Origin: Rheinheimera salexigens
Lineage (GTDB): Bacteria; Pseudomonadota; Gammaproteobacteria; Enterobacterales; Alteromonadaceae
Direction: 5' to 3'
DNA: 64,000 nt
NCBI RefSeq assembly: GCF_001752395.1
Contig: NZ_MKEK01000001.1
Coordinates: 2,799,608 to 2,863,607, forward strand
In this document: positions 1 to 64,000 of the stretch, in pieces
How the letters are laid out: every line of letters starts with the position of its first letter
Position numbering within the stretch: position 1 is the first letter of the stretch
Made by a program: the position numbers and the translations under genes
Notes under the pieces: model-generated
Seen by the model: only the letters and a program-made list of their open reading frames with translations
Database searches by the model: none
What the model was told of the DNA's origin: nothing

Positions 1-1
1 C

Positions 2-199
2 GATAAAATAAACTCGTTTTATAATATTATTGGTAAAAATAATATTAAAATTATTTCTTTACCTGTATGCCCTATGCCTGAATCGTTCACATGGAATGAT
101 GAGTTAATCAGGCCCCAAGTTAATAGTATTACAAAACAACGTAACTATCTTAGAGTTTTTATTGAGAAAATATCGTTGTTACAAAATGGAGTTGAATAA
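2..199 (+). CDS. C-terminal end of an unrecognised protein
   Basis: An open frame enters from the window edge and runs about 65 codons to a TAA at 197-199. The visible part is Asn/Ile/Lys-rich and ends in a likely helix, with no motif I can assign. The stop codon shares its last base with the ATG of the next gene (TAATG), so the two are probably translationally coupled and work together. Base composition is clearly AT-rich, as in the next gene and unlike the chromosomal genes further right. Function unknown. Confidence 0.5.
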   Translation, partial: DKINSFYNIIGKNNIKIISLPVCPMPESFTWNDELIRPQVNSITKQRNYLRVFIEKISLLQNGVE

Positions 200-645
200 T
201 GGAGCAAAGTAATTCAAGTGAGTTAGATAAACTCGTTTCCATGGCTGAAGAAGTGTCAGATACAGTTAATAAAATAAAAACTCAAATTTCAAAATTAAGG
301 AGTATGGCTGTAGTTTCATTTTTTGGTATTTATGCAACTATGGGTTTGATTTATATAATTATTCACCCTTCAAAGTGGATTATTGAACAACCTCTTTTTT
401 TACTGATTTTTTTGATTTTACTGACGCTTATTTTAGGTGTCGCCTCATTATTTTATTTTTTCCAATATATCATCAAGCATCGAGTGTATCGGAATAAGTT
501 AACTGCAGAAATTCAAATACTATACAGGTTACTGGATATGGTTCATGAGTATAAAGATAATATTTACGATACAAAACTAAGTTATGTTGAAGAAGCCATA
601 TTAGATATGAAACTGAGAAGATTAGAATTTTCAAGTAAAAATTAG
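199..645 (+). CDS. Two-transmembrane-helix protein, SLATT-like architecture
   Basis: This 148-residue protein has an N-terminal charged helical stretch (about 1-35), two hydrophobic segments (about 37-55 and 64-92) joined by a short loop, and a C-terminal charged helix (about 95-148). That layout, coiled helix then two membrane helices then coiled helix, resembles SLATT-type membrane effectors of defence systems, but no family motif is certain. It starts on the stop codon of the upstream partial gene. Composition is very AT-rich, which suggests recent acquisition. It converges on the phage Q-like gene. It could also be an unrelated membrane anchor or an exclusion protein. Confidence 0.6.
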   Translation: MEQSNSSELDKLVSMAEEVSDTVNKIKTQISKLRSMAVVSFFGIYATMGLIYIIIHPSKWIIEQPLFLLIFLILLTLILGVASLFYFFQYIIKHRVYRNKLTAEIQILYRLLDMVHEYKDNIYDTKLSYVEEAILDMKLRRLEFSSKN

Positions 646-755
646 CTCTTAATACTGAGTCAAATTACTAAAAGGCCACCTAAACGGAATTTGTGACTGG
701 ATCTGTTTTAATTATATTTTACCATCACTTAACTTTTATCAAGACGTCATAGTTT

Positions 756-1097
756 TTATGAATATTCTTGAAATAAAATAGTCTCAGCATGTAGCAGTGC
801 TAAACGCTCCGTTAAGCTAAGCTTTTTCTGTTTAATATAACGCTTAGTGATTACTGCTTTTTGCTGTAGTGGTAAGGTATGCATTTTCTTATCAAGCTGT
901 TCTATGTAATGAGGCACAAATATTTCATCAGCTTGGTGACTAAATAAATGTTTATCAGAGCTGATCCAAATTCCTGTTTGTAACATCTCACAACATCGAG
1001 CTGTTACCGATGTGCTGGCATAGCCTTGTAGCAACTCTTTGTTTGCCCAAAACCTACCCCACTGTTTTAACTCTGCTCGAAGTTCACGTATATTCAT
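756..1097 (-). CDS. Antiterminator Q-like phage protein
   Basis: The 113-residue product begins with a helix containing W13-G-R-F-W and has the look of the Q-like/late-regulator family of gammaproteobacterial phages: an Arg/Trp-rich N-terminus, a GYASTS segment, then a sigma-like helical C-terminus around LPLQQKAVITKRYI. In such phages this gene closes the early operon and allows late transcription. Here it is the last leftward gene and is followed by AT-rich genes on the other strand rather than lysis or packaging genes. Start is ATG, two bases after the stop of the XRE gene. Family assignment is from general resemblance only. Confidence 0.5.
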   Translation of the reverse strand: MNIRELRAELKQWGRFWANKELLQGYASTSVTARCCEMLQTGIWISSDKHLFSHQADEIFVPHYIEQLDKKMHTLPLQQKAVITKRYIKQKKLSLTERLALLHAETILFQEYS

Positions 1098-1099
1098 TA

Positions 1100-1333
1100 T
1101 TATGATGTCTCCCGTGCTATGGTTATGGCGTCTAATAATTCAATTTTAAAAGCACTCTCACAAATCTGCATAGTCTGCCCAAAGCTTGGTTCTGTTTTCT
1201 TATGTTCCCATCGTTGATAAGTACTACGATCAATATTAGACATAAAGCAGACTTCCTCTTGAGTAAGCCCAATCTTTAAACGTACACTGCGTAGTATATG
1301 CCCACCATGCAACCTAACAGATTCATTCGACAT
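1100..1333 (-). CDS. Small XRE-family helix-turn-helix protein
   Basis: A 77-residue protein consisting of one HTH_3-type domain: the helices around LKIGLTQEEVCFMSNIDRS and TYQRWEHKKTEPSF fit the Cro/CI fold. I chose the ATG at 1333, preceded by a strong GGGAGG site, over an upstream in-frame start. It lies between the RuvC-like and Q-like genes in the leftward operon, so it probably tunes early or late phage transcription. It is a DNA-binding protein with unknown target. Confidence 0.75.
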   Translation of the reverse strand: MSNESVRLHGGHILRSVRLKIGLTQEEVCFMSNIDRSTYQRWEHKKTEPSFGQTMQICESAFKIELLDAITIARETS

Positions 1334-1334
1334 A

Positions 1335-1784
1335 CTACCTCCCAAACAACGCAATTAATGCTGCGTCGCGGCAATCTTCATTACTACGGCCAGTCCAACC
1401 GGTTAACTTATTAAAGTAAGCTGCATCTTTTTTACAGCGGGTTTTATGCCCACCCATTAATGGTCTACACGGTTTCACCTGGTATCCTGCTGCAGTAATT
1501 GTTTCTATTAATAAAGTGGCCACTGCTTTTACTTGTCCCACGTTCTGGCTAATGCGGTCATTAACCGCTTGTTTGTTTATGGCCTTGGGTAAAGCTCTTG
1601 GGAATGTTGGCTTTATTAAATTAGGTTCTTCTATTTTAACCTGCAGCTGCTGCGGCGAACCTTGCTTAGTTAACCAGGCAACAACCTCAGCAAAAGGCAC
1701 GCGCTGCAGCTGCTCGATAGTGCGACCGTTTATTACAGCAAAACCACTTGCAGTTAAGTCTGGGTCTATACCTATAATTATCAT
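1335..1784 (-). CDS. RuvC-like Holliday junction resolvase of phage type
   Basis: The 149-residue protein opens with MIIIGIDPDLTASGFAV, the first RNase H-fold strand with Asp7. Acidic E52-E53 in KIEEPN and D137/D140 in the terminal helix SNEDCRDAALIALFG complete a plausible metal-binding set, as in RuvC resolvases. Phages use such enzymes to resolve branched DNA before packaging. It lies between integrase and the XRE gene in the leftward operon, separated from integrase by an 81-base gap. Length is slightly short of cellular RuvC. Other RNase H-like nucleases are possible. Confidence 0.75.
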   Translation of the reverse strand: MIIIGIDPDLTASGFAVINGRTIEQLQRVPFAEVVAWLTKQGSPQQLQVKIEEPNLIKPTFPRALPKAINKQAVNDRISQNVGQVKAVATLLIETITAAGYQVKPCRPLMGGHKTRCKKDAAYFNKLTGWTGRSNEDCRDAALIALFGR

Positions 1785-1865
1785 TAAAACCCCTATTAAA
1801 ACTTTCCGTACTGTAAAATTCTAAAATTGAATAAAACCTTTTATTTATAATGCATTACCTAATAA

Positions 1866-3074
1866 TTAAGTTTTATCAATGCCTGTATTGTGCAAACTAT
1901 TAAGTGATGTATTTAACCAGTCGTGATACTGCGATAACGCAACATGTTTAACCTCTAATGCATCAGCATTTATATACACTGCATCTAAACCTTTCTGCTT
2001 ATGGTTAAGCATTCGCTCGCCTACCCAGTAATCAATGCCTATAGTTGCCCAAGCACTTCTAGCAAGTTTTCGTAAATCATGTGCGCTAAACTTACCTGCT
2101 GATGCTGCTCTAATCAGTTTCTGAGCATCATTGTGTGAATAGGCTTTACGGTTATATTCAAATAAATACTCACCTTGGCTTAGCTCCCTAAAAGCCAGTA
2201 GCATAGCTTTAGCCTGCTTAGTAATCGGCATAATGTGGTTGGAGTCAGTTTTAGTAATGGCAGCCGGTATCGTGATCTGATTAACTTCAAAGTCGAAGTA
2301 ACACCATTTAAGTTTTCTGGTTTCACCTATGCGCGTAGCAAACATCATCATAAACAACAGCATGGTTTTAACTGGCTCGGATAAACCTATTATTAACGCC
2401 ATAGTACGGCCAGCGTCACTTACTAATAACCGCCCTTGCTTAGGCTCAATGCGCCGTTGAATGTGATCACCAAACCGCATTGTGGCCATAGGGTTAATGC
2501 TTACTAAGCCCAGTTCATTGGCACTTTTAAAAGCCCGTTTTAATACAGCAAAATATTGTCTAATGGTGGACGGTTTAAGTGATGCATTCTGTAGCGGTAG
2601 CATTAAACGCTCATCAATAACTAATTTAGTTAAATCAGTAATTTTGATATTGGCCAAACGTGGTACCAGATGCTTTTCAATAGCGCATTTAACCCCTTTA
2701 CGGCGGCTATCGCTTTTAACAGACTCGCGTTCAATACGGCCTAAATACCAAGTAAGCAGCTGGCCAACCGTTGCAAAATCACTATTTTGTACATCAGTAC
2801 CAGTTGCTAATTTTTTCAATATTTCAGGAACTATCGAATGTGCATCTTTAGTTTTTAGTGCTGGCCAGTAACCTAACCGCTGTCTTAACTTTTTACCTGC
2901 TTCATATCGCACCAAATACCACGTCCCTTTATCGCGATTTTTATGTATGCGTAACGCTAACGGGTGCCTATGATCACGTAGTTCACCAATCGTTAAATCT
3001 GCTGCAAATCGAACCACAGCAGCATCAGTTATTGCTAACGCGACAGATTTCATTAACGCAGCAGACTTCATCAT
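1866..3074 (-). CDS. int: Tyrosine-family phage integrase
   Basis: A 402-residue site-specific recombinase. An N-terminal DUF4102-like arm-binding region (about 20-95) is followed by a SAM-like core-binding domain (about 100-195) and the catalytic domain. The catalytic set is visible: R248 (ATRIGETR), K275 (ITKTDSN), H332-x-x-R335 (SAHDLR), H358 and the nucleophile Y367 (LDAVYIN). It catalyses prophage integration and excision. The gene sits inside the leftward replication operon, overlapping the upstream 68-codon gene by 4 bases, and is over 11 kb from the inferred right boundary, which is unusual for a prophage integrase. It looks intact. Confidence 0.95.
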   Translation of the reverse strand: MMKSAALMKSVALAITDAAVVRFAADLTIGELRDHRHPLALRIHKNRDKGTWYLVRYEAGKKLRQRLGYWPALKTKDAHSIVPEILKKLATGTDVQNSDFATVGQLLTWYLGRIERESVKSDSRRKGVKCAIEKHLVPRLANIKITDLTKLVIDERLMLPLQNASLKPSTIRQYFAVLKRAFKSANELGLVSINPMATMRFGDHIQRRIEPKQGRLLVSDAGRTMALIIGLSEPVKTMLLFMMMFATRIGETRKLKWCYFDFEVNQITIPAAITKTDSNHIMPITKQAKAMLLAFRELSQGEYLFEYNRKAYSHNDAQKLIRAASAGKFSAHDLRKLARSAWATIGIDYWVGERMLNHKQKGLDAVYINADALEVKHVALSQYHDWLNTSLNSLHNTGIDKT

Positions 3075-3277
3075 TCCTCAATAACCGCCTTATTGGTAAA
3101 GGTTTTAACGTTTTCAAGATGATCAACAATCAGCAATAATTCATTGCCGGCTAATTCATCAGCACGATAAACCGACTGCAGATCAGCTGGGGCATTTTCT
3201 AACGTGTTAGCAGCTGCACTACGCAAGTGGTTTATTGCTTCTTGTATGTGATACTGCGTTTCAAATTTATGTGTCAT
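3071..3277 (-). CDS. Small phage protein of unknown function
   Basis: A 68-residue acidic, mostly helical protein with no recognised motif. It overlaps its upstream and downstream neighbours by 4 bases each (ATGA type), which supports it being a real, co-translated member of the operon between the DnaC-like gene and integrase. Its position could suit an excisionase or regulator, but it lacks an obvious winged-helix or basic patch, so no function is assigned. Confidence 0.6.
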   Translation of the reverse strand: MTHKFETQYHIQEAINHLRSAAANTLENAPADLQSVYRADELAGNELLLIVDHLENVKTFTNKAVIEE

Positions 3278-3480
3278 GCCTTACCCTCACCAAAGTCATT
3301 GCGGTATTTGTTTAGCGCTGCTCTATGCTGTTCTCGCTGCTTTTCAGGCATATCCGCTAATTTATTTTGAATAGCTAACCGGTTCATTTTCCCAGCACGT
3401 TTCTGATACAACCAAAAACAAGCTAAGGTTTCTGCTGCTGCCATTTCTTGCTGTTCTTTTGGCAACTGGCAAAGGTTCAT
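3274..3480 (-). CDS. Small phage protein of unknown function
   Basis: A 68-residue, Lys/Arg/Gln-rich helical protein (CFWLYQKRAGKMNRL is its most distinctive stretch). The ATG at 3480 follows the DnaC-like stop by 14 bases, and its stop overlaps the next start by 4 bases. Compositional pattern and spacing match the surrounding replication operon. No homologous family recognised. Confidence 0.6.
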   Translation of the reverse strand: MNLCQLPKEQQEMAAAETLACFWLYQKRAGKMNRLAIQNKLADMPEKQREQHRAALNKYRNDFGEGKA

Positions 3481-3494
3481 ATTGTTTGCACTCC

Positions 3495-4253
3495 TTATCT
3501 TCTGCTGCGACCAGTGAAAGCCAAAACTAAACCGCCATCTTCGCGCAAACGGTCAACAACACGAGTACCTACAGCTTCTTTAACACCTGTAATATCTAAA
3601 TTGCTCACCAGAACAGTTGGCAGCATGTTGTTGTAACGGCCATCGATAACATCAAAAATAAATAGCTTTTCTGTATCGCTGCCATAGCCCATACCCACTT
3701 CGTCAATCACCAGTAAATCGATGCTTGCAAACTTTTTTATCAACTGTGTTTCTGTAAAGTGTGCACCAGGCCGCCAGCAATCTTTTAGCTCTCTGATCAG
3801 GTCTTGCATTTTCACAATGCGGCAACGCTTACCTGAAGCTAGCAATTGATTTACCGTTGCAGACATCAGCAATGTTTTACCTGTTCCTAGACTGCCGCAC
3901 ATAACCATATTTCCACTGCCGTCTAACTGAATTTTGTTACAAAAAAGCTTTATGCTTGCGAGGTTTTTAGCTTCGTGATCTTCTTCTGGAACGTAATCAT
4001 CAAAACATGCATCAACATTGCGCAGTGATACACCCGCTTCAATTCTCGACCGTCTAACCAAGTCAGCAGCCTGTTTTTTAGCAAGCTGAGCATCTTCAGC
4101 ACGTTGTTTTTGGTTGTTCTCAACAGCGCACTTAGGGCAATAATCATTTTTAAAAAACTTAGTGCCCATTGGCAGAAAACGCATTTCGTAATCACCGTGC
4201 TTTGCACAGTGTAAAAGTTGAATGTTTTTTGGCATTTCAGTCACTAAATTCAT
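3495..4253 (-). CDS. DnaC-like helicase loader ATPase
   Basis: A 252-residue AAA+ protein. The N-terminus has a likely zinc finger (C16-x2-H19 and C39-x2-C42). Walker A is GSLGTGKT (about 120-127) and Walker B is LLVIDEVG (D184-E185). Late residues around SNLD and RVVDRLRE fit the sensor 1 and Arg-finger regions of the DnaC/IstB group. In phages this loads host DnaB helicase onto the origin, the role of lambda P. It overlaps the O-like gene by 4 bases, the usual initiator-plus-loader pair. Confidence 0.9.
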   Translation of the reverse strand: MNLVTEMPKNIQLLHCAKHGDYEMRFLPMGTKFFKNDYCPKCAVENNQKQRAEDAQLAKKQAADLVRRSRIEAGVSLRNVDACFDDYVPEEDHEAKNLASIKLFCNKIQLDGSGNMVMCGSLGTGKTLLMSATVNQLLASGKRCRIVKMQDLIRELKDCWRPGAHFTETQLIKKFASIDLLVIDEVGMGYGSDTEKLFIFDVIDGRYNNMLPTVLVSNLDITGVKEAVGTRVVDRLREDGGLVLAFTGRSRR

Positions 4254-5122
4254 AAAGCCCCCGATGTATAATTTTGTTTTTCAAACGAATGCGGTAACTT
4301 TTGTTTGCTGGGCGAAGCCCTAGCGTTAATCAGCCACTCGTACTCAAAACCAGCCCAACCTTTCATCATCGCTTCACCCAAGCAATCATCTACAGTAAAG
4401 CCAGCGTCAACAGCCAAGCTAAGCTGTTTGGCCAGTCGGTTTACAACGGTTTGTGTCATGGGTGATTTTTTAGCTTTACGAAAAGTTAGGTAATCTTTGA
4501 AAACTTGGTCACTCGGTTTAGCAGGCCAGTTTGAATAATCTAAATCCTTGGCAGCTTTTGCGCGTTCAAGTTTGCTAGCACCAGCGACAGCGGTGCTAAT
4601 CTCTTCTTCAGGAATCAATGAATCAGGAATCAATGAATCAGGAATCAGAGAATCAGCAAGATATTCACCGTCTTTACACGGTGGATTAACCGTTAAAGCA
4701 CCGTTACTATCTTTTCTGTTACCGTTATCCTGTTGTTGTTTAACGGTTTCAGTCTTGGTTTTTGCAGCCTGTTTATCTTTACTGCTAGGGTAAACACCGT
4801 TAATGTCGGGTAATTCACTGGCCTTTTCTGTGTGATGTGGGTTTTGGTGTTTAGTAAAATTAAGTATTTGCACCAGCCTTTCACCGTTAATTTCATAGCG
4901 TTGAATAAAGCCAAATCGCTCTAATTCAGATAACCCATGATCAACATCAACATTATCAGCCGGAAAAACACCCATTCTAATACGCTTGGGTCTATCTTCT
5001 AACCGGCCTTCACGGTCAGATAATGTCCACAGGCCAATAAATAAAAGACGGTATTCAAAAGATAATTCAACCAGATCATCATTAAGAAAAAATGCTGGCT
5101 TAATATTACGTGCTCTGGCCAT
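4250..5122 (-). CDS. Phage replication initiator, O/DnaT-like
   Basis: A 290-residue protein. Residues 1-105 match the winged-helix N-domain common in phage replisome organisers (FFLNDDLVELSFEYRLLFIGL). A low-complexity, Gln/Asn/Lys-rich linker follows (about 110-190) and contains DSLIP repeated three times. The C-terminal part (about 195-275), with a conserved aromatic GWAGFEYEW end, resembles the DnaT/DnaB-interacting module. It is expected to bind the phage origin and recruit the loader encoded next. The linker-coding DNA carries tandem repeats that may be the origin itself, as in lambda O. Not recognised at gene-symbol level. Confidence 0.85.
   Translation of the reverse strand: MARARNIKPAFFLNDDLVELSFEYRLLFIGLWTLSDREGRLEDRPKRIRMGVFPADNVDVDHGLSELERFGFIQRYEINGERLVQILNFTKHQNPHHTEKASELPDINGVYPSSKDKQAAKTKTETVKQQQDNGNRKDSNGALTVNPPCKDGEYLADSLIPDSLIPDSLIPEEEISTAVAGASKLERAKAAKDLDYSNWPAKPSDQVFKDYLTFRKAKKSPMTQTVVNRLAKQLSLAVDAGFTVDDCLGEAMMKGWAGFEYEWLINARASPSKQKLPHSFEKQNYTSGAL
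4608..4652. repeat. Three tandem 15-bp iteron-like repeats in the replication gene
   Basis: Unit TCAGGAATCAATGAA occurs at 4608-4622 and 4623-4637 without change, then as a variant at 4638-4652 (TCAGGAATCAGAGAA). The repeats stay in frame and encode DSLIP three times. Iterons within the initiator gene are known from lambdoid phages, so this is a candidate origin of replication; function is inferred from position only. Confidence 0.65.
4689..4889. repeat. Cluster of six ACCGTTA heptamers next to the iterons
   Basis: ACCGTTA occurs exactly at 4689, 4700, 4721, 4796 and 4883, and in reverse at 4741. They lie in different codon frames and encode different residues, so codon use alone does not account for them. 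They flank the 15-bp repeats on one side and may be initiator-binding sites. The heptamer is short and background density was not computed. Confidence 0.35.
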
Positions 5123-5202
5123 GCTAATTCCTATTGATGATTAGTGGGTTACGGTTTAAACTCTGCATTGGTGATTAACTCCTTATTAGTTAGTTACCTT
5201 TG

Positions 5203-5228
5203 GCCCACTCTGAACAGTGGGCTTTTTT
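5203..5228 (+). terminator. Rho-independent terminator facing against the operon
   Basis: GCCCACT (5203-5209) and AGTGGGC (5216-5222) form a 7-bp stem with a 6-base loop, followed by six T on the plus strand. Genes on both sides are transcribed leftward, so this ends a plus-strand transcript. Its place between the replication gene and the CII-like gene resembles the region of lambda that makes the OOP antisense RNA. Confidence 0.65.
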
Positions 5229-5313
5229 ATTACTGAAATTCTGTTGCTGTCTTTCCGTCGGTCAAGACAACAACCCTTATGGGTTTACGGCAGTTAACCT
5301 CGCCGCGCTGGTG

Positions 5314-5817
5314 TTACTTACCAATCACCGCTGTTGGGTGCTTTGGTAAATCTCTTACTTGACCTTCAACCACCGCATTTAGCGCCAGCGCTTCGTCTAC
5401 AGTTTTCATTAATTTGGCTTTTATTCGCGCAAACTCAGTGCTATCAATCACTCCATCTTCACGTGCAAGACGTATCTCTCCCAGCGCAGCGCCTAATTGT
5501 TCACTAACCCGCATTAACTGGTCACTTAGTTCTTCATCGCAGCTAACGCTGTCTGGTAGTTTTACAAACACACCACCACGTTGTTGGCACCATGTTTCTA
5601 AAATTAAATTGTCATTAGCTTTGTCTGTTAATAAAACGGCATCACGTAAGTACAAATGGTTGCTGTCGTTTTCAGGGTTTAGCTTGTTATAAACAACTGA
5701 AATTTTTTGAAATGTTTCTGCTGAAAAGCGCTCAACACCATATTGGTGACCAACAAAATGTGCAGCATCAAGGGGGCATGAAAAGTGCGTGTTTTTTAAT
5801 GTGCGGTTATTCATCAC
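5314..5817 (-). CDS. CII-like phage regulatory protein (CP76 family)
   Basis: The 167-residue product has the features of the Phage_CP76 family: an N-terminal region with CPLDAAHFVGHQYGVERFSAE, a central part reading Y-N-K-L-N-P-E-N, then a helical C-terminus with an E-D-G-x-I-D-x-x-E-F motif. Members are CII-like activators that influence the lysis-lysogeny decision. It overlaps the stop of the Cro-like gene by one base and lies between it and the replication initiator, the same place as cII in lambda. Confidence 0.75.
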   Translation of the reverse strand: MMNNRTLKNTHFSCPLDAAHFVGHQYGVERFSAETFQKISVVYNKLNPENDSNHLYLRDAVLLTDKANDNLILETWCQQRGGVFVKLPDSVSCDEELSDQLMRVSEQLGAALGEIRLAREDGVIDSTEFARIKAKLMKTVDEALALNAVVEGQVRDLPKHPTAVIGK

Positions 5818-6053
5818 TAAGCTATCCTGTCTTTAGTTACTTTATTTGGGTGTAAGATTTGTAATGCTGAAAACTTACCATCTGTTTCGTTCGCAATTTT
5901 TTTAGCGTATTCGGTTTCACCGGTGTAATCGGTTCTTGGCAATTTTCCAGCTTTAAGCCATTTGTAAACAGCTCTTACACTGACTCCGCAAGCTTTTGCG
6001 ACCCCTGAGACTTTATTTGGAGTTGATTCTATGGCCTGTTCTAAGATATGCAT
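5817..6053 (-). CDS. Cro-like (YdaS-type) HTH regulator
   Basis: A 78-residue protein with a helix-turn-helix at about 14-38 (VSGVAKACGVSVRAVYKWLK). The form KVSGVAKACGVSVRAVYKW is typical of YdaS/Cro proteins that oppose the CI repressor. It is the first gene of the leftward operon, divergent from the CI-like gene, with a palindromic operator over its promoter. Expected role: shut off the repressor and tune early transcription during lytic growth. Confidence 0.8.
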   Translation of the reverse strand: MHILEQAIESTPNKVSGVAKACGVSVRAVYKWLKAGKLPRTDYTGETEYAKKIANETDGKFSALQILHPNKVTKDRIA

Positions 6054-6068
6054 AACCGCCCTTTTATG

Positions 6069-6083
6069 TGTACTTTTGGTACA
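6069..6083. promoter_or_regulatory. Palindromic phage operator between cro-like and CI-like genes
   Basis: TGTACTTTTGGTACA: arms TGTAC and GTACA around a 5-base spacer. It abuts the -10 of the leftward promoter, and 14 of 15 bases recur at 9691-9705 by the rightward promoter. Flanking TGTGAAC (6091-6097) and GTTCACA (6136-6142) form a second, wider inverted repeat. Likely bound by the CI-like and/or Cro-like protein; which one binds is unknown. Confidence 0.7.
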
Positions 6084-6111
6084 TATTAAATGTGAACTGA
6101 CTTTTCTGCAA
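6083..6111 (-). promoter_or_regulatory. Candidate pR-type promoter for the leftward operon
   Basis: On the minus strand, TTGCAG (6106-6111) and TAATAT (6083-6088) are separated by exactly 17 bases, upstream of the Cro-like start at 6053. The match to the consensus is moderate. The operator adjoins the -10, consistent with direct repression. Confidence 0.45.
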
Positions 6112-6146
6112 GTAAAGAAGAGAATTGAATTATTGGTTCACAAAGA

Positions 6147-6551
6147 ATGATAAATTTGAATAGCTTTAGTAAACGACTTTTAGAGTCAGTAGAAGGTGTT
6201 GGAATTAAACGCCATGGAGCAGGAAACTGGCTTGCAGTGCTTACGAAGGTAACTGTGAAAGCTGCGAATAAGTGGCTAAATGGTGAGTCTATCCCTCGCA
6301 GAGAGAATTTAGAGATTATTGCTAAATCAACTAAAGTAAGGGTTGAATGGTTACAGTATGGTGAAGGAGCAAAAACCACCAGTTATGTTAATGAAAATAT
6401 TTCTGATCTTGACGCATTAATTCAACTCGCCACACCCAGAACCCAAACTGAGCTTTTAAAAATAGCAGAAGCAGCAGCGGATGGCCGGCTAACAGAAGAC
6501 GATGTTAAATTACTTAAAGTTATTGCCGATCGGCTAATAAAAAAGGAATAG
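6147..6551 (+). CDS. CI-like repressor lacking a peptidase domain
   Basis: A 134-residue protein. The N-terminus (about 5-70) is an XRE-like HTH domain of the phage/Bacillus CI form (FSKRLLESV, then KAANKWLNGESIPRRENLEII). The remainder is a short helical C-terminus (about 80-134), not the S24 autocleavage domain found in LexA-type repressors, so induction cannot use ordinary self-cleavage. It is divergent from the Cro-like gene across the operator, and three bases separate it from the kinase gene that follows. It could serve as phage repressor, as a HipB-like partner of the kinase, or both. Confidence 0.8.
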   Translation: MINLNSFSKRLLESVEGVGIKRHGAGNWLAVLTKVTVKAANKWLNGESIPRRENLEIIAKSTKVRVEWLQYGEGAKTTSYVNENISDLDALIQLATPRTQTELLKIAEAAADGRLTEDDVKLLKVIADRLIKKE

Positions 6552-6554
6552 CGC

Positions 6555-7322
6555 TTGCTACAAATAGGGTTTGCTACGCTTTACACCACGCCAAGAGAAG
6601 TAACAGATCTAGGTAACATATCGCCATTATGGCTTGGCGATGCCATAACAGCAACTGGCGACACTAGAATGTACCTTAAGGGTGTGACGTACAGTGAGTT
6701 AATAGCCGAATGCTTATGCACTACTATAGGCTCTGCTTTAGGATTACCAGTTACCCAGACCTATATTATAAAAGACCCACATAAGCTATTAAACGAAAAA
6801 TATATTTTAGGTAGCGAAGATGCTGATATGCCGTCATTTAAACGGCACATGTCTATGGCTGATCAAGCACAAAAGCAAGCAATGTGGCACGGCCTTAAAA
6901 ATTGGGGCCAGTTGTATGAGAGTGCGTTGTTTGATGAATGGATAGCTAACCCAGATAGAAATGCAGGTAACTTTTTATGGGATGGTGGTGAGCATTGGTA
7001 TTTAATTGACCATGCTAGGGCTTTATGGACAACCAATAGCAACAACAAGCCTCATGACGTTGCTAAAAACATTTTGGCTGATATCATTAAAGGCTTTTAT
7101 GAAGAAGTGGGTGTTGCCCAACTAAAAAGAAAGCTTGTCTATGAAATACCTAAGTATCAAAATCTTTGCTCGCAAAAGATTATGCTAGCGGCGCGTTGTA
7201 CCGAATTAGATTGTGTTGAAACGGCTGAAAATAAGCTAATATCATTAGTAACTAGAATAAATGCTATGCCCAATCTTGTTGCTAGGCATAGTGAGCAATG
7301 GGATTTATTTAATGCCAATTAG
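6555..7322 (+). CDS. HipA-like protein kinase
   Basis: A 255-residue kinase-fold protein, much shorter than HipA (about 440). Visible features: candidate ATP-binding K42 (MYLKG), helix-C acidic residues E48/E52, the catalytic loop D134-R-N136-A-G-N139 (NPDRNAGN), and a metal-binding I-D152-H. These match the HipA/PI3-kinase-like catalytic pattern and suggest the smaller HipA_2-type family. The start is a TTG at 6555, placed 8 bases after AAAAGG. It follows the repressor by three bases and overlaps the next gene by 11, so all three are one operon. HipA kinases phosphorylate translation factors; the substrate here is unknown. Confidence 0.75.
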   Translation: MLQIGFATLYTTPREVTDLGNISPLWLGDAITATGDTRMYLKGVTYSELIAECLCTTIGSALGLPVTQTYIIKDPHKLLNEKYILGSEDADMPSFKRHMSMADQAQKQAMWHGLKNWGQLYESALFDEWIANPDRNAGNFLWDGGEHWYLIDHARALWTTNSNNKPHDVAKNILADIIKGFYEEVGVAQLKRKLVYEIPKYQNLCSQKIMLAARCTELDCVETAENKLISLVTRINAMPNLVARHSEQWDLFNAN

Positions 7323-8193
7323 TGATCAGCACTTTCCTGCCCTGCCACGTTACAGCGCAAAAGCTTGCCCAATATTTATAGAGCCCATCATAGGCTCTGG
7401 TGAGCGTATTTGTGTCGGCATAGTAGCGCACGGCCAAGATGGTGAACATGTAGTGGTAAAAACAATTAAAGATGAATCTGCAGCTTGTATGCTTGGTGTG
7501 GCCAGCGTTAAATTTCTTAATATTGTGCAGCTAGTAATAAATAATTTAGATAAATATGCGGCTACTAAAGGAAATATAACTGATTGGAAATCACCCGTGC
7601 CTGGTGTGGTTTTAGGTTCAGTTACGTCAGGCTATGTAACCGACTTAACCATGATGGTAAGAACGGTTGCTAGAAACCATGCTTTTTTATCTGCAATGAG
7701 TGATTTTTCTGCAGCTGATGAAAGCATTGCCGATAACTCACCCGCAACTGATCGTTGGGCTACCATGGTGAAAGAAGCCACAACACTAATACAGCCTAAT
7801 TTAATTGATGCATTTAACCGGCAATTAAAGCTAACCAGTAAAGGCACTACCCGATTCGATTTTGTAGGCCAGAATTTAGCTGCACAGTTGGGCCGCATTA
7901 TTCCGGGCCATGGTATATCAGGTTTGGTTAAAACAGCTAAAGCTAAATTGTGGGATTTAGAAACATTACGCGAGTTTAATACCCGGCAATTATTTACCAG
8001 CAATAGTAGCTACGAACTAATACTGTATAGACCAAAAGATAATGATCCAGCTTATTCAGAAAGAGAAATAGGTAGGTTAAACGAAGCTATAGTTGAACTA
8101 GAAGAAACGGGCGATAAGCTTACTCTAAGAGTGGTATCTGCTTACAGTGCACATGAAGCGGCTGAACGAATAATTTCAACCGAAGTGGCCTGA
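7312..8193 (+). CDS. Unrecognised partner of the HipA-like kinase
   Basis: A 293-residue protein, mixed alpha/beta, with no membrane segment or signal peptide. I chose ATG 7312 because the earlier in-frame start lies deep inside the kinase gene; the overlap with the kinase is then 11 bases. The N-terminal EPIIGSGERICVGIVAHG has a pattern loosely like DUF3037 proteins, which are often encoded beside HipA_2 kinases, but this is weak. The middle is helical and the C-terminus contains ELILYRPKDND. Likely a regulator, substrate or co-effector of the kinase. Function unknown. Confidence 0.65.
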   Translation: MPISDQHFPALPRYSAKACPIFIEPIIGSGERICVGIVAHGQDGEHVVVKTIKDESAACMLGVASVKFLNIVQLVINNLDKYAATKGNITDWKSPVPGVVLGSVTSGYVTDLTMMVRTVARNHAFLSAMSDFSAADESIADNSPATDRWATMVKEATTLIQPNLIDAFNRQLKLTSKGTTRFDFVGQNLAAQLGRIIPGHGISGLVKTAKAKLWDLETLREFNTRQLFTSNSSYELILYRPKDNDPAYSEREIGRLNEAIVELEETGDKLTLRVVSAYSAHEAAERIISTEVA

Positions 8194-8198
8194 TGCTA

Positions 8199-8666
8199 TT
8201 ATTTAATAACTTTTAAGTGAGAACCTTTAGTTTTTTGTTTTTGCCTATCTGCGATTGCACCAATTTTTACTGGCTCAGATATTACCCTTTTTTCAAATGA
8301 TGTTTCACTTATTAGGCTAAGAAACTCCCTAGTTTGCTCTCGCAGCATATTAGTTTCTTGTACTGTAATATCCATATTAAGATCGTAATCAGCTCTATGC
8401 CTGTTTGACTTTAAACTAGTTAAAAACAAACCTATCCGCTGTGCTGATCTTTTGTTTTCAGGTTTAAAATCAGTGGTTTGCTTAAGGTAAACACAAAGCG
8501 ATTCGTGACAACCAACACCACTATATTGGGGGACATCCGTTATCTTTTCTTTAATAGAATTATAGGCAGAATAATAACTTCTGCTAATTACATTTCTTCG
8601 ATTAATTTCGCTTTCTAAATCTAAAAACTCTACAGACTCAAAAAAGTTAATTCCTTTAACTGCCAT
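8199..8666 (-). CDS. HEPN-domain-like protein
   Basis: A 155-residue helical protein. Segments R29-S-Y-Y-S-A-Y-N and N88-R-H-R-A-D-Y-D fit the ADYD subgroup of HEPN proteins, in which an Arg/Tyr helix packs on the R-x-x-A-D-Y helix; the classic R-x4-6-H RNase motif is not clear. HEPN proteins act as toxin RNases or as helical adaptors in toxin-antitoxin and abortive-infection systems. Its ATG shares a base with the stop of the upstream TPR-like gene, so the two are coupled. The Lys-rich C-terminal tail is non-conserved in appearance. Only 5 bases separate it from the convergent kinase operon. Confidence 0.7.
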   Translation of the reverse strand: MAVKGINFFESVEFLDLESEINRRNVISRSYYSAYNSIKEKITDVPQYSGVGCHESLCVYLKQTTDFKPENKRSAQRIGLFLTSLKSNRHRADYDLNMDITVQETNMLREQTREFLSLISETSFEKRVISEPVKIGAIADRQKQKTKGSHLKVIK

Positions 8667-9445
8667 TAATTAAACTCGCTTACAAAAAAACTAACTTTTT
8701 CGCATGTTGCGTCTTGATCTATTAAGTAATCTGCTATTTCCATATTTAAATCAAAATACCGCTTGCCCTCTTTTGCATCAACAGTCACAAAAAAAGGTAT
8801 GCAATCAGGATCATTAACGTTGGTCTGGACCGACTTTACAATAAAACCATTTTTACCAAGCAAATCAAATACACCAATGGCTAATTCAGATATCCTTTTT
8901 GAATCCACCCCAAGCCTTTCATTCGTTTTCAATGCCTCGGTATAAAAACGCATTAAATTAGTGATTTTTTGAGGGTCATAAGAGCTCATATTACCGTGCT
9001 TATCAATCAAGTTAAAACAATAACTTATTGTATCAAGGTCGCGAAAATGCGCGGCTTTAGAGCAAAGTGAACTTATAAGAACTTGATCATGGATATAATT
9101 TAGCGATTCAACAAGAATTGCATAAGACTCACTAGGGTAACCTCTAGCCCAAAGGTAATTAGCAAAATGTAACCACGAAGCAGGTTCAGTTGAGTCTAAT
9201 AATATAGACCTATGGAAAATCTTTTTTGCTTCAGCAATATTTTTATCAATATTAATTTGAACTATTGCTTTTAAGGCAAGTTTTATCGAGTCATTTTGGA
9301 CTTTGCTTATCTGTTCTTCTAATGAAGCGATATCACTGCTACTAAGTAAATTTTGGTTAGTTAAAGTTATATTATCCAAGTCAACCATTGCGTCTAAGTT
9401 ATTTAAAACTTCGTTAGGTAAACTAACTGCATCTGGTACGAGCAT
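8666..9445 (-). CDS. Helical-repeat (TPR-like) protein coupled to the HEPN gene
   Basis: A 259-residue protein. Residues about 60-150 have TPR-like helix pairs (AKKIFHRSILLDSTEPASWLHFA, then an ESYAILVESLNYI helix). The last 60 residues form a distinct, beta-rich end (IPFFVTVDAKEGKRYFDL). Neither signal peptide nor membrane segment is seen, so it is likely cytosolic. It is the first gene of a two-gene minus-strand unit and overlaps the HEPN gene by one base. The region is AT-rich relative to the flanking phage genes. Role as antitoxin, sensor or scaffold is speculative. Confidence 0.6.
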   Translation of the reverse strand: MLVPDAVSLPNEVLNNLDAMVDLDNITLTNQNLLSSSDIASLEEQISKVQNDSIKLALKAIVQINIDKNIAEAKKIFHRSILLDSTEPASWLHFANYLWARGYPSESYAILVESLNYIHDQVLISSLCSKAAHFRDLDTISYCFNLIDKHGNMSSYDPQKITNLMRFYTEALKTNERLGVDSKRISELAIGVFDLLGKNGFIVKSVQTNVNDPDCIPFFVTVDAKEGKRYFDLNMEIADYLIDQDATCEKVSFFVSEFN

Positions 9446-9763
9446 CTGAGATCCTTAACTAATTAAAACAAAACAAATAACACACAAGTCTATCCAACCA
9501 TGGAATAAGACGGCCAACATTATACCAGCATAGTACAAGTAAGCAATTTAAACCGCAGACAACTCTAGAAAAGTGCAGACAAAACACGCAAATTTCAGAA
9601 CTCCCCACCCTCCTGTTGTAACCCGTATCAATCTTCAAATCTAGCATTAAAGCCATTATTCATCTAAAAAAATGTAAAAATGAAAATAAATGTACTTTTG
9701 GTACTTTACTAATGTGTACCTTTAGTTCATTATAATTTAAGAATATGAACTAGAGCAAACAAC
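9446..9763. other. Intergenic control region between cargo and rightward operon
   Basis: A 318-base gap. The left two thirds (9446-9660) hold a minus-strand frame of 65 codons with no ribosome binding site and no recognisable protein, so I leave it uncalled. The right third carries the two operators and the promoter of the rightward operon. A promoter for the TPR-HEPN pair must also lie here but I cannot place it. Confidence 0.6.
9691..9736 (+). promoter_or_regulatory. Rightward early promoter with two operators
   Basis: TGTACTTTTGGTACT (9691-9705) and TGTACCTTTAGTTCA (9715-9729) repeat the 6069-6083 operator, 24 bases apart centre to centre. A perfect TATAAT follows at 9731-9736; no good -35 is seen, so activation or a degenerate -35 is possible. 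GTTCAT (9725-9730) and ATGAAC (9745-9750) form an inverted repeat around the -10. The position 28 bases before the first ATG fits a pL-type promoter. Confidence 0.65.
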
Positions 9764-9886
9764 ATGAACCCATTAGCAGATTACATAAACCTAACGTCAA
9801 CCAAAGCTAACCGCTTTATTTGGTTATTAGCAGCAGTTGTAACCGTGTTGTTTGTTGCCGCCATAACGCTAGGAGCATCAGCATGA
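9764..9886 (+). CDS. 40-residue single-pass membrane protein
   Basis: First gene of the rightward operon. A short polar N-terminus is followed by one hydrophobic helix (about 18-38) reaching the C-terminus. The stop overlaps the next ATG by 4 bases (ATGA), strong support for translation. Small membrane proteins in this position of phages often affect host membranes or superinfection, but nothing here identifies a function. Confidence 0.6.
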   Translation: MNPLADYINLTSTKANRFIWLLAAVVTVLFVAAITLGASA

Positions 9887-10248
9887 TTACGCCATCACTA
9901 ACAGCTGCGTTAAACCATAAAAACGCATCACCATTCCCTGCTTCAATTCGCATTAGCGGCGGTCAATGGCAAGTAATTAATAAACTGCAAACCATGACTG
10001 AAGCGCAGCGTGCAGGCTTGTATGTAGCTTATGAATGGCATCGTGCCTATGGCCGCAGTGGTGACGATTCATTGTTTCACCCTATTCAATTTGAAATTTA
10101 CGGCATTCAAGCAAAAGGCAAAGGCCCTGCATTAGCAAGTGCATTGCGCCAATTAGGTTTATTGCTATGTCACAACGGCCGCTACCGGTTAAGCCCTGCC
10201 GGCTTGAATCTAGTTAAAACAGTAAATATTGAGAATCAGGAGTGTTAA
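9883..10248 (+). CDS. Small phage protein, winged-helix-like
   Basis: A 121-residue protein. The segment IQAKGKGPALASALRQLGLLLCHNGRYRLSPAGL resembles a winged-helix recognition module, so it may bind DNA. The ATG at 9883 overlaps the stop of the 40-residue gene and is preferred to a longer frame that would start inside that gene. No family named. Confidence 0.6.
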   Translation: MITPSLTAALNHKNASPFPASIRISGGQWQVINKLQTMTEAQRAGLYVAYEWHRAYGRSGDDSLFHPIQFEIYGIQAKGKGPALASALRQLGLLLCHNGRYRLSPAGLNLVKTVNIENQEC

Positions 10249-10250
10249 TT

Positions 10251-10895
10251 ATGTCTGCAGCATTAAAAATGTCCGCACCTAGCGAGTTAAGTTCGCAAAT
10301 TAAAAAGATGATGGTGTTTTGCAAAGACAACGCTCGCAGCATTAAAGCTATGAAGCATCATTTAGCCGTTACCGAAGCCACAACGCGTGAATTACTGGCG
10401 CAAGCCTTAGAGCAAAAGTTGTTGTGGCGCCAAAGCAACGGTATGTATAAAACATTCAATACCAAGCTCAGCTTAATAGAGTTAGATGCAGAGCAAGATA
10501 TTAAGCCAGTTGCTGTTTCGGCCCCTACGGAACAACAGCCTGAAGCCGATTCATTGCAAGATTTATCTGATCTAGATGATGCCTTTGAAGTGATTGAAAT
10601 AGACACTGAAATGACAGCTGCAATAGACCTAGCATATCAAGAACAGCAAGCCGCTTATAACTCTGAATACGCGCCAGCTGCTAACAGTGAATTCAACTTA
10701 GACCAAATGCAGCAAGAGTTTGAAAAGCAACAAAACCGCAACTGTTACCCCGTTATAGACGAATTAAACGCTAAATCTCGCGCATTACAGTACGCCATTT
10801 TATTACTAAGCGACGGCTCAACCGAGCTTAAGCGCTGCATAGAAGCCATACAAATGGACTTAGCCGTAATTAACTTGCATCAGGTAAGGAGCTAA
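10251..10895 (+). CDS. Phage protein with N-terminal winged-helix-like region
   Basis: A 214-residue protein. I chose ATG 10251, preceded by CAGGAG at proper spacing, over the GTG at 10242. Residues about 10-65 look like a winged helix (ATTRELLAQALEQKLLWRQSNGMYKTF). An acidic middle (about 75-125, SLQDLSDLDDAFEVIEID) and a helical C-terminus (about 150-214) follow. Function unknown; position fits an early regulator or recombination accessory. Confidence 0.6.
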   Translation: MSAALKMSAPSELSSQIKKMMVFCKDNARSIKAMKHHLAVTEATTRELLAQALEQKLLWRQSNGMYKTFNTKLSLIELDAEQDIKPVAVSAPTEQQPEADSLQDLSDLDDAFEVIEIDTEMTAAIDLAYQEQQAAYNSEYAPAANSEFNLDQMQQEFEKQQNRNCYPVIDELNAKSRALQYAILLLSDGSTELKRCIEAIQMDLAVINLHQVRS

Positions 10896-10897
10896 CC

Positions 10898-11260
10898 ATG
10901 TTTGCTGTATTTGGTATCAACGAAAGCAAGGCCCGAGCAATGGCCATTAAGAAAACCGCTAAAACTACTGGCAAAGGTAAAAACTTACGCGCCTTAACTG
11001 ATGAAGAATATCAGGCGGCACTTAATGCAAACACTGAAAAGTATATGCAGAACATGAAACCTGTAATTTTAAGTTCTGAATACAGCACCCCTAGCGTATG
11101 TGCCGATTTTATCGCACTAGCTCAAAAAGCAGGTGCAAAGAAATTAGAAGTCATGATTAAAGCCCCAGTAGAAACCAAAGATAAAAAAGGCCGGGCAAAA
11201 ATTGTTAAGCGCTGGACTCAATACCAAGCAGGACATAACTATGCGCAGGTGAACGTATGA
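10898..11260 (+). CDS. Small basic phage protein
   Basis: A 120-residue Lys-rich protein (pI clearly basic in the first 35 residues) with no recognised domain. It starts two bases after its upstream neighbour and overlaps the next gene by 4. An internal ATG at residue 15 (MAIKKTAKTTGKGKNL) is an alternative start. Confidence 0.55.
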   Translation: MFAVFGINESKARAMAIKKTAKTTGKGKNLRALTDEEYQAALNANTEKYMQNMKPVILSSEYSTPSVCADFIALAQKAGAKKLEVMIKAPVETKDKKGRAKIVKRWTQYQAGHNYAQVNV

Positions 11261-11532
11261 GCCAAGTTATCTATTTAGTGCTATTGCACAACACCCCGAT
11301 CGTAGCCTACGCACATGAAAACGTGGCTAACGATGAAGCAATAGAGGTTGGCGGCAAGGTTGAATCTGTTCACTTACATTCGACCAATTTAAACCAGCAA
11401 ATTTATGTGGTGATAGTTAACAACATTCCAAGCATAGCTTACACCAGTAGAGATAACGCAGAGCGTGAAGCATTAGAAGCCAGCGGCAAAATTAAATCGG
11501 TTTATTTATTTTCAAGGACGAATAGCAAATGA
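11257..11532 (+). CDS. Small phage protein made of two tandem copies of one unit
   Basis: A 91-residue protein. Residues about 4-42 (IYLVLLHNTPIVAYAHENVA and following) align with residues about 48-85 (IYVVIVNNIPSIAYTSRDNA and following), about half identical, each with two strands and a helix ending in GK-x-x-SV. It is therefore an internal duplication of a ~44-residue unit. Overlaps both neighbours by 4 bases. Function unknown. Confidence 0.6.
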   Translation: MSQVIYLVLLHNTPIVAYAHENVANDEAIEVGGKVESVHLHSTNLNQQIYVVIVNNIPSIAYTSRDNAEREALEASGKIKSVYLFSRTNSK

Positions 11533-11906
11533 AAAACGAATTTTACTATAAAAATTACCCCTGGATGAATGCTGACCAACTTGAATGCTTCGAATTGCTT
11601 TGTGACATTCACGGCGGCGGCAATCACTTGTTCGGCAAAATTCATCCATGTGGTGAAAGCGGAATTTATATAAACAGCACTTGTACGCACTATATGTCTA
11701 CTTTCGATTATTCAAATCTTACTCGTGCAGTTGTTTTAGCTCATGACCGCATGATCCGTTTTGAAATAGAACCATCAGGCCCGCGTATGCTGAAACTGAT
11801 AGCGCATAAACGCCATAGCCGTGATGGCCGCATGCACGAACGCCACCCGACAATAGAAGATGCTATTACTGATATTCGTAATAACCATGGTGAGGTGACG
11901 GCATGA
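11529..11906 (+). CDS. Phage protein of unknown function
   Basis: A 125-residue protein, His-rich (12 or so His), with a GGGNHLFGKIHPCGESGIYI segment and an Arg/His-rich C-terminal part (HKRHSRDGRMHERHP). The His content could suit metal binding. It overlaps the methyltransferase gene by 4 bases and may be functionally linked to it. Confidence 0.55.
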   Translation: MKNEFYYKNYPWMNADQLECFELLCDIHGGGNHLFGKIHPCGESGIYINSTCTHYMSTFDYSNLTRAVVLAHDRMIRFEIEPSGPRMLKLIAHKRHSRDGRMHERHPTIEDAITDIRNNHGEVTA

Positions 11907-12469
11907 ACAAGCAATACAACATCATCTATGCTGATCCTCCATGGTCATTCAATAGCAAAAATACAGGCGGAAGCATGAAGTCTGGTGCTGCAGCTAAATA
12001 CGACACTATGACGCTTGAGCAAATGAAAGCGCTTGATGTACCCGCTATATGTGCTCCTGATTGCGTTTTAGTTATGTGGTACGTAAGCAGCCAACCACAA
12101 GAAGCTTTAGATTTAGTTAAAGCTTGGGGCTTTACCATAAAAAACATGAATGCGTTTATCTGGCAAAAGCTAACAACCAATTTAATGCCCCACTTCGGCA
12201 TGGGTTACTGGACTCGCGCTGGTGCAGAGTGCGCGTTAATTGCTGTTCGTGGCAAACCAAAAGCGGCTAATAGAGCTATTCGCCAAGTGCGCGCTGAAAT
12301 GCTAGGTCAACACTCAGAAAAACCATCAATTTACCGTGATGAAATAGTGAATCTTTGTGGTGATGTTCCACGGCTAGAAATGTTCGCAAGAACAGCTGCA
12401 GCTGGTTGGGACGTTTGGGGCAATGAGATTGAAAGCTCTTTGGATATTAACCAGGTTAAAACAGCATGA
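11903..12469 (+). CDS. MT-A70 family DNA adenine N6-methyltransferase
   Basis: A 188-residue enzyme with the D11-P-P-W14 catalytic motif at the N-terminus, followed by YDTMTLEQMKAL and CVLVMWYVSS, the standard order of the MT-A70/phage Dam-like family. It transfers a methyl group from S-adenosylmethionine to adenine N6, here probably to protect phage DNA from host restriction or to alter transcription. No matching restriction enzyme is encoded nearby, so it is an orphan. The length is typical for phage members. Confidence 0.88.
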   Translation: MNKQYNIIYADPPWSFNSKNTGGSMKSGAAAKYDTMTLEQMKALDVPAICAPDCVLVMWYVSSQPQEALDLVKAWGFTIKNMNAFIWQKLTTNLMPHFGMGYWTRAGAECALIAVRGKPKAANRAIRQVRAEMLGQHSEKPSIYRDEIVNLCGDVPRLEMFARTAAAGWDVWGNEIESSLDINQVKTA

Positions 12470-12624
12470 GCGACATTCAATTAAACCGTTGCCCACATTG
12501 GGATTGCGGTTGGTGTTACGCACCAAGTGAAGTTGAAAACAACTCTAAAGGCGGCAGTTGTTGGGCGGCAAATAATTGCCCAGTGCAACAGAAACTAATT
12601 AAAGAAAAGCAGGCAGGTGAATGA
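12466..12624 (+). CDS. 52-residue Cys-rich protein, probably zinc-binding
   Basis: Cysteines at 9, 14, 17, 32 and 38 (CPHWDCGWC and SCWAANNCP). The ATG overlaps the methyltransferase stop, and its stop overlaps the next ATG, so it belongs to the operon. The C-x4-C-x2-C plus C-x5-C arrangement fits a small zinc ribbon. Too short for ordinary gene callers to rank highly. Confidence 0.6.
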   Translation: MSDIQLNRCPHWDCGWCYAPSEVENNSKGGSCWAANNCPVQQKLIKEKQAGE

Positions 12625-12977
12625 TGTTTAACGAATTAACATTAAAAGCTTTGCAGTCGGCACATAAAAGAGCCTTAGCAAAACTTAAAAGAGTAAAAAT
12701 AAAAGAAGATAACGCAATTCACTGCGCCAGTCGTTTAATTGAATTAAGGATCTCTGCTAATGAACTAATTCAAAGTGGAGAATATAAAACAAAACAAGGC
12801 CTGTCGAAGCTTAATGAAATGGCAAAAAGAGAAAAGGAACTTATTTCCCATTCAAAGCTGAATCTAGTGAAAGTTTTTGATGAAGCGTTTAGTGCTGAAA
12901 TGGAAGTTAACGAGCTAATTGGCCAGATACATAACATTAAGTTCAGGCTTAACAGAGTAAAGACAGGTGCCGCATGA
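12621..12977 (+). CDS. Coiled-coil phage protein
   Basis: A 118-residue Lys/Glu-rich, almost entirely helical protein with heptad-like spacing over residues about 8-110. The start is ATG 12621 or ATG 12624. Overlaps both neighbours by 4 bases. No family recognised. Confidence 0.55.
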   Translation: MMFNELTLKALQSAHKRALAKLKRVKIKEDNAIHCASRLIELRISANELIQSGEYKTKQGLSKLNEMAKREKELISHSKLNLVKVFDEAFSAEMEVNELIGQIHNIKFRLNRVKTGAA

Positions 12978-13168
12978 AAAAGCAAAGAACGCTAAATATT
13001 CGCGTCAAAATTTTGAAAGAAAGCACTGGCGTACCGGTTGGCACTGTTGTTAAGGCTAGATCTACTGATTTTGGCTGCATCATCACCAGTTCGCCTTATG
13101 AGAAAACTTTGCTCAACAAAAGCCAATACAAGTTTTTAAGGGCCCTACCAAATGAAGCGAGCGCTTAA
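12974..13168 (+). CDS. Small basic phage protein
   Basis: A 64-residue, beta-rich, basic protein (KKQRTLNIRVKIL at the N-terminus). Overlaps the upstream gene by 4 bases. No recognised motif. Confidence 0.5.
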   Translation: MKKQRTLNIRVKILKESTGVPVGTVVKARSTDFGCIITSSPYEKTLLNKSQYKFLRALPNEASA

Positions 13169-13171
13169 AAA

Positions 13172-13429
13172 ATGAGGAATTTAATCCAAGGCGGTGAAAG
13201 CGTAGCTAGGTTCAAACTGCTGTTACAGCTAACAAAAATAAGCAGTGAGGGCGTGCAAGATGCACTGCAAGACTACTTGTGCAAAGGATATAGCGACACA
13301 GCATCAGCAGCATTAAACGGTGTTCAGTTAAGTAACTTTAACCGGGCATTACATAAATTAAACGACGTTGCAGCAATAATCGAGCAAATTAAAGATTTAG
13401 ACTGGCAGCATTTAAAATCAGTTAAGTGA
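13172..13429 (+). CDS. Small phage protein with possible HTH
   Basis: An 85-residue protein. SDTASAALNGVQLSNFNRALHKL (about 37-59) could be a TrfB/KorA-type helix-turn-helix, in which an alanine-rich helix is followed by a recognition helix. Short gaps of 3 and 18 bases join it to its neighbours. Function not known. Confidence 0.5.
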   Translation: MRNLIQGGESVARFKLLLQLTKISSEGVQDALQDYLCKGYSDTASAALNGVQLSNFNRALHKLNDVAAIIEQIKDLDWQHLKSVK

Positions 13430-13447
13430 TAAGTTTTAGGGGTGATT

Positions 13448-13693
13448 ATGGCTAAATTATCAAAGCAAAAAGTAGCTGGTATTCGATTAATAGCAGACAT
13501 ATTTGTTATCGAAGACCTGATTAAAGAAGTGATTTCTAAGAGTGAAGGTTATTCAGATAAAGTCGAAGAATTACGGGAACACTTAAAAAAACATGTACCA
13601 GAACCTTTTGAAGCTGCTAATGAATTGCAGCGTCAAATAAAAGAGGCGCGGTCAATTTGGCGTAGTGAGTTAGAAAAAGGAAATGTATTTTGA
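13448..13693 (+). CDS. Small helical phage protein
   Basis: An 81-residue, charged helical protein. ATG 13448 has TTAGGGG upstream at a good distance, so it is preferred to the GTG at 13442. Its stop overlaps the TTG start of the SSB gene. No motif recognised. Confidence 0.5.
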
Positions 13694-14151
13694 GCAGAGG
13701 CATAAACAAAGTAATTTTAATTGGCAACTTAGGTCAAGATCCGGAAGTGCGTTATATGCCACAAGGTGGTGCTGTCGCTAATTTTACTATAGCAACGTCT
13801 GAAAGTTGGACCGACAAAGCAACCAACGAGAAAAAAGAGCAAACCGAATGGCACCGCATTGTTATTTATAATCGGCTAGCTGAAATAGCAGGCCAGTACT
13901 TAAAAAAAGGCAGTAAGGTTTATATTGAAGGTAAATTAAAAAACCGAAAATGGACTGATAAAGAAGGCGTTGAACGCTACACCACTGAAATTGTAGTCAA
14001 TGAACTGCAAATGCTAGACGGTGCGCCGCAACAAAACCAAAGCCAGCAGCAAGGTAGTTATCAACAACAGCAGCAACAATCTGGCTATCAACAAGCGTCA
14101 GTTGTATTGGGTCCAAGGTCTAATACTGGTTATAACAATAACCGTCGTTAA
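13690..14151 (+). CDS. ssb: Phage single-stranded DNA-binding protein
   Basis: A 153-residue SSB. The OB fold spans about 1-110, with the family sequences [29 protein letters not shown] and [16 protein letters not shown] Gln-rich tail follows. The C-terminus ends NTGYNNNRR rather than the DDDIPF-type acidic tip of cellular SSBs, so it may bind ssDNA without recruiting the host partners that dock on that tip. The likely start is TTG 13690, overlapping the upstream stop. Role: replication and recombination of phage DNA. Confidence 0.92.
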
Positions 14152-14163
14152 AGGGGAATAGCT

Positions 14164-14364
14164 TTGCAACTAATAAAATTGCCTGACGTATTAAAGAAAG
14201 TACCGGTAAGTAAAACCACTTGGTACGCCATGGTAAAAAGTGGCGAAGCGCCAGCGCCATTTAAGCTAGGCGCCAGATCTGTAGCATGGTCAGAACAGCA
14301 AATTGACGAGTGGATTAAAACACGTGAGCGCATAGCAAGTAACGTTGGAATATTGCAGTCATAA
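14164..14364 (+). CDS. AlpA-like regulator/excisionase
   Basis: A 66-residue winged-helix protein of the AlpA/MerR-like kind: LIKLPDVLKKVPVSKTTWYAMV then the wing around GARSVAWSEQQIDEWI. Such proteins act as excisionases or activate integrase in P4-like elements. Start is TTG 14164, 12 bases after the SSB stop and after AAAGGGG. It is the last phage gene before the chromosome, next to a repeat that may be its binding site. Confidence 0.8.
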   Translation: MQLIKLPDVLKKVPVSKTTWYAMVKSGEAPAPFKLGARSVAWSEQQIDEWIKTRERIASNVGILQS

Positions 14365-14384
14365 CTGGGCACCAAAACATTTTA

Positions 14385-14405
14385 ATACTACAGATGATAC
14401 TACAG
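14385..14405. repeat. Two 9-bp direct repeats at the element's right edge
   Basis: ATACTACAG at 14385-14393 and again at 14397-14405, with a 12-base period. Direct repeats of this size beside an AlpA/Xis gene at an element's end can be arm-type sites for integrase or excisionase. No other evidence. Confidence 0.4.
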
Positions 14406-14559
14406 TTACCAAAATTACCAGCCAAAGCCTTTAAAAATGCGGCTGGTCGGCTCCTGTCTGGGACGCCATTTTCTTATCTACCTCGATTTCAGCTCCGCTC
14501 TGCTTCTATTTATTACAACGTTAGTTTAAGTAAGCTTTGTTCTATCTTGCTAAACATGT

Positions 14560-15171
14560 TTAGCCTTGCGTTAACTGCAAGGTTGCTTGTTCAGTATGGC
14601 GGATAATAGCGCTGACAACGGCCTCTGGAATAAAGGTGCGGGCGACTGACATGACTTGTTTGTTGTCTATACGTACTAAACGAGCGTTAATTAGCATGCC
14701 TTGCTGATGCTGAGTCATGGTGCCGGTAACGACATAACGAATAGGTAGCTCGCCGCTTAGCTCTTGGTAATTACGGCTTAACACAAAGTCGCCCTGCTCT
14801 GTTACGCGGATATAATCGGTGGCTTTATAATCTAGCACGGGCACACCAAAGGTATGCAGGTCGTGCATCATGGCTTCGTTTAAGTGATTACTTAAAATAC
14901 TGGCTTGCTCTAACCCCGAATCAACATAACTAAAGTCGGTTACCGCGACCATGGCTGAGGGGTCGGTTTGCTGCCAATGGGCAACTAACTGATAAACTAA
15001 CGCTTGCGAGTACGTATTTACCGTAAGTAAGGTATTATCGGTATCGACACCAACCTCGCTTGGCGCTTGAGCTGTAGCTTCTTTAGAAGTGGCTGGAGTC
15101 GTGGATGATGTGCAAGCCGTTAATAGCAGTGCCGCTAAAGACAGGGTAAGAGAAAAAGTTATCGGCTTCAT
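14560..15171 (-). CDS. FlgO-family outer-membrane lipoprotein
   Basis: A 203-residue lipoprotein: signal peptide with lipobox LLTAC and lipidated C20, then a FlgO domain (about 55-200; TYSQALVYQLVAHW, VAVTDFSYVDS, VTGTMTQHQQGMLINARLVRIDNKQVMS). FlgO proteins contribute to flagellar or surface functions in Vibrio. It overlaps the upstream FlgO-like gene by 4 bases. It is the first chromosomal gene right of the prophage. No other flagellar gene is near, so the specific role is uncertain. Confidence 0.75.
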   Translation of the reverse strand: MKPITFSLTLSLAALLLTACTSSTTPATSKEATAQAPSEVGVDTDNTLLTVNTYSQALVYQLVAHWQQTDPSAMVAVTDFSYVDSGLEQASILSNHLNEAMMHDLHTFGVPVLDYKATDYIRVTEQGDFVLSRNYQELSGELPIRYVVTGTMTQHQQGMLINARLVRIDNKQVMSVARTFIPEAVVSAIIRHTEQATLQLTQG

Positions 15172-15779
15172 TTTACAGCTCCGGTTAAATTAGTACGGTA
15201 CAACTTGTTACCCTGTTGCAGCACGCGTTGCTGCTGCCAAAAAATATCGCTTGGCACCAACTGACTGCTGGCTGCTAATACTCGCTTATTTTTAACAGAA
15301 ATTAAGCGGGTGTTTAGCATCACACCTTCGGCTAGCAAGCTATAAGTGCCCACTAATAAGGTATCGGCCAAACTGCTGTTGGCTATAGCCGTTATTTGCC
15401 GTGATAACGCTTGTTCATGATCTGACTTTAGCGCTAACTGATCGCGCAAGCGATAATCATAAACATCGAAGCCTTGCTGTTTAATTTGGCTGAGCATACT
15501 TTCACTTAACTGATTGGCCATTTGCTTTTCAGTTTCATCGACTTGCTCTAATGAGAAACTATTCACCGGCACAAATGAGCTAACGGCAATGCGCGGTTTA
15601 TCCGCTGACATCCCGTTATTAGCAGGTAACTGACTTAATAAATTTAGCGCTAATAGCTGGCTATAAGCATCTAGCGTGTTTGCTGGTTGCTGTGCTGAGT
15701 TAGCGGCAGAATTAACCAGACTACAACTGACTAACAACCAACTGATACCTAAAATCACTGCACATTTTAGTGCCTTCAT
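15168..15779 (-). CDS. Second FlgO-family lipoprotein
   Basis: A 203-residue lipoprotein, the same length as its downstream neighbour and built the same way: signal peptide ending LLVSC (C19), then a FlgO domain (YSQLLALNLLSQL, IAVSSFVPVNS, DTLLVGTYSLLAEGVMLNTRLISVKNKRVLA). I chose the ATG at 15779, which has GGGTGGCGG upstream, over an earlier in-frame start. The pair probably arose by tandem duplication with strong divergence. Confidence 0.72.
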   Translation of the reverse strand: MKALKCAVILGISWLLVSCSLVNSAANSAQQPANTLDAYSQLLALNLLSQLPANNGMSADKPRIAVSSFVPVNSFSLEQVDETEKQMANQLSESMLSQIKQQGFDVYDYRLRDQLALKSDHEQALSRQITAIANSSLADTLLVGTYSLLAEGVMLNTRLISVKNKRVLAASSQLVPSDIFWQQQRVLQQGNKLYRTNLTGAVK

Positions 15780-15949
15780 ACCGCCACCCTTAATTAATGA
15801 GGTTGTCATTATCAAATCCTATACTAAAAGCGAAGCAATAATTAGGCCATAACATTTTAGTTTTAGGGATCAATTTTTTGGCAGTTTGGCTTTCAATCAA
15901 CGGAATGTCCATACGGAATGGTTAAATAGAGGCCTTTGTTTAGAGGGCT

Positions 15950-15982
15950 CTGCTACAGCAATTTACAGCGTTACTGTAGCAG
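15950..15982. other. 9-bp stem-loop downstream of the bestrophin gene
   Basis: CTGCTACAG (15950-15958) pairs perfectly with CTGTAGCAG (15974-15982). No T-run follows on the minus strand, so an intrinsic terminator is doubtful. TTACTGTAA is also repeated between here and the gene end. Confidence 0.35.
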
Positions 15983-16009
15983 TTAGTTATGAAGGGTTAC
16001 TGTAATAAA

Positions 16010-16936
16010 TTACTGTAACAAATAATTATGCGGCAAAATGGGCTCTGGTAACTCAGTTTCACCTAAAGTTTCTAATAAGTTTATTTCAATAGAGCGAGAC
16101 ATAGCCGTTAAGGCTAAGTCATTCGCGGCTAAGCCAAAGGGATCTTCTAATTCTTCACTTAAAGCATCTAAACCAAAGAAAGCATAAGCGACAATAGCGC
16201 AAAATAACGGCGTGAATAATCCCTGAGTACCGACGATACCAAAAGGTAAAATAAAGCAGTATAAATAAGCGGTACGATGCACTAACAGCATATAAGCAAA
16301 AGGTAATGGCGTGTGTTTAATCCGCTCACAAGCGGCTTGCACTTGAGCCATAGAGGTGATTCGTTCATCCAGGCACTTGCTTAGAATATCTGATAACAAG
16401 CCTTGTTCTTGCGCCTTAGCTAAATATTTACCAAGTAAACGCAAGATAGCATCGGGCAGGTTTTTAGATCTCTGTAAACTGACCAGTTCAGCTGCTGGTA
16501 AATAAGGCGTAATATCAGTCCAAGGATCTGACTTGCGTAGATGGTGGCGTAAAGCATGAGTGAACGCAATAATTAGCTTAACCATTAGTTGCTGGGTCTG
16601 TCGGCCATTATCTGTATCATTAGTTATGTATGTAGTTAGCTGCCGTGACAAGCTGCGCGCATCAACCACAAGTTGGCCCCACTGTTTGCGGGCTTCCCAC
16701 CAGCGATCATAGCTAGCATTGTTACGAAAACCGAGAAATAACGATAAGGCCACACCTAATAGCGCCAAGGGTGCCAAAGTAAAGCTGGGAAATATGCTAG
16801 GGAAATACTCTTGGGTTAAGGCTACTGCAGTTCCGAGTAGCGCTATCAACACAATTTGTGGAAATATCAATGGCACGATAGAGCCGCGTAAGGTAAAAAA
16901 CAGCTGAAATAGATTGGGTTTATCACGAACAATCAT
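16010..16936 (-). CDS. Bestrophin-like ion channel (YneE family)
   Basis: A 308-residue membrane protein. It begins IVRDKPNLFQLFFTLRGSIV, then four hydrophobic segments (about 18-38, 50-68, 215-238 and 240-256). The motif FLGFRNNASYDRWWEARKQWG is the signature of the bestrophin/UPF0187 family. These form pentameric anion or cation channels in the inner membrane; the physiological ion is not predictable here. Stands alone between a FlgO pair and the formaldehyde genes. Confidence 0.85.
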   Translation of the reverse strand: MIVRDKPNLFQLFFTLRGSIVPLIFPQIVLIALLGTAVALTQEYFPSIFPSFTLAPLALLGVALSLFLGFRNNASYDRWWEARKQWGQLVVDARSLSRQLTTYITNDTDNGRQTQQLMVKLIIAFTHALRHHLRKSDPWTDITPYLPAAELVSLQRSKNLPDAILRLLGKYLAKAQEQGLLSDILSKCLDERITSMAQVQAACERIKHTPLPFAYMLLVHRTAYLYCFILPFGIVGTQGLFTPLFCAIVAYAFFGLDALSEELEDPFGLAANDLALTAMSRSIEINLLETLGETELPEPILPHNYLLQ

Positions 16937-16974
16937 AGCTCACTCCATTGATATTTATTTAGCATGCTAAAAGT

Positions 16975-17001
16975 ACTGCCATCGCAGTTAGCGACGGCAG
17001 T
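16975..17001 (-). terminator. Probable terminator of fghA
   Basis: ACTGCC-A-TCGC (16975-16985) pairs with GCGA-C-GGCAGT (16991-17001) with one mismatch, loop AGTTA. On the minus strand it follows the fghA stop and is followed by a short T-rich stretch (ACTTTTAG). Weak tail, so moderate confidence. Confidence 0.45.
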
Positions 17002-17010
17002 TAAGCTTAA

Positions 17011-17850
17011 TTATTTATTGAGATATTCAGCATGGAAACGTAAATGCTGCTCGATAAAGCTAGAGATAAAGTAATAGCTATGATCATAACCTTGATGAAT
17101 AGCTAACTGTAATGGATAACCACTCTCTTTGGCCGCTGCTTGTAATACTTCTGGTTTTAATTGTTCAACCAGAAAATCATCCGCGCCGCCTTGGTCTACT
17201 AAAACTGGCACAAAATCAGTGGCTTTGCGCATCAATAAGCTAGCGTCATAGGCTTGCCAAGTAGATTCATCAGTGCCTAGATAAGCTGTTAAAGCTTTTT
17301 TGCCCCAAGGGCAATCCATTGGATTACTAATAGGGCTAAAGGCTGACATGGAACGATAACGCTGTGGATTACGCATGCCAATAACTAAAGCACCATGACC
17401 GCCCATAGAATGGCCAGAAATAGAACGTTTATCTGATACTGGGAACAGCTCTTCAATCAGATCTGGTAGCTCATTTACCACATAATCATACATTTGGTAA
17501 TGGCGGTTCCAAGGCGCTTGGGTAGCATTAACATAAAAGCCTGCCCCTTTACCTAAGTCGTAGCCTGCATCATCAGCAACATCGTCACCGCGTGGGCTCG
17601 TATCGGGTGCCACTATGGCGATACCGAGTTCGGCAGCTAAACGCTGAGCGCCGGCTTTTTGCATAAAATTTTCATCAGTACAGGTTAAGCCTGACAGCCA
17701 GTACAATACCGGGACTTTTTTATTGACTCCGGCTGAGGGTGGTAAATAAATAGCAAAACGCATCTGGCAATTTAAGGTTTTAGAGAAGTGGCTATATTGC
17801 TTATGCCAGCCGTCAAAACTTTTATTGCAGCTTATATTTTCAATGGTCAT
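17011..17850 (-). CDS. fghA: S-formylglutathione hydrolase
   Basis: A 279-residue serine hydrolase of the esterase D family. Nucleophile motif GHSMGG (about 144-149), the oxyanion region VLYWLSGLTCTDENF, and later Asp (VDQGGADDFL) and His (HQGYDHSYYFI) complete the triad. It hydrolyses S-formylglutathione to formate and glutathione, the second step of formaldehyde detoxification. ATG 17850 is chosen over an upstream start. It lies downstream of the dehydrogenase gene with an 83-base gap containing a stem-loop. Confidence 0.95.
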   Translation of the reverse strand: MTIENISCNKSFDGWHKQYSHFSKTLNCQMRFAIYLPPSAGVNKKVPVLYWLSGLTCTDENFMQKAGAQRLAAELGIAIVAPDTSPRGDDVADDAGYDLGKGAGFYVNATQAPWNRHYQMYDYVVNELPDLIEELFPVSDKRSISGHSMGGHGALVIGMRNPQRYRSMSAFSPISNPMDCPWGKKALTAYLGTDESTWQAYDASLLMRKATDFVPVLVDQGGADDFLVEQLKPEVLQAAAKESGYPLQLAIHQGYDHSYYFISSFIEQHLRFHAEYLNK

Positions 17851-17864
17851 TCTGGGCCTCAAAT

Positions 17865-17893
17865 GGCTGCCCACATAATGTATAGGGGCAGCC
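17865..17893 (-). other. Stem-loop between adhC and fghA
   Basis: GGCTGCCC (17865-17872) and GGGCAGCC (17886-17893) pair over 8 bp with a 13-base loop. It lies in the gap between the two co-directional genes and has no T-run, so it may be a processing or mRNA-stability element that sets different levels for the two enzymes. Confidence 0.4.
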
Positions 17894-17933
17894 TTAGTCT
17901 TTGTAATCGATAGTCTGTATTAATCGATAACTT

Positions 17934-19109
<1,176 letters not shown>

Positions 19110-19255
19110 TTAAATTGCTAAATAAATTGTTACATTAAGTCTTTAATTTAATTAGCTAAACGAATATTATCAATTGAATAACTTGGCTGTTTTCTGACAC
19201 TTTAGTTTAGTCGTAAAGTGCCTTGCGTGCCTGTTATCACTTAATGGGCGGCTGC

Positions 19256-19582
19256 TTAATGATGATGACCTTGGGATAAGTTAATCATCACCACACCAAT
19301 AGCTACCATTGCCATACCAAACCAGGTCATTAAATCTAAGTGCTGGCGATATATCAGCGCAGACAATATCGTGACACTAACAATGGCTAACCCAGCCCAT
19401 AACGCATGCACAATACCAACCGGCATACTTTTCATTGCTTGAGCCAAAAACATAAAGGCCGCGAGATGCCCTAGCAATACCAAGACACTAGCAACGGGCT
19501 TGGTAAAACCCTCGGTTTGTTTTAACGCTACATGGGACATAGCTTCAGCGGCAACACCAAAAAAAAGAAATAACCAGCTCAT
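19256..19582 (-). CDS. SMR-family small multidrug exporter
   Basis: A 108-residue protein with four membrane helices. The first helix has the family's essential glutamate in VAAEAMSHVALK. HALWAGLAIVSVTILSALIYR corresponds to the YAIWAG region of EmrE-like proteins. It should export cationic compounds, or guanidinium, by proton exchange as an antiparallel dimer. The start is ATG 19582, since the upstream extension is not family-like. A His-rich end (HHH) closes the chain. Confidence 0.85.
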   Translation of the reverse strand: MSWLFLFFGVAAEAMSHVALKQTEGFTKPVASVLVLLGHLAAFMFLAQAMKSMPVGIVHALWAGLAIVSVTILSALIYRQHLDLMTWFGMAMVAIGVVMINLSQGHHH

Positions 19583-19739
19583 TTTGTTTCCTATACAGTT
19601 ACCAAAGCCATGGCCCACCCCGGCTAATTCATGAGGGTATTATAATTACTTTAATAAAGATGATAATACGTCTGTTTAGTAAGTTACTTTTACCATGCAG
19701 AAACAATGTGGTGGTTTTAGTGGTGAGTTTTTAGTTGTG

Positions 19740-19816
19740 AGTGTCGGCTGATTAAGATGAATTAATAAGGAACGGGTTTACCGCATGTTAGTGTGGTAAA
19801 CCGAACCGTATATAAC
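19740..19816. repeat. Deletion copy of the 155-bp intergenic repeat
   Basis: Positions 19740-19773 match 30542-30575 with 5 mismatches in 34, then 19774-19816 matches 30635 onward with few changes. The internal 59 bases present upstream of topA are absent. What remains folds as GGTTTACC / GGTAAACC and ends beside the thyA stop codon, so it may serve as its 3' end signal. Confidence 0.75.
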
Positions 19817-19817
19817 C

Positions 19818-20669
19818 TTAAACCGTAAACGGATAACTTATGGCTTCGTGGCTTTGATAGCCTTCCAGTTCGAAATCCGCGGTGGTGACCCAGGTTTCTA
19901 TATCCTGTAAGGTTTTAATTTTAGGGTTAAGATGCAAACGCGGTAGTGGTAATGGCTCACGTTTAAGCTGCACATCTTGCAACAGCGTTAGCTGATTTTC
20001 ATAAATATGGGCATTAACTATTTTATGAAACACTTTACCGGCTTTATGACCAGTAATTTGCGCCATTAAGGCTAATAACACAAAGCATTGTACTTGATTA
20101 AAATTTAAGCCCAGTGGCACATCACAACTACGTTGGTATGAAGTTAAATATAAGGTGCCGTCTAATAATGAAAAGTTATGGGTATGCATACAGGGCCGTA
20201 AGCAACCTAATTCAATTTCCCCTGGATTATAAAAAGTGATAATTTCAGCGCGGTCATCAATTCCTTGGCTTAAGTTATCGACTACTTTTTTGAACTGATC
20301 TAAAAAAGTGCCATCCGGTTTTTGCCAAGTTCGGCCTTGCACACCATAAACTCGGCCCATATCGTCAGTGCCTTTACGATTAGGGTTTTTTATCCAAGCG
20401 GCATTGTCATTGGCATTAGCATTCCAAGTATTACAGCCAATAGCCCTAAAATCTGCCGCGTTATCGTAGCCACGAATATAACCTAGCAATTCAGCAATAG
20501 CGGCTTTGTAATAGCTTTTTCGCGTGGTTAATAATGGAAACGCATTAGCACCAACATCGTATTCTAAATCAGCATTAATTAAGGTTAAGCATCTAACCCC
20601 AGTTCGTTTATTATCTACCCAGACGCCTTGATCAATAATGCGCTGACAAAGATCTAAATATTGTTTCAT
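19818..20669 (-). CDS. thyA: Thymidylate synthase
   Basis: A 283-residue enzyme converting dUMP to dTMP with methylenetetrahydrofolate. Family landmarks: [18 protein letters not shown] near the N-terminus, the nucleophile Cys in [10 protein letters not shown], the Arg/dUMP region [14 protein letters not shown] and the terminal [10 protein letters not shown]. It belongs to the longer form of about 283 residues. ATG 20669 starts two bases after the lgt stop, a conserved lgt-thyA pairing in gammaproteobacteria. Confidence 0.97.
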
Positions 20670-20671
20670 GC

Positions 20672-21484
20672 TTATACTGCCTGTTGTTTCTGTTGAGATC
20701 GACGCCAATAGCCATAGCCAATAATGCCTAAGCCGATGATTATCATTGGTAACGATAACCACTGTCCCATTGACATGCCGGCAGATAACACCCCTAAGTG
20801 CGCATCCGGTTCTCGATAAAATTCTACGGTAAAACGAGCAGCGCCATAACCGGCTAAAAATAACCCGCCTAAAGCGCCAATGGGTGGATTAGTGCGTCGA
20901 TAAAGGATAATTAACGCAAATAATACTAAGCCTTCAAGCATAAATTCGTACAGTTGTGATGGGTGCCGTGCATAGGGGCCAGCATTAGGAAACAACACCG
21001 CCCAAGGCACATCTGTTGGTCTGCCCCATAGCTCGGCATTCATAAAGTTACCTAAACGCCCTGCGGCTAAACCTAATGGAATTAACGGGGCGACAAAGTC
21101 ACCTAGTTGTAAATAGGCTTTATTATTACGTTTAGCAAACCAGGCCATCGCCACTAATACGCCGATTAAGCCACCATGAAACGACATACCGCCGGTCCAT
21201 ATTTTAAATAAATACAGTGGGTCTTGCAGGAAGTAATCAAATTGATAAAACAATACATAGCCTAAGCGACCACCTAGAATGACACCAACAAAGCCTTGAA
21301 ATAATAAGTCGCTAACTTGCTGCTCTGTCCAACCTGAACCTGGCTTATTAGCCGCTCTGGTTGCTAGCCACCATGCCAAGCCAAAGGCAATTAAATACAT
21401 TAAGCCATACCATCTTAACGCTATGGGACCTATTGAGAATATGATCGGATCAATTTGTGGAAATGTAATATACCCTGCTGACAT
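20672..21484 (-). CDS. lgt: Prolipoprotein diacylglyceryl transferase
   Basis: A 270-residue inner-membrane enzyme with seven predicted helices. It transfers diacylglycerol to the lipobox Cys of prolipoproteins. The family signature lies around [22 protein letters not shown], with RYGL-like [14 protein letters not shown] at the N-terminus and [12 protein letters not shown] later. It is followed at once by thyA. The lipoproteins in this window (FlgO-like, Big-domain, VolA-like) would be its substrates. Confidence 0.97.
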
Positions 21485-21501
21485 AACTACCCTTATTACC
21501 C

Positions 21502-22296
21502 TTAACTAAACATCATCTTGACTGAGACTAAAATTAAAAACACCCCAAAAACCCGTTTAATCGCTAATAGCGGCAGTCGCTGCGTTATCCGTGCCCCTAC
21601 TGGTGCCATAAAAATGGAGGTTGTTACTATGCCGGCTAATACGGGCAAATAAATATAGCCAATAAAACCTTGTGCTAAAGAATAATGTTGCCAACCCGCT
21701 AACACATAGCCAATGGAACCAAACACGGCAATAGCAATACCTGAAGCTGCGGCACAGCCAATGGCCCGACGCATATCAACAGAAAAATAGTTTAGTAGTG
21801 GTACAAATAATGCGCCGCCACCAATTCCAAGTAGGCTAGCAATACCACCTAAAACGGCAGATATAAAGCCTAACCAACCTTTGCTAGGTAAGGGCTTATT
21901 ACCAATGGTTTTTCGCGAACCTAACGAGCGTAACGCGAGCAATAACACCGCTACAGCAAATACCCGTTTTAAAATATCATCGCTAATATTATGGGCAAAA
22001 TAACCCACTATTGTTGCGCCAATAGCGGCACCAATTAGCACGGCCGTAGCAATTGACCACGGCACATTATCCCTACGATGATGGGCTAATACTGACGAGC
22101 TCGCCGTCACGATAATAGACGCTAATGAGGTGGCAATTGCCACTACCATCGCATTTTCAGGCGCGATGATACCATAAGCGGGTAGTAACATAACTAGCGC
22201 AGGCACGATAATTAGCCCACCGCCAATGCCTAATAAGCCCGCGAGGAAGCCCACAACAGCCCCTAACACTAAGGTAATTAAAATAACCGTCAGCAA
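21502..22296 (-). CDS. TauE/SafE-family anion exporter
   Basis: A 264-residue membrane protein with about eight helices and the two-fold repeat typical of TauE/SafE proteins: [20 protein letters not shown] at the N-terminus and [19 protein letters not shown] near the middle. The family moves sulfite, sulfonates or related anions. Substrate cannot be told from sequence. Lies between ptsP and lgt. Confidence 0.85.
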
Positions 22297-22331
22297 GATG
22301 TGCTCTCTTTATTAAAATGATTCATTAATAT

Positions 22332-22389
22332 GATTATTAAAATACTTGGTTTATTAATGTGATTATTAAAATACTTGGTTTATTAATGT
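22332..22389. repeat. Two tandem 29-bp AT-rich repeats
   Basis: Unit GATTATTAAAATACTTGGTT plus nine more bases occurs at 22332-22360 and 22361-22389, with a partial copy of its end just upstream. They sit in the 128-base gap upstream of the TauE-like gene and downstream of ptsP. Could be regulator sites or a slippage product. Confidence 0.75.
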
Positions 22390-22424
22390 GAATATTTGTA
22401 ATGCGTTTATTTACAAGCTAACGC

Positions 22425-24683
22425 TTAAGCTCGAAGTTGATTAAGCGACTGCTTTTGTTCTAAAAAACGTTGCACATGCAGCCTTACAAGTTTGGCCGAA
22501 CTGCAGGCGAGTACTTCGGGTAATAACAGCTCTAATTCCGACAGCTCTATCCGGCGCAACAACCATTTAATTTTAGCTAAATTACTACTATTCATACTAA
22601 AATAACGATAACCCATAGCGGCAAGTAACAATACACCTGCGGGGTCTGCCGCTAATTCACCACAGACACTAATTGGGAATTGTAGGCCCTTTGCTTGCTG
22701 AGCTAATGTATATAAAGCCCGTAATACGGCTGGATGCATGGCATCGTATAAACCAGCAACTCGTGGATTATTACGATCTACCGCCAATAAGTACTGAGTT
22801 AAATCATTAGTGCCTACCGAGCAAAAGTCAACCTTTTGCGCTAGTTCGGGTAACTGATACATAATGGACGGCACTTCAATCATTACCCCCACTTTAGGTC
22901 GAGGTAATGCTATGGATAACTCGTCACTGACTTCAAAGCAGGCTTGCTTAATTAAACGTAATGATTCATCGACTTCAGCCAGATCAGAAATCATTGGCAG
23001 TAAAATATGTAAGTTATCTAATGCTAAATTAGCCCGCAACATGGCGCGTATTTGCACTAAGAAAATCTCTGGATGATCTAAGGTTAAACGAATACCACGC
23101 CAGCCTAAAAACGGATTTTCTTCTTCGATATTAAAATAAGGCAGCGCTTTATCACCGCCAACATCTAAGGTGCGCATAATCACCGGTTTATTGGGTGAGC
23201 TTTCTAATATTTTACGATATAACGCGGTTTGTTCTTGTTCGGTAGGAAAACGGCTGCGCATAATAAACGGAAATTCGGTGCGATATAAACCGACACCATC
23301 GGTATGTTCCAGATCGGCAGTTTCTAATTCAACCGCTAAGCCCGAATTAACCATTAAATCAAACTTCACACCACACAATGATTGCGAAGGTAAATGAACT
23401 TCTTCTAAATAACGAGCATTTATGGCCGCATCTTCATTAATTAAACGCCGATATTCAGCGCAAATTGCGGCCACGGGCGATAATAAAACATTGCCTTGAT
23501 AGCCATCAACAATTAAGTACTGCCCTTGCCATTGTCGTAAAGGCAGTTCGTCCACGCCCATCACGGCTGGAATATCCAGTGCCCGAGCCATAATTGCCGC
23601 GTGCGAGTTAACAGAGCCTTTTAATGACACTATTGCCATCAGCTTTTCCCGCGGGATCTCGGCTAACATGGTTGCGGTAACATTATCGGCCACTAGAATG
23701 ACGTCGTCGGGCAGTTTTATTTTGCGCTTTTCAGTGTCTAATAAGTTATTTAATACCCGTTGACCCAGATCGCGAATATCGGTACCGCGCTCCCGTAAGT
23801 AGCTATCGTCCATATCATCAAATTTGCGAGCAAATTTTTCTACGACTCGTTTTAGGGCACTTTTTGCACACCAGCCATCGGCTATTTGCTGCTCTATCTC
23901 TGTACCTAAGCTAGCGGCATCTAATAATTGATGATAAACATCAAAAATAGCTAAGGCATCGGGCGGTAAATGGCCTGCCATACGCTCGGCTAACCGATTA
24001 AACTCTGCTTTAGTAATTTTAACTGCTCGATAAAAATGCGCTAATTCTTTGTCTGGATTATCTGAGCGTTTAACTGATATAGCGTTGAAATCATTAGCAG
24101 GCTCTAAAATATGAGCGTGGCCCATGGCAATACCTGGCGCGCCGGGTAAGCCTTTTAAGTGGCCGGTTTGAATTTGGGTGGCCGAACTTTCACTGGCTGC
24201 TTGACGCATTTCTGCATTAGCCAACACTGATGCCAGTTGCGCTGCTAGCGTAACTAAAAATGATTCTTCATCTTCATTGAAGATCCGATCAACCGCTTGC
24301 TGGATGGTTAACACACCAAGGACTTTACGATGATGGATAATAGGACAGCCTAAAAAAGCTGAGAAATGGTCTTCGCTGACTTCAGGCGTAACTTTAAATC
24401 GAGGATGTAACTGGGCTTTAGCTAAATTAATCGGTTCTTCGCGTTGCCCTACCCAACCGATAAGGCCTTCAGAAAAGCCAATAGCGACCTGACCAATAGC
24501 GTCAGGATTAAGGCCATCGCTGGCCATTAACATAAAATGCTGTTGTTCATAATCGGCTAAATACACCGAGCAGCACTCAGTTTCTAATGCTTGTTTAATG
24601 CTGGTGACTAAGCCAGCAAGCGCATTGTTAAGCACTGGCTCTTGTGCCACATCTTGAACAATTCGTCTTAGCTGGCTTAACAT
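22425..24683 (-). CDS. ptsP: PEP-protein phosphotransferase of the nitrogen PTS (EI-Ntr)
   Basis: A 752-residue protein: N-terminal GAF domain (about 15-160), PEP-utiliser N-domain (about 175-300), phosphohistidine domain with GSVNSHAAIMARALDIPAVMG (active His), and the C-terminal PEP-binding TIM barrel (FRTEFPFIM..., MIEVPSIMYQL, CSVGTNDLTQYLLAVDR, VCGELAADP). It autophosphorylates from PEP and passes phosphate to NPr, linking nitrogen status to regulation. rppH lies 31 bases upstream, a conserved pairing in gammaproteobacteria. Confidence 0.97.
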   Translation of the reverse strand: MLSQLRRIVQDVAQEPVLNNALAGLVTSIKQALETECCSVYLADYEQQHFMLMASDGLNPDAIGQVAIGFSEGLIGWVGQREEPINLAKAQLHPRFKVTPEVSEDHFSAFLGCPIIHHRKVLGVLTIQQAVDRIFNEDEESFLVTLAAQLASVLANAEMRQAASESSATQIQTGHLKGLPGAPGIAMGHAHILEPANDFNAISVKRSDNPDKELAHFYRAVKITKAEFNRLAERMAGHLPPDALAIFDVYHQLLDAASLGTEIEQQIADGWCAKSALKRVVEKFARKFDDMDDSYLRERGTDIRDLGQRVLNNLLDTEKRKIKLPDDVILVADNVTATMLAEIPREKLMAIVSLKGSVNSHAAIMARALDIPAVMGVDELPLRQWQGQYLIVDGYQGNVLLSPVAAICAEYRRLINEDAAINARYLEEVHLPSQSLCGVKFDLMVNSGLAVELETADLEHTDGVGLYRTEFPFIMRSRFPTEQEQTALYRKILESSPNKPVIMRTLDVGGDKALPYFNIEEENPFLGWRGIRLTLDHPEIFLVQIRAMLRANLALDNLHILLPMISDLAEVDESLRLIKQACFEVSDELSIALPRPKVGVMIEVPSIMYQLPELAQKVDFCSVGTNDLTQYLLAVDRNNPRVAGLYDAMHPAVLRALYTLAQQAKGLQFPISVCGELAADPAGVLLLAAMGYRYFSMNSSNLAKIKWLLRRIELSELELLLPEVLACSSAKLVRLHVQRFLEQKQSLNQLRA

Positions 24684-24714
24684 AAGAGCCTCATTTTTAG
24701 TTAACTATAAATAT

Positions 24715-25218
24715 TTAACTTTTTCTTTTTCCTTCGCGGCGAATAAAGGGCAAAGCAACAGGGGCAAACTCTTTCATGACTTTTCGATAAACTTCGCGCT
24801 TAAACGCAACCACTTGGCGTACTGGGTACCAATAGCTAACCCAACGCCAGCTATCAAACTCAGGATGGGTGGTTTTTAATAAGTTTACATCATCTTCATG
24901 ACAAGTCAGCTGCAGCAAAAACCATTTTTGCTTTTGGCCTATACACACAGGATTACTATCTTTACGAATTAAACGTTTCGGCAATTTATAGCGTAACCAA
25001 TGTTTAGTGGTTGCAATAACCTGCACATCTGCTGGTGTTAAGCCAACTTCTTCGTTTAATTCACGATACATGGCCTGCTCAGGCGTTTCGCCATCATCAA
25101 TGCCACCCTGGGGGTATTGCCAAGAATGCTGACCATATCGTTTAGCCCAAAACACCTGTCCTTGGCTGTTACATATTACTATGCCGACATTAGCCCGAAA
25201 TCCTTCGGTATCGATCAC
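24715..25218 (-). CDS. rppH: RNA pyrophosphohydrolase
   Basis: A 167-residue Nudix enzyme, with the Nudix box G-x5-E-x7-REUxEE in [20 protein letters not shown], preceded by SWQYPQG. It removes pyrophosphate from 5'-triphosphate mRNA ends and so opens them for RNase E decay. Upstream of ptsP in the same orientation. The start [13 protein letters not shown] is standard for the family. Confidence 0.96.
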
Positions 25219-25598
25219 TGAAACCTCTGGCGGATCATAAATCTACTATGAAAAGATTCTTTCACAAACTGGGCTGTGGAGCAATCGCTATTTTCAGCCT
25301 AACTTGTACACAGTTATCCACAGTTTGATAGTTTTTATTGGCACCAGTGTGGACTTTTTCACAGCTTCTGTTGATAACCCTGTGGCAAAGTAGCGGCAAA
25401 GCTCTTAATAACTATATATTTTGCAAAGTATACATTGCACAAACAGCCAAAAATACATTAATAATCAACTCACTAAACCAACCCAAGTTAATAGTCAGCA
25501 TCATTCTCCCTGTGGATAAGTCACTTTGTGTTGTTTTTAAGCAGCTTAATGTGGCAAAAAATGCTAGCGTTGTCAGTAAATTAATTATTCTACTTATT
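25219..25598. other. rppH-mutH intergenic region with DnaA-box cluster
   Basis: A 380-base gap between divergent genes. It contains two perfect 9-mer DnaA boxes, TTATCCACA at 25314-25322 and its reverse TGTGGATAA at 25511-25519, and two sites with one mismatch, TTGTACACA at 25304-25312 (relative to TTATACACA) and TGTTGATAA at 25369-25377. It may be a DnaA-regulated promoter or a DnaA-binding locus. Not oriC by gene context. Confidence 0.7.
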
Positions 25599-26276
25599 AT
25601 GCCTACTCCGCCAAAAACAATTGAAGATTTAATGGCTCGCTGTAACGCAATTGCCGGCTTAACATTAGGCCAGCTAGCATCCAGCCTAGAACAAGCTGTG
25701 CCTAAAAACCTATTGAAAGACAAGGGTTGGGTTGGCCAGTTGATTGAACACGCCCTTGGCGCTACTGGCGGCTCACAAGCGGTGGTTGATTTTGCTGATT
25801 TAGGCATAGAATTAAAAACCTTACCGATAAACCAACAAGGCAAGCCATTAGAAAGCACTTATGTTTGTGTCGCGCCTTTAACCGGTGTTACTGGTTTAGA
25901 GTGGCAAAACTCTTGGGTCTGTGAAAAGTTACGCCATATTTTATGGTTGCCGGTATTAGCTGAACGCCAGATCCCGTTGGCCGAGCGTGTTATTGGCAAT
26001 GCCTTTTTATGGCAGCCCAATTCAGCACAACAACAAGCATTACAGCAAGATTGGGAAGAGTTAATGGAGTTAATTAGCTTAGGGGGCATTGCTGATATAC
26101 GAGGCGCCACGGGTAAATACTTACAATTAAGACCCAAAGCCGCTAACAGTAAAGCGTTAACTGATGCAATTGGTAGTCAGGGCCAACCTATTCGCACCCT
26201 GCCGCGCGGCTTTTATTTAAAAACAAATTTTACTGCTGCCATATTACAGCAGCAGTTTTCACTTAGCGTTGAATAA
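25599..26276 (+). CDS. mutH: Mismatch-repair endonuclease MutH
   Basis: A 225-residue protein, close to the 229 of E. coli MutH. The catalytic D-E-x-K set is in FADLGIELKTLP, and the N-terminal LGQLASSLEQAVPKNLLKDKGWVGQLIE is characteristic. It nicks the unmethylated strand at hemimethylated GATC sites, so the host is probably Dam-positive. I use ATG 25599; a longer frame upstream is not conserved-like. Divergent from rppH across the DnaA-box region. Confidence 0.95.
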   Translation: MPTPPKTIEDLMARCNAIAGLTLGQLASSLEQAVPKNLLKDKGWVGQLIEHALGATGGSQAVVDFADLGIELKTLPINQQGKPLESTYVCVAPLTGVTGLEWQNSWVCEKLRHILWLPVLAERQIPLAERVIGNAFLWQPNSAQQQALQQDWEELMELISLGGIADIRGATGKYLQLRPKAANSKALTDAIGSQGQPIRTLPRGFYLKTNFTAAILQQQFSLSVE

Positions 26277-26312
26277 CCGTTACCAAATATATTGAAGAAA
26301 CGTTACCCAATG

Positions 26313-27122
26313 CTAATGGCTATACTTACTAACCAGTTTATTGTACTCACCATTTTCTTTAAGTTGGGTTAAGCCCCGATTAAAGGCTGCAACTTGCTCT
26401 TCGGTAACAGACTCTTGGCTAAACATAACAAAAACATCGGTACTTTCTAAACTAATATTATGTGGTTTTATATATTTATCTAAGCCTTTGCGACGCATAA
26501 TTGACGCCCCGACAAAGCTATCTTCAAGCAAGCCATCAATTTCTTCATCTAATAATCGGGCTATATTTAACTCACTAATAATGGCACCGACAAATAACGG
26601 TTGAAAGGTTTCATTTTCATAAAGTTCAGCCATGTCATCACCGTAATAATATTGATTAACAATACCTAATTTATGACCATCTTCTAAAAATGCACTGATA
26701 TTTTCATAAGGATAATTGATATTATCTTTGCGTACATATAGCTGAAACCGTTCTTTACGATAGGCATCTGAAAAATAAGCGAAACTTTTTCTATCTTCAG
26801 TTTTCGATGCCCCTAGAACCGCATCGACTTCTCCAGTTTTTAGTTTAAGCAATAATTCAGTCCAGCTACCTTGCTCAACCGCAAGCTGACAGTTCATATT
26901 ATTTAACACCGCCGATGCTATCTCGATATCCAAACCGGTAGGTTTATTATCCACCGTCATATATTGGTACGGTTCCCAAGCATCAATACCAAAGGTCAGT
27001 GTACAATCCGGCGCTTTGGCTTCTATCACTTCAGTCGTTTTTTCAATTATCACTTGTTCTGCTGGCTTACAACCCACTACGCCTATTAATGCACACCCCA
27101 TGACTAACATTAATTTATTCAT
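26313..27122 (-). CDS. Periplasmic amino-acid-type solute-binding lipoprotein
   Basis: A 269-residue SBP_bac_3 protein. Signal peptide ends in a lipobox (VVGC, C18), then the two-lobed fold: FGIDAWEPYQYMTVDNKPTGLDIEIASAVLNNMN, ELLLKLKTGEVDAVLGASKTEDRKSFAYFSDAYRKERFQLYVRKD, and a C-terminal AFNRGLTQLKENGEYNKL. It binds a polar ligand in the periplasm. No permease or ATPase gene is near, so it may serve an orphan sensor or a distant ABC transporter. Confidence 0.85.
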   Translation of the reverse strand: MNKLMLVMGCALIGVVGCKPAEQVIIEKTTEVIEAKAPDCTLTFGIDAWEPYQYMTVDNKPTGLDIEIASAVLNNMNCQLAVEQGSWTELLLKLKTGEVDAVLGASKTEDRKSFAYFSDAYRKERFQLYVRKDNINYPYENISAFLEDGHKLGIVNQYYYGDDMAELYENETFQPLFVGAIISELNIARLLDEEIDGLLEDSFVGASIMRRKGLDKYIKPHNISLESTDVFVMFSQESVTEEQVAAFNRGLTQLKENGEYNKLVSKYSH

Positions 27123-27213
27123 CTGCTACCCCTGACTTTCAACTTTATCTAAGCTTAGTCTATAGTCTGTTTTTTAGCCGTTATCTTTAGCGTTAAGTTG
27201 CAATAAATTGACG

Positions 27214-28092
27214 TTAATCAACATCCAAGGTTGGTTTTTCTAATAAATGGGCTTGCTTATTAGCTTTGGATTTAGTGGCAGGTTTACCGACAATACTGCG
27301 TAGGCGCTGATGCCAACCTTTTGCCGCTAAGCAGTCTTGCCACATATTCTGCCATTCATAAAAAGTAATACGAATGGGATTATCTGAAGCAAAATCGTCA
27401 GTAAGGCCATATCGACAAGGCTCATCGGCTCTTTCTGGGGTAAAAGTACCAAATAACCGATCCCAGATAATTAATACCCCGGCATAATTTTTATCGATAT
27501 AGCGAGGGTTACACGCATGGTGTACCCGATGATGCGATGGCGTATTAAAAATGTATTCCAATACACCGAGCTTTTTTACCGCTTGAGTATGAACAAAAAA
27601 TTGAAACGCTAAATTTAACGCTACCACGGCCAAAACAATGCTAGGTGTAAAACCAATAAGGATCATGGGCGTCCAAAACAGCCACATGCCAGATATAGGA
27701 TAAGTTAAGCTTTGCCGAAAGGCAGTACTGAAGTTTAATTGTCGCGAACTGTGATGGGCAATGTGTGACGCCCAAAGCCAGCGTATTTGGTGTGAAGCAC
27801 GATGAAACCAGTAATACAAAAAATCTTGTAGTACAAAAGCCAACAACATAGTGCCAGCATTTAGGTCTATATCAAACAATCGCCATTGATATAACCAGAT
27901 AAATAATGGCATTAGCACAATAACAGCAAGTAATTCGCCGCCTTGATGCATTAACGCTAAAACCGCGTTGGCTAGCGAGTCTTGCCAGCGATACATAACC
28001 GGCTGTACTTGCCGATAACGCCACCACTCCCAAGCAACAAAAGCCAAAAACACAGGGCTTAACGCCAGTAGAATTAATTCAACCGAAATCAT
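27214..28092 (-). CDS. Fatty acid hydroxylase/sterol desaturase-family membrane protein
   Basis: A 292-residue membrane protein with di-iron His boxes: FHRASHQ (about 101-107), HIAHHS (about 115-120) and HRVHHA (about 188-193), each needed for metal binding. Several hydrophobic segments precede and separate them. The superfamily hydroxylates or desaturates lipids; the substrate is unknown. ATG 28092 (MISVELIL) is chosen over a TTG start 9 bases upstream. Confidence 0.85.
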   Translation of the reverse strand: MISVELILLALSPVFLAFVAWEWWRYRQVQPVMYRWQDSLANAVLALMHQGGELLAVIVLMPLFIWLYQWRLFDIDLNAGTMLLAFVLQDFLYYWFHRASHQIRWLWASHIAHHSSRQLNFSTAFRQSLTYPISGMWLFWTPMILIGFTPSIVLAVVALNLAFQFFVHTQAVKKLGVLEYIFNTPSHHRVHHACNPRYIDKNYAGVLIIWDRLFGTFTPERADEPCRYGLTDDFASDNPIRITFYEWQNMWQDCLAAKGWHQRLRSIVGKPATKSKANKQAHLLEKPTLDVD

Positions 28093-28167
28093 AAAATGCA
28101 ACCGTTAACACTGCAGTATACAACTGATGTTACTGCAAACTTAGGCTTAGTACCATTGGCGCCTTAA

Positions 28168-29145
<978 letters not shown>

Positions 29146-29580
29146 TTATTACCGACCCTGTAATGGCATATCAATTACCAATATACCTTGGCATTAGGAT
29201 ATTCCAACTTATATTTTTAAGTGTTAAGTATAATCTAATTATTAGTATTGGCTGTTTTAAGCTTGATTTTAATACCAAAAATTGAGGCAGCATAGTGATT
29301 TAACATTCAGTTACCCCCTCTGCAGACAAAATAATCGGTCAATTTTACAATGATGGCAGGCTTTATTTAGTTAATGATGCACTAAGTACCGCTGTAGGAT
29401 ATAGTGTTAAACAGGTGAGTTTATGCTTAGAGTCACAACGTAATTATTAAGTGATAAAATTGATATTGTTATTAGCCTGTGTGTTGGTATGTGTTTTGCT
29501 ATGTCTTTAGCTAAATTTACACTTAATTGACGTTTGTTCATCATTATAGGCTCTTACGAGCAGTTTATTAAGAGGTCTAA
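29146..29580. other. Gap upstream of cysB without assignable genes
   Basis: A 435-base AT-rich region separating divergent genes. It should hold the cysB promoter. A start-less plus-strand frame (29304-29450) is present but has no ribosome binding site. A weak AAGAGG site precedes the next gene's ATG. I see no repeat or RNA gene here. Confidence 0.5.
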
Positions 29581-30345
29581 ATGCTGTTAACTTTGATCAT
29601 TGTATTGATAGTTGCCCTTATTATTATTGGTATAATTGTCAGTGCCATTCAGCAACACAAAGAACGCTTAGCGGCGTTAAAGCGCGCTGAATATAGTAAG
29701 CTGCGCGCCATGCTTGAAGACAGTGAAGAATTATTATTAAATTCATCTAATGTGCCCCTGTCGCCTGCTATTAGCCAAATGCTGTTAAAGCGCATTAGCT
29801 TTACCTTAAAAGCCATGGTCGATCTAGAACCAAAAGCAAAAGACTTACGGCATCGGTTAAATGAAACCGAGTCCCGTTTAAACGCAGATGAGTCTAAAGT
29901 TAATCATTTCAATGATGCCCTTACCTTGCCAGATAATGATCAGCAACTGATTAGTATGATTAAAGGTATTAAGAAGTTGCGACTGGTGTTACGAGGTGAA
30001 CACGCCAGAGGTAATGTTGATACTCAAGTGGTTATTGAAGAAGATAAACGCTTAGAAACATTACAATTACGCATTAATGTAGAAAGCCAAATTAAGCGTG
30101 GTTTAAAAGCGAGATCAAACGGCATGTTGGGTTCTGCCAGACAATACTTTGAAAAAGCTTTAGCTGCTTTAAGCAATTTTCCCCATCAAGATGACTACGT
30201 TACTGCGCGCCAATCTGAAGTTATTCTCACCTTAGAAAGTATTGCCACCCAATTAAAAGATGGTAATGCTAGAGACAGAGTTAAAAAAGAAGAAAAAGAT
30301 ACTAAAGATATGGACGAGCTGTTTGGACCGAAACGTAAGTGGTAG
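29581..30345 (+). CDS. Membrane-anchored coiled-coil protein of unknown function
   Basis: A 254-residue protein: one N-terminal membrane helix (about 2-24), then a long charged helical body and a C-terminal TPR-like pair (GMLGSARQYFEKALAALSNFP, about 180-200), ending MDELFGPKRKW. Such proteins with an N-in helix and cytosolic body are found near topA in Shewanella and relatives, as conserved hypotheticals. Ends before the tandem repeats that precede the convergent topA. Confidence 0.7.
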   Translation: MLLTLIIVLIVALIIIGIIVSAIQQHKERLAALKRAEYSKLRAMLEDSEELLLNSSNVPLSPAISQMLLKRISFTLKAMVDLEPKAKDLRHRLNETESRLNADESKVNHFNDALTLPDNDQQLISMIKGIKKLRLVLRGEHARGNVDTQVVIEEDKRLETLQLRINVESQIKRGLKARSNGMLGSARQYFEKALAALSNFPHQDDYVTARQSEVILTLESIATQLKDGNARDRVKKEEKDTKDMDELFGPKRKW

Positions 30346-30372
30346 GTTTTGAGTGTTGAGTTTTGAGTGTTT

Positions 30373-30682
30373 AGTTTTGAGTTTTTAGTGTGGGCTGACT
30401 AAGATAAATTATTGAGGAACGGTTCTACCCTAAACTAACCATTGCAGCCCTGGACGGGCGGAAATGAGCCCCCAGGGATGGGTCTACGGCGTGTTAGTGT
30501 GGGTATACCGATCCGGATATACACTTAAGTTTTGAGTTTTCAGTGTGGGCTGACTAAGATAAATTATTGAGGAACGGTTTTACCCTAAACTAACCATTGC
30601 AGCCCTGGACGGGCGGAAATGAGCCCCCAGGGATGGGTTTACGGCGTGTTAGTGTGGGTAAACCGATCCGGATATACACTTT
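30373..30682. repeat. Tandem pair of a 155-bp structured intergenic repeat
   Basis: Copy A is 30373-30527 and copy B 30528-30682, with about five base differences. Each can fold: outer arms CGGTTTTACCC / GGGTAAACCG and ACTAAC / GTTAGT, inner arms CCAT / ATGG, CCCTGG / CCAGGG and GGGC / GCCC. Flanks are short GT-rich tandem repeats. A deletion copy lies at 19740-19816. No ORF is preserved. It looks like a REP/MITE-like mobile or RNA element. Confidence 0.85.
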
Positions 30683-30707
30683 AGTGTTTAGTGTTTAGTG
30701 TTTAGTG
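30680..30707. repeat. Four tandem TTTAGTG heptamers
   Basis: TTTAGTG repeats four times at 30680-30707, directly after repeat copy B, and degenerate GTTTTGAGTGT units flank copy A on the left (about 30346-30372). These simple repeats seem to be part of the element's borders. Confidence 0.8.
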
Positions 30708-30712
30708 TTATG

Positions 30713-30744
30713 AAAAAAAATACTCGCAGATGCGAGTATTTTTT
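30713..30744. terminator. Bidirectional terminator at the topA 3' end
   Basis: TACTCGCA (30721-30728) pairs with TGCGAGTA (30731-30738), loop GA, with A-run before and T-run after. It can end transcription from both the plus-strand gene ending at 30345 and topA, whose stop overlaps the T-run. Confidence 0.85.
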
Positions 30745-33352
30745 ATGGTAAACATTTAATTAGCTTACTTTTTTTCGTTACAACCCATTTGCCATTTTCG
30801 TACCAAGCTGACCAGCCCGTTGCTTTGCCATCTTTTTCAGACATCACATACTGCTGCTTGGTTTTACGACTCCAGCGTATTACCGCTAAATTGCCTTCTG
30901 GATCTTTCTTTGGTGCATCGGCGAGGTAATAAAATTTCGGTGAAATAATATCGCGATATTTTGCCAACTCGGCCACTTGCGGCGCTCGAGTTTCGCGTGA
31001 TTTTGGAAACGTTGCCGCTGCCATAAATAAACCGGCAGCGCCATCACGTAACACAAAGTAGGTATCTGACTTCTCACACTTTAAGTCAGGTAAATGTACT
31101 GGATCTTCTTTTGGTGGTGCTGCTTCGCCGCTGCGGAGCAATTTACGGGTATTTTTACACTCTGTGTTAGTACAACCAAAATACTTACCAAAACGGCCTG
31201 ATTTTAACTGCATATCAGCGCCACATTTATCGCATTCAATTAGTGGACCGTCATAACCTTTAATCTTAAAGGTGCCCTGCTCTATTTCGTAACCATCACA
31301 AGCGGGATTATTACCACAAACGTGCAGCTTACGCTGTTCATCTATTAAATAGCTATCCATCGCAGTGCCACATTTTTGGCAGCGCTTTTTCTGTCTTAAG
31401 ACTTCAGTTTCATGCTCATCATCATCCGATACCGCAATGGCTTCGTCACCAGACACTAAGTTAAGAGTAGTAGTACAACGCTCTTTAGGTGGTAAGTTAT
31501 AACCAGAACAGCCTAAAAACACACCGGTAGATGCGGTACGAATACCCATTGGTCGTTCACACGTTGGGCAGGCTATATCAGTGAGTACAAATTGATTAAC
31601 CCGCATGCCACCGTTTTCTGGTTCTAACTCAGCCGTTTTTAATTTTTGTTGAAAATCAGCATAAAAACTATCTAATTCTTTACGCCAAGCCGCTTGGCCA
31701 TTAGCAATATCATCTAACTTCAGCTCCATATTGGCCGTAAAGTCATAGTTCATTAAATCGCTAAAGTTTTCTACCAACCTATCGGTGACAATCTCACCCA
31801 TTTTTTCGGCATAGAAACGTTTATTTTCCACTCGGGCATAACCACGGTCTTGAATGGTCGAAATAATCGACGCATAGGTAGAAGGTCTACCAATACCGCG
31901 TTTTTCTAACTCTTTTACTAAACTGGCTTCGCTAAAACGTGCGGTAGGTTTAGTAAAATGCTGGGTGTCATTTAATTGCTTTAACTCTAAAACATCACCA
32001 GGTTTAATATCAGGTAGCAGGCTGTCTTCTTCACCTTTACGCTTAGCAACAGGTTGTACTTTAGTCCAACCATCAAAGCGTAATACTCGGCCTTTAGCGC
32101 GTAATTCAAAGTCTGCCGCTTGTACTATAACATTGGTGACATCGTACAGCGCCGGAGGCATTTGACAGGCAACAAATTGACGCCAAATTAATTCATATAA
32201 TTTGCGTGCATCCGCTTCCATATCACCTAAGCTAGAGGCTAATACGGTTACTTCTGAAGGGCGTATCGCTTCGTGTGCTTCTTGTGCGTTGGCTTTGCTA
32301 CCGTAACTGAGTGGATTCTCTGGCAAATACTTTTTACCAAAGTTTTCTTCAATATAATCACGACAGGTTGCTACTGCTTCAGCGCTTAAGTTTGTCGAAT
32401 CGGTACGCATATAAGTAATATGGCCGCCTTCATATAAACGCTGGGCAAGCATCATGGTTTTTTTCACGCCATAACCTAAGCGAGTACTGGCCGCTTGTTG
32501 TAAGGTTGACGTAATAAAAGGGGCTTGTGGTTTGCTACTGCTTGGTTTGTCTTCACGCTCTTGAACTTTAAATTCTGCAGTTTTAAGTACAGCTAAAGCC
32601 GCTTCGGTTTGGGCTTTATTAACCGGTTTAAACGCTTTGCCTTGCTGTTTAGTAACATCAAGTTGTAATGCATCTGCAGCAGCCGTTGTGGTATCAGCTG
32701 TTACTGTCCAATACTCTTCAGGAACAAAGGCTTTTATTTCCCGCTCACGCTCAACTACTAAACGCACCGCTACCGATTGTACCCGACCTGCAGATAGCCC
32801 TCTGGCTACTTTTTTCCATAACAGTGGCGATACCATAAAGCCGACAACGCGATCTAAAAAGCGCCTAGCTTGTTGGGCATTTACCCTATCTTCGTTAACA
32901 ATACCGGGTTCTTCAAATGCATTTTGGATGGCATTTTGGGTGATTTCATTAAACACAACGCGTTTAAATCTGGCGTCGTCACCACCAATAATTTGCTTTA
33001 AATGCCATGCAATGGCTTCCCCTTCGCGGTCTAAATCCGTTGCCAGATATATAATATCGGCTTTTTCTGCGAGGGCTTTTAATTCTTTAACGACTTTTTC
33101 TTTGCCGGGTAATATTTCATAGCGGGCTTTCCAGCCATGTTCTGGATCAATACCCATGCGATCAACCAAAGCTTGATATTGCTTTTGCTCTTTGCTTAAT
33201 TCTTTTTTAGCGGCAGATTTTTCTTTGCTGCTGCTGGTGGGTAGATCGCGGATATGCCCAACGCTAGACTTAACTACGAAGTCTTTACCTAGGTATTTAT
33301 TAATTGTTTTTGCTTTTGCCGGTGATTCGACTATTACCAGTGATTTCGCCAT
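30743..33352 (-). CDS. topA: DNA topoisomerase I
   Basis: An 869-residue type IA topoisomerase. TOPRIM domain at the N-terminus ([22 protein letters not shown]; acidic [15 protein letters not shown]), active-site tyrosine in [15 protein letters not shown] (about residue 318), and a C-terminal part with three zinc-finger repeats ([31 protein letters not shown]). It relaxes negative supercoils. Length is close to the 865 of E. coli. Monocistronic, with repeats and a terminator behind it. Confidence 0.98.
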
Positions 33353-33577
33353 CTTAATCCTGAGATCCCTAACTAAATTTTAGTGCTTGCCAATTAAGTT
33401 GCTTTTTAACGTATATCCGTAAACCGCGGTTGTGACAAGTGAATAAACTGATTATTATGCAAATCTACTCAATTTCTGCGCTATCTACTGGTATCATAAC
33501 CAGCATAAAACGGCGCATCTTAATGACTGCAGAAATAATAGCAACCGTGCCATGCCTAAAGAGGATAACAAGCAACT

Positions 33578-34921
33578 ATGAAATTTATTGAAGCAAATTT
33601 TGATGGCCTAGTAGGGCCAACACATAACTATGCTGGTTTATCTATCGGCAACATAGCCTCTTTATCTAACGCTAAAAACAAATCTAGCCCTCGCCAAGCA
33701 GCTAAGCAAGGCCTGAGTAAAATGAAAGCCTTACATGACCTTGGCATGGTGCAAGGTGTACTTGCCCCGCAAGAGCGCCCTGATGTTCATACATTACGCC
33801 GTCTTGGCTTTACTGGTTCAGATGCTGCCGTTATTGCAAAAGCCGCTAAACAAGCTCCTGCAGTGTTTAAAGCCGTTTGTTCAGCCTCAAGCATGTGGAC
33901 AGCAAATGCTGCAACTATCTCGCCTAGCGCTGATACCGCTGATGGTAAAGTACACTTTACCCCAGCCAACTTAACCAATAAATTTCATCGGTCTTTAGAA
34001 CCTAACACAACCGGTAATATTTTACAGGCTATGTTCCGTGATCCAAATCATTTCGCGCATCATACACATTTACCCGATAATGATCACTTTGGGGATGAAG
34101 GCGCGGCAAATCATACCAGACTTTGCAGCCAGTATGGAAAAACCGGCGTAGAACTTTTTGTTTATGGCCGTCATGCCTTCGATAGCAGCAAACCAGCGCC
34201 AACTCGCTACCCTGCTAGGCACACCTTAGAAGCCTGTGAAGCCGTTGCTCGGCTACACGGTTTAAAAGACAGCCACGTAGTTTATATGCAACAAAACCCA
34301 GACGTTATTGATCAAGGTGTGTTTCATAATGACGTCATTGCCGTGGGGAATCAAAATGTTTTGTTTTACCATCAACAAGCTTTTGTTGATAGCCAAACTA
34401 AATTAGCCGAAGTGCAGCGCAAATTTGGTAATGACCAAGCGTTGCATCTTATTGAAGTAAAAACTAACGAGATAAGTGTTGAACAAGCGATAAAAACTTA
34501 CTTATTTAACACCCAAGTCATTACATTAAGTAATGGTGAGATGGCTATTATTGCACCAACAGAATGTCGTGATAACGCCACCGTGCATAGCTACTTAGAG
34601 CAATTAGTGCAGCGCGACACGCCTATTAAACATGTGCAGTATTATGATGTAAAACAAAGCATGCAAAACGGCGGCGGCCCGGCCTGTTTAAGGCTGCGCG
34701 TAGTGTTAAGCGAGCAAGAACAAGCTGCGGTTAATCAGCGTGTTATCATGAGTGACGGCTTATTTAGCGAGCTTAATCAATGGGTAGATAAGCATTACCG
34801 CGATGAACTAGCCGAAGCCGACTTAGCTGATCCGCAATTATTAGTTGAATCGCGCACAGCGTTAGATGAGCTTACTCAGCTACTAGATCTAGGCTCTGTG
34901 TATCAGTTTCAGCGTGTGTAG
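33578..34921 (+). CDS. astB: N-succinylarginine dihydrolase
   Basis: A 447-residue enzyme of arginine catabolism (AST pathway), converting N2-succinylarginine to N2-succinylornithine, CO2 and ammonia. The N-terminus [24 protein letters not shown] and [13 protein letters not shown] are diagnostic, and the active Cys is in [13 protein letters not shown] near the C-terminus. The other ast genes are not in the window. Start ATG 33578. Confidence 0.97.
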
Positions 34922-34953
34922 CAGTAACTAATACCGGCCAGTTAATAAGCTTT

Positions 34954-34993
34954 CAAGGCGTTCTTATCTGAACTATTACAGCTAAACGCCTTG
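34954..34993. other. 9-bp stem-loop after astB
   Basis: CAAGGCGTT (34954-34962) pairs perfectly with AACGCCTTG (34985-34993) across a 22-base loop in the gap between convergent astB and the TPR gene. No T-run. Possible mRNA 3' end or repeat. Confidence 0.4.
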
Positions 34994-35059
34994 GCTGCTT
35001 GCATTTTATTTATTACGATATTTTGGTATTTTGCTCGATTGACATTGAACATCTATCTT

Positions 35060-36031
35060 CTAAAGATCGCTTAGTGCATGTTTTAATTTTTCGTCTTGCG
35101 TGGTTGCAAGTAATTCATCAACTATCAACTGAGCACTCCCTTTGTCATCATTCAATAAGTGCAATTGTGCTAAGCGATATTTCGCCCATTCATTTCGCTT
35201 AGCATCTGTCGATTCCGTTAAATATTGAGTTAATACCACGATACCTTCAGTTGCTGCTGTTTGTCCCAACACAGCATTGCGTGCTAACTGATATCGTGTT
35301 TCAGCCAAAATTGTTACCGCATCATCATCCACAGCAGCTTGCTGTAATGCCAGTTGAAAATAACCTATAGCGCCGCTGTAATCTTCACTCGATGACAATT
35401 GCTGGCCACGATAAAAATAGGCTTCTGGGCGCTGCGTTAATATTTCCTTATCGGCTAAAAACTGTTCAAACATAGCTTCATCTTTAAAGTCAGTCATCTT
35501 AAGTTCTAATAACAAGCCTTGCAGCTCATCTATTTTTTTTAACTGATTCACTAACTCTAAAGCAGCCTTTTTATCCCCCCCGGCAATACTAGGCGCTTGA
35601 GCAAGATAGCTACCTAGGGCTATATAACTGCGAGGATGCTCTGGTGCTAACGCTAGTGCGGCTTCATAGGCCTTTTTACAGCGCTTAGCATAACCTAAAG
35701 CACTAAACATACTTACCGAAGCAGCTTTATTACAACTGGCTGTTGCATACCAATGCTGATAATCGGCATTACTGCCATCAAGCTGAATCGCTTTTTTTAA
35801 AATCTCCTCCGCTAAGTCAATATTGTTAAGCTTAGCTTCTGTTTCACCCCATAACGCCAGTAATTGGCTATCTTTCGATTTTTTATTTACTTTATCAGCC
35901 AATAACGCCTGCGCAGCCTGATAATTTTTAACTTGCCATAAAGCTTCTACTTGATTTGCTAAGTTAGTGTTATTGGCCAGTACAGTAGGGGTTAGCATCA
36001 ACAAACTCAGGAGTAGCATATTAGTACGCAT
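35060..36031 (-). CDS. Exported TPR protein
   Basis: A 323-residue protein with an N-terminal signal peptide (about 1-19, cleaved after VLA) and TPR units through about 25-320 (QAALLADKVNKKSKDSQLLALWGETEAKLNNIDLAEEILKKAIQLD and following). Exported TPR scaffold proteins assist envelope or transport complexes; the partner is unknown. The gene stands alone, convergent with astB. Confidence 0.75.
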   Translation of the reverse strand: MRTNMLLLSLLMLTPTVLANNTNLANQVEALWQVKNYQAAQALLADKVNKKSKDSQLLALWGETEAKLNNIDLAEEILKKAIQLDGSNADYQHWYATASCNKAASVSMFSALGYAKRCKKAYEAALALAPEHPRSYIALGSYLAQAPSIAGGDKKAALELVNQLKKIDELQGLLLELKMTDFKDEAMFEQFLADKEILTQRPEAYFYRGQQLSSSEDYSGAIGYFQLALQQAAVDDDAVTILAETRYQLARNAVLGQTAATEGIVVLTQYLTESTDAKRNEWAKYRLAQLHLLNDDKGSAQLIVDELLATTQDEKLKHALSDL

Positions 36032-36180
36032 TAAATGGCTCCAGAAAAAATTTTTTGTTTAGTAGTTTTCAGCGCTGTAAAGCACAGTCTGTTTTCAAAC
36101 CATAGCTTACAAATAATAAAATTAACAACTAGCAATCTAAGTTACCATTTAAACAAGTTGACTACATGCTTATTGAACCA

Positions 36181-36211
36181 ATAAAAAAGGAGCCGAAGCT
36201 CCTTTTTTATT
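36181..36211. terminator. Bidirectional terminator
   Basis: GGAGC-CGAA-GCTCC stem with six A before and six T after. It follows the Big-domain gene on the minus strand, 19 bases past its stop. Confidence 0.85.
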
Positions 36212-36229
36212 GATTTCATACTTTGTATA

Positions 36230-38446
36230 TTAAATTGTCGTGCGACAATCTGCTTGCACACCTAATGGATTTGCTGGCGGTGGTGACGTTTCAACCGTCA
36301 CATCCTCGGCTGCAACAGGTAGAGTATATAAGCGATGCGCTACGTTTTCAGTGCCCGCAGCAGTACCTGAAACTTGCAACCTTACATCTAACCATGTGGC
36401 ATAATCCTGCGGATACTGCACATTAAAGGTCGCAATACCGTTTTCATCCGCTGTTACCGTTCTTGGCACGGTAGCAACGTTACCTGGGGTTAGTAAACCA
36501 TCACCATTAGTATCTTCAGAAATTTCTAAAATACCGTCAAAGTTTACGTCTTCATTTGGACAAGTAATAACCCGATTACTGGCCCATAATTTGAACTCTT
36601 CTGGTGGTGGTGGTGATTTCACCCAAAAACCTTTACCAAATGTTATAGGCACAACGGCGACATTTAACTCTTGATTCGCGACAGGGTTACCTGAACTATC
36701 AGTTACGATAATTGAGAACTCTTTCGAATACAGGCTGGCACTTGGCTTAGCAATGGCATTACCCGTACCAAAGCGGAAGAATAATGTCCGTTTACCCACT
36801 GCTATATCTGTCATGCCAGCAATAGTATTATCTGCTTCTAAAGCACCATGTATTTGTAAATTTAAACCATCAAAGCCGGTACCAGTATTGGCATCAGCAG
36901 TAAATACCGTAGAGGCGACACCTTGCGAGTTAGTTACAGCTGTACCTGAACTGATAGCTCCACCTGCAGCATTATCTAACGAAAATACTACCGTGCGACC
37001 TTTTACTGGGTTGTTATTGGCATCACGAACAATTGCCCGTACTGCACTACTTTCACCCGGACCAACTTGTGCTGGGAAGGCTTGCACTTCTACTTTAGTT
37101 GGATTAGTTGCGATAAACTCAACCACTTTTTTCGTGCTAACTGCGTCTTCACCTGCACCGCCACGAGCACTAATTGTCGCTAACCCAGCATATTCAGAGC
37201 GAACAAAGGCTTCTGCTACACCAGCTGCATCGGTTGTATCTTCAGACGTTACAGCATTAGCTAAGCCCGCTACTGTGCTAGCAATAGCACCACGGGTAGT
37301 ATTAAAGGTGACAAGTTGGCCAACATTAGCCGCATCGTTAACTAACCATTCCACTGAAAGCTGTTGCGCTGCACTTAAATCAATTTCTAACACATTTTCG
37401 CCTTCAGCAGCTGCTTGTTGAAAAGCAAAAGCATCTGCACTGACGTTAATATTTGCAAAGCTAGTCACACCTAAAGCGGTTATGGTTAAGGTATCGTTAC
37501 CACTATTAACGGCGGTATAACTTAAACTTGCTTTACCTGCAGTGCCAACCGTTACTGGGTTAGTTTCACTTAATGTATTGGCTAAAGATGAACTTACAGC
37601 AACCGTTACACCTTGAATGCCTACGCCACTTGAATCGGTTACAAAGATATCAATGGTTGCTGTATCGGCTAAGACTACTGAGTTTGGCGCTGATACATCA
37701 ACAACAGTCCCTTTAACCTTTACTATTAATTCAGATGTCTGCTGTTGTACCGTTGCTCTAACCGTAATATCACGATTATTTTTATCTGTTTTCGTGGTTA
37801 AAGTCGCTCGCGCAATACCGTTTGCTGCTGTTACTGCATCTATTTGCACTAATTCACCAGAGTCGGTTGAAAAAGTTACCGGCACATCCGCAACAACAAC
37901 ATTATTAGAATCACGCACTAAAGCACTTAACTCAACTTTATCAGTTGAGCTTGAGCCTAATTGTAAAGTATCTGCAATTAATGACACGCCACCGATAGTA
38001 ATATCAACAGAGTCACCACCATCGCCAGCAGAGACAAAGCCGGCATTGCTTGTTACATCGCTAAAGCTGGCATCAACTTGCCCTGCACCTGACTTAGAGC
38101 CTACTAGCAATGCTATTGTTGCAACACCATTAGCGTCGGTCAGAGCAGTACCAGCAGTGTTACCAAAAGAGGCTAATGCTGAGTCACTAACAGCAAGATT
38201 AATGACTTTATTTGCTATTACACCATTATTGGTAGCACTTAGTGTTGCTGTCACCGTTAGAGGGGTAGATTGCGATAGCGCTGTAGATGCTGAGCCATTT
38301 GCGTCAGTTAACGCTACAGCCAATGAGTAAACAACAGTGCTACCATTACCGCCACCACTGTTATCGTTATTCAGGGTACCACCGCCACCACAAGCGGCCA
38401 GTGCTGAAATTAATAGCGCGACAAAAAGTCGCTGGACATTCCGCAT
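36230..38446 (-). CDS. Lipoprotein with bacterial Ig-like (Big_1) repeats
   Basis: A 738-residue exported protein. Signal peptide with lipobox LAAC (C19) followed by a Gly-rich CGGGG spacer. The rest is a series of Ig-like Big_1/invasin-type repeats, about 90-100 residues each, with repeated TDANGVA-like turns (TDANGVATIALL, TKTDKNNRD, TVTAANGIARATLTTK, NSQGVASTVFTADAN). The last domain has an EF-hand-like DVNFDGILEISEDTNGDG segment that may bind calcium. It likely stands on the cell surface in adhesion or envelope contact. The function is not established. Confidence 0.82.
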   Translation of the reverse strand: MRNVQRLFVALLISALAACGGGGTLNNDNSGGGNGSTVVYSLAVALTDANGSASTALSQSTPLTVTATLSATNNGVIANKVINLAVSDSALASFGNTAGTALTDANGVATIALLVGSKSGAGQVDASFSDVTSNAGFVSAGDGGDSVDITIGGVSLIADTLQLGSSSTDKVELSALVRDSNNVVVADVPVTFSTDSGELVQIDAVTAANGIARATLTTKTDKNNRDITVRATVQQQTSELIVKVKGTVVDVSAPNSVVLADTATIDIFVTDSSGVGIQGVTVAVSSSLANTLSETNPVTVGTAGKASLSYTAVNSGNDTLTITALGVTSFANINVSADAFAFQQAAAEGENVLEIDLSAAQQLSVEWLVNDAANVGQLVTFNTTRGAIASTVAGLANAVTSEDTTDAAGVAEAFVRSEYAGLATISARGGAGEDAVSTKKVVEFIATNPTKVEVQAFPAQVGPGESSAVRAIVRDANNNPVKGRTVVFSLDNAAGGAISSGTAVTNSQGVASTVFTADANTGTGFDGLNLQIHGALEADNTIAGMTDIAVGKRTLFFRFGTGNAIAKPSASLYSKEFSIIVTDSSGNPVANQELNVAVVPITFGKGFWVKSPPPPEEFKLWASNRVITCPNEDVNFDGILEISEDTNGDGLLTPGNVATVPRTVTADENGIATFNVQYPQDYATWLDVRLQVSGTAAGTENVAHRLYTLPVAAEDVTVETSPPPANPLGVQADCRTTI

Positions 38447-38624
38447 GTAAACTCTCCCTAGCTTTTCTTATTATTTATAGTTTTGTTAATATTAAGAGTA
38501 TCTTAAACTAATAACCAGATAAAGGTCATTTCAATTTTAAAATAATTTTTTGCCTTTATCTGCCCATCTATAACACAACCTGTTAGGCTTAGCGCCATTC
38601 AATATTCATTATTAGTCAGAAGTT

Positions 38625-39962
38625 ATGGCCGAAAATAAAAAATTAGGGTTAACCGCACGCATTGTTATTGGTATGTGTGCCGGTATTTTTGTTGGGTTTT
38701 TATTCAACACCATCTTGGCAGGCCAAGAAGAGCGCATGCTTTATATATTTGGTTTCGACTTTGCTTTAAAAGCGTTCTTTGTTGATGGCTTATTCCACGT
38801 TGGTGGTGAAATTTTTATCGCCAGCTTAAAAATGTTGGTAGTACCCTTAGTTTTTGTCTCGCTAGTCTGTGGTACTTGCTCACTGTCCGACACGTCAAGT
38901 TTAGGACGGCTTGGTGGTAAAACCATCGGTTTATATTTGCTAACAACCGCTATCGCGATTTCATTAGCTATTTTTGCAGCATTAATCATTGGTCCTGGTA
39001 TTGGCGTGCAAATGCAAACAGATGCCAGTTTTAGCTTGAGTGAAGCGCCGTCTTTATCGCAAGTATTTATCAATATATTCCCCAGTAACCCAATAGAATC
39101 GATGGCTAAAGGCAATATGCTGCAAATTATTGTTTTTGCCGTACTGTTTGGTTTAGCCATGGCCATGAGTGGTAAAGCCGGTGAGCGCTTAGCCGCTGTA
39201 TTTACTGACTTAAGTGATGTGATTATGAAGTTAGTCACGTTACTGATGAACTTAGCCCCTTATGGTGTATTTTTCTTAATGGCTAAGTTATTTACCACTT
39301 TAGGTTTTGAAACCATTGCCAGCTTAGCTAAATACTTTGCAGTAGTGCTATTTGTGCTACTGCTACACGGCTTTGTAACTTACGGAGTGATGTTAAAGGT
39401 AGTGTCAGGTTTAAACCCACGTATTTTCTTTAGCAAAATGCGTGATGCTGCCCTGTTCGGCTTTAGCACCTCTAGCAGTAATGCCTCTATGCCAGTAACG
39501 ATGGAAACCGTTACTAAAAAATTAGGCGTTAAAAATAGTATTGCCTCCTTTACCGTCCCACTGGGTGCCACGATTAACATGGATGGCACGGCCATTATGC
39601 AAGGTGTTGCTACGGTATTTATTGCCCAAGTGTTTGGCGTAGACTTAACAGTAACTGACTTTTTAATGGTTATTCTTACCGCAACTTTAGCCTCTGTTGG
39701 TACAGCAGGTGTACCTGGCGTAGGGCTCATTATGCTGGCCATGGTGTTACAGCAGGTTGGTTTACCTGTTGAAGGTATCGGCTTAATTATTGGTGTGGAT
39801 AGATTACTAGATATGACTCGTACGGCCGTCAATATTTGTGGTGATGCCATGGTGTCGTGTATTGTCGGTAAGAGTGAAAAAGAATTTGATATTGATGTCT
39901 ACAACGACCCTAAAGCTGGGGTTAAAGAGGAAAATATCGACTTTAATAAGTTACGAAATTAG
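38625..39962 (+). CDS. Dicarboxylate/amino-acid:cation symporter (DAACS family)
   Basis: A 445-residue membrane transporter with the SDF fold, about eight helices and two re-entrant hairpins. Hallmarks: the serine-rich FSTSSSNASMPVT (HP1), TINMDGTAIM (TM7 NMDGT) and ASVGTAGVPGVGLIML (HP2). It imports glutamate, aspartate or C4-dicarboxylates with Na+ or H+. The exact substrate cannot be told. Monocistronic with a hairpin behind it. Confidence 0.92.
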   Translation: MAENKKLGLTARIVIGMCAGIFVGFLFNTILAGQEERMLYIFGFDFALKAFFVDGLFHVGGEIFIASLKMLVVPLVFVSLVCGTCSLSDTSSLGRLGGKTIGLYLLTTAIAISLAIFAALIIGPGIGVQMQTDASFSLSEAPSLSQVFINIFPSNPIESMAKGNMLQIIVFAVLFGLAMAMSGKAGERLAAVFTDLSDVIMKLVTLLMNLAPYGVFFLMAKLFTTLGFETIASLAKYFAVVLFVLLLHGFVTYGVMLKVVSGLNPRIFFSKMRDAALFGFSTSSSNASMPVTMETVTKKLGVKNSIASFTVPLGATINMDGTAIMQGVATVFIAQVFGVDLTVTDFLMVILTATLASVGTAGVPGVGLIMLAMVLQQVGLPVEGIGLIIGVDRLLDMTRTAVNICGDAMVSCIVGKSEKEFDIDVYNDPKAGVKEENIDFNKLRN

Positions 39963-39991
39963 TCAGCCTAGCCTGTTTCATTTACCACTTA

Positions 39992-40028
39992 TTGCCCTAT
40001 CGAGAATTATAATAGCTCTGTAGGGCAA
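39992..40028 (+). terminator. Probable terminator after the symporter gene
   Basis: TTGCCCTA (39992-39999) pairs with TAGGGCAA (40021-40028), with inner GAG/CTC pairing. The T-run is weak, so it may be a 3' stability hairpin. Confidence 0.4.
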
Positions 40029-40082
40029 ATCTTATCCTACGTTCAGCATTCTGCTTAGCAATTTTCGTTAATCGTAATTTTA

Positions 40083-40745
40083 TTAATTCAACGTAATTAA
40101 ATATGCCGTTTCAATTAACCTTGATACGGCAAACTTGCGTCTTGCAAAGCCTTTATTGGTAAGATCTTGCTCGGCTAATACCTGAATGTCTGCTTTAGGA
40201 AATAACGCCTGTATATGCGCTGCGCTGACGCTAAACGGTGGGCCATTTTTTTCTTGTTGCGGGTACTCAACCCCTATCAATAATAATTGTGCACCTAGTT
40301 TAAATAAGCTTAATAACTTAGCTGCGTATTGCTGTCGCATATCGGCAGGTAGTGCAATTAAAGCGGCGCGATCATAAATAAACTGACAATTTGCCACCGC
40401 TTGATTGGGTAAATTAAAAAAATCACCCTGCCATAGGTTTATGCGCTTAGCTTTAAACTCCGCGCTATAACAAGTAAAACCGGCAACGGGCTGGCTAACT
40501 GTTGGTATTAACTGCTGCTGGCTAAAAAAATCACGACAGGCAATGTCGGACAGTTCAGCTCCCACCACATTATGCTGCTGGGCTAAAAACGCTAAATCCA
40601 AAGATTTACCACATAACGGCACAAATACATCGCCCGCCGGTAAGGCTAGCTGTGGCAAAAGTTGCTGCAACATTGGATGAACATCATCTAGCTGGAAACC
40701 TAAGTGATCATTTTCCCAGCAGGCTAGCCAAAATTCGGCCTGCAT
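40083..40745 (-). CDS. tpm: Thiopurine S-methyltransferase
   Basis: A 220-residue SAM-dependent methyltransferase. The N-terminal FWLACWENDHLGFQLDDVHPML and the SAM site FVPLCGKSLDLAFLAQQHNVVGAELS are typical of bacterial TPMT. It methylates thiopurines and, in bacteria, tellurite or selenite compounds. It overlaps the sohB stop by one base and is translated with it. Confidence 0.93.
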   Translation of the reverse strand: MQAEFWLACWENDHLGFQLDDVHPMLQQLLPQLALPAGDVFVPLCGKSLDLAFLAQQHNVVGAELSDIACRDFFSQQQLIPTVSQPVAGFTCYSAEFKAKRINLWQGDFFNLPNQAVANCQFIYDRAALIALPADMRQQYAAKLLSLFKLGAQLLLIGVEYPQQEKNGPPFSVSAAHIQALFPKADIQVLAEQDLTNKGFARRKFAVSRLIETAYLITLN

Positions 40746-41740
40746 TAAGATAACCTAGAGATCTGCGCTATTTTTTGCCACCAAATAGACAATATACCGG
40801 CAGAGCCAACACCAATTTTCTCTGCGATGCCTTTTTTTAATTGAAATTTAACCTGATAAATATGCCGTGTGCTTAAATGTGACAGCATATAATCATCACT
40901 GGTTTGTAACATATCAACTAAATTTAACTCTAATGCCTGATAACCAAACCAGTGCTCACCTGTAGCCACTTTATCTATTTCTAGTTCTGGTCGATGGTCT
41001 TGAACAAAACGTTTAAATAATTGATGGGTTTGTTCTAATTCTTGCTGGAATTTTTCCCGTCCAGATTCAGTGTTTTTGGCAAACAAAGTTACTGTGCGCT
41101 TAAATTCGCCAGCGGTAAATTGTTCGAAATCAACATCATGCTTTTGCAGCAATTTATGAAAATTAGGTAACTGGGCAATCACGCCAATAGAGCCAATAAT
41201 GGCAAAAGGCGCTGCAATTAATTTATGACCAATACAGGCCATCATATAGCCACCGCTAGCCGCGACTTTATCTACCGCTACGGTTAAGGGAATATTCTGT
41301 TGGCGTAACCTATCTAGCTGAGATGCGGCTAAACCATAGCCATGCACCACACCACCGCCACTTTCCAAACGCAATAGCACTTCATCTTCAGGCGTTGCTA
41401 CTGACAATATTGCCGTGACTTCTTCGCGCAATGCATCCACTTCTTTGGCATCCATGCTGCCGTTAAAATCGACTACATATAAGCGTTTTGTTAATAACTT
41501 TTCTGCATTAGCTTGTTGCTTACTCCAGCTTTTAAATTGTTTTTTATTTAATAGCTTTTGCTGCATTTGCTCTACGCGCTGATGGTATTGCTCGGTTAAA
41601 TCGCTAAAAATTAATTGTGCTTTACTGGGCCGCGCTTTAGAAGCAGCTGCACCCACTATCAATAAAACAATCACAGCAAAAGCCAATACAAAAGTGACTG
41701 TTTTTGCTAAAAATAAACCATATTCGTATATAAATTCCAA
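40745..41740 (-). CDS. sohB: Protease SohB (peptidase S49)
   Basis: A 331-residue inner-membrane serine protease. One N-terminal membrane helix (about 8-30) is followed by a cytoplasmic or periplasmic linker and the SppA-like catalytic domain with the nucleophile Ser in VAASGGYMMACIG and the Lys about 50 residues later. The name and length fit E. coli SohB (349). Operon with tpm. Confidence 0.92.
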   Translation of the reverse strand: MEFIYEYGLFLAKTVTFVLAFAVIVLLIVGAAASKARPSKAQLIFSDLTEQYHQRVEQMQQKLLNKKQFKSWSKQQANAEKLLTKRLYVVDFNGSMDAKEVDALREEVTAILSVATPEDEVLLRLESGGGVVHGYGLAASQLDRLRQQNIPLTVAVDKVAASGGYMMACIGHKLIAAPFAIIGSIGVIAQLPNFHKLLQKHDVDFEQFTAGEFKRTVTLFAKNTESGREKFQQELEQTHQLFKRFVQDHRPELEIDKVATGEHWFGYQALELNLVDMLQTSDDYMLSHLSTRHIYQVKFQLKKGIAEKIGVGSAGILSIWWQKIAQISRLS

Positions 41741-41807
41741 TCCAGTGCCCTCTTTAATGTCTTATGCCATTGTAACTGGTTATAAAAATAGAGAAACAAT
41801 TAGCAAT

Positions 41808-41835
41808 AAAAAAAGCTCGGCAAGCCGAGCTTTTT
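41808..41835. terminator. Bidirectional terminator between sohB upstream region and lipase gene end
   Basis: AAGCTCGG (41813-41820), loop CAAG, CCGAGCTT (41825-41832) with A- and T-runs on each side, 18 bases beyond the lipase stop codon. Confidence 0.85.
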
Positions 41836-41852
41836 AACTGTATTGCTAAAGA

Positions 41853-44294
41853 TTAATTAGCAGGTGCAATTACACTTGCATCATTAACTACTACTGCCGC
41901 ACCTTGGCTAACAAAGAAACTCACTGTCTGCTTTTGCATCTCTGTTGTTGCTGCAGCGCTAGTCGCTGGGCTTAGGATTGAACTATGGTCACCTGCAGCG
42001 AAGCGAGCAATTGCATTGCCTTCTAACAGAGCAGGACCCGCAGTATCAGGGATCGCAGTAGCCGCTAGTAAACGTGCTAATGGCTCGGTACCTGCTAATG
42101 GCATTTTACCCGCTTGTAATGCCGCTAATGGATTAGCAAAGCCATTAGGCACCACTTGGTCAGGTAAGTTATCTACACCATCACCAACTACTTCAATCAA
42201 GTAGCTAGGTGTTCCTGAAACCACTAAGCGTTGAGCGTAGTTATTTGGATCGCCAGCATCAGTTACTGTTTGCGCAGCAAAAGCAAACTTAGTAAAAGCC
42301 GTATTTAATGCCGTTAATGCCGCGGTATTACCTGTTTGTTGTAAGTACTCAACAAATGGTGGATAACAAGCAGCAAAAGGCGGTACTAATGCTTTACCAC
42401 AACCGTTATTAACCGTTGCAAAGTCAATATAAGATTGCGCAGTCGCCCCACCGGCACCCAGCATTACACTTGATTTAATAAGTGGACCAAAAGAAGGCGA
42501 ATCTAATAAGAAGTTTGCAATAGCACCACCTGGCATAGCTAAAGCTGCCGTTTTGATATTATACAAACCATCTAACGCCGGATTACCCGTTGGGCTATTT
42601 GCCATAGCCACCATAGAGGTACCTGTAATAGCACCTAGTGAGTGACCTAAGAATTGTACATTAGACATGTCTAAGTCGACACCTTGGGCAAAGTTTAAAC
42701 CTAAACGTAAACCGAGCATGTCAGCAATACTTTGTCTTAAATTATCGCGAGTGACTAATAAGTTAGATAAGTTCATATAGTCAGTAGCAGAGTTAGTGCT
42801 TGCGTTAATTACAACCGTTTTAGTTGTACCATCAGCAGCAGGAACTTCTACGCTATAGCCACGTGTACCATGTAATGGGTGGTCAATGGCAACAGTAGCA
42901 AAACCTTGTGACGATAAAGCACCTGTAACCGCTAACATATCACCTTTTTTCGAGGTAATACCGTGCTGTAATATCACTACCGGCCAACCCGCTTCTGGCA
43001 TCGTAATGCTAGGATAATCAGTATTTGGCACAGTAATCTGCACATCTAAGGTTTGCATACTATTTGTAGCAGGTATGGTATTAAACTTCGTTAAGTGACG
43101 AGCTTTATCAAGTTTAGACGTTACATTACCCTCTGCATCGTACTGGGTTAAATCGCGCAAAGCTCCACCACTAGCGCCTTGACAATAAGCATCATTGGCC
43201 GACACTGGTGTTTCTGGTTTCATTGATGCCGGTAAGGCAGCAATAATAGCGCCACTATCACAACGTGCTAACCAGCGGGTATTTAATGGTGCTAAAGGAT
43301 TCGCTTCTGTTGGTTCACCTAAATAGTATGGCAGCTTAATTGTGCCACTATAATAACGGGCTAATTTAAACATAAAACGTGGATCTGCCGGCGTATCAGC
43401 TATGGTTTGGCCTGGAAATATAATATCAGATACTAACATGCCGGTATTGCTAGCCATTAGCACTGGTGGAGTATTATTGTTTAATGGGCTAGGTGCCATT
43501 AAACCTTTAATTGAGGCTAATACATCACCCGCCGATTGAGTCGTCATAGCGGCAGTATAAATAATGGTATCTTTATTAACGCCTTGTGCTGCAACTGCAT
43601 TTTCAAAGCCATTAATTAACTGTTGTAAATTACGTTGTGATTCAGTACTTAACGGTTTAGTGGCAAAATCTTGTTTTACCAACTCATACGACGTTGATGG
43701 CGCTATAGTATTACCAGCACTGTCTTGTAAAACCGAAGTTAATACTACCATGTAGCTGGTTTTAGGCTTTAATGGTTTTAATGGAATGACGGCAACGCTA
43801 TTACCATTAGCTGCAGTATAAAAGTCTTGACCGAAGGTTAATTCACCAACCGCTTTACAGGCAAAACCTCGAGGCACTGCACGACAGCTTTCATCGCTAG
43901 AGGCTGGATCACCCATTAACATTTCAAAGATTTTCACTGCACCTGGTTGGCTGGCTGAAGTGGCATCTAAACTTACGCCAGCAGTAAAGTCGATATCTAT
44001 TGCAAATGGATTCTGAGTAGACCAACCATCCAAGGCGCCAAGCGCAACTTGTGGATTAGTATAATCAGGCGAATCACCCGCATCTAAAGTTAAAGTGCCA
44101 TCGGTTGTACCTTGGAATAATAAATCGTTGGGTACCGATAGCCGCGGCGTTGATGCGCCTGGATCAAATACCACGCGTGATAAAGGTATTATTGGGTTAG
44201 CTTGCGCGTCGTCTTTTATATCTTGTAGCGAGTCACCGCAGGCGGTTAGTCCTAGCGCAACCGCAACAGCTATGCTTAATGCTAGCTTGTTCAT
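41853..44294 (-). CDS. VolA/Pla-1-like extracellular lipase lipoprotein
   Basis: An 813-residue exported lipoprotein. Signal peptide ends in a lipobox (LTAC, C19). The N-terminal region (about 30-330; IPLSRVVFDPGASTPRLSVPNDLLF) matches the bacterial virulence-factor lipase N-terminal family. A hydrolase domain follows with the oxyanion sequence WPVVILQHGITSKKGDM and the nucleophile in FLGHSLGAITG (about residue 550). VolA-type enzymes release fatty acids from lysophospholipids at the cell surface. Monocistronic. One of the larger envelope proteins here. Confidence 0.88.
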   Translation of the reverse strand: MNKLALSIAVAVALGLTACGDSLQDIKDDAQANPIIPLSRVVFDPGASTPRLSVPNDLLFQGTTDGTLTLDAGDSPDYTNPQVALGALDGWSTQNPFAIDIDFTAGVSLDATSASQPGAVKIFEMLMGDPASSDESCRAVPRGFACKAVGELTFGQDFYTAANGNSVAVIPLKPLKPKTSYMVVLTSVLQDSAGNTIAPSTSYELVKQDFATKPLSTESQRNLQQLINGFENAVAAQGVNKDTIIYTAAMTTQSAGDVLASIKGLMAPSPLNNNTPPVLMASNTGMLVSDIIFPGQTIADTPADPRFMFKLARYYSGTIKLPYYLGEPTEANPLAPLNTRWLARCDSGAIIAALPASMKPETPVSANDAYCQGASGGALRDLTQYDAEGNVTSKLDKARHLTKFNTIPATNSMQTLDVQITVPNTDYPSITMPEAGWPVVILQHGITSKKGDMLAVTGALSSQGFATVAIDHPLHGTRGYSVEVPAADGTTKTVVINASTNSATDYMNLSNLLVTRDNLRQSIADMLGLRLGLNFAQGVDLDMSNVQFLGHSLGAITGTSMVAMANSPTGNPALDGLYNIKTAALAMPGGAIANFLLDSPSFGPLIKSSVMLGAGGATAQSYIDFATVNNGCGKALVPPFAACYPPFVEYLQQTGNTAALTALNTAFTKFAFAAQTVTDAGDPNNYAQRLVVSGTPSYLIEVVGDGVDNLPDQVVPNGFANPLAALQAGKMPLAGTEPLARLLAATAIPDTAGPALLEGNAIARFAAGDHSSILSPATSAAATTEMQKQTVSFFVSQGAAVVVNDASVIAPAN

Positions 44295-44460
44295 AATCTC
44301 TCCCCGTCCTAATTTCTATTTTTTTATTTGCAAAGCAAAAGCTTACTCTGCTTATTTGAAATCTTTTCGCCAAATTTAGCTATTAACAGCTACGACCAGT
44401 TAAAGTTAACTCAATAAAACAGAAATCGCTAGTTGAAAAATACACAATAAAGGAAGAAAG

Positions 44461-44586
44461 ATGCAAATTTCGCATTTTAAGCGTATGCTGACGCCGTTTT
44501 TGACCGCGGTGGATTATTATTATGCAACAGTATCAAGCGTCAAAAGACGCACTAAAAAACAAAGTTATTCTTATTACTGGCGCCGG
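44461..44586 (+). CDS. Possible 41-residue upstream peptide overlapping yciK
   Basis: ATG 44461 has a very good AAGGAAG site and opens a 41-codon frame that runs 65 bases into yciK in another frame. The peptide is basic, aromatic and unfamiliar. It might regulate yciK translation, or be fortuitous. Low confidence. Confidence 0.25.
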
Positions 44587-45268
44587 TGATGGAATTGGTA
44601 AAGAAGCAGCCCTTACTTATGCTGCCCATGGTGCTACGGTTATTTTATTAGGCAGAACCGTTAAAAAACTAACGGCTGTTTATGATGAAATTATTGCCAA
44701 TGGTGGTGCCGAGCCCGCTATAGTGCCGCTAGACTTAAAAGGCGCTACCGCTAAACATTATCGCGATATGGCTAGCACTATTCAAAATGAGTTTGGTCGC
44801 TTAGATGGCTTATTGCACAATGCAGGCATTTTAGGCGTACTTACTCCCTTTGAGCATATCGATTTAGAGACATGGCAAGACATTATGCAAGTTAATGTTA
44901 CGGCTGCCATGCTAATGACACAAGCGCTAGTACCTGTGATGCGTTTAGCAGCCAAACCGTCTATTGTTTTTACGTCTTCAGGTGTAGGTAGAAAAGGCCG
45001 AGCATTTTGGGGCCCTTATGCGGTATCAAAGTTTGCTACTGAAGGCTTAATGGAAGTTATGGCCGACGAGTTTGAATCGACTAATCTGCGGGTTAATTGC
45101 ATAAATCCTGGCGCTACACGTACTGCCATGCGCAGCGGTGCCTATCCAGCAGAAGATATAACCAAGCTGAAAACACCGGCTGATTTAATGTGGTTATATT
45201 TATATTTAATGAGTGACGATAGTATTAACGAAAATGGCCAATCAATAGATGCCCAGCCAAAACGCTAA
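44522..45268 (+). CDS. yciK: YciK-type short-chain dehydrogenase
   Basis: A 248-residue SDR enzyme: NAD(P)-binding TGAGDGIGKEAALTYAAHG, N-A-G motif NAGILG, active Ser/Tyr/Lys in SSGVGRKGRAFWGPYAVSKFA. It matches YciK of gammaproteobacteria (252 residues), of unknown substrate. Start ATG 44522 lies 10 bases after GGTGG. A small upstream frame overlaps it. Confidence 0.9.
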   Translation: MQQYQASKDALKNKVILITGAGDGIGKEAALTYAAHGATVILLGRTVKKLTAVYDEIIANGGAEPAIVPLDLKGATAKHYRDMASTIQNEFGRLDGLLHNAGILGVLTPFEHIDLETWQDIMQVNVTAAMLMTQALVPVMRLAAKPSIVFTSSGVGRKGRAFWGPYAVSKFATEGLMEVMADEFESTNLRVNCINPGATRTAMRSGAYPAEDITKLKTPADLMWLYLYLMSDDSINENGQSIDAQPKR

Positions 45269-45346
45269 TGCTATCTAATACTATAAAATAGCACTATCAG
45301 TCCGATACTGATGTAGTGTTTCGCTCATCTTGAACAAGAATACACG

Positions 45347-45395
45347 TTAGGCAAGCTGACTTGGCTTTAAACAGGCCAAAGTCAGACTTGCCTAA
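45347..45395. other. Long imperfect hairpin between convergent genes
   Basis: TTAGGCAAG (45347-45355) pairs with CTTGCCTAA (45387-45395), and TGACTT (45357-45362) with AAGTCA (45379-45384), extending toward the loop with GGC/GCC. The total is about 18 paired bases with bulges. Likely a transcription-end structure for yciK and/or the H-NS-like gene; no T-run. Confidence 0.5.
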
Positions 45396-45445
45396 TGTTG
45401 TAATATACTGCAGCTTTAACTCTGACTTAGTTACTTCTGGCTTAG

Positions 45446-45976
45446 TTATTTTTTGGTTAGGATTTCGCCGCCATTAACTTGCGCCCATTCATTCCAGCTA
45501 TCAACTTTATTATTGAAATTCTTAACCGCTTGCTCTGTCGCATCAGCAATTAAGCGATCTATTTGACTACTATATTTTTTATCGACTTCTGCCACAGGCA
45601 ACACATTAATACCACGAGCTTGTAAGCCCTTTTTCATAGTATGAGTGCGCAACAATTGTAGCTGACCATCTTCAACATAAAAATATTGGCTTTCTTTATT
45701 GATGGTTTTAAACTTTGGTTTAACCGGTCGCTTTTCTGCTTTGGTTTTAGCCGCGCCAACCTCTGTCGGCAATACATCTGTACTTTGCTTATAGCCTAAC
45801 TGCTCTAACGTAAAACCTTGTGATTTAGCTAAGGTTTCTAACTGCTCAATTAGCTCCACTTCGGTTTGTCTTTCAGCTAAAACAGCGTTTAATACTTCAA
45901 TAACCTCAGTTAGCTTTACTAATGTAAGCTCTTTGGCTGCTTTTTTTAGTTCGCGTTTCTCTAATAACAATGACAT
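45446..45976 (-). CDS. H-NS-like N-terminal domain with unusual C-terminus
   Basis: A 176-residue protein. Residues about 8-62 (KKAAKELTLVKLTEVIEVLNAVLAERQ, then QLETLAKSQGFTLEQLGY) fit the H-NS/StpA oligomerisation domain. A basic linker follows (about 78-92, KAEKRPVKPKFK). The C-terminal part (about 93-176) lacks the H-NS AT-hook-like motif and reads EDGQLQLLRTHTMKKGLQARGIN. It may be a nucleoid protein with a different DNA-binding end, or an H-NS modulator. Confidence 0.55.
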   Translation of the reverse strand: MSLLLEKRELKKAAKELTLVKLTEVIEVLNAVLAERQTEVELIEQLETLAKSQGFTLEQLGYKQSTDVLPTEVGAAKTKAEKRPVKPKFKTINKESQYFYVEDGQLQLLRTHTMKKGLQARGINVLPVAEVDKKYSSQIDRLIADATEQAVKNFNNKVDSWNEWAQVNGGEILTKK

Positions 45977-46071
45977 TGTATTCTCCAGTGATATAGCGTT
46001 GCATAAGCATAATCAATAAGTCATTATAAATAAAGAAATTAAACTAAATTATAGTAAACAAACAATCACTA

Positions 46072-47508
46072 TTATTCAGCTGCTGTTAATATAGATATGA
46101 TTTCAGCCGTCATTTGTTTCATTAATACATAATTTTGTTTCGACTCTACATTTAATCTTAAAACACTCTCTGTATTTGATAGTCTAATGTTAAAGCGCCA
46201 ACTATCAAACTCCATAGTTATACCGTCGGTATAATCAATGAGTTTAGCCATATAACTATACTTCTTTTTAATCACATTCATCTTATATTCAGGATTATTT
46301 AATGTGAAATTTAATTCTCCAGAAGACGGATATTCGCTTATCATATTGGCAACTTGATTAGATAACGACTTAGCACTGGTAGACATGAGCTCTGCAACTA
46401 ATAACCATGGGATCATCCCGCTATCACAATAGGCAAAGTCTTTAAAGTAATGATGCGCACTCATTTCACCACCATAAATTGCATCTTCTGTACGCATCCG
46501 CTCTTTAATAAAGGCATGGCCAGTTTTACATAATATTGATTGACCACCATGCTTAGTCACTATGGCTTGGGTGTTCCAATACAAACGCGGGTCATGAATA
46601 ATTTTAGCGCCAGGTTGCTGTTGCAAAAAAGCTGAGGCTAATAAACCGACAATATAATAACCTTCTATAAAGCGGCCTTGATGATCAAATAAAAAACAGC
46701 GATCAAAGTCACCATCCCAGGCAATGCCCATATCGGCTTTATGCCGCAACACCGCTTCAGCAGTAACCGTTCTATTTTCAATAAGTAGCGGATTAGGAAT
46801 ACCATTAGGGAAGCTCGCATCCGCATGATGCTGCAGTTTAATAAAGGTTATGGGTATGTTTTGCTTTATAAACTGCTGCTCGATAGCATCAACTACATGA
46901 CCTGCTGCGCCATTACCGGCATTCACCACTAGCTTAAGCGGGGCTAGTTTAGCCAAATCAATAAAACTTAACATTTTAGCGATATAAGGCTGTAATATTG
47001 ATTGTCTTGCATATTCAGCTTTTGCTATTGCAATGGATTGCTCTGGTGCGACAGCTGCACATTGCTGGCAAAACTGTTCAAACGCATCCTGGGCAAATGG
47101 CTGTTCTAAGAATGCTGATGTGCGCTGTTTTATCTCGACTAAGCCAGTATCACCACTAATAGGCCGAGCATTTTCCCGCACTAACTTCATACCGTTATAA
47201 TCAATTGGGTTATGGCTAGCGGTAACTTCAATCGCACCTTGAATATCTAAATATTGCGCCGCAAAATACACTTCTTCAGTGCCTGTCATGCCCAAATCAA
47301 TAACAGAAACACCCTCGGTTATTAAGCCAAAGGCTAACGCCAATTTTAAGCGCTCTGAGGTTGCTCGCACATCGGCACCCAATGCAACTTGCTTAGGTTG
47401 TAAATATTGGGCGAAAGCTCTGCCAATACAAAAGGCGATATGTTCGTTAAGTTCAGTACCTAAGCGTCCGCGAATATCATAAGCTTTAAAACAAGATAGC
47501 TTTTCCAT
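46072..47508 (-). CDS. cpsG: Phosphomannomutase/phosphoglucomutase
   Basis: A 478-residue alpha-D-phosphohexomutase (also called ManB). Signature points: FKAYDIRGRLG at the N-terminus, the phosphoserine loop TASHNPIDYNGMK, the metal loop DGDFDRCFLFD, and the sugar loop GGEMSAHHYFKDF. It converts mannose-6-phosphate to mannose-1-phosphate. I chose ATG 47508, one base past the manC stop, over an upstream frame within manC. Makes GDP-mannose with the next gene. Confidence 0.95.
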   Translation of the reverse strand: MEKLSCFKAYDIRGRLGTELNEHIAFCIGRAFAQYLQPKQVALGADVRATSERLKLALAFGLITEGVSVIDLGMTGTEEVYFAAQYLDIQGAIEVTASHNPIDYNGMKLVRENARPISGDTGLVEIKQRTSAFLEQPFAQDAFEQFCQQCAAVAPEQSIAIAKAEYARQSILQPYIAKMLSFIDLAKLAPLKLVVNAGNGAAGHVVDAIEQQFIKQNIPITFIKLQHHADASFPNGIPNPLLIENRTVTAEAVLRHKADMGIAWDGDFDRCFLFDHQGRFIEGYYIVGLLASAFLQQQPGAKIIHDPRLYWNTQAIVTKHGGQSILCKTGHAFIKERMRTEDAIYGGEMSAHHYFKDFAYCDSGMIPWLLVAELMSTSAKSLSNQVANMISEYPSSGELNFTLNNPEYKMNVIKKKYSYMAKLIDYTDGITMEFDSWRFNIRLSNTESVLRLNVESKQNYVLMKQMTAEIISILTAAE

Positions 47509-47509
47509 C

Positions 47510-48928
47510 TTAATCCCGACCATATTTGTCTTCAAATCGCACAATATCATCTTCGCCAAGATAACTACCCGACTGCACTTCTATTAGTTCTAGCGCAATT
47601 TTGCCTGGATTTTCTAAGGAGTGAATAACGCCTAGTGGAATATAAGTGGATTCATTTTCAGACACTAAAAACTCTTTATCGCCATTGCGCACTAATGCCG
47701 TACCGCTGACGACGACCCAATGCTCGGCACGATGATGATGTTTTTGCACCGACAACTTAGCGCCTGGTTTCACCGTAATATGCTTAACCTGAAACCGCTC
47801 ACCATTATTGATCGAGTCATATTTACCCCAAGGTCTAAATACCTCGCGATGAAATTCCACCTCGCTACGACCATAACTTTGCAGTTTTGATACGATGTTT
47901 TTCACGCCTTGAATATGAGCTTTATTGGCCACTAACACGGCATCTTTTGTTTCAACCACGATGACATCATCTAAACCAATAACAGTGACTAAGCGTTCTT
48001 CAGCATTAATATAGCTGTTACGACATTGCTCTAACATCACATCACCGCGACAGGCATTACCGGCCTCGTCTTTAGCCATCACTTGCCATAATGAATCCCA
48101 ACTACCGACATCGCTCCAACCGGCATCTAGGCTTACCATTACCGCATTGGCCGACTTTTCCATTACCGCATAATCAATTGAGTTAGATGGACTGGCAGAA
48201 AAAGCCTCATTATCCAGCCGAATAAAGTCTAAATCTGTTTTTGCCAACGCTAACGCTTGTTCTACAGCTTGAAGAATATCGGGCGAAAACTGCCGTAACT
48301 CCGCTAAAAAAGCACTGGCTTTAAACATAAACATGCCGCTATTCCAAAAATAATTACCGCCATCAACAAACTTTTGCGCGGTCACAGCATCAGGTTTTTC
48401 TTGGAAGGCTTGCACCGTAAACACATTGCTAGACAATGATTCAGTTAAGCTTTTGCCCTGTTTAATATAGCCATAACCAGTGTGAGCGGATGTGGGCACT
48501 ATACCAAAGGTGACTAGCTTACCCGCTTCTGCCGCGGGCAAAGCTTGCTCAATGGCTTGATGAAAAGCAGGAATATCTTTAATAGCGTGATCGGCCGCTA
48601 ACACCAATAACACTGGGTCGGTATCAACTTGCAATGCTTGCAATGCGGCTACCGCGATCGCTGGGGCTGTATTGCGGCCTTGTGGTTCAAGTAAAATAGT
48701 CGGCGTGCCTTGGCCTAACTCTCTAAATTGTTCTGCCACCATAAAGCGATGGTCTTCATTACAAATCACTATCGGTTGCTGTAAATTAGCTAAGCCTTTT
48801 AACCTTAAAACTGTATTTTGCAGCATACTTTTATCATTCAATAACGGTAGAAACTGCTTAGGCTTTTTTGCCCGGGATAAAGGCCATAACCGAGTACCAG
48901 AGCCACCAGATAATATTACGGGGATCAT
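47510..48928 (-). CDS. manC: Mannose-1-phosphate guanylyltransferase/mannose-6-phosphate isomerase
   Basis: A 472-residue bifunctional enzyme. N-terminal nucleotidyltransferase (VILSGGSGTRLWPLSR; catalytic VLAADHAI; FVEKP-like FQEKPD), C-terminal cupin isomerase domain (WGKYDSINNGERFQVKHITVKPGAKLSVQKHHHRAEHWVVVSGTA). It makes GDP-mannose for capsule, lipopolysaccharide or exopolysaccharide. First of a two-gene unit with cpsG; no glycan gene cluster is adjacent. Confidence 0.97.
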   Translation of the reverse strand: MIPVILSGGSGTRLWPLSRAKKPKQFLPLLNDKSMLQNTVLRLKGLANLQQPIVICNEDHRFMVAEQFRELGQGTPTILLEPQGRNTAPAIAVAALQALQVDTDPVLLVLAADHAIKDIPAFHQAIEQALPAAEAGKLVTFGIVPTSAHTGYGYIKQGKSLTESLSSNVFTVQAFQEKPDAVTAQKFVDGGNYFWNSGMFMFKASAFLAELRQFSPDILQAVEQALALAKTDLDFIRLDNEAFSASPSNSIDYAVMEKSANAVMVSLDAGWSDVGSWDSLWQVMAKDEAGNACRGDVMLEQCRNSYINAEERLVTVIGLDDVIVVETKDAVLVANKAHIQGVKNIVSKLQSYGRSEVEFHREVFRPWGKYDSINNGERFQVKHITVKPGAKLSVQKHHHRAEHWVVVSGTALVRNGDKEFLVSENESTYIPLGVIHSLENPGKIALELIEVQSGSYLGEDDIVRFEDKYGRD

Positions 48929-49134
48929 ATTGATTCCTTTCAGTTAAATTCCATTCATATAACATGCTAATAAGAGTATAGTCAGCGACTCAGTCATTGG
49001 TTAGCAATTTATCTTAACATAACCTAATTTAGTTGAGCTTTATCGCGGCATTTATCGGTTTAACGCTGGTCGGTGCTGCAGATTAAGCTAAAATAAGGTA
49101 TTTTAGCTCGATTGTTATAGCGCGGAATATTAGT

Positions 49135-49776
49135 ATGCCAGAGTTTAAACAACTATTTGTTAATAACAGAGAATGGGCCGACCGGATTGAATTAGAACAA
49201 CCCGGCTTTTTTAAGCAGTTATCCGAGCAACAAGCTCCTGAATATTTATGGATTGGCTGTTCCGATAGCCGCGTGCCTGCTAATGAAATTGTAGGCTTGT
49301 TACCTGGCGAGTTATTTGTCCATCGCAATGTCGCTAATTTAGTTTTACACAGCGATATGAATTGCTTATCTGTACTGCAATATGCCATCGAGATCTTAAA
49401 AGTTAAACATATCTTGGTGGTAGGTCATTATGGCTGCGGCGGTGTTAAAGCGGCTATGTTGAAACAACGGGTTGGCTTTGCCGATAACTGGCTACGCCAT
49501 GTTAAAGACGTCTATTCGATGCATCGCGAAGAAATCGACGATATTTTAGATGAAGAAGAGCGCTTAAATCGATTAATCGAGTTTAATGTTAAAGAGCAAG
49601 TCAGTAATTTATGCCATACCAGTTTTGTGCAAGAAGCTTGGGATCGTGGCCAATCTTTAGCCGTGCATGGCTGGGTATACAGCTTGCGTAATGGCCGAGT
49701 TAAAGACTTAAGGGTCAGCCATTCAACTTGCGATAGCATTGATGACATTTACACTTTAGACCTATCCCATGATTAG
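49135..49776 (+). CDS. can: Beta-class carbonic anhydrase
   Basis: A 213-residue enzyme, matching Can (YadF) of E. coli (220). Zinc ligands are in CSDSRVPANEI (Cys, Asp) and GHYGCGGV (His, Cys). It interconverts CO2 and bicarbonate in the cytosol. The trmO gene follows 31 bases later. Confidence 0.96.
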   Translation: MPEFKQLFVNNREWADRIELEQPGFFKQLSEQQAPEYLWIGCSDSRVPANEIVGLLPGELFVHRNVANLVLHSDMNCLSVLQYAIEILKVKHILVVGHYGCGGVKAAMLKQRVGFADNWLRHVKDVYSMHREEIDDILDEEERLNRLIEFNVKEQVSNLCHTSFVQEAWDRGQSLAVHGWVYSLRNGRVKDLRVSHSTCDSIDDIYTLDLSHD

Positions 49777-49807
49777 TCTTCTGTCGTTAGTTACTAAATA
49801 GGAAGTC

Positions 49808-50515
49808 ATGGATTCATTTCAGTTTAAAGCTATTGGTTATATTTCATCACCTTATAAGCAGAAGTTTGCTATTCCACGTCAACCGGGTTTAATTGAAGAA
49901 GCCCGTGGCAGTATAATTCTTGAAGCAGATTACAGCGATGACACTATAGTACGAGGTCTCGATAGCTTTAGTCATCTCTGGCTAGTATTTGTGTTTCATC
50001 AAACTGCGGATAAAGGTTGGTCGCCAATGGTGCGGCCACCACGTTTAGGCGGCAATGCCCGTAAAGGCGTGTTTGCTACCCGTGCCACGTTTAGGCCTAA
50101 CCCTATTGGTTTATCTGTGGTAAAGTTTGAAGGTATTGAACGAAAAAAAGATAAATTAATCATAAAATTAAGTGGTATTGATTTACTGGATGGCACGCCA
50201 ATTTTAGATATTAAACCCTATTTACCTTACGCCGATGCTTTACCTGACGCTGCCAGTGGTTTTGCCGATGCCGCACCCGAAACAGCAATGCAAGTGAGCT
50301 TCTCAAGCCAAGCGACAATTTTTTGTCAGCAGCAACTACAATACCCTGACTTACAACGCTTTATAGAAAAAGTGTTAAAACAGGATCCACGTCCATCATA
50401 TAAAAAACAGCGTAGTGGCGAACAGCAATATGGTATGACCCTTTACCACTACAATATTAAATGGACAGTGAACGGAGAGCAAAACCATGTTACTGAGATC
50501 CATCCGTTACCTTAG
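49808..50515 (+). CDS. trmO: tRNA (N6-threonylcarbamoyladenosine37-N6)-methyltransferase TrmO
   Basis: A 235-residue protein of the TsaA/TrmO family. Conserved stretches: AIGYISSPYKQKFAIPRQPGLI, FSHLWLVFVFHQT, RATFRPNPIGLSVVKFEGI, LSGIDLLDGTPILDIKPYLPYADA. It methylates the t6A37 base of some tRNAs with SAM. Overlaps the kelch gene by 29 bases. Confidence 0.95.
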   Translation: MDSFQFKAIGYISSPYKQKFAIPRQPGLIEEARGSIILEADYSDDTIVRGLDSFSHLWLVFVFHQTADKGWSPMVRPPRLGGNARKGVFATRATFRPNPIGLSVVKFEGIERKKDKLIIKLSGIDLLDGTPILDIKPYLPYADALPDAASGFADAAPETAMQVSFSSQATIFCQQQLQYPDLQRFIEKVLKQDPRPSYKKQRSGEQQYGMTLYHYNIKWTVNGEQNHVTEIHPLP

Positions 50516-51554
50516 CGTAACGCTTATCGCACTAGTCAGCAGTGCCAGCTTCGCCCAAACAATACCTGACTTACCTGAGCCAGTAACCAGCAATTCGGTT
50601 GCTAGCGTTACTTTACGCGGTAAAACCTATATTGTGTCCATGCTAGGTTTGGCCCCAGGTAAACAGTTTAGCGACATGCATAACCATGTTTGGATGCACA
50701 CCTTAGGTGATTTTAATTGGCAACAGTTACCTGCTGTGCCCAGCAAGCAAAACCTTAATGGTCGAGTTGCAGCAAGCGCAACAGCGTTAAATAATAATTT
50801 CTTTATCTTTGGTGGCTACACCGTTAACGCTGATGGCAGTGTACAAACTTCTGAGGATAGCTATCGCTTAGATCCCGTCACCAAACGTTATACCAAGTTA
50901 AATGATATTCCAGTACCTATTGGTGATAACGTCGCGCTAACTTACCAAAATCGCTACATTTATCTGGCCAGTGGTTGGAGTGATTATGGTAATGTTAATT
51001 TAGTTCAAATCTTTGATAACTATACCCAGCGCTGGTCACAAGCCACCCCGTTACCTGGTAAAGGTGTGTTTGGCTTAAGTGGTGCCATGGTCGATAATAA
51101 AATGCTGTTATGTGATGGCGTAACCATAGACTACTTTACTGATAAACCTCGTCAGCTTAGAGCCGAAGCCGCTTGTTACTTAGGGGTGGTAGGTAATAAT
51201 GCCAACAGTATTGATTGGCGCGTTATTCCTCACCCTACGGGTAAGGCACGTTTTCGCATGGCCGCCATCGCGACTGAAGTAGCCGGTCAAAAAGTTATTG
51301 CGTTTATTGGAGGCAGTACAACCGCGCATCGCTATAACGGTATTGGCTATAATCAACAACCGGCAGAACCGAGCAGCGAAGTGTGGCTGTATTCTATAGC
51401 AGAACAAAAATGGTTAAGTGCTGAAAACAGCACTGCTATTATGGACTTAAATAGCTTGGTAGATATTAATGGCAGCATTTATTCTGTCGGTGGTATGCAA
51501 GCAGAACAACAAGTTAGTAACAAGCTGATAAAACATCAGATTAAACTTAAATAA
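50487..51554 (+). CDS. Exported kelch-repeat beta-propeller protein
   Basis: A 355-residue protein with a signal peptide (about 1-23, cleaved after SFA). Kelch-like blades follow, each with an FGG-type turn and later W (FFIFGGYTVNADGS, IYLASGWSDYGN, VIAFIGGSTTAHR, IYSVGGMQAEQQ). Related to the N-acetylneuraminate epimerase-type kelch proteins, but a sialic acid context is absent. Exported to the periplasm or beyond, function not known. Its start overlaps trmO, so the two are co-transcribed. Confidence 0.75.
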   Translation: MLLRSIRYLSVTLIALVSSASFAQTIPDLPEPVTSNSVASVTLRGKTYIVSMLGLAPGKQFSDMHNHVWMHTLGDFNWQQLPAVPSKQNLNGRVAASATALNNNFFIFGGYTVNADGSVQTSEDSYRLDPVTKRYTKLNDIPVPIGDNVALTYQNRYIYLASGWSDYGNVNLVQIFDNYTQRWSQATPLPGKGVFGLSGAMVDNKMLLCDGVTIDYFTDKPRQLRAEAACYLGVVGNNANSIDWRVIPHPTGKARFRMAAIATEVAGQKVIAFIGGSTTAHRYNGIGYNQQPAEPSSEVWLYSIAEQKWLSAENSTAIMDLNSLVDINGSIYSVGGMQAEQQVSNKLIKHQIKLK

Positions 51555-51649
51555 CAACTTAAATAACAACTTAAATAACAGTAATAGAATTGACCGCGCT
51601 GGCTTGCTAGAATAGCGCTAATTTTTTACTGCATCATATAGAGATCACC

Positions 51650-53392
51650 ATGCGCAGCAGCCAGTATTTACTCTCAACCGTTAAAGAAACGCCAGCAGAT
51701 GCTGAAATAATTAGTCATCAGCTTATGCTGCGTGCAGGTATGATCCGTCGCGTTGCTTCAGGCATGTACACCTATTTACCCACAGGTGTGCGTGTTTTGC
51801 GTAAAGTTGAACAAATTGTTCGTGAAGAAATGACCAAAGCCGGTGCCATCGAAGTATTAATGCCGATGGTACAACCGGCAGAGTTATGGCAGGAATCTGG
51901 CCGTTGGGACAAAATGGACGCCGAGCTATTACGCTTTAAAGATCGACACAATCGTGACTTTGCCCTTGGCCCAACGCACGAAGAAGTGATCACCGATTTA
52001 GTCCGTCGCGAAGTCACTAGCTATAAGCAACTACCGTTAAACCTATTTCAAATTCAAACTAAGTTTCGTGATGAACGCCGCCCTCGTTTTGGCGTGATGC
52101 GTGCTCGCGAATTTTTAATGAAAGACGCCTATTCTTTTCACTTAAGCCAAGAATGCTTACAAAAAACCTACGATGCTATGTATCAGGCTTATTGTAATAT
52201 TTTTAATCGCTTAGGCTTAAATTTTCGCCCTGTACTTGCGGATACGGGCGCCATTGGTGGCAGTATGTCACATGAATTCCATGTTCTTGCCGCTTCAGGT
52301 GAAGATGCTATCGCCTTTTCTGATGGCAGCGATTATGCCGCCAATATCGAAATGGCCGAAGCGATTGCGCCAACAGGTGAACGCCCTGCGCCAAGTCAAC
52401 AGATGGCCGAAGTTGCTACGCCTAATGTAGGCACTGTCGCAGACGTCGCTCAGTTATTAAATGTCGATAATAGTCAAATTGCTAAAACTTTATTTGTCCA
52501 TGCTGCTACTGCAGATGATGCAAAAAATACCAGTAAAACCGTACAATTAATTGCTCTAGTTTTACGCGGCGACCACGAATTAAACGAAATTAAAGCCGAG
52601 AAGTTGGCACAGGTTAAATCACCGTTAGAATTTGCTTCTGAGCAAGAATTACGCGATTTATTAAATGCCGGTGCCGGTTCTGTCGGTCCTGTTAATATAC
52701 AAGTACCGGTTATTGTTGATCATAGTGCTGCGCATTTAGCGGATTTTGTAGTGGGTGCGAATAAAGACGGTTATCACTTAACCGGCGTAAACTGGGATCG
52801 CGATATAACTAAGTATCAAGTTGCCGACATCCGTAACATCGTCGCTGGCGACGCCAGCCCTTGCGGTAAAGGCAAGCTTGAAATAAAACGCGGTATTGAA
52901 GTTGGCCATATTTTCCAACTTGGCGAAACTTATTCTCAAGCCTTAAAAGCTGGCGTATTAAACGAAGCTGGCAAGCATCAGATAATGACCATGGGTTGTT
53001 ATGGTGTCGGTGTATCGCGCATCATCGCCGCAGCTATAGAACAGAATCATGACGATTATGGCATTATTTGGCCAGACGCTATAGCGCCGTTTCAAATTGC
53101 CTTAATACCAATGAATATGCACAAATCTGTACGCATTGAAGAAGCCACTACAGCGCTTTATAATCAATTAACGGCTGCAGGCTTTGAAGTCTTTTTTGAC
53201 GACCGTAAAGAACGTCCAGGCGTGATGTTTGCCGATATCGAGCTTATTGGTATTCCTCACAGTATTGTTATTGGTGAGCGCAACTTAGACAACCAAGAAG
53301 TCGAATATAAAAATCGTCGCAGCGGCGAAAAAGAGTTATTAAATATCGCTGATATCGTTAGCATTCTGCAACAAAGAATGCAGCAAAAATAA
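51650..53392 (+). CDS. proS: Prolyl-tRNA synthetase
   Basis: A 580-residue class II tRNA synthetase of bacterial type with the INS editing domain between motifs 2 and 3. Motif 1 region [15 protein letters not shown]... leads to [30 protein letters not shown]; motif 2 [25 protein letters not shown]; motif 3 [20 protein letters not shown]. The C-terminal anticodon domain ends the chain. It charges tRNA-Pro and edits Ala/Cys mischarging. Length matches the E. coli form (572). Confidence 0.98.
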
Positions 53393-53460
53393 CTCTTTTA
53401 GTTTTATCCTTGCCCAATCAGGGTAGATAGCCAGAATAGATAGACAGAGTAGATAAATAG

Positions 53461-53489
53461 AAAAAGGCAGCCTAATAGCTGCCTTTTTT
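53461..53489 (+). terminator. Terminator after proS
   Basis: AAAAAGGCAGC pairs with GCTGCCTTTTT around loop CTAATA, followed by more T on the plus strand. Strong, classical. Confidence 0.9.
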
Positions 53490-53579
53490 ATTGCGTCTTT
53501 AATTAGATCAATAACCATATCTACACATATATACTGAATGTAACTGATCAGTAATATCTACCAAGCTGGATAAGCTAAA

Positions 53580-53608
53580 ATAAAAAAGGCAGCCGAAGCT
53601 GCCTTAAT
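53580..53608 (-). terminator. Terminator of the NSS transporter gene
   Basis: AAGGCAGC-CGAA-GCTGCCTT with a six-A run on the far side, which becomes the T-run on the minus strand; 17 bases after the gene's stop. Confidence 0.85.
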
Positions 53609-53624
53609 CTGAATATTGGATTAC

Positions 53625-55055
53625 TTAGAACAATAAGTTTTTACCAAAGAAAATCGTAGATACGGTATTTACAAATATCACCGCTAAGATAAGAGGAATA
53701 AAGGTGCCTAACGAAAAGTTAATGTATTTTTGCATTATGGAGCCAGCAAAGCTGCTATTACCTTGGCTAATTTCCGCATCTAAGTTCACTTTTTTCCAAC
53801 GATAAATCACAAATAAACATAACAGCAAGCCGTTAAGTGGCAATATGGTTTCGTAAAAAATATCATAAATTAAATCAAAGAATGATTTATTAATGGCTAA
53901 ACCATCAGCGCCTGCACCATAACTGGTTAAGCTAGTGAAAATATCCACTCTGCCAAACGATAAGGCACTAATAATCGCCAGCACTATCATAGCGCCACCT
54001 AATGTATATAAGGCTGTGCGGCGGCTTACGCCTTTACCATCCATTAAGCTAGCAACGGGCACTTCGATAATGGACACTAGCGATGTTAATGCCGCAAAGA
54101 ACACTAATAAAAAGAAGAAACTGGCAACAAAGGACGCCCCTAAGTAACCAATATCAGCCTGCATGGCTAAAAATATCTTCGGTAAAAAGGTAAAGATCAT
54201 GCTGATACTGGATTCTGATAATTCACTAATTTGAATATCAGGATTAAACGAGAACGCTGCAGGTAGAATTAATAAGCCAGAACAACACGCGACTAATAAT
54301 GATAACCCTGCCACCATCTTACCGGCATGAACAATATTGTTGTTTTTTTGAATATAAGAGCCATAGGTAATTAAAATACCCATTGCTAAAGATAGCGAGA
54401 AAAACGCTTGCGCTAAGGCACCGTTTAACACTTCGCCGGTCATTTTAGTAAAATCTGGTACTAAGAAAAACTTAACGCCTAACATGGCATTTTCTAAAGT
54501 TAACACATAGCCAACTAAGATTATTAGCATTAAAAATAACAATGGCATTAATACTTTAGCGGCTTTTTCTATACCTTGTTTAACGCCACCTTGCAAAATT
54601 AAGAAGGTTAAGCCAACTACACCAGCCATATAAATAAATAGCTCGTCACTATTAATAAAGCTACCAAAGCTATTGGCAGCTGCTAGTTCATTTAATTGGC
54701 CCATCACCGATTTAGCCAAATAACCAAATATCCATACGGTGATAACTAAATAAAATACGCCAATCATAAAAGGCGTCAGTACAGAAAGCCAACCTACACC
54801 ACGCCAAGCGGCAGACTTACCTATTTCGGTATAAGCACCCAGTGGGTTTTGCCGAGTATGTCGACCCAAACTCATTTCTGCTAGCATTACAGGTAAACAA
54901 ATAAAGAATACAAAAAAAGCGTACATAATAAGAAATGCTGCGCCACCATTTTTACTGGCCATCACCGGAAAAGCGACTAAGTTGCCAATCCCCACTGCTG
55001 AGCCTGCCGCGGCTAATATAAAGCCGAGACTAGAACTAAATTGTTCACGTTTCAT
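53625..55055 (-). CDS. Sodium-dependent transporter (NSS/SNF family)
   Basis: A 476-residue membrane protein with about 11-12 helices. The LeuT-type N-terminus (FSSSLGFILAAAGSAVGIGNLVAFPV) and GGAAFLIMYAFFVFFICLPVMLAEMSLGR mark the family. The closely matched N-terminal half carries the Na+ sites. Substrate is probably an amino acid. Monocistronic; its terminator is present. Confidence 0.92.
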   Translation of the reverse strand: MKREQFSSSLGFILAAAGSAVGIGNLVAFPVMASKNGGAAFLIMYAFFVFFICLPVMLAEMSLGRHTRQNPLGAYTEIGKSAAWRGVGWLSVLTPFMIGVFYLVITVWIFGYLAKSVMGQLNELAAANSFGSFINSDELFIYMAGVVGLTFLILQGGVKQGIEKAAKVLMPLLFLMLIILVGYVLTLENAMLGVKFFLVPDFTKMTGEVLNGALAQAFFSLSLAMGILITYGSYIQKNNNIVHAGKMVAGLSLLVACCSGLLILPAAFSFNPDIQISELSESSISMIFTFLPKIFLAMQADIGYLGASFVASFFFLLVFFAALTSLVSIIEVPVASLMDGKGVSRRTALYTLGGAMIVLAIISALSFGRVDIFTSLTSYGAGADGLAINKSFFDLIYDIFYETILPLNGLLLCLFVIYRWKKVNLDAEISQGNSSFAGSIMQKYINFSLGTFIPLILAVIFVNTVSTIFFGKNLLF

Positions 55056-55256
55056 TGCTACGCGGACTCCCTGATTTTTTATTGTTAGAATAATTTATTT
55101 TTTATAGTTTTTGCATGCTAACAGGCAAATGCGCTAAATCCTAGTACTGCACTGCTCCGATGCGTTTAATGACATTCGATCAACGACATTGGTTTAAGGT
55201 ACGCCTTCTGCTAAAGTTCGTGCTTCATTTCCAGTTGCTCTCAAAGGTGTTTTACC

Positions 55257-55556
55257 ATGTTATATATGATTTATTCTGAAGATGTTGCTAATAGTTTAGC
55301 GCAGCGTTTAGCAACTAGACCAACCCATTTAGCGCGTTTAGAGCAATTAAAAGCCGAACAAAGATTATTCGTTGCAGGGCCCCTGCCTGCAATAGATAGC
55401 AATGATCCTGGTACTGCAGGTTTTACCGGCTCATTAGTGATTGCCGAATTTGCTAGTTTGCAAGATGCCCAAAGTTGGGCTGACGCCGATCCGTATCTTG
55501 CTGCCGGTGTGTATGCTCATTCAACGGTAAAACCGTTTAAAAAAGTACTGCCTTAA
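55257..55556 (+). CDS. YciI family protein
   Basis: A 99-residue ferredoxin-like alpha/beta protein with the YciI features: [41 protein letters not shown] and a [42 protein letters not shown]-terminus. Members are related to dehydrohalogenase and metal-binding proteins with unknown native role. 11 bases upstream of galE, probably co-transcribed. Confidence 0.9.
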
Positions 55557-55567
55557 GGATTTCAAAC

Positions 55568-56581
55568 ATGGAATATATTTTACTCACCGGTGGCGCCGGT
55601 TATATCGGTAGTCATACCGCATTAGAATTAGTTAATGCTGGTTTTAATGTCATTAGCTTTGATAACTTTAGTAATAGTTCTAATGAAGCCCTTAACCGCG
55701 TTGAGCAACTCAGCGGTAAAAGCATTATTAGCATTGAAGGTGATATTCGTGATGCCGCCGCACTGCGCCAAGTGTTTACTCATCATACTATTAGCGCTGT
55801 AGTGCATTTTGCTGGCTTAAAAGCCGTGGGAGAATCTACCCAGTTGCCGCTGCATTATTATGATAATAATGTCGCAGGCACCGTTACGTTATGCCAAGTA
55901 ATGCGCGAGTTTCAGGTTAAAAAGCTGGTATTTAGTTCTTCAGCCACCGTTTACGGTGATGCCAAGCAAGTGCCCATCCCTGAATCAGCACCGCGTTCAG
56001 CGACTAATCCGTATGGTCAAAGTAAGCTGATGATAGAGCATATTTTGGAAGATTTAGTGGCAGCAGAGCCTGATTGGGGCATTACCCTGTTACGCTATTT
56101 TAATCCGGTAGGTGCCCACGCCAGTGGCCGTATTGGTGAAAACCCTAATGGCATACCCAATAACTTAATGCCCTTTATTGCCCAAGTTGCGGTAGGTAAG
56201 CGTGAGCAATTAAGTGTTTTTGGCAATGACTATGCCACGCATGACGGTACTGGCGTGCGCGATTATATTCATGTTGTCGATTTAGCCTTAGGTCATGTCA
56301 AAGCCTTACAATACCTCACTAAAAATAGCGGGATTACGGCAATTAACTTAGGCACTGGTATCGGTTATAGTGTTTTAGATATGGTTAATGCGTTTAGCCA
56401 AACCAACAAAGTAGCGGTGCCTTATCAAATTGTAGCCCGTCGTCCTGGTGACATTGCTACTTGCTATGCTCACCCCGACAAAGCAGCCCAGTTACTTGGT
56501 TGGCAAGCAGAAAAAACCTTAGAAGATATGGTGCGCGATAGTTGGCACTGGCAGTCTTCTAATCCTAATGGTTATAGCTAA
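55568..56581 (+). CDS. galE: UDP-glucose 4-epimerase
   Basis: A 337-residue SDR-type enzyme: NAD-binding GGAGYIGSHTALELV, FAGLKAVGES, catalytic Ser-Tyr-Lys (FSSSATVYG, NPYGQSK) and the UDP-sugar region. It interconverts UDP-glucose and UDP-galactose for envelope sugars. Follows yciI closely. Confidence 0.95.
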   Translation: MEYILLTGGAGYIGSHTALELVNAGFNVISFDNFSNSSNEALNRVEQLSGKSIISIEGDIRDAAALRQVFTHHTISAVVHFAGLKAVGESTQLPLHYYDNNVAGTVTLCQVMREFQVKKLVFSSSATVYGDAKQVPIPESAPRSATNPYGQSKLMIEHILEDLVAAEPDWGITLLRYFNPVGAHASGRIGENPNGIPNNLMPFIAQVAVGKREQLSVFGNDYATHDGTGVRDYIHVVDLALGHVKALQYLTKNSGITAINLGTGIGYSVLDMVNAFSQTNKVAVPYQIVARRPGDIATCYAHPDKAAQLLGWQAEKTLEDMVRDSWHWQSSNPNGYS

Positions 56582-56668
56582 GCCATTTATAGTGCTCGTT
56601 TTTTAATTTTATATAAAAGCCTTTAAGCGCAACTGTTGCTTTACAACCTGATTAATATTGCCTAATGT

Positions 56669-56692
56669 CCTGTGCATAGCTTTATGCACAGG
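56669..56692 (+). promoter_or_regulatory. 10-bp perfect hairpin over the SDR ribosome binding site
   Basis: CCTGTGCATA (56669-56678), loop GCTT, TATGCACAGG (56683-56692). The probable Shine-Dalgarno AGGA at 56690-56693 lies in the 3' arm, 10 bases before ATG 56704. No T-run follows. It could reduce translation of the SDR or separate it from galE. Confidence 0.5.
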
Positions 56693-56703
56693 ATTACACT
56701 TAG

Positions 56704-57558
56704 ATGGCGTCTTTACACTCTGCAGCACATAACACCGCAATTAAAAACACAGTAATTAATAACACAGTAGTTTATAACAAAGTTATTTGGATCACTGGCG
56801 CTTCTGGCGGCATTGGTGAGGCGCTAGCTAATAAGCTCGCGGCTGCTGGTGCGATATTAATTTTAAGTGCACGTAGAGAAACTGAGTTAACCCGGGTTCG
56901 GGATAGCTTAGTAAATGCCCAGCAACATCTACTCTTACCTTTGGATATTACCGATACTGCAGCTGTAGCAGCAGCTTTAGCCACTATTAAACAGCAAATA
57001 GGTCGCTTAGATTGGCTGATTAATAACGCCGGCATTAGTCAGCGCTCATTAATTATGGATACCACGCTGGAGACGGAGCGTAAATTATTTGAAGTAGACT
57101 ATTTTGCTCAAATTAATCTGACCCGCCAAGCCTTACCGTTATTATTAGCAGATGACGGTGGCAAAGTGGTGTTTGTCTCTAGCGTCGCTGGCTTAGTCGG
57201 TACCCAGTATCGCGGCAGTTATTCCGCGGCCAAGGCGGCTTTGCACCTGTGGGCCAATAGTTTACGCGCCGAATTATTTGACCAAGGCTTACAAGTGGCG
57301 ACTATTTTCCCTGGCTTTGTTAATACCGATGTCTCGCGTAATGCTTTAACCGGTGATGGTAGTGCTTTAGGAAAAATGGATAATGCGCAAGCTAATGCGA
57401 TGAGTGCAGACAAATTTGCTGAAAAAGCGGTCAAAGCGCTAACAAAAGATAAAAACTATATCGTCATTGGTGGCATAAAGGAGCGCCTTGGAGCTATTGT
57501 CTCAAGGCTGTCTCCTAACTTACTGTATAAAATGGTACGTAATACTAAAGTGCGCTAA
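56704..57558 (+). CDS. Short-chain dehydrogenase of the DHRS7/YqjQ type
   Basis: A 284-residue SDR protein. The cofactor site is VIWITGASGGIGEALANKLAA, the NNAGISQRS region and active site SSVAGLVGTQYRGSYSAAKAAL follow, with LFDQGLQVATIFPGFVNTD later. The first about 26 residues are an Asn/Thr-rich extension (NTAIKNTVINNTVVYN) that is unlike the family's usual start, but no later start codon exists before the domain. Substrate unknown. Convergent with rluB. Confidence 0.85.
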   Translation: MASLHSAAHNTAIKNTVINNTVVYNKVIWITGASGGIGEALANKLAAAGAILILSARRETELTRVRDSLVNAQQHLLLPLDITDTAAVAAALATIKQQIGRLDWLINNAGISQRSLIMDTTLETERKLFEVDYFAQINLTRQALPLLLADDGGKVVFVSSVAGLVGTQYRGSYSAAKAALHLWANSLRAELFDQGLQVATIFPGFVNTDVSRNALTGDGSALGKMDNAQANAMSADKFAEKAVKALTKDKNYIVIGGIKERLGAIVSRLSPNLLYKMVRNTKVR

Positions 57559-57566
57559 CGCTCGTT

Positions 57567-58676
57567 TTAACCACGACCTTCACGGCTTGGTTTTTTGCCA
57601 GTAGGCTTTCTTACCGGCTTACGGCCTGCAGGTGCTTTGCCGTTAGTCGGTTTAGTCGGTCTTTGGCCTGGCTTAGAACCTGGTTTTGAACCTGGTTTTG
57701 AACCTGGTTTAGTATCCGGCTTAGAACCTGGCTTAGTCGCTGGTGATTTTTCAGCAGCTGGTTTTTCACCACGCTTACCTTCAGTTTTACTGGCTATTTG
57801 ATGCTTACGCACCGCACGCTTCATGCTCGCCATACGACGACGACGCTCATTACGATCTTCAGGTTTAACCAAGGTTTGCAACTCTTCTGGCATACTAACC
57901 AGTTTGCGCAAATAGTTAACATCTTCTAATGGGTATTCAGCATAACCACCGGCAGGTAAATGTTTAGGTAATAATAAATCACCATAACGTACCCGTATTA
58001 ACCGGTTTACTACCGTGCCTTGCGATTCCCACATCCGGCGTACTTCACGGTTACGGCCTTCGGTAAGCACAACATGAAACCAACGGTTTAAACCTTCACC
58101 CGGTAGCGCTTTAATTTTCTTAAAGTTAGCTTTACCGTCTTCTAACTCAACGCCTAAACGTAAACGCTGGATCATGGCATCGTTAACTTCACCAAATACC
58201 CGTACTGCATACTCACGCTCAACTTCAAAACGTGGGTGCATTAAACGGTTTGCTAGCTCACCATCGGTGGTAAATAATAGTAAGCCTGAGGTGTTAATAT
58301 CTAAGCGACCAATAGCAATCCAGCGCGAGCCTTTAATTGTCGGTAAACGATTGAAAACAGTCGGCCGTCCTTCTGGATCGGTACGCGAGCAAATTTCACC
58401 TTCTGGCTTATGATAAGCAATAACCCGACAAACCTGATCGGCCTTAGTGGTAATTTGTACCAGATGACCATCAACCCGAATTTGTTGAGTTTCGCTTACT
58501 CTATCACCCAAAACGGCAGGTTTAGTATCAACCGTTACTCGGCCATTACTTATCCATAATTCCATTTCGCGACGCGAGCCGACACCGGCACGGGCTAAAA
58601 CTTTTTGTAACTTTTCACCGCTAACTTTTGCTGGTTTTTCACTGACAATTTTTTTGCTTGGGGTTTTATCACTCAT
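57567..58676 (-). CDS. rluB: 23S rRNA pseudouridine 2605 synthase
   Basis: A 369-residue enzyme. N-terminal S4 RNA-binding domain (EKLQKVLARAGVGSRREMELWISNGRVTVD), then the RsuA-type catalytic domain with the Asp in GRLDINTSGLLLFTTDGELANRLMHP. A long basic, Pro/Gly/Lys-rich C-terminal tail (about 300-369) carries repeated PGSKPGSKP units, encoded by near-perfect 12-bp repeats around 57660-57720. Overlaps scpB by one base, in the usual scpA-scpB-rluB operon. Confidence 0.96.
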   Translation of the reverse strand: MSDKTPSKKIVSEKPAKVSGEKLQKVLARAGVGSRREMELWISNGRVTVDTKPAVLGDRVSETQQIRVDGHLVQITTKADQVCRVIAYHKPEGEICSRTDPEGRPTVFNRLPTIKGSRWIAIGRLDINTSGLLLFTTDGELANRLMHPRFEVEREYAVRVFGEVNDAMIQRLRLGVELEDGKANFKKIKALPGEGLNRWFHVVLTEGRNREVRRMWESQGTVVNRLIRVRYGDLLLPKHLPAGGYAEYPLEDVNYLRKLVSMPEELQTLVKPEDRNERRRRMASMKRAVRKHQIASKTEGKRGEKPAAEKSPATKPGSKPDTKPGSKPGSKPGSKPGQRPTKPTNGKAPAGRKPVRKPTGKKPSREGRG

Positions 58677-59260
58677 TAGTGTATCTCCTCTGTCATCCCG
58701 ACAGTGTCTGCTAAATCAATACTCATTGCTTGAAACTCAGGCAATGCAGGTAACTGGCTTAAGCTTTTTAAGCCAAAATAATCTAAAAATAGGTTTGTTG
58801 TTGCATATAAACCAGGACGACCTGGCACTTCTTTATGCCCTACCAACTTTACCCACTCGCGATCAACTAAGGTGCGCATAATCTGGCTACTCACCGATAC
58901 GCCTCTTATATCTTCAATTTCACCACGAGTAATGGGTTGCCTATAGGCAATAAGCGCTAAGGTTTCTAATACTGCCCGTGAATAACGGGGCGAGCGTTCT
59001 GGCCATAACCGGGCTAAATAACTACTCAGCTCGGGTTTAGTTTGAAAGCGATAACCAGAAGCCGTTAGATTTAAACTAACACCGCGGCCAGCATAATCGG
59101 CAACCAGTTGTTGTAAAACCGCAGTTAAGCGTTTTTTACTAACCGCTAGGTCTTCTAATACTGTGCTTTGCAGCTGTTCAACACTTAAGGGTTTATCTGC
59201 TGAAAATATTGCTGCTTCCACTAACTGAGTTAATTGGGCATCATTAATTTTCGTCGCCAT
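58676..59260 (-). CDS. scpB: Chromosome segregation and condensation protein ScpB
   Basis: A 194-residue protein of two winged-helix domains, with the family stretches AAIFSADKPLSVEQLQ, VSLNLTASGYRFQTKPEL, RYSRAVLETLALIAYRQPITRGEIEDIRGV and HKEVPGRPGLYATTNLFLDYFGLKSLSQLP. It binds ScpA and the SMC-like complex for condensation. Overlaps scpA and rluB by one base each. Confidence 0.96.
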   Translation of the reverse strand: MATKINDAQLTQLVEAAIFSADKPLSVEQLQSTVLEDLAVSKKRLTAVLQQLVADYAGRGVSLNLTASGYRFQTKPELSSYLARLWPERSPRYSRAVLETLALIAYRQPITRGEIEDIRGVSVSSQIMRTLVDREWVKLVGHKEVPGRPGLYATTNLFLDYFGLKSLSQLPALPEFQAMSIDLADTVGMTEEIH

Positions 59261-60114
59261 TATGCCTCACTTATTGTTAGTTTGACATGTATTTGCGCAT
59301 AAGCTTCAACTTGCGTTATGTCGATTAGTTTTTCTTTACTTAACTCTAATATCGCCAGAAAGCTCACTACAACACCCGTACGGCCTTCACTGGGCTCAAA
59401 ACAGGCGGCAAAGGCTATGTAACCGTTATGCTTAGCTAATAAAGCCAATATTTGGCTCATCCGTTCACGGGTAGATAAACTCTCGCGTTTAATATGGTGA
59501 TTTTGAAAATCTTTACTGCGTTTAACAATATCTTTTAAGGCAAAAGCGAGATCAGCCAGAGCAACATCCGGCAATACCACTAACGGTGCAAAGTCGTCAT
59601 CCAAGCTAGCATTAGCGTTAAACATATCGCGCTCTTCACGCGGTAAATCATCGATACCTGTCGCAGCTTGTTTATAAATTTCATACTCTTGTAGCCGGCG
59701 AATCAGTTCTGCCCGTGGGTCGGCCTCTTCAGCTTCAATATCAGTATGGCGCGGTAATAATAAACGAGATTTAATTTCCGCTAACATTGCCGCCATCACT
59801 AAATATTCTGCCGCTAATTCAAAATTCAAGCCTTGCATTAGGTCAATATATTCCATGTACTGCAAGGTGATTTCGTTAACGGGTAAGTCAACAATATCAA
59901 ACTTATGTTTGCGAATAATATACAGCAGAAAATCGAGTGGCCCTTCAAATGCGTCCAATAAAATCTCTAACGCACCTGGCGGAATATATAAATCTTCTGG
60001 ATGTTGCATTACCGCTTCGCCACGCACAAAAGCAAGCGGCAAAGGCTGTTGCACAGTTAAGGCTTCTAAACTGTTACTAATTACAACATGCTGATCTGCC
60101 AAGTTTTGGCTCAC
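59260..60114 (-). CDS. scpA: Segregation and condensation protein ScpA
   Basis: A 284-residue kleisin. Conserved AFEGPLDFLLYIIRKHKFDIVDLPVNEITLQYMEYI and EYLVMAAMLAEIKSRLLLPR, then a C-terminal winged helix. It bridges SMC heads with ScpB. Presence of SMC-ScpAB implies this organism uses that condensin type; MukBEF is not in view. The gene lies 17 bases behind yciO in one operon. Confidence 0.96.
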   Translation of the reverse strand: MSQNLADQHVVISNSLEALTVQQPLPLAFVRGEAVMQHPEDLYIPPGALEILLDAFEGPLDFLLYIIRKHKFDIVDLPVNEITLQYMEYIDLMQGLNFELAAEYLVMAAMLAEIKSRLLLPRHTDIEAEEADPRAELIRRLQEYEIYKQAATGIDDLPREERDMFNANASLDDDFAPLVVLPDVALADLAFALKDIVKRSKDFQNHHIKRESLSTRERMSQILALLAKHNGYIAFAACFEPSEGRTGVVVSFLAILELSKEKLIDITQVEAYAQIHVKLTISEA

Positions 60115-60131
60115 TGAATGCTTAGCGACAA

Positions 60132-60752
60132 TTAATTAAACGGCGATATGTCGCCACGGCCTTCACGGACAATAATCGGTTTATCTTCAGATAAATCTAC
60201 TACTGTGGTTGGCGCTTCACCAATAACGCCACCATGCATAATCAAATCGACTTGTTTTTCTAACTGAGCACGCATTTCATCAGGATCACTTTCTGCAAAA
60301 CGCTTTCCGGGTAAAATTAAGCTGGTCGATAACATTGGCTCGGCTAATTCTTCTAATAATGCTAATGCGACTTTATGCTCTGGAATACGAATACCAATAG
60401 TTTTTTTCTTATCGTTTAACAATCGCTTAGGTACTTCTTTAGTACCCCGTAAAATAAAGGTATAAGCACCTGGGGTATTGTTTTTAATTAAGCGAAAAGC
60501 GCTGTTTCCTACTTTTGCATAAACCGACAACTCAGATAAATCGCGACAGGCTAAGGTAAAGTCATGATCCGCACTCACTTGTCTAATTTGCTGTATGCGC
60601 TCCATAGCGTTTTTATTGCCTACAGCACAGCCTAAAGCATAGCCACTGTCTGTTGGGTAAATCACCACGCCGCCCTGCAAAATAATTTGCGCAGCTTGCT
60701 TTAACAACCGCTGCTGTGGATTGTCTGGATGAATATGAAAAAATTGGCTCAT
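60132..60752 (-). CDS. yciO: YciO, Sua5/TsaC-family protein
   Basis: A 206-residue protein with the YrdC fold: GGVVIYPTDSGYALGCAVGNKNAMERI near the N-terminus, NTPGAYTFILRGTKEVPKRLLNDKKKTIGIRIPEH, and STSLILPGK. It resembles L-threonylcarbamoyladenylate synthase but its exact reaction is uncertain. ATG 60752 is chosen from an upstream-extended frame. Operon between rnm and scpA. Confidence 0.93.
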   Translation of the reverse strand: MSQFFHIHPDNPQQRLLKQAAQIILQGGVVIYPTDSGYALGCAVGNKNAMERIQQIRQVSADHDFTLACRDLSELSVYAKVGNSAFRLIKNNTPGAYTFILRGTKEVPKRLLNDKKKTIGIRIPEHKVALALLEELAEPMLSTSLILPGKRFAESDPDEMRAQLEKQVDLIMHGGVIGEAPTTVVDLSEDKPIIVREGRGDISPFN

Positions 60753-60812
60753 AATTTCTCTGCTTCTACTGTATTTTTGATTTAAATTACATGGTTCTTG
60801 ATTAAGCTTCAT

Positions 60813-61670
60813 TTAAAAAGCATTACCTGCAACTTGTGCTAAAGGCCAGTGATGCCAAACAGGTTTAACGTCATCAGTTAAATATAGATTTTTTCCCAGC
60901 TCATTCCAAGTTGTTGGTTGATGAAAATCTGAGCCTACTGATGCGGTAAATTGATATTCTTGGCATAACGCCCATAAATCACGGCGTTGTTGAGGCGTTT
61001 GTTGCGGTGAAATAATTTCTACCGCATCGCCATTAGCGGCTGCAAAATCAGCCAATAAACGTTTTAACCACTTGGTATTTAACTTATATTTTAATGGATG
61101 CGCCAGCACAGCTTCGCCGCCTGCAGCTTGGATCCACTGCACCGCCTCAGCCATATCTACCCAACTATTTGCTACATAACCTATCTTGCCTCGGCCTAAA
61201 AATTTTTTAAATACATTATTCATGCTATTAGCTTGGCCAATATTTACTAAATGCCGCGCAAAATGGGTGCGGGTTAATGCCGCACCGTTCGCTAGCGCTA
61301 ACACAGCCGGCAATACATCGGGGATATTATGTTTGGCTAAGCGATGCGACATTTCTTCGGCGCGTTCTAAGCGGCGCTGCTGTTGCGTGGCTAAGTTCTG
61401 TAAAAATTGCGCATTAGTCGGATCAATATTTAAACCAACAATGTGGATTTCAAATGTTTGCCAACTAGTTGATATCTCAACGCCATTGATTAACTGCAAC
61501 GGTAATTGTTGCTCAGTAATACTTTGCTTAGCTTCAGCAAGTCCAGCCACCGTGTCGTGATCAGTTATTGCCAAGGCGTTAACGCCTTTCTCTACTGCGC
61601 GTAATACTAATTCAGTAGGGGAAAGCAACCCGTCAGAACAATGGGTATGGCTGTGTAAATCAATTTTCAT
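60813..61670 (-). CDS. rnm: PHP-domain 5'-3' exoribonuclease RNase AM (YciV)
   Basis: A 285-residue PHP phosphoesterase. Metal ligands are in the N-terminal MKIDLHSHTHCSDG, ALAITDHDTVAG and later HPLKYK and GSDFHQ. In E. coli the enzyme processes 23S/5S rRNA 5' ends and pAp. ATG 61670 with GAGGTG upstream is preferred over a GTG two codons earlier. Divergent from the trp operon, as in E. coli. Confidence 0.93.
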   Translation of the reverse strand: MKIDLHSHTHCSDGLLSPTELVLRAVEKGVNALAITDHDTVAGLAEAKQSITEQQLPLQLINGVEISTSWQTFEIHIVGLNIDPTNAQFLQNLATQQQRRLERAEEMSHRLAKHNIPDVLPAVLALANGAALTRTHFARHLVNIGQANSMNNVFKKFLGRGKIGYVANSWVDMAEAVQWIQAAGGEAVLAHPLKYKLNTKWLKRLLADFAAANGDAVEIISPQQTPQQRRDLWALCQEYQFTASVGSDFHQPTTWNELGKNLYLTDDVKPVWHHWPLAQVAGNAF

Positions 61671-61820
61671 TTGCACCTCAAATTATGCTGCTATTGTCGC
61701 ACAGCTGGGCAAAAGCGCAAAATTAGCCGCTAGTTTATTATCCAAATAAGCGTTTTCTGTATATAAACAATATAAAAGTAGGTTTGATGGCTTATTTTTA
61801 ACTTTTTTATCGCCCACCCC

Positions 61821-61850
61821 TTGACGTGATAGCTAGTTTTGCGGTTTGAT
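61821..61850 (+). promoter_or_regulatory. Candidate trp operon promoter
   Basis: TTGACG (61821-61826) and TTTGAT (61845-61850) with an 18-base spacer, 36 bases before the leader ATG. The -10 match is weak. A clear TrpR operator was not found by eye. Confidence 0.35.
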
Positions 61851-61885
61851 GTTGGCAACTTAACCAATACTGACGTAATTACCTA

Positions 61886-61951
61886 ATGCTATTTATAACA
61901 ACTTTCAACCTAATTAATTGGTGGTGGCACATTCCCAACGGGCGTGTGTAG
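61886..61951 (+). CDS. trpL: trp operon leader peptide
   Basis: A 21-residue peptide (ATG 61886, TAG at 61949-61951). Residues 12-14 are three consecutive Trp codons (TGGTGGTGG), the sensor of charged tRNA-Trp. It precedes an antiterminator/terminator pair and trpE. Too short for normal gene finding. Confidence 0.9.
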   Translation: MLFITTFNLINWWWHIPNGRV

Positions 61952-62010
61952 GTGTTGTATTAGCTGTAATTACCTAAAGCCCGTTTTCGCAAGAAGCGGG
62001 CTTTTTTTAT
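61940..62010 (+). terminator. trp attenuator
   Basis: Terminator: AAAGCCCG (61976-61983) pairs with CGGGCTTT (61997-62004), followed by a T-run through about 62008. Antiterminator: CGGGC (61940-61944) and AGGT (61950-61953) can pair with GCCCG (61979-61983) and ACCT (61972-61975). A ribosome stalled on the Trp codons would favour the antiterminator and allow trpE expression. Confidence 0.88.
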
Positions 62011-62077
62011 GTGTCCGCGGCAGCAAATAACGGCAATAAACTATAAAAGCTGTTGATAATAAAGGACAAAATAACTG

Positions 62078-63712
62078 ATGATTTTTAGTCATATTACCCA
62101 AGTTAGCGGCGAAATTGCCAGCATGACGCTGCCCGTTGCCTACCCTAACGATGTATTAAGTCGCTATCAGCAACTCAGTGCCAATAGTGCTTATTCTATG
62201 CTGCTTGAGTCCGCCGAAATTGATAGCAAAAACAGTGTTAAAAGTATAATGCTGTTGGACGCAGCCTTACGTATTGAGTGTAATGGCATGCAGGTGACAA
62301 TAAGCGCAGTCAGTGCCAATGGCCAAAGCTTATTACCGTATTTAGCCGACAAATTACAATCTCAAGCAGAAGTAAGTTTACGCCCAGAAATACTCCACCT
62401 CACCTTTAGCCAGCCCGACCCGCTACTTGAAGAAAACTTACGTTTATTACAACCCAACCCTTTTAGTGCCTTGCGAGTAATTCAACAACAACTGCGGTGT
62501 CATTCTGATGAACCCTTTGCGGTGTTTTTAGGCGGGGCTATTAGTTATGACATGGTGGCGACGGTTGAGCAGTTACCTGATGTCGCCATCGCGGAAAACC
62601 AATGTCCAGACTATGTGTTTTATTTAGCCGAAACGTTATTAGTTTTAGATCATAAAACTGAGCAAAGCCGACTGATTGGTAATGTGTTTTGTGGTGAGCA
62701 AGCGCCAGCAAATTGTTTTGTTATTGGCAACCGCTTAGAACAATTAAAACAATTACTGGCTGAACCAATTCCTGTACAAACGAGTATCGCAGCTGATAGA
62801 AGCGCTAGTGAGAACACTATTGATAGTACCGTCAGTGTCGATATTTCTGATGATGACTTTAAAGCTCAAGTCGAGCAATTAAAGCACCGCATTGTCGCCG
62901 GTGATATTTTTCAAGTGGTGCCTTCTCGCTGCTTTACTTTAGCCTGCCCTAACCCTTTTGCTGCTTACGCTAAATTAAAGCAACAAAACCCTAGTCCTTA
63001 CATGTTTTATCTGCAAGATGCCGCTTTTACCCTATTTGGCGCCTCACCAGAATCCGCACTTAAATTTGCCGCTAACAACCGTCAAGTCGAAATTTATCCT
63101 ATTGCCGGTACCCGCCGCCGTGGTTTTGCCGCAGATGGCAGCATTGATAATGATTTAGATAGCCGGATTGAACTAGAGTTGCGCCAAGATGAAAAAGAAA
63201 AGGCCGAGCACTTAATGCTGGTTGATTTAGCGCGTAATGATGTCGCTCGGATCAGTGTGCCAGGCAGTCGCTATGTTAAAGAGCTATTAAAAGTGGATCG
63301 CTATTCTTATGTTATGCACTTAGTGTCCCGCGTTATTGGTACGTTAAAGCCAGAATTAGATGCCTTACATGCTTATCAAGCTTGCATGAATATGGGTACT
63401 TTAGTCGGCGCCCCTAAAGTCAAAGCCGCCGAATTAATTCGCGGAGTTGAAGGCAAGCGCCGAGGAAGTTATGGCGGTGCGGTTGGGTATTTAGCTGGCA
63501 ATGGCGACTTTGATAGTTGCATTGTCATCCGCTCGGCTTATGTCGCTAATAACACCGCTTATATTCAAGCCGGTGCGGGCGTAGTGTTTGACTCTGTGGC
63601 TCAAGATGAAGCCAACGAAACCCGCAGCAAAGCCCAAGCGGTCATTAGCGCCATTCTTAGCGCGAATGCTTCTGCTCAGAATCGTACTAACCAAGCTACT
63701 GTTGAGGAATAA
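62078..63712 (+). CDS. trpE: Anthranilate synthase component I
   Basis: A 544-residue enzyme that makes anthranilate from chorismate with ammonia from the glutaminase subunit. The N-terminal Trp feedback element LLESAE (about 40-45) and the catalytic domain (GDIFQVVPSRCF, PSPYMFYLQD, SPESALKF, PIAGTRRRGFAADGS, LVDLARNDVARIS, GTLVGAPKVKAAELI, RRGSYGGAVGYLAGNGDFDSCIVIRSA) are all present. It starts after AAAGGA and is the first structural gene after the attenuator. Confidence 0.98.
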   Translation: MIFSHITQVSGEIASMTLPVAYPNDVLSRYQQLSANSAYSMLLESAEIDSKNSVKSIMLLDAALRIECNGMQVTISAVSANGQSLLPYLADKLQSQAEVSLRPEILHLTFSQPDPLLEENLRLLQPNPFSALRVIQQQLRCHSDEPFAVFLGGAISYDMVATVEQLPDVAIAENQCPDYVFYLAETLLVLDHKTEQSRLIGNVFCGEQAPANCFVIGNRLEQLKQLLAEPIPVQTSIAADRSASENTIDSTVSVDISDDDFKAQVEQLKHRIVAGDIFQVVPSRCFTLACPNPFAAYAKLKQQNPSPYMFYLQDAAFTLFGASPESALKFAANNRQVEIYPIAGTRRRGFAADGSIDNDLDSRIELELRQDEKEKAEHLMLVDLARNDVARISVPGSRYVKELLKVDRYSYVMHLVSRVIGTLKPELDALHAYQACMNMGTLVGAPKVKAAELIRGVEGKRRGSYGGAVGYLAGNGDFDSCIVIRSAYVANNTAYIQAGAGVVFDSVAQDEANETRSKAQAVISAILSANASAQNRTNQATVEE

Positions 63713-63715
63713 AAT

Positions 63716-64000
63716 ATGAGCATTATTTACTTACTCGACAATATCGACTCTTTTAGTTACAACTTAGTTGATGAATTTGCTCAGCTGGGTTTTGAAATTA
63801 AACTGTACCGCAATACCGTGCCTGCCGCTTATATTTACCAAAAGATGCAAGCTGAAACGGCAGAAGTGTTACTGGTATTATCACCCGGCCCGGGCAGTCC
63901 CGCGAATGCAGGCAGCATGCCTGAACTTATAAAACTGTGTGCTGGCAATGTGCCAATACTGGGCATCTGTTTGGGCCATCAAGCTATTGTGGAGCATTAT
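63716..64000 (+). CDS. trpG: Anthranilate synthase glutamine amidotransferase (partial)
   Basis: The first 95 codons of a class I glutaminase, cut by the window edge. It begins MSIIYLLDNIDSFSYNLVDE, has LVLSPGPGSPANAG, and the catalytic Cys motif GICLGHQAI. It supplies ammonia to TrpE. Starts three bases after the trpE stop, as expected. Whether it is fused to TrpD cannot be seen. Confidence 0.95.
   Translation, partial: MSIIYLLDNIDSFSYNLVDEFAQLGFEIKLYRNTVPAAYIYQKMQAETAEVLLVLSPGPGSPANAGSMPELIKLCAGNVPILGICLGHQAIVEHY

Follow-up and report, generated by a model that had tools for sequence, protein, structure and literature searches.

A phage repressor gene in a prophage of Rheinheimera salexigens is followed in the same operon by genes for a HipA-like kinase and a partner protein, and the three together probably constitute a toxin-antitoxin defense unit of the HipAD kind, borne by the prophage, in which the phage repressor is an additional, third component. 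The novelty lies in the C-terminal tail of the repressor, not in the kinase-partner pair. This reading draws on gene order, the fold of the kinase, the homology chain of the partner, the tail in place of an S24 peptidase domain, the association of the tail with the kinase, and purifying selection; kinase toxicity, neutralization by the partner, and defense are carried over by analogy from related published systems. To take repressor, kinase, and partner as one regulated unit is the most economical view. Positions given below refer to the window (the whole 64,000-nucleotide stretch of DNA analyzed) unless the contig or another locus, denoted by an L number, is named.

The operon was located within the immunity region of a prophage that spans contig positions ~2773011-2814167 (about 41 kb) and is flanked on both sides by flagellar-looking genes, presumably of the host. 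The same prophage continues to the left of the window, with an integrase and genes for terminase, portal, head, and tail proteins. Two integrases were observed in the prophage, both matching phrog_1, one near the DnaC-like gene (1866-3074 of the window) and one at the left end (L197:9403-10641). On the minus strand, divergent from the repressor gene, is a gene for a cro-like regulator (5817..6053; phrog_35 repressor, E 3e-11), followed by those for a CII-like regulator (Phage_CP76; 5314..5817, minus strand; PF06892, E 1.5e-20) and, as wider context, an O-like replication initiation protein (4250..5122, minus strand; phrog_12556, E 5e-59) and a DnaC-like helicase loader (3495..4253, minus strand; phrog_50, E 3e-55). 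Because cro-like and CII genes lie opposite the operon and O-like and DnaC-like genes follow them, the phage immunity region named in the preliminary description fits. Between the cro-like and repressor genes, an operator-like palindrome, TGTAC-N5-GTACA (6069..6083), is kept in the aligned loci L004 and L005, as is the core GAAC / GTTC of the inverted half-sites TGTGAAC / GTTCACA, which stand 38 nt apart (6091..6142); L161 is the same contig as L005, so the conservation of the operators comes from these two relatives. Beyond the operon, at 8199-9445 on the minus strand, are two genes of 155 and 259 aa, the first matching phrog_5176. Other genes occupy that place in L004 and L005, so it looks like a variable accessory slot.

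The first gene of the operon (6147..6551, plus strand; ATG at 6147, stop at 6549-6551) encodes a CI-like phage repressor of 134 aa, recognized by the PHROG transcriptional repressor profiles phrog_4 (E 7e-9) and phrog_3037 (E 1e-7); its HTH_3 match (E 9.7e-5, 22.8 bits) falls just below the 23-bit cut-off. No S24 peptidase was matched in it by Pfam profiles, and its length is only 134 aa. The kinase gene (6555..7322, plus strand; 255 aa) begins with a TTG at 6555, three bases past the repressor stop, and ends at 7320-7322, overlapping by 11 nt the partner gene (7312..8193, plus strand; 293 aa; ATG at 7312, stop at 8191-8193). A mechanical reading of the partner ORF begins at 7261 (310 aa); the 12 closest relatives (P0002-P0013) are all 293 aa with the same start as 7312. 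Coordinates and profiles thus agree with the original account of a repressor without a cleavage domain, a kinase three bases on, and an overlapping gene of 293 residues.

The kinase, the likely toxin, matched HipA_2 (PF20613) with E 3.3e-11 and 43.3 bits against a cut-off of 27, and carries the motifs NPDRNAGN and IDH, which bears out its earlier description as HipA-like; Pfam listed HipA_2 and not HipA_C for it. In an alignment of 49 sequences, the window included, N132, D134, R135, N139, I151, and D152 were invariant and G138 and H153 nearly so. The catalytic Lys, Glu, Asp, and Asn and the metal-binding Asp are all kept. Structure prediction was confident (pLDDT 94) and gave a kinase fold, matching the structures of CtkA, HipA, and HipT. 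Against the PADLOC model PDC-M66A the match was weak (E 0.0084), and the kinase of the Marinobacter M3C plasmid discussed below matched at 6e-7.

The partner is the likely antitoxin. It matched phrog_21150 (E 2e-48), and residues 144-293 have an XPF/ERCC1-like fold. Neither Pfam nor PADLOC gave a match to the window partner, which was recognized neither as DUF3037 nor as PDC-M66B, and PADLOC likewise gave none on the window-type and intermediate partners searched (window, M3C, L090); in the control, a DUF3037 partner matched PDC-M66B at E 2e-24 and its kinase matched PDC-M66A at E 3e-9. A relationship to DUF3037 emerged through a chain of profile comparisons. Window-type partners matched an intermediate family with P 3.4e-12 over 256 columns (score 88, at most 23 in 20 column shuffles), and the intermediate family matched DUF3037 with P 4.9e-6 over 222 columns (score 48, at most 22 in 20 column shuffles); pooled, the comparison of the partner with DUF3037 gave P 3.5e-6. 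The intermediate alignment held 10 sequences, two of which, L144 and L148, match the window-type profile as well as the intermediate one. Direct comparison of window-type partners with DUF3037 varied: a first try was no better than chance (P 0.12), a second gave P 0.043, the best of 20 shuffles reaching 0.042, with a higher-scoring reversed control (0.0093), wider alignments gave P 1.1e-4 (score 39; highest of 30 shuffles, 25), and the largest set gave P 0.0042 (score 29; highest of 20 shuffles, 16). Because the direct comparison is weak, the homology rests on the intermediate family. By these profiles the partner is a distant relative of DUF3037, joined to it through that family, and the pair therefore looks like a diverged toxin-antitoxin of the HipAD type.

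Kinase and partner are a conserved, mobile pair. The kinase lay directly upstream of the partner, or was fused to it, in 28 of 30 loci, several of them near-copies, as well as in the window; the remaining two (L014 and L016) matched only part of the partner. The pair recurred in the same order across phages and bacteria, beyond what chance would give. Neither of the findings that the preliminary description named as counting against it was made: the kinase fold is predicted with confidence, and the third gene goes with the kinase. Among 274 genomes searched, DUF3037 adjoined a HipA_2 match in all seven above the cut-off, and an eighth, below it, lacked one; DUF3037 pairs in viral contigs had the same gene order and the same partner size. 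In Plasticicumulans acidivorans (L015:7089-8843), kinase and partner are fused in one ORF of 584 residues. An ORF with the same scores and coordinates was observed in the viral contig L020. At L006 (2797-4518 and 758-2385), a window-type pair neighbors a reverse transcriptase that carries a fused trypsin-like domain (RVT_1, Trypsin_2), an arrangement reminiscent of the HipA/DUF3037 retron, and at L007 (3788-6425 and 7222-8849) another has TnsA-like and Mu-type transposase genes as neighbors, resembling a Tn7-like element.

Published work on the related pair guides the assignment of roles. As reported for Retron-Sda1, defense against Bas51 needs the HipA kinase, deletion of the DUF3037 gene is toxic, the DUF3037 partner neutralizes its kinase, and the RT, ncRNA, and the retron's HTH are dispensable (available text of PMC12548924, which also gives PDC-M66 as the PADLOC name of the HipA kinase/DUF3037 pair). 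In DS-6, renamed HipAD, mutation of the kinase is reported to abolish defense (available text of PMC13092281, which for HipAD cites Brenes and Laub 2025, by its title an E. coli prophage study). These published defense data concern the DUF3037 type, in which the tail is absent (0 of 27 units, below). By analogy, the third protein, and not the repressor, is the likely antitoxin, and the pair most likely works as a HipAD-like toxin-antitoxin, though by model match it is no listed member.

How often the pair is preceded by the repressor tail was counted in a census of 79 non-redundant units. Partners shorter than 241 or longer than 339 aa (hence the fused and truncated cases), partners with no ORF of 171-429 aa next to them on the upstream side, and units in which this ORF was at least 90% identical to one already kept were left out; the upstream ORF was counted as a kinase by place and size. 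A tail was found in 17 units, and 45 had neither a tail nor an S24 repressor within 350 nt upstream, where 'neither' is by two profiles only and takes in an Arc-like gene (L003), chromosomal sites, and tails recognized as divergent by eye. Units of the window type (n = 43) had 10 tails, 7 S24 repressors, 24 with neither, and 2 without room upstream; those of the intermediate type (n = 9) had 7 tails and 2 with neither; those of the DUF3037 type (n = 27) had no tail, 8 S24 repressors, and 19 with neither. Since 45 of the 79 have neither, the pair does not need the tail. Tail genes were placed -25 to +7 nt from the next gene. For S24 genes the gap to the next gene was 31 to 267 nt in window-type units, and in DUF3037 units it ranged from an overlap of 15 nt to a gap of 65 nt. 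Mapped onto a tree of 52 partners, the distribution of the tail calls for 4 changes, and well-supported branches force at least 3 of them; the tail may thus be old with losses, or may have been gained more than once.

The tail itself (residues 95-134 of the repressor; 6429..6548, plus strand) stands in place of the peptidase. It comprises ~40 conserved residues with the pattern [ST]P[RKN][ST]...L[ST]..D, probably forming two helices, and its gene abuts or overlaps that of the kinase. The two positions flanking the Pro hold Ser or Thr in all 17 tails, and in 16 of these an Arg or Lys stands between them; the Ser/Thr residues may be phosphorylation sites, or may do no more than cap a helix. The ~40 residues are conserved across units with distant kinases and two partner types. 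When the tail repressors were compared in 136 pairs, 80 showed no detectable similarity between the DNA-binding parts (z below 3), yet 78 of these pairs had matching tails (z at least 5); the repressors had been picked for having a tail, so the point of the test is the contrast with the DNA-binding part. Ratios of dN/dS or pN/pS for the tail were 0.04-0.16 in six comparisons, indicating purifying selection, with many synonymous rates saturated. The tail ratio was below that of the DNA-binding part in five of the six, and below that of the kinase in three and above it in three; the tail part in two comparisons, of intermediate type, includes a further extension. Purifying selection on the tail argues against mere hitchhiking.

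Variants of the tail were also observed. By eye, tail repressors of intermediate type (L155, L156, L157, L158, L159, L090, L195) have an extra C-terminal motif, approximately [HNSY].[RK]LR.[KR][LF]..[NDH]D, which is absent from window-type tails. Diverged tails, possibly of a second type, were seen by eye before the kinase at L002, L031, L033, L074, and L089; they fail the profile (E 0.17 for L033, 0.38 for L089, the others unlisted) and were not counted. A weak tail match at L023 (E 0.19) was rejected, being an ORF of 46 residues and not a repressor preceding a kinase. In the hand-typed set A4, the variant L028 was kept despite its differing turn.

Whether the tail belongs to the kinase or to phages at large was judged from its distribution. 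Of the 9,902 ORFs in 194 loci, 40 strongly matched (E below 1e-14) a profile built on 14 of the 17 distinct tails, and all 40 belong to kinase units, most of these loci having been collected via the kinase or the partner and many being overlapping copies of one contig. The partner was in the locus for 37 of the 40, and the other three were stretches ending early: two are the window itself and the third is L161, with the kinase as the next gene. No tail-bearing ORF in the 194 loci matched the S24 profile. Searched by tail only, 50,697 phage records (E up to 1) yielded a single match, in Pseudomonas phage D14P (its repressor, E 8e-7), and 72,556 plasmid records yielded a single convincing one, in Marinobacter M3C (E 0.02). 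Both lie outside the profile and both are followed by kinase and partner: the M3C kinase is annotated as HipA family, the D14P kinase was recognized by its place in the gene order and by the motifs NSDRHPGN and IDH, and the two partners match the partner profiles (5.7e-110 and 5.7e-129). With the window's own tail as query and E up to 10, these two records again ranked highest (2e-4 and 2e-7), followed by four more plasmid matches at E 2 to 10. Phages P24 and qsb1, which both carry the pair, were absent from the results of the tail-only search, so that a tail match was obtained in only two of the four annotated records with the pair (P24, qsb1, D14P, and the phage-like plasmid of M3C).

In whole genomes the tail was found in 1 of 229 (class) and 1 of 254 (phylum), each time the window's own. 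All seven confirmed tail matches in viral contigs were in contigs already known for the pair; the search pattern was derived from those sequences, so this search shows only the absence of a new tail without a kinase. No convincing tail without a kinase was found in the phage, plasmid, genome, or viral-contig searches, and the tail as a general phage feature was rejected for that reason. Of the 19 relatives of the repressor's DNA-binding domain in viral contigs, some of them near-copies, 17 were S24 repressors with no kinase or partner in the locus, one had tail, kinase, and partner, and one had no readable ORF; the S24 peptidase was thus kept in 17 of 17 resolved relatives without a kinase. 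Among 196 family genomes, one genome besides the window's own gave a strong repressor match (E 6e-48), with tail and kinase, and five further matches were weak (E 1e-4 to 6e-4). A word search of the literature, with subscription papers largely outside its coverage, found no report of the tail, and no experiment on the window unit or on any tail-bearing unit was found.

The order of events in such a unit may be pictured as follows. In the lysogen the kinase would be expressed together with the repressor, presumably from a shared promoter, and held in check by the overlapping partner. An infecting phage would disturb the partner, whereupon the kinase would phosphorylate host targets and growth or infection would be aborted. 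In the repressor, a conserved tail that goes with the kinase pair would have replaced the RecA-cleavable S24 domain, and we infer from sequence that this tail couples repressor and kinase, either by docking on the kinase-partner complex or as its substrate. Operator binding by the repressor and the state of the kinase would then be interdependent. We also entertain, tentatively, a more far-reaching version: that some temperate phages exchanged the RecA-cleaved repressor domain for a tail that reads the kinase, and that the HipA-type pair of the same operon would then set both abortive defense and prophage induction. Attack by another phage would free the kinase to act on the host and, via the tail, on the repressor; the tail would move with the kinase pair while DNA-binding domains were swapped in front of it, so that immunity type could change without loss of the coupling.

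A simpler account, which we consider unlikely, is that a plain two-gene HipAD-like pair rides the repressor operon for expression in the lysogen, much as rexAB would, and that the tail is a dimerization or translation-coupling element of the cassette. A recognized tail is indeed missing from most units, among them those that neighbor a reverse transcriptase or Tn7-like transposition genes and those that follow an S24 repressor, and the kinase start overlaps or abuts the codons of the tail. Coupling of translation would, however, constrain few codons, yet the conservation between distant units extends over ~40 residues, under purifying selection of about the strength seen in the kinase, and the searches of phages, plasmids, genomes, and viral contigs returned no convincing tail apart from a kinase.

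We regard as more doubtful still that the kinase is mainly a switch for induction, which would phosphorylate the [ST]P[RKN][ST] site of the tail and so derepress a prophage that RecA cannot induce by cleavage, toxicity being secondary. The missing S24 match in tail-bearing ORFs and the constancy of both Ser/Thr positions are in its favor, and phosphorylation-controlled lysogeny has a precedent in the kinase-kinase-phosphatase (KKP) of Pf prophages (available text of PMC11341870); the related kinase, however, is a toxin neutralized by its partner (available text of PMC12548924), and helix N-caps are another plausible role for the Ser/Thr-Pro and L[ST]..D positions. A literature search on the phosphorylation of repressors returned no paper.

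HipB is an HTH protein and, to our knowledge, not a phage repressor. That the repressor itself is a HipB-like antitoxin, as the preliminary description suggested, and the third gene incidental, is very improbable: the HTH nature of HipB, the operon order, and the kinase-linked tail speak for it, but kinase and third gene are the constant pair, fused in Plasticicumulans, whereas repressors vary or are absent, the pair occurring also without a direct upstream repressor and behind S24 repressors or an Arc-like gene, and the neutralizer in the related system is the DUF3037 partner. Two parts of that proposal are supported, a real kinase in a prophage immunity operon and, by comparative evidence, a special link between repressor and kinase, in the form of a conserved tail replacing the cleavage domain; the role of antitoxin for the repressor is not supported.

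Like HipBA and HipBST, the unit has a HipA-fold Ser/Thr kinase beside an HTH gene, and HipBST also has three genes. In HipBA a HipA_C kinase is neutralized by HipB, and in HipBST a short N-subdomain protein, HipS, is the antitoxin; the window kinase, however, is HipA_2, and its partner is 293 aa with an XPF/ERCC1-like C-terminal fold. The rexAB exclusion genes of lambda are expressed with the repressor, beside cI, and we know of no kinase or repressor tail in that system. With HipAD/DS-6/PDC-M66 the unit shares a HipA_2 kinase followed by an overlapping partner of ~280 aa, related through the intermediate family, and differs in a partner without a Pfam or PADLOC match, a kinase only weakly matching PDC-M66A, and tail repressors that go with window-type and intermediate partners and not with DUF3037. 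To call it a new type of toxin system was an overstatement for the pair, a diverged relative of this published system; the repressor tail is new.

The paaR2-paaA2-parE2 operon of prophage CP-933P is likewise a three-gene operon in a lambdoid immunity region, with Cro- and CII-like genes opposite, in which a CI-like repressor without a peptidase motif precedes a toxin-antitoxin pair; its toxin, however, is ParE and not a kinase, and a toxin-linked repressor tail is not described in the available text (PMC8630535). Gerdes (2021) proposed Stl-like repressors (HipR) as partners of the HipF and HipG kinases, and thus a link of a repressor of mobile-element type with a HipA-family kinase; those systems are bicistronic, the Stl-like repressor was predicted by Phyre2, and a third partner is not named in the available text (PMC8262856). 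The KKP kinases, also of a prophage, govern phage production and defense with tripartite toxin-antitoxin behavior, but are opposed by a phosphatase and act via the host silencer MvaU, with no phage repressor tail in the available text (PMC11341870).

With this finding the HipAD defense family gains two partner types, both unrecognized by Pfam and PADLOC in the partners tested. It also bears on two questions, how phages with an uncleavable repressor decide to leave the host and how prophage defense is coordinated with lysogeny; a short repressor tail whose presence points to a likely toxin kinase in the adjacent gene offers a cheap, direct handle on a physical link between the two. Because the DNA-damage switch of the repressor was swapped for a kinase-linked tail, prophage dormancy and defense may be wired together.
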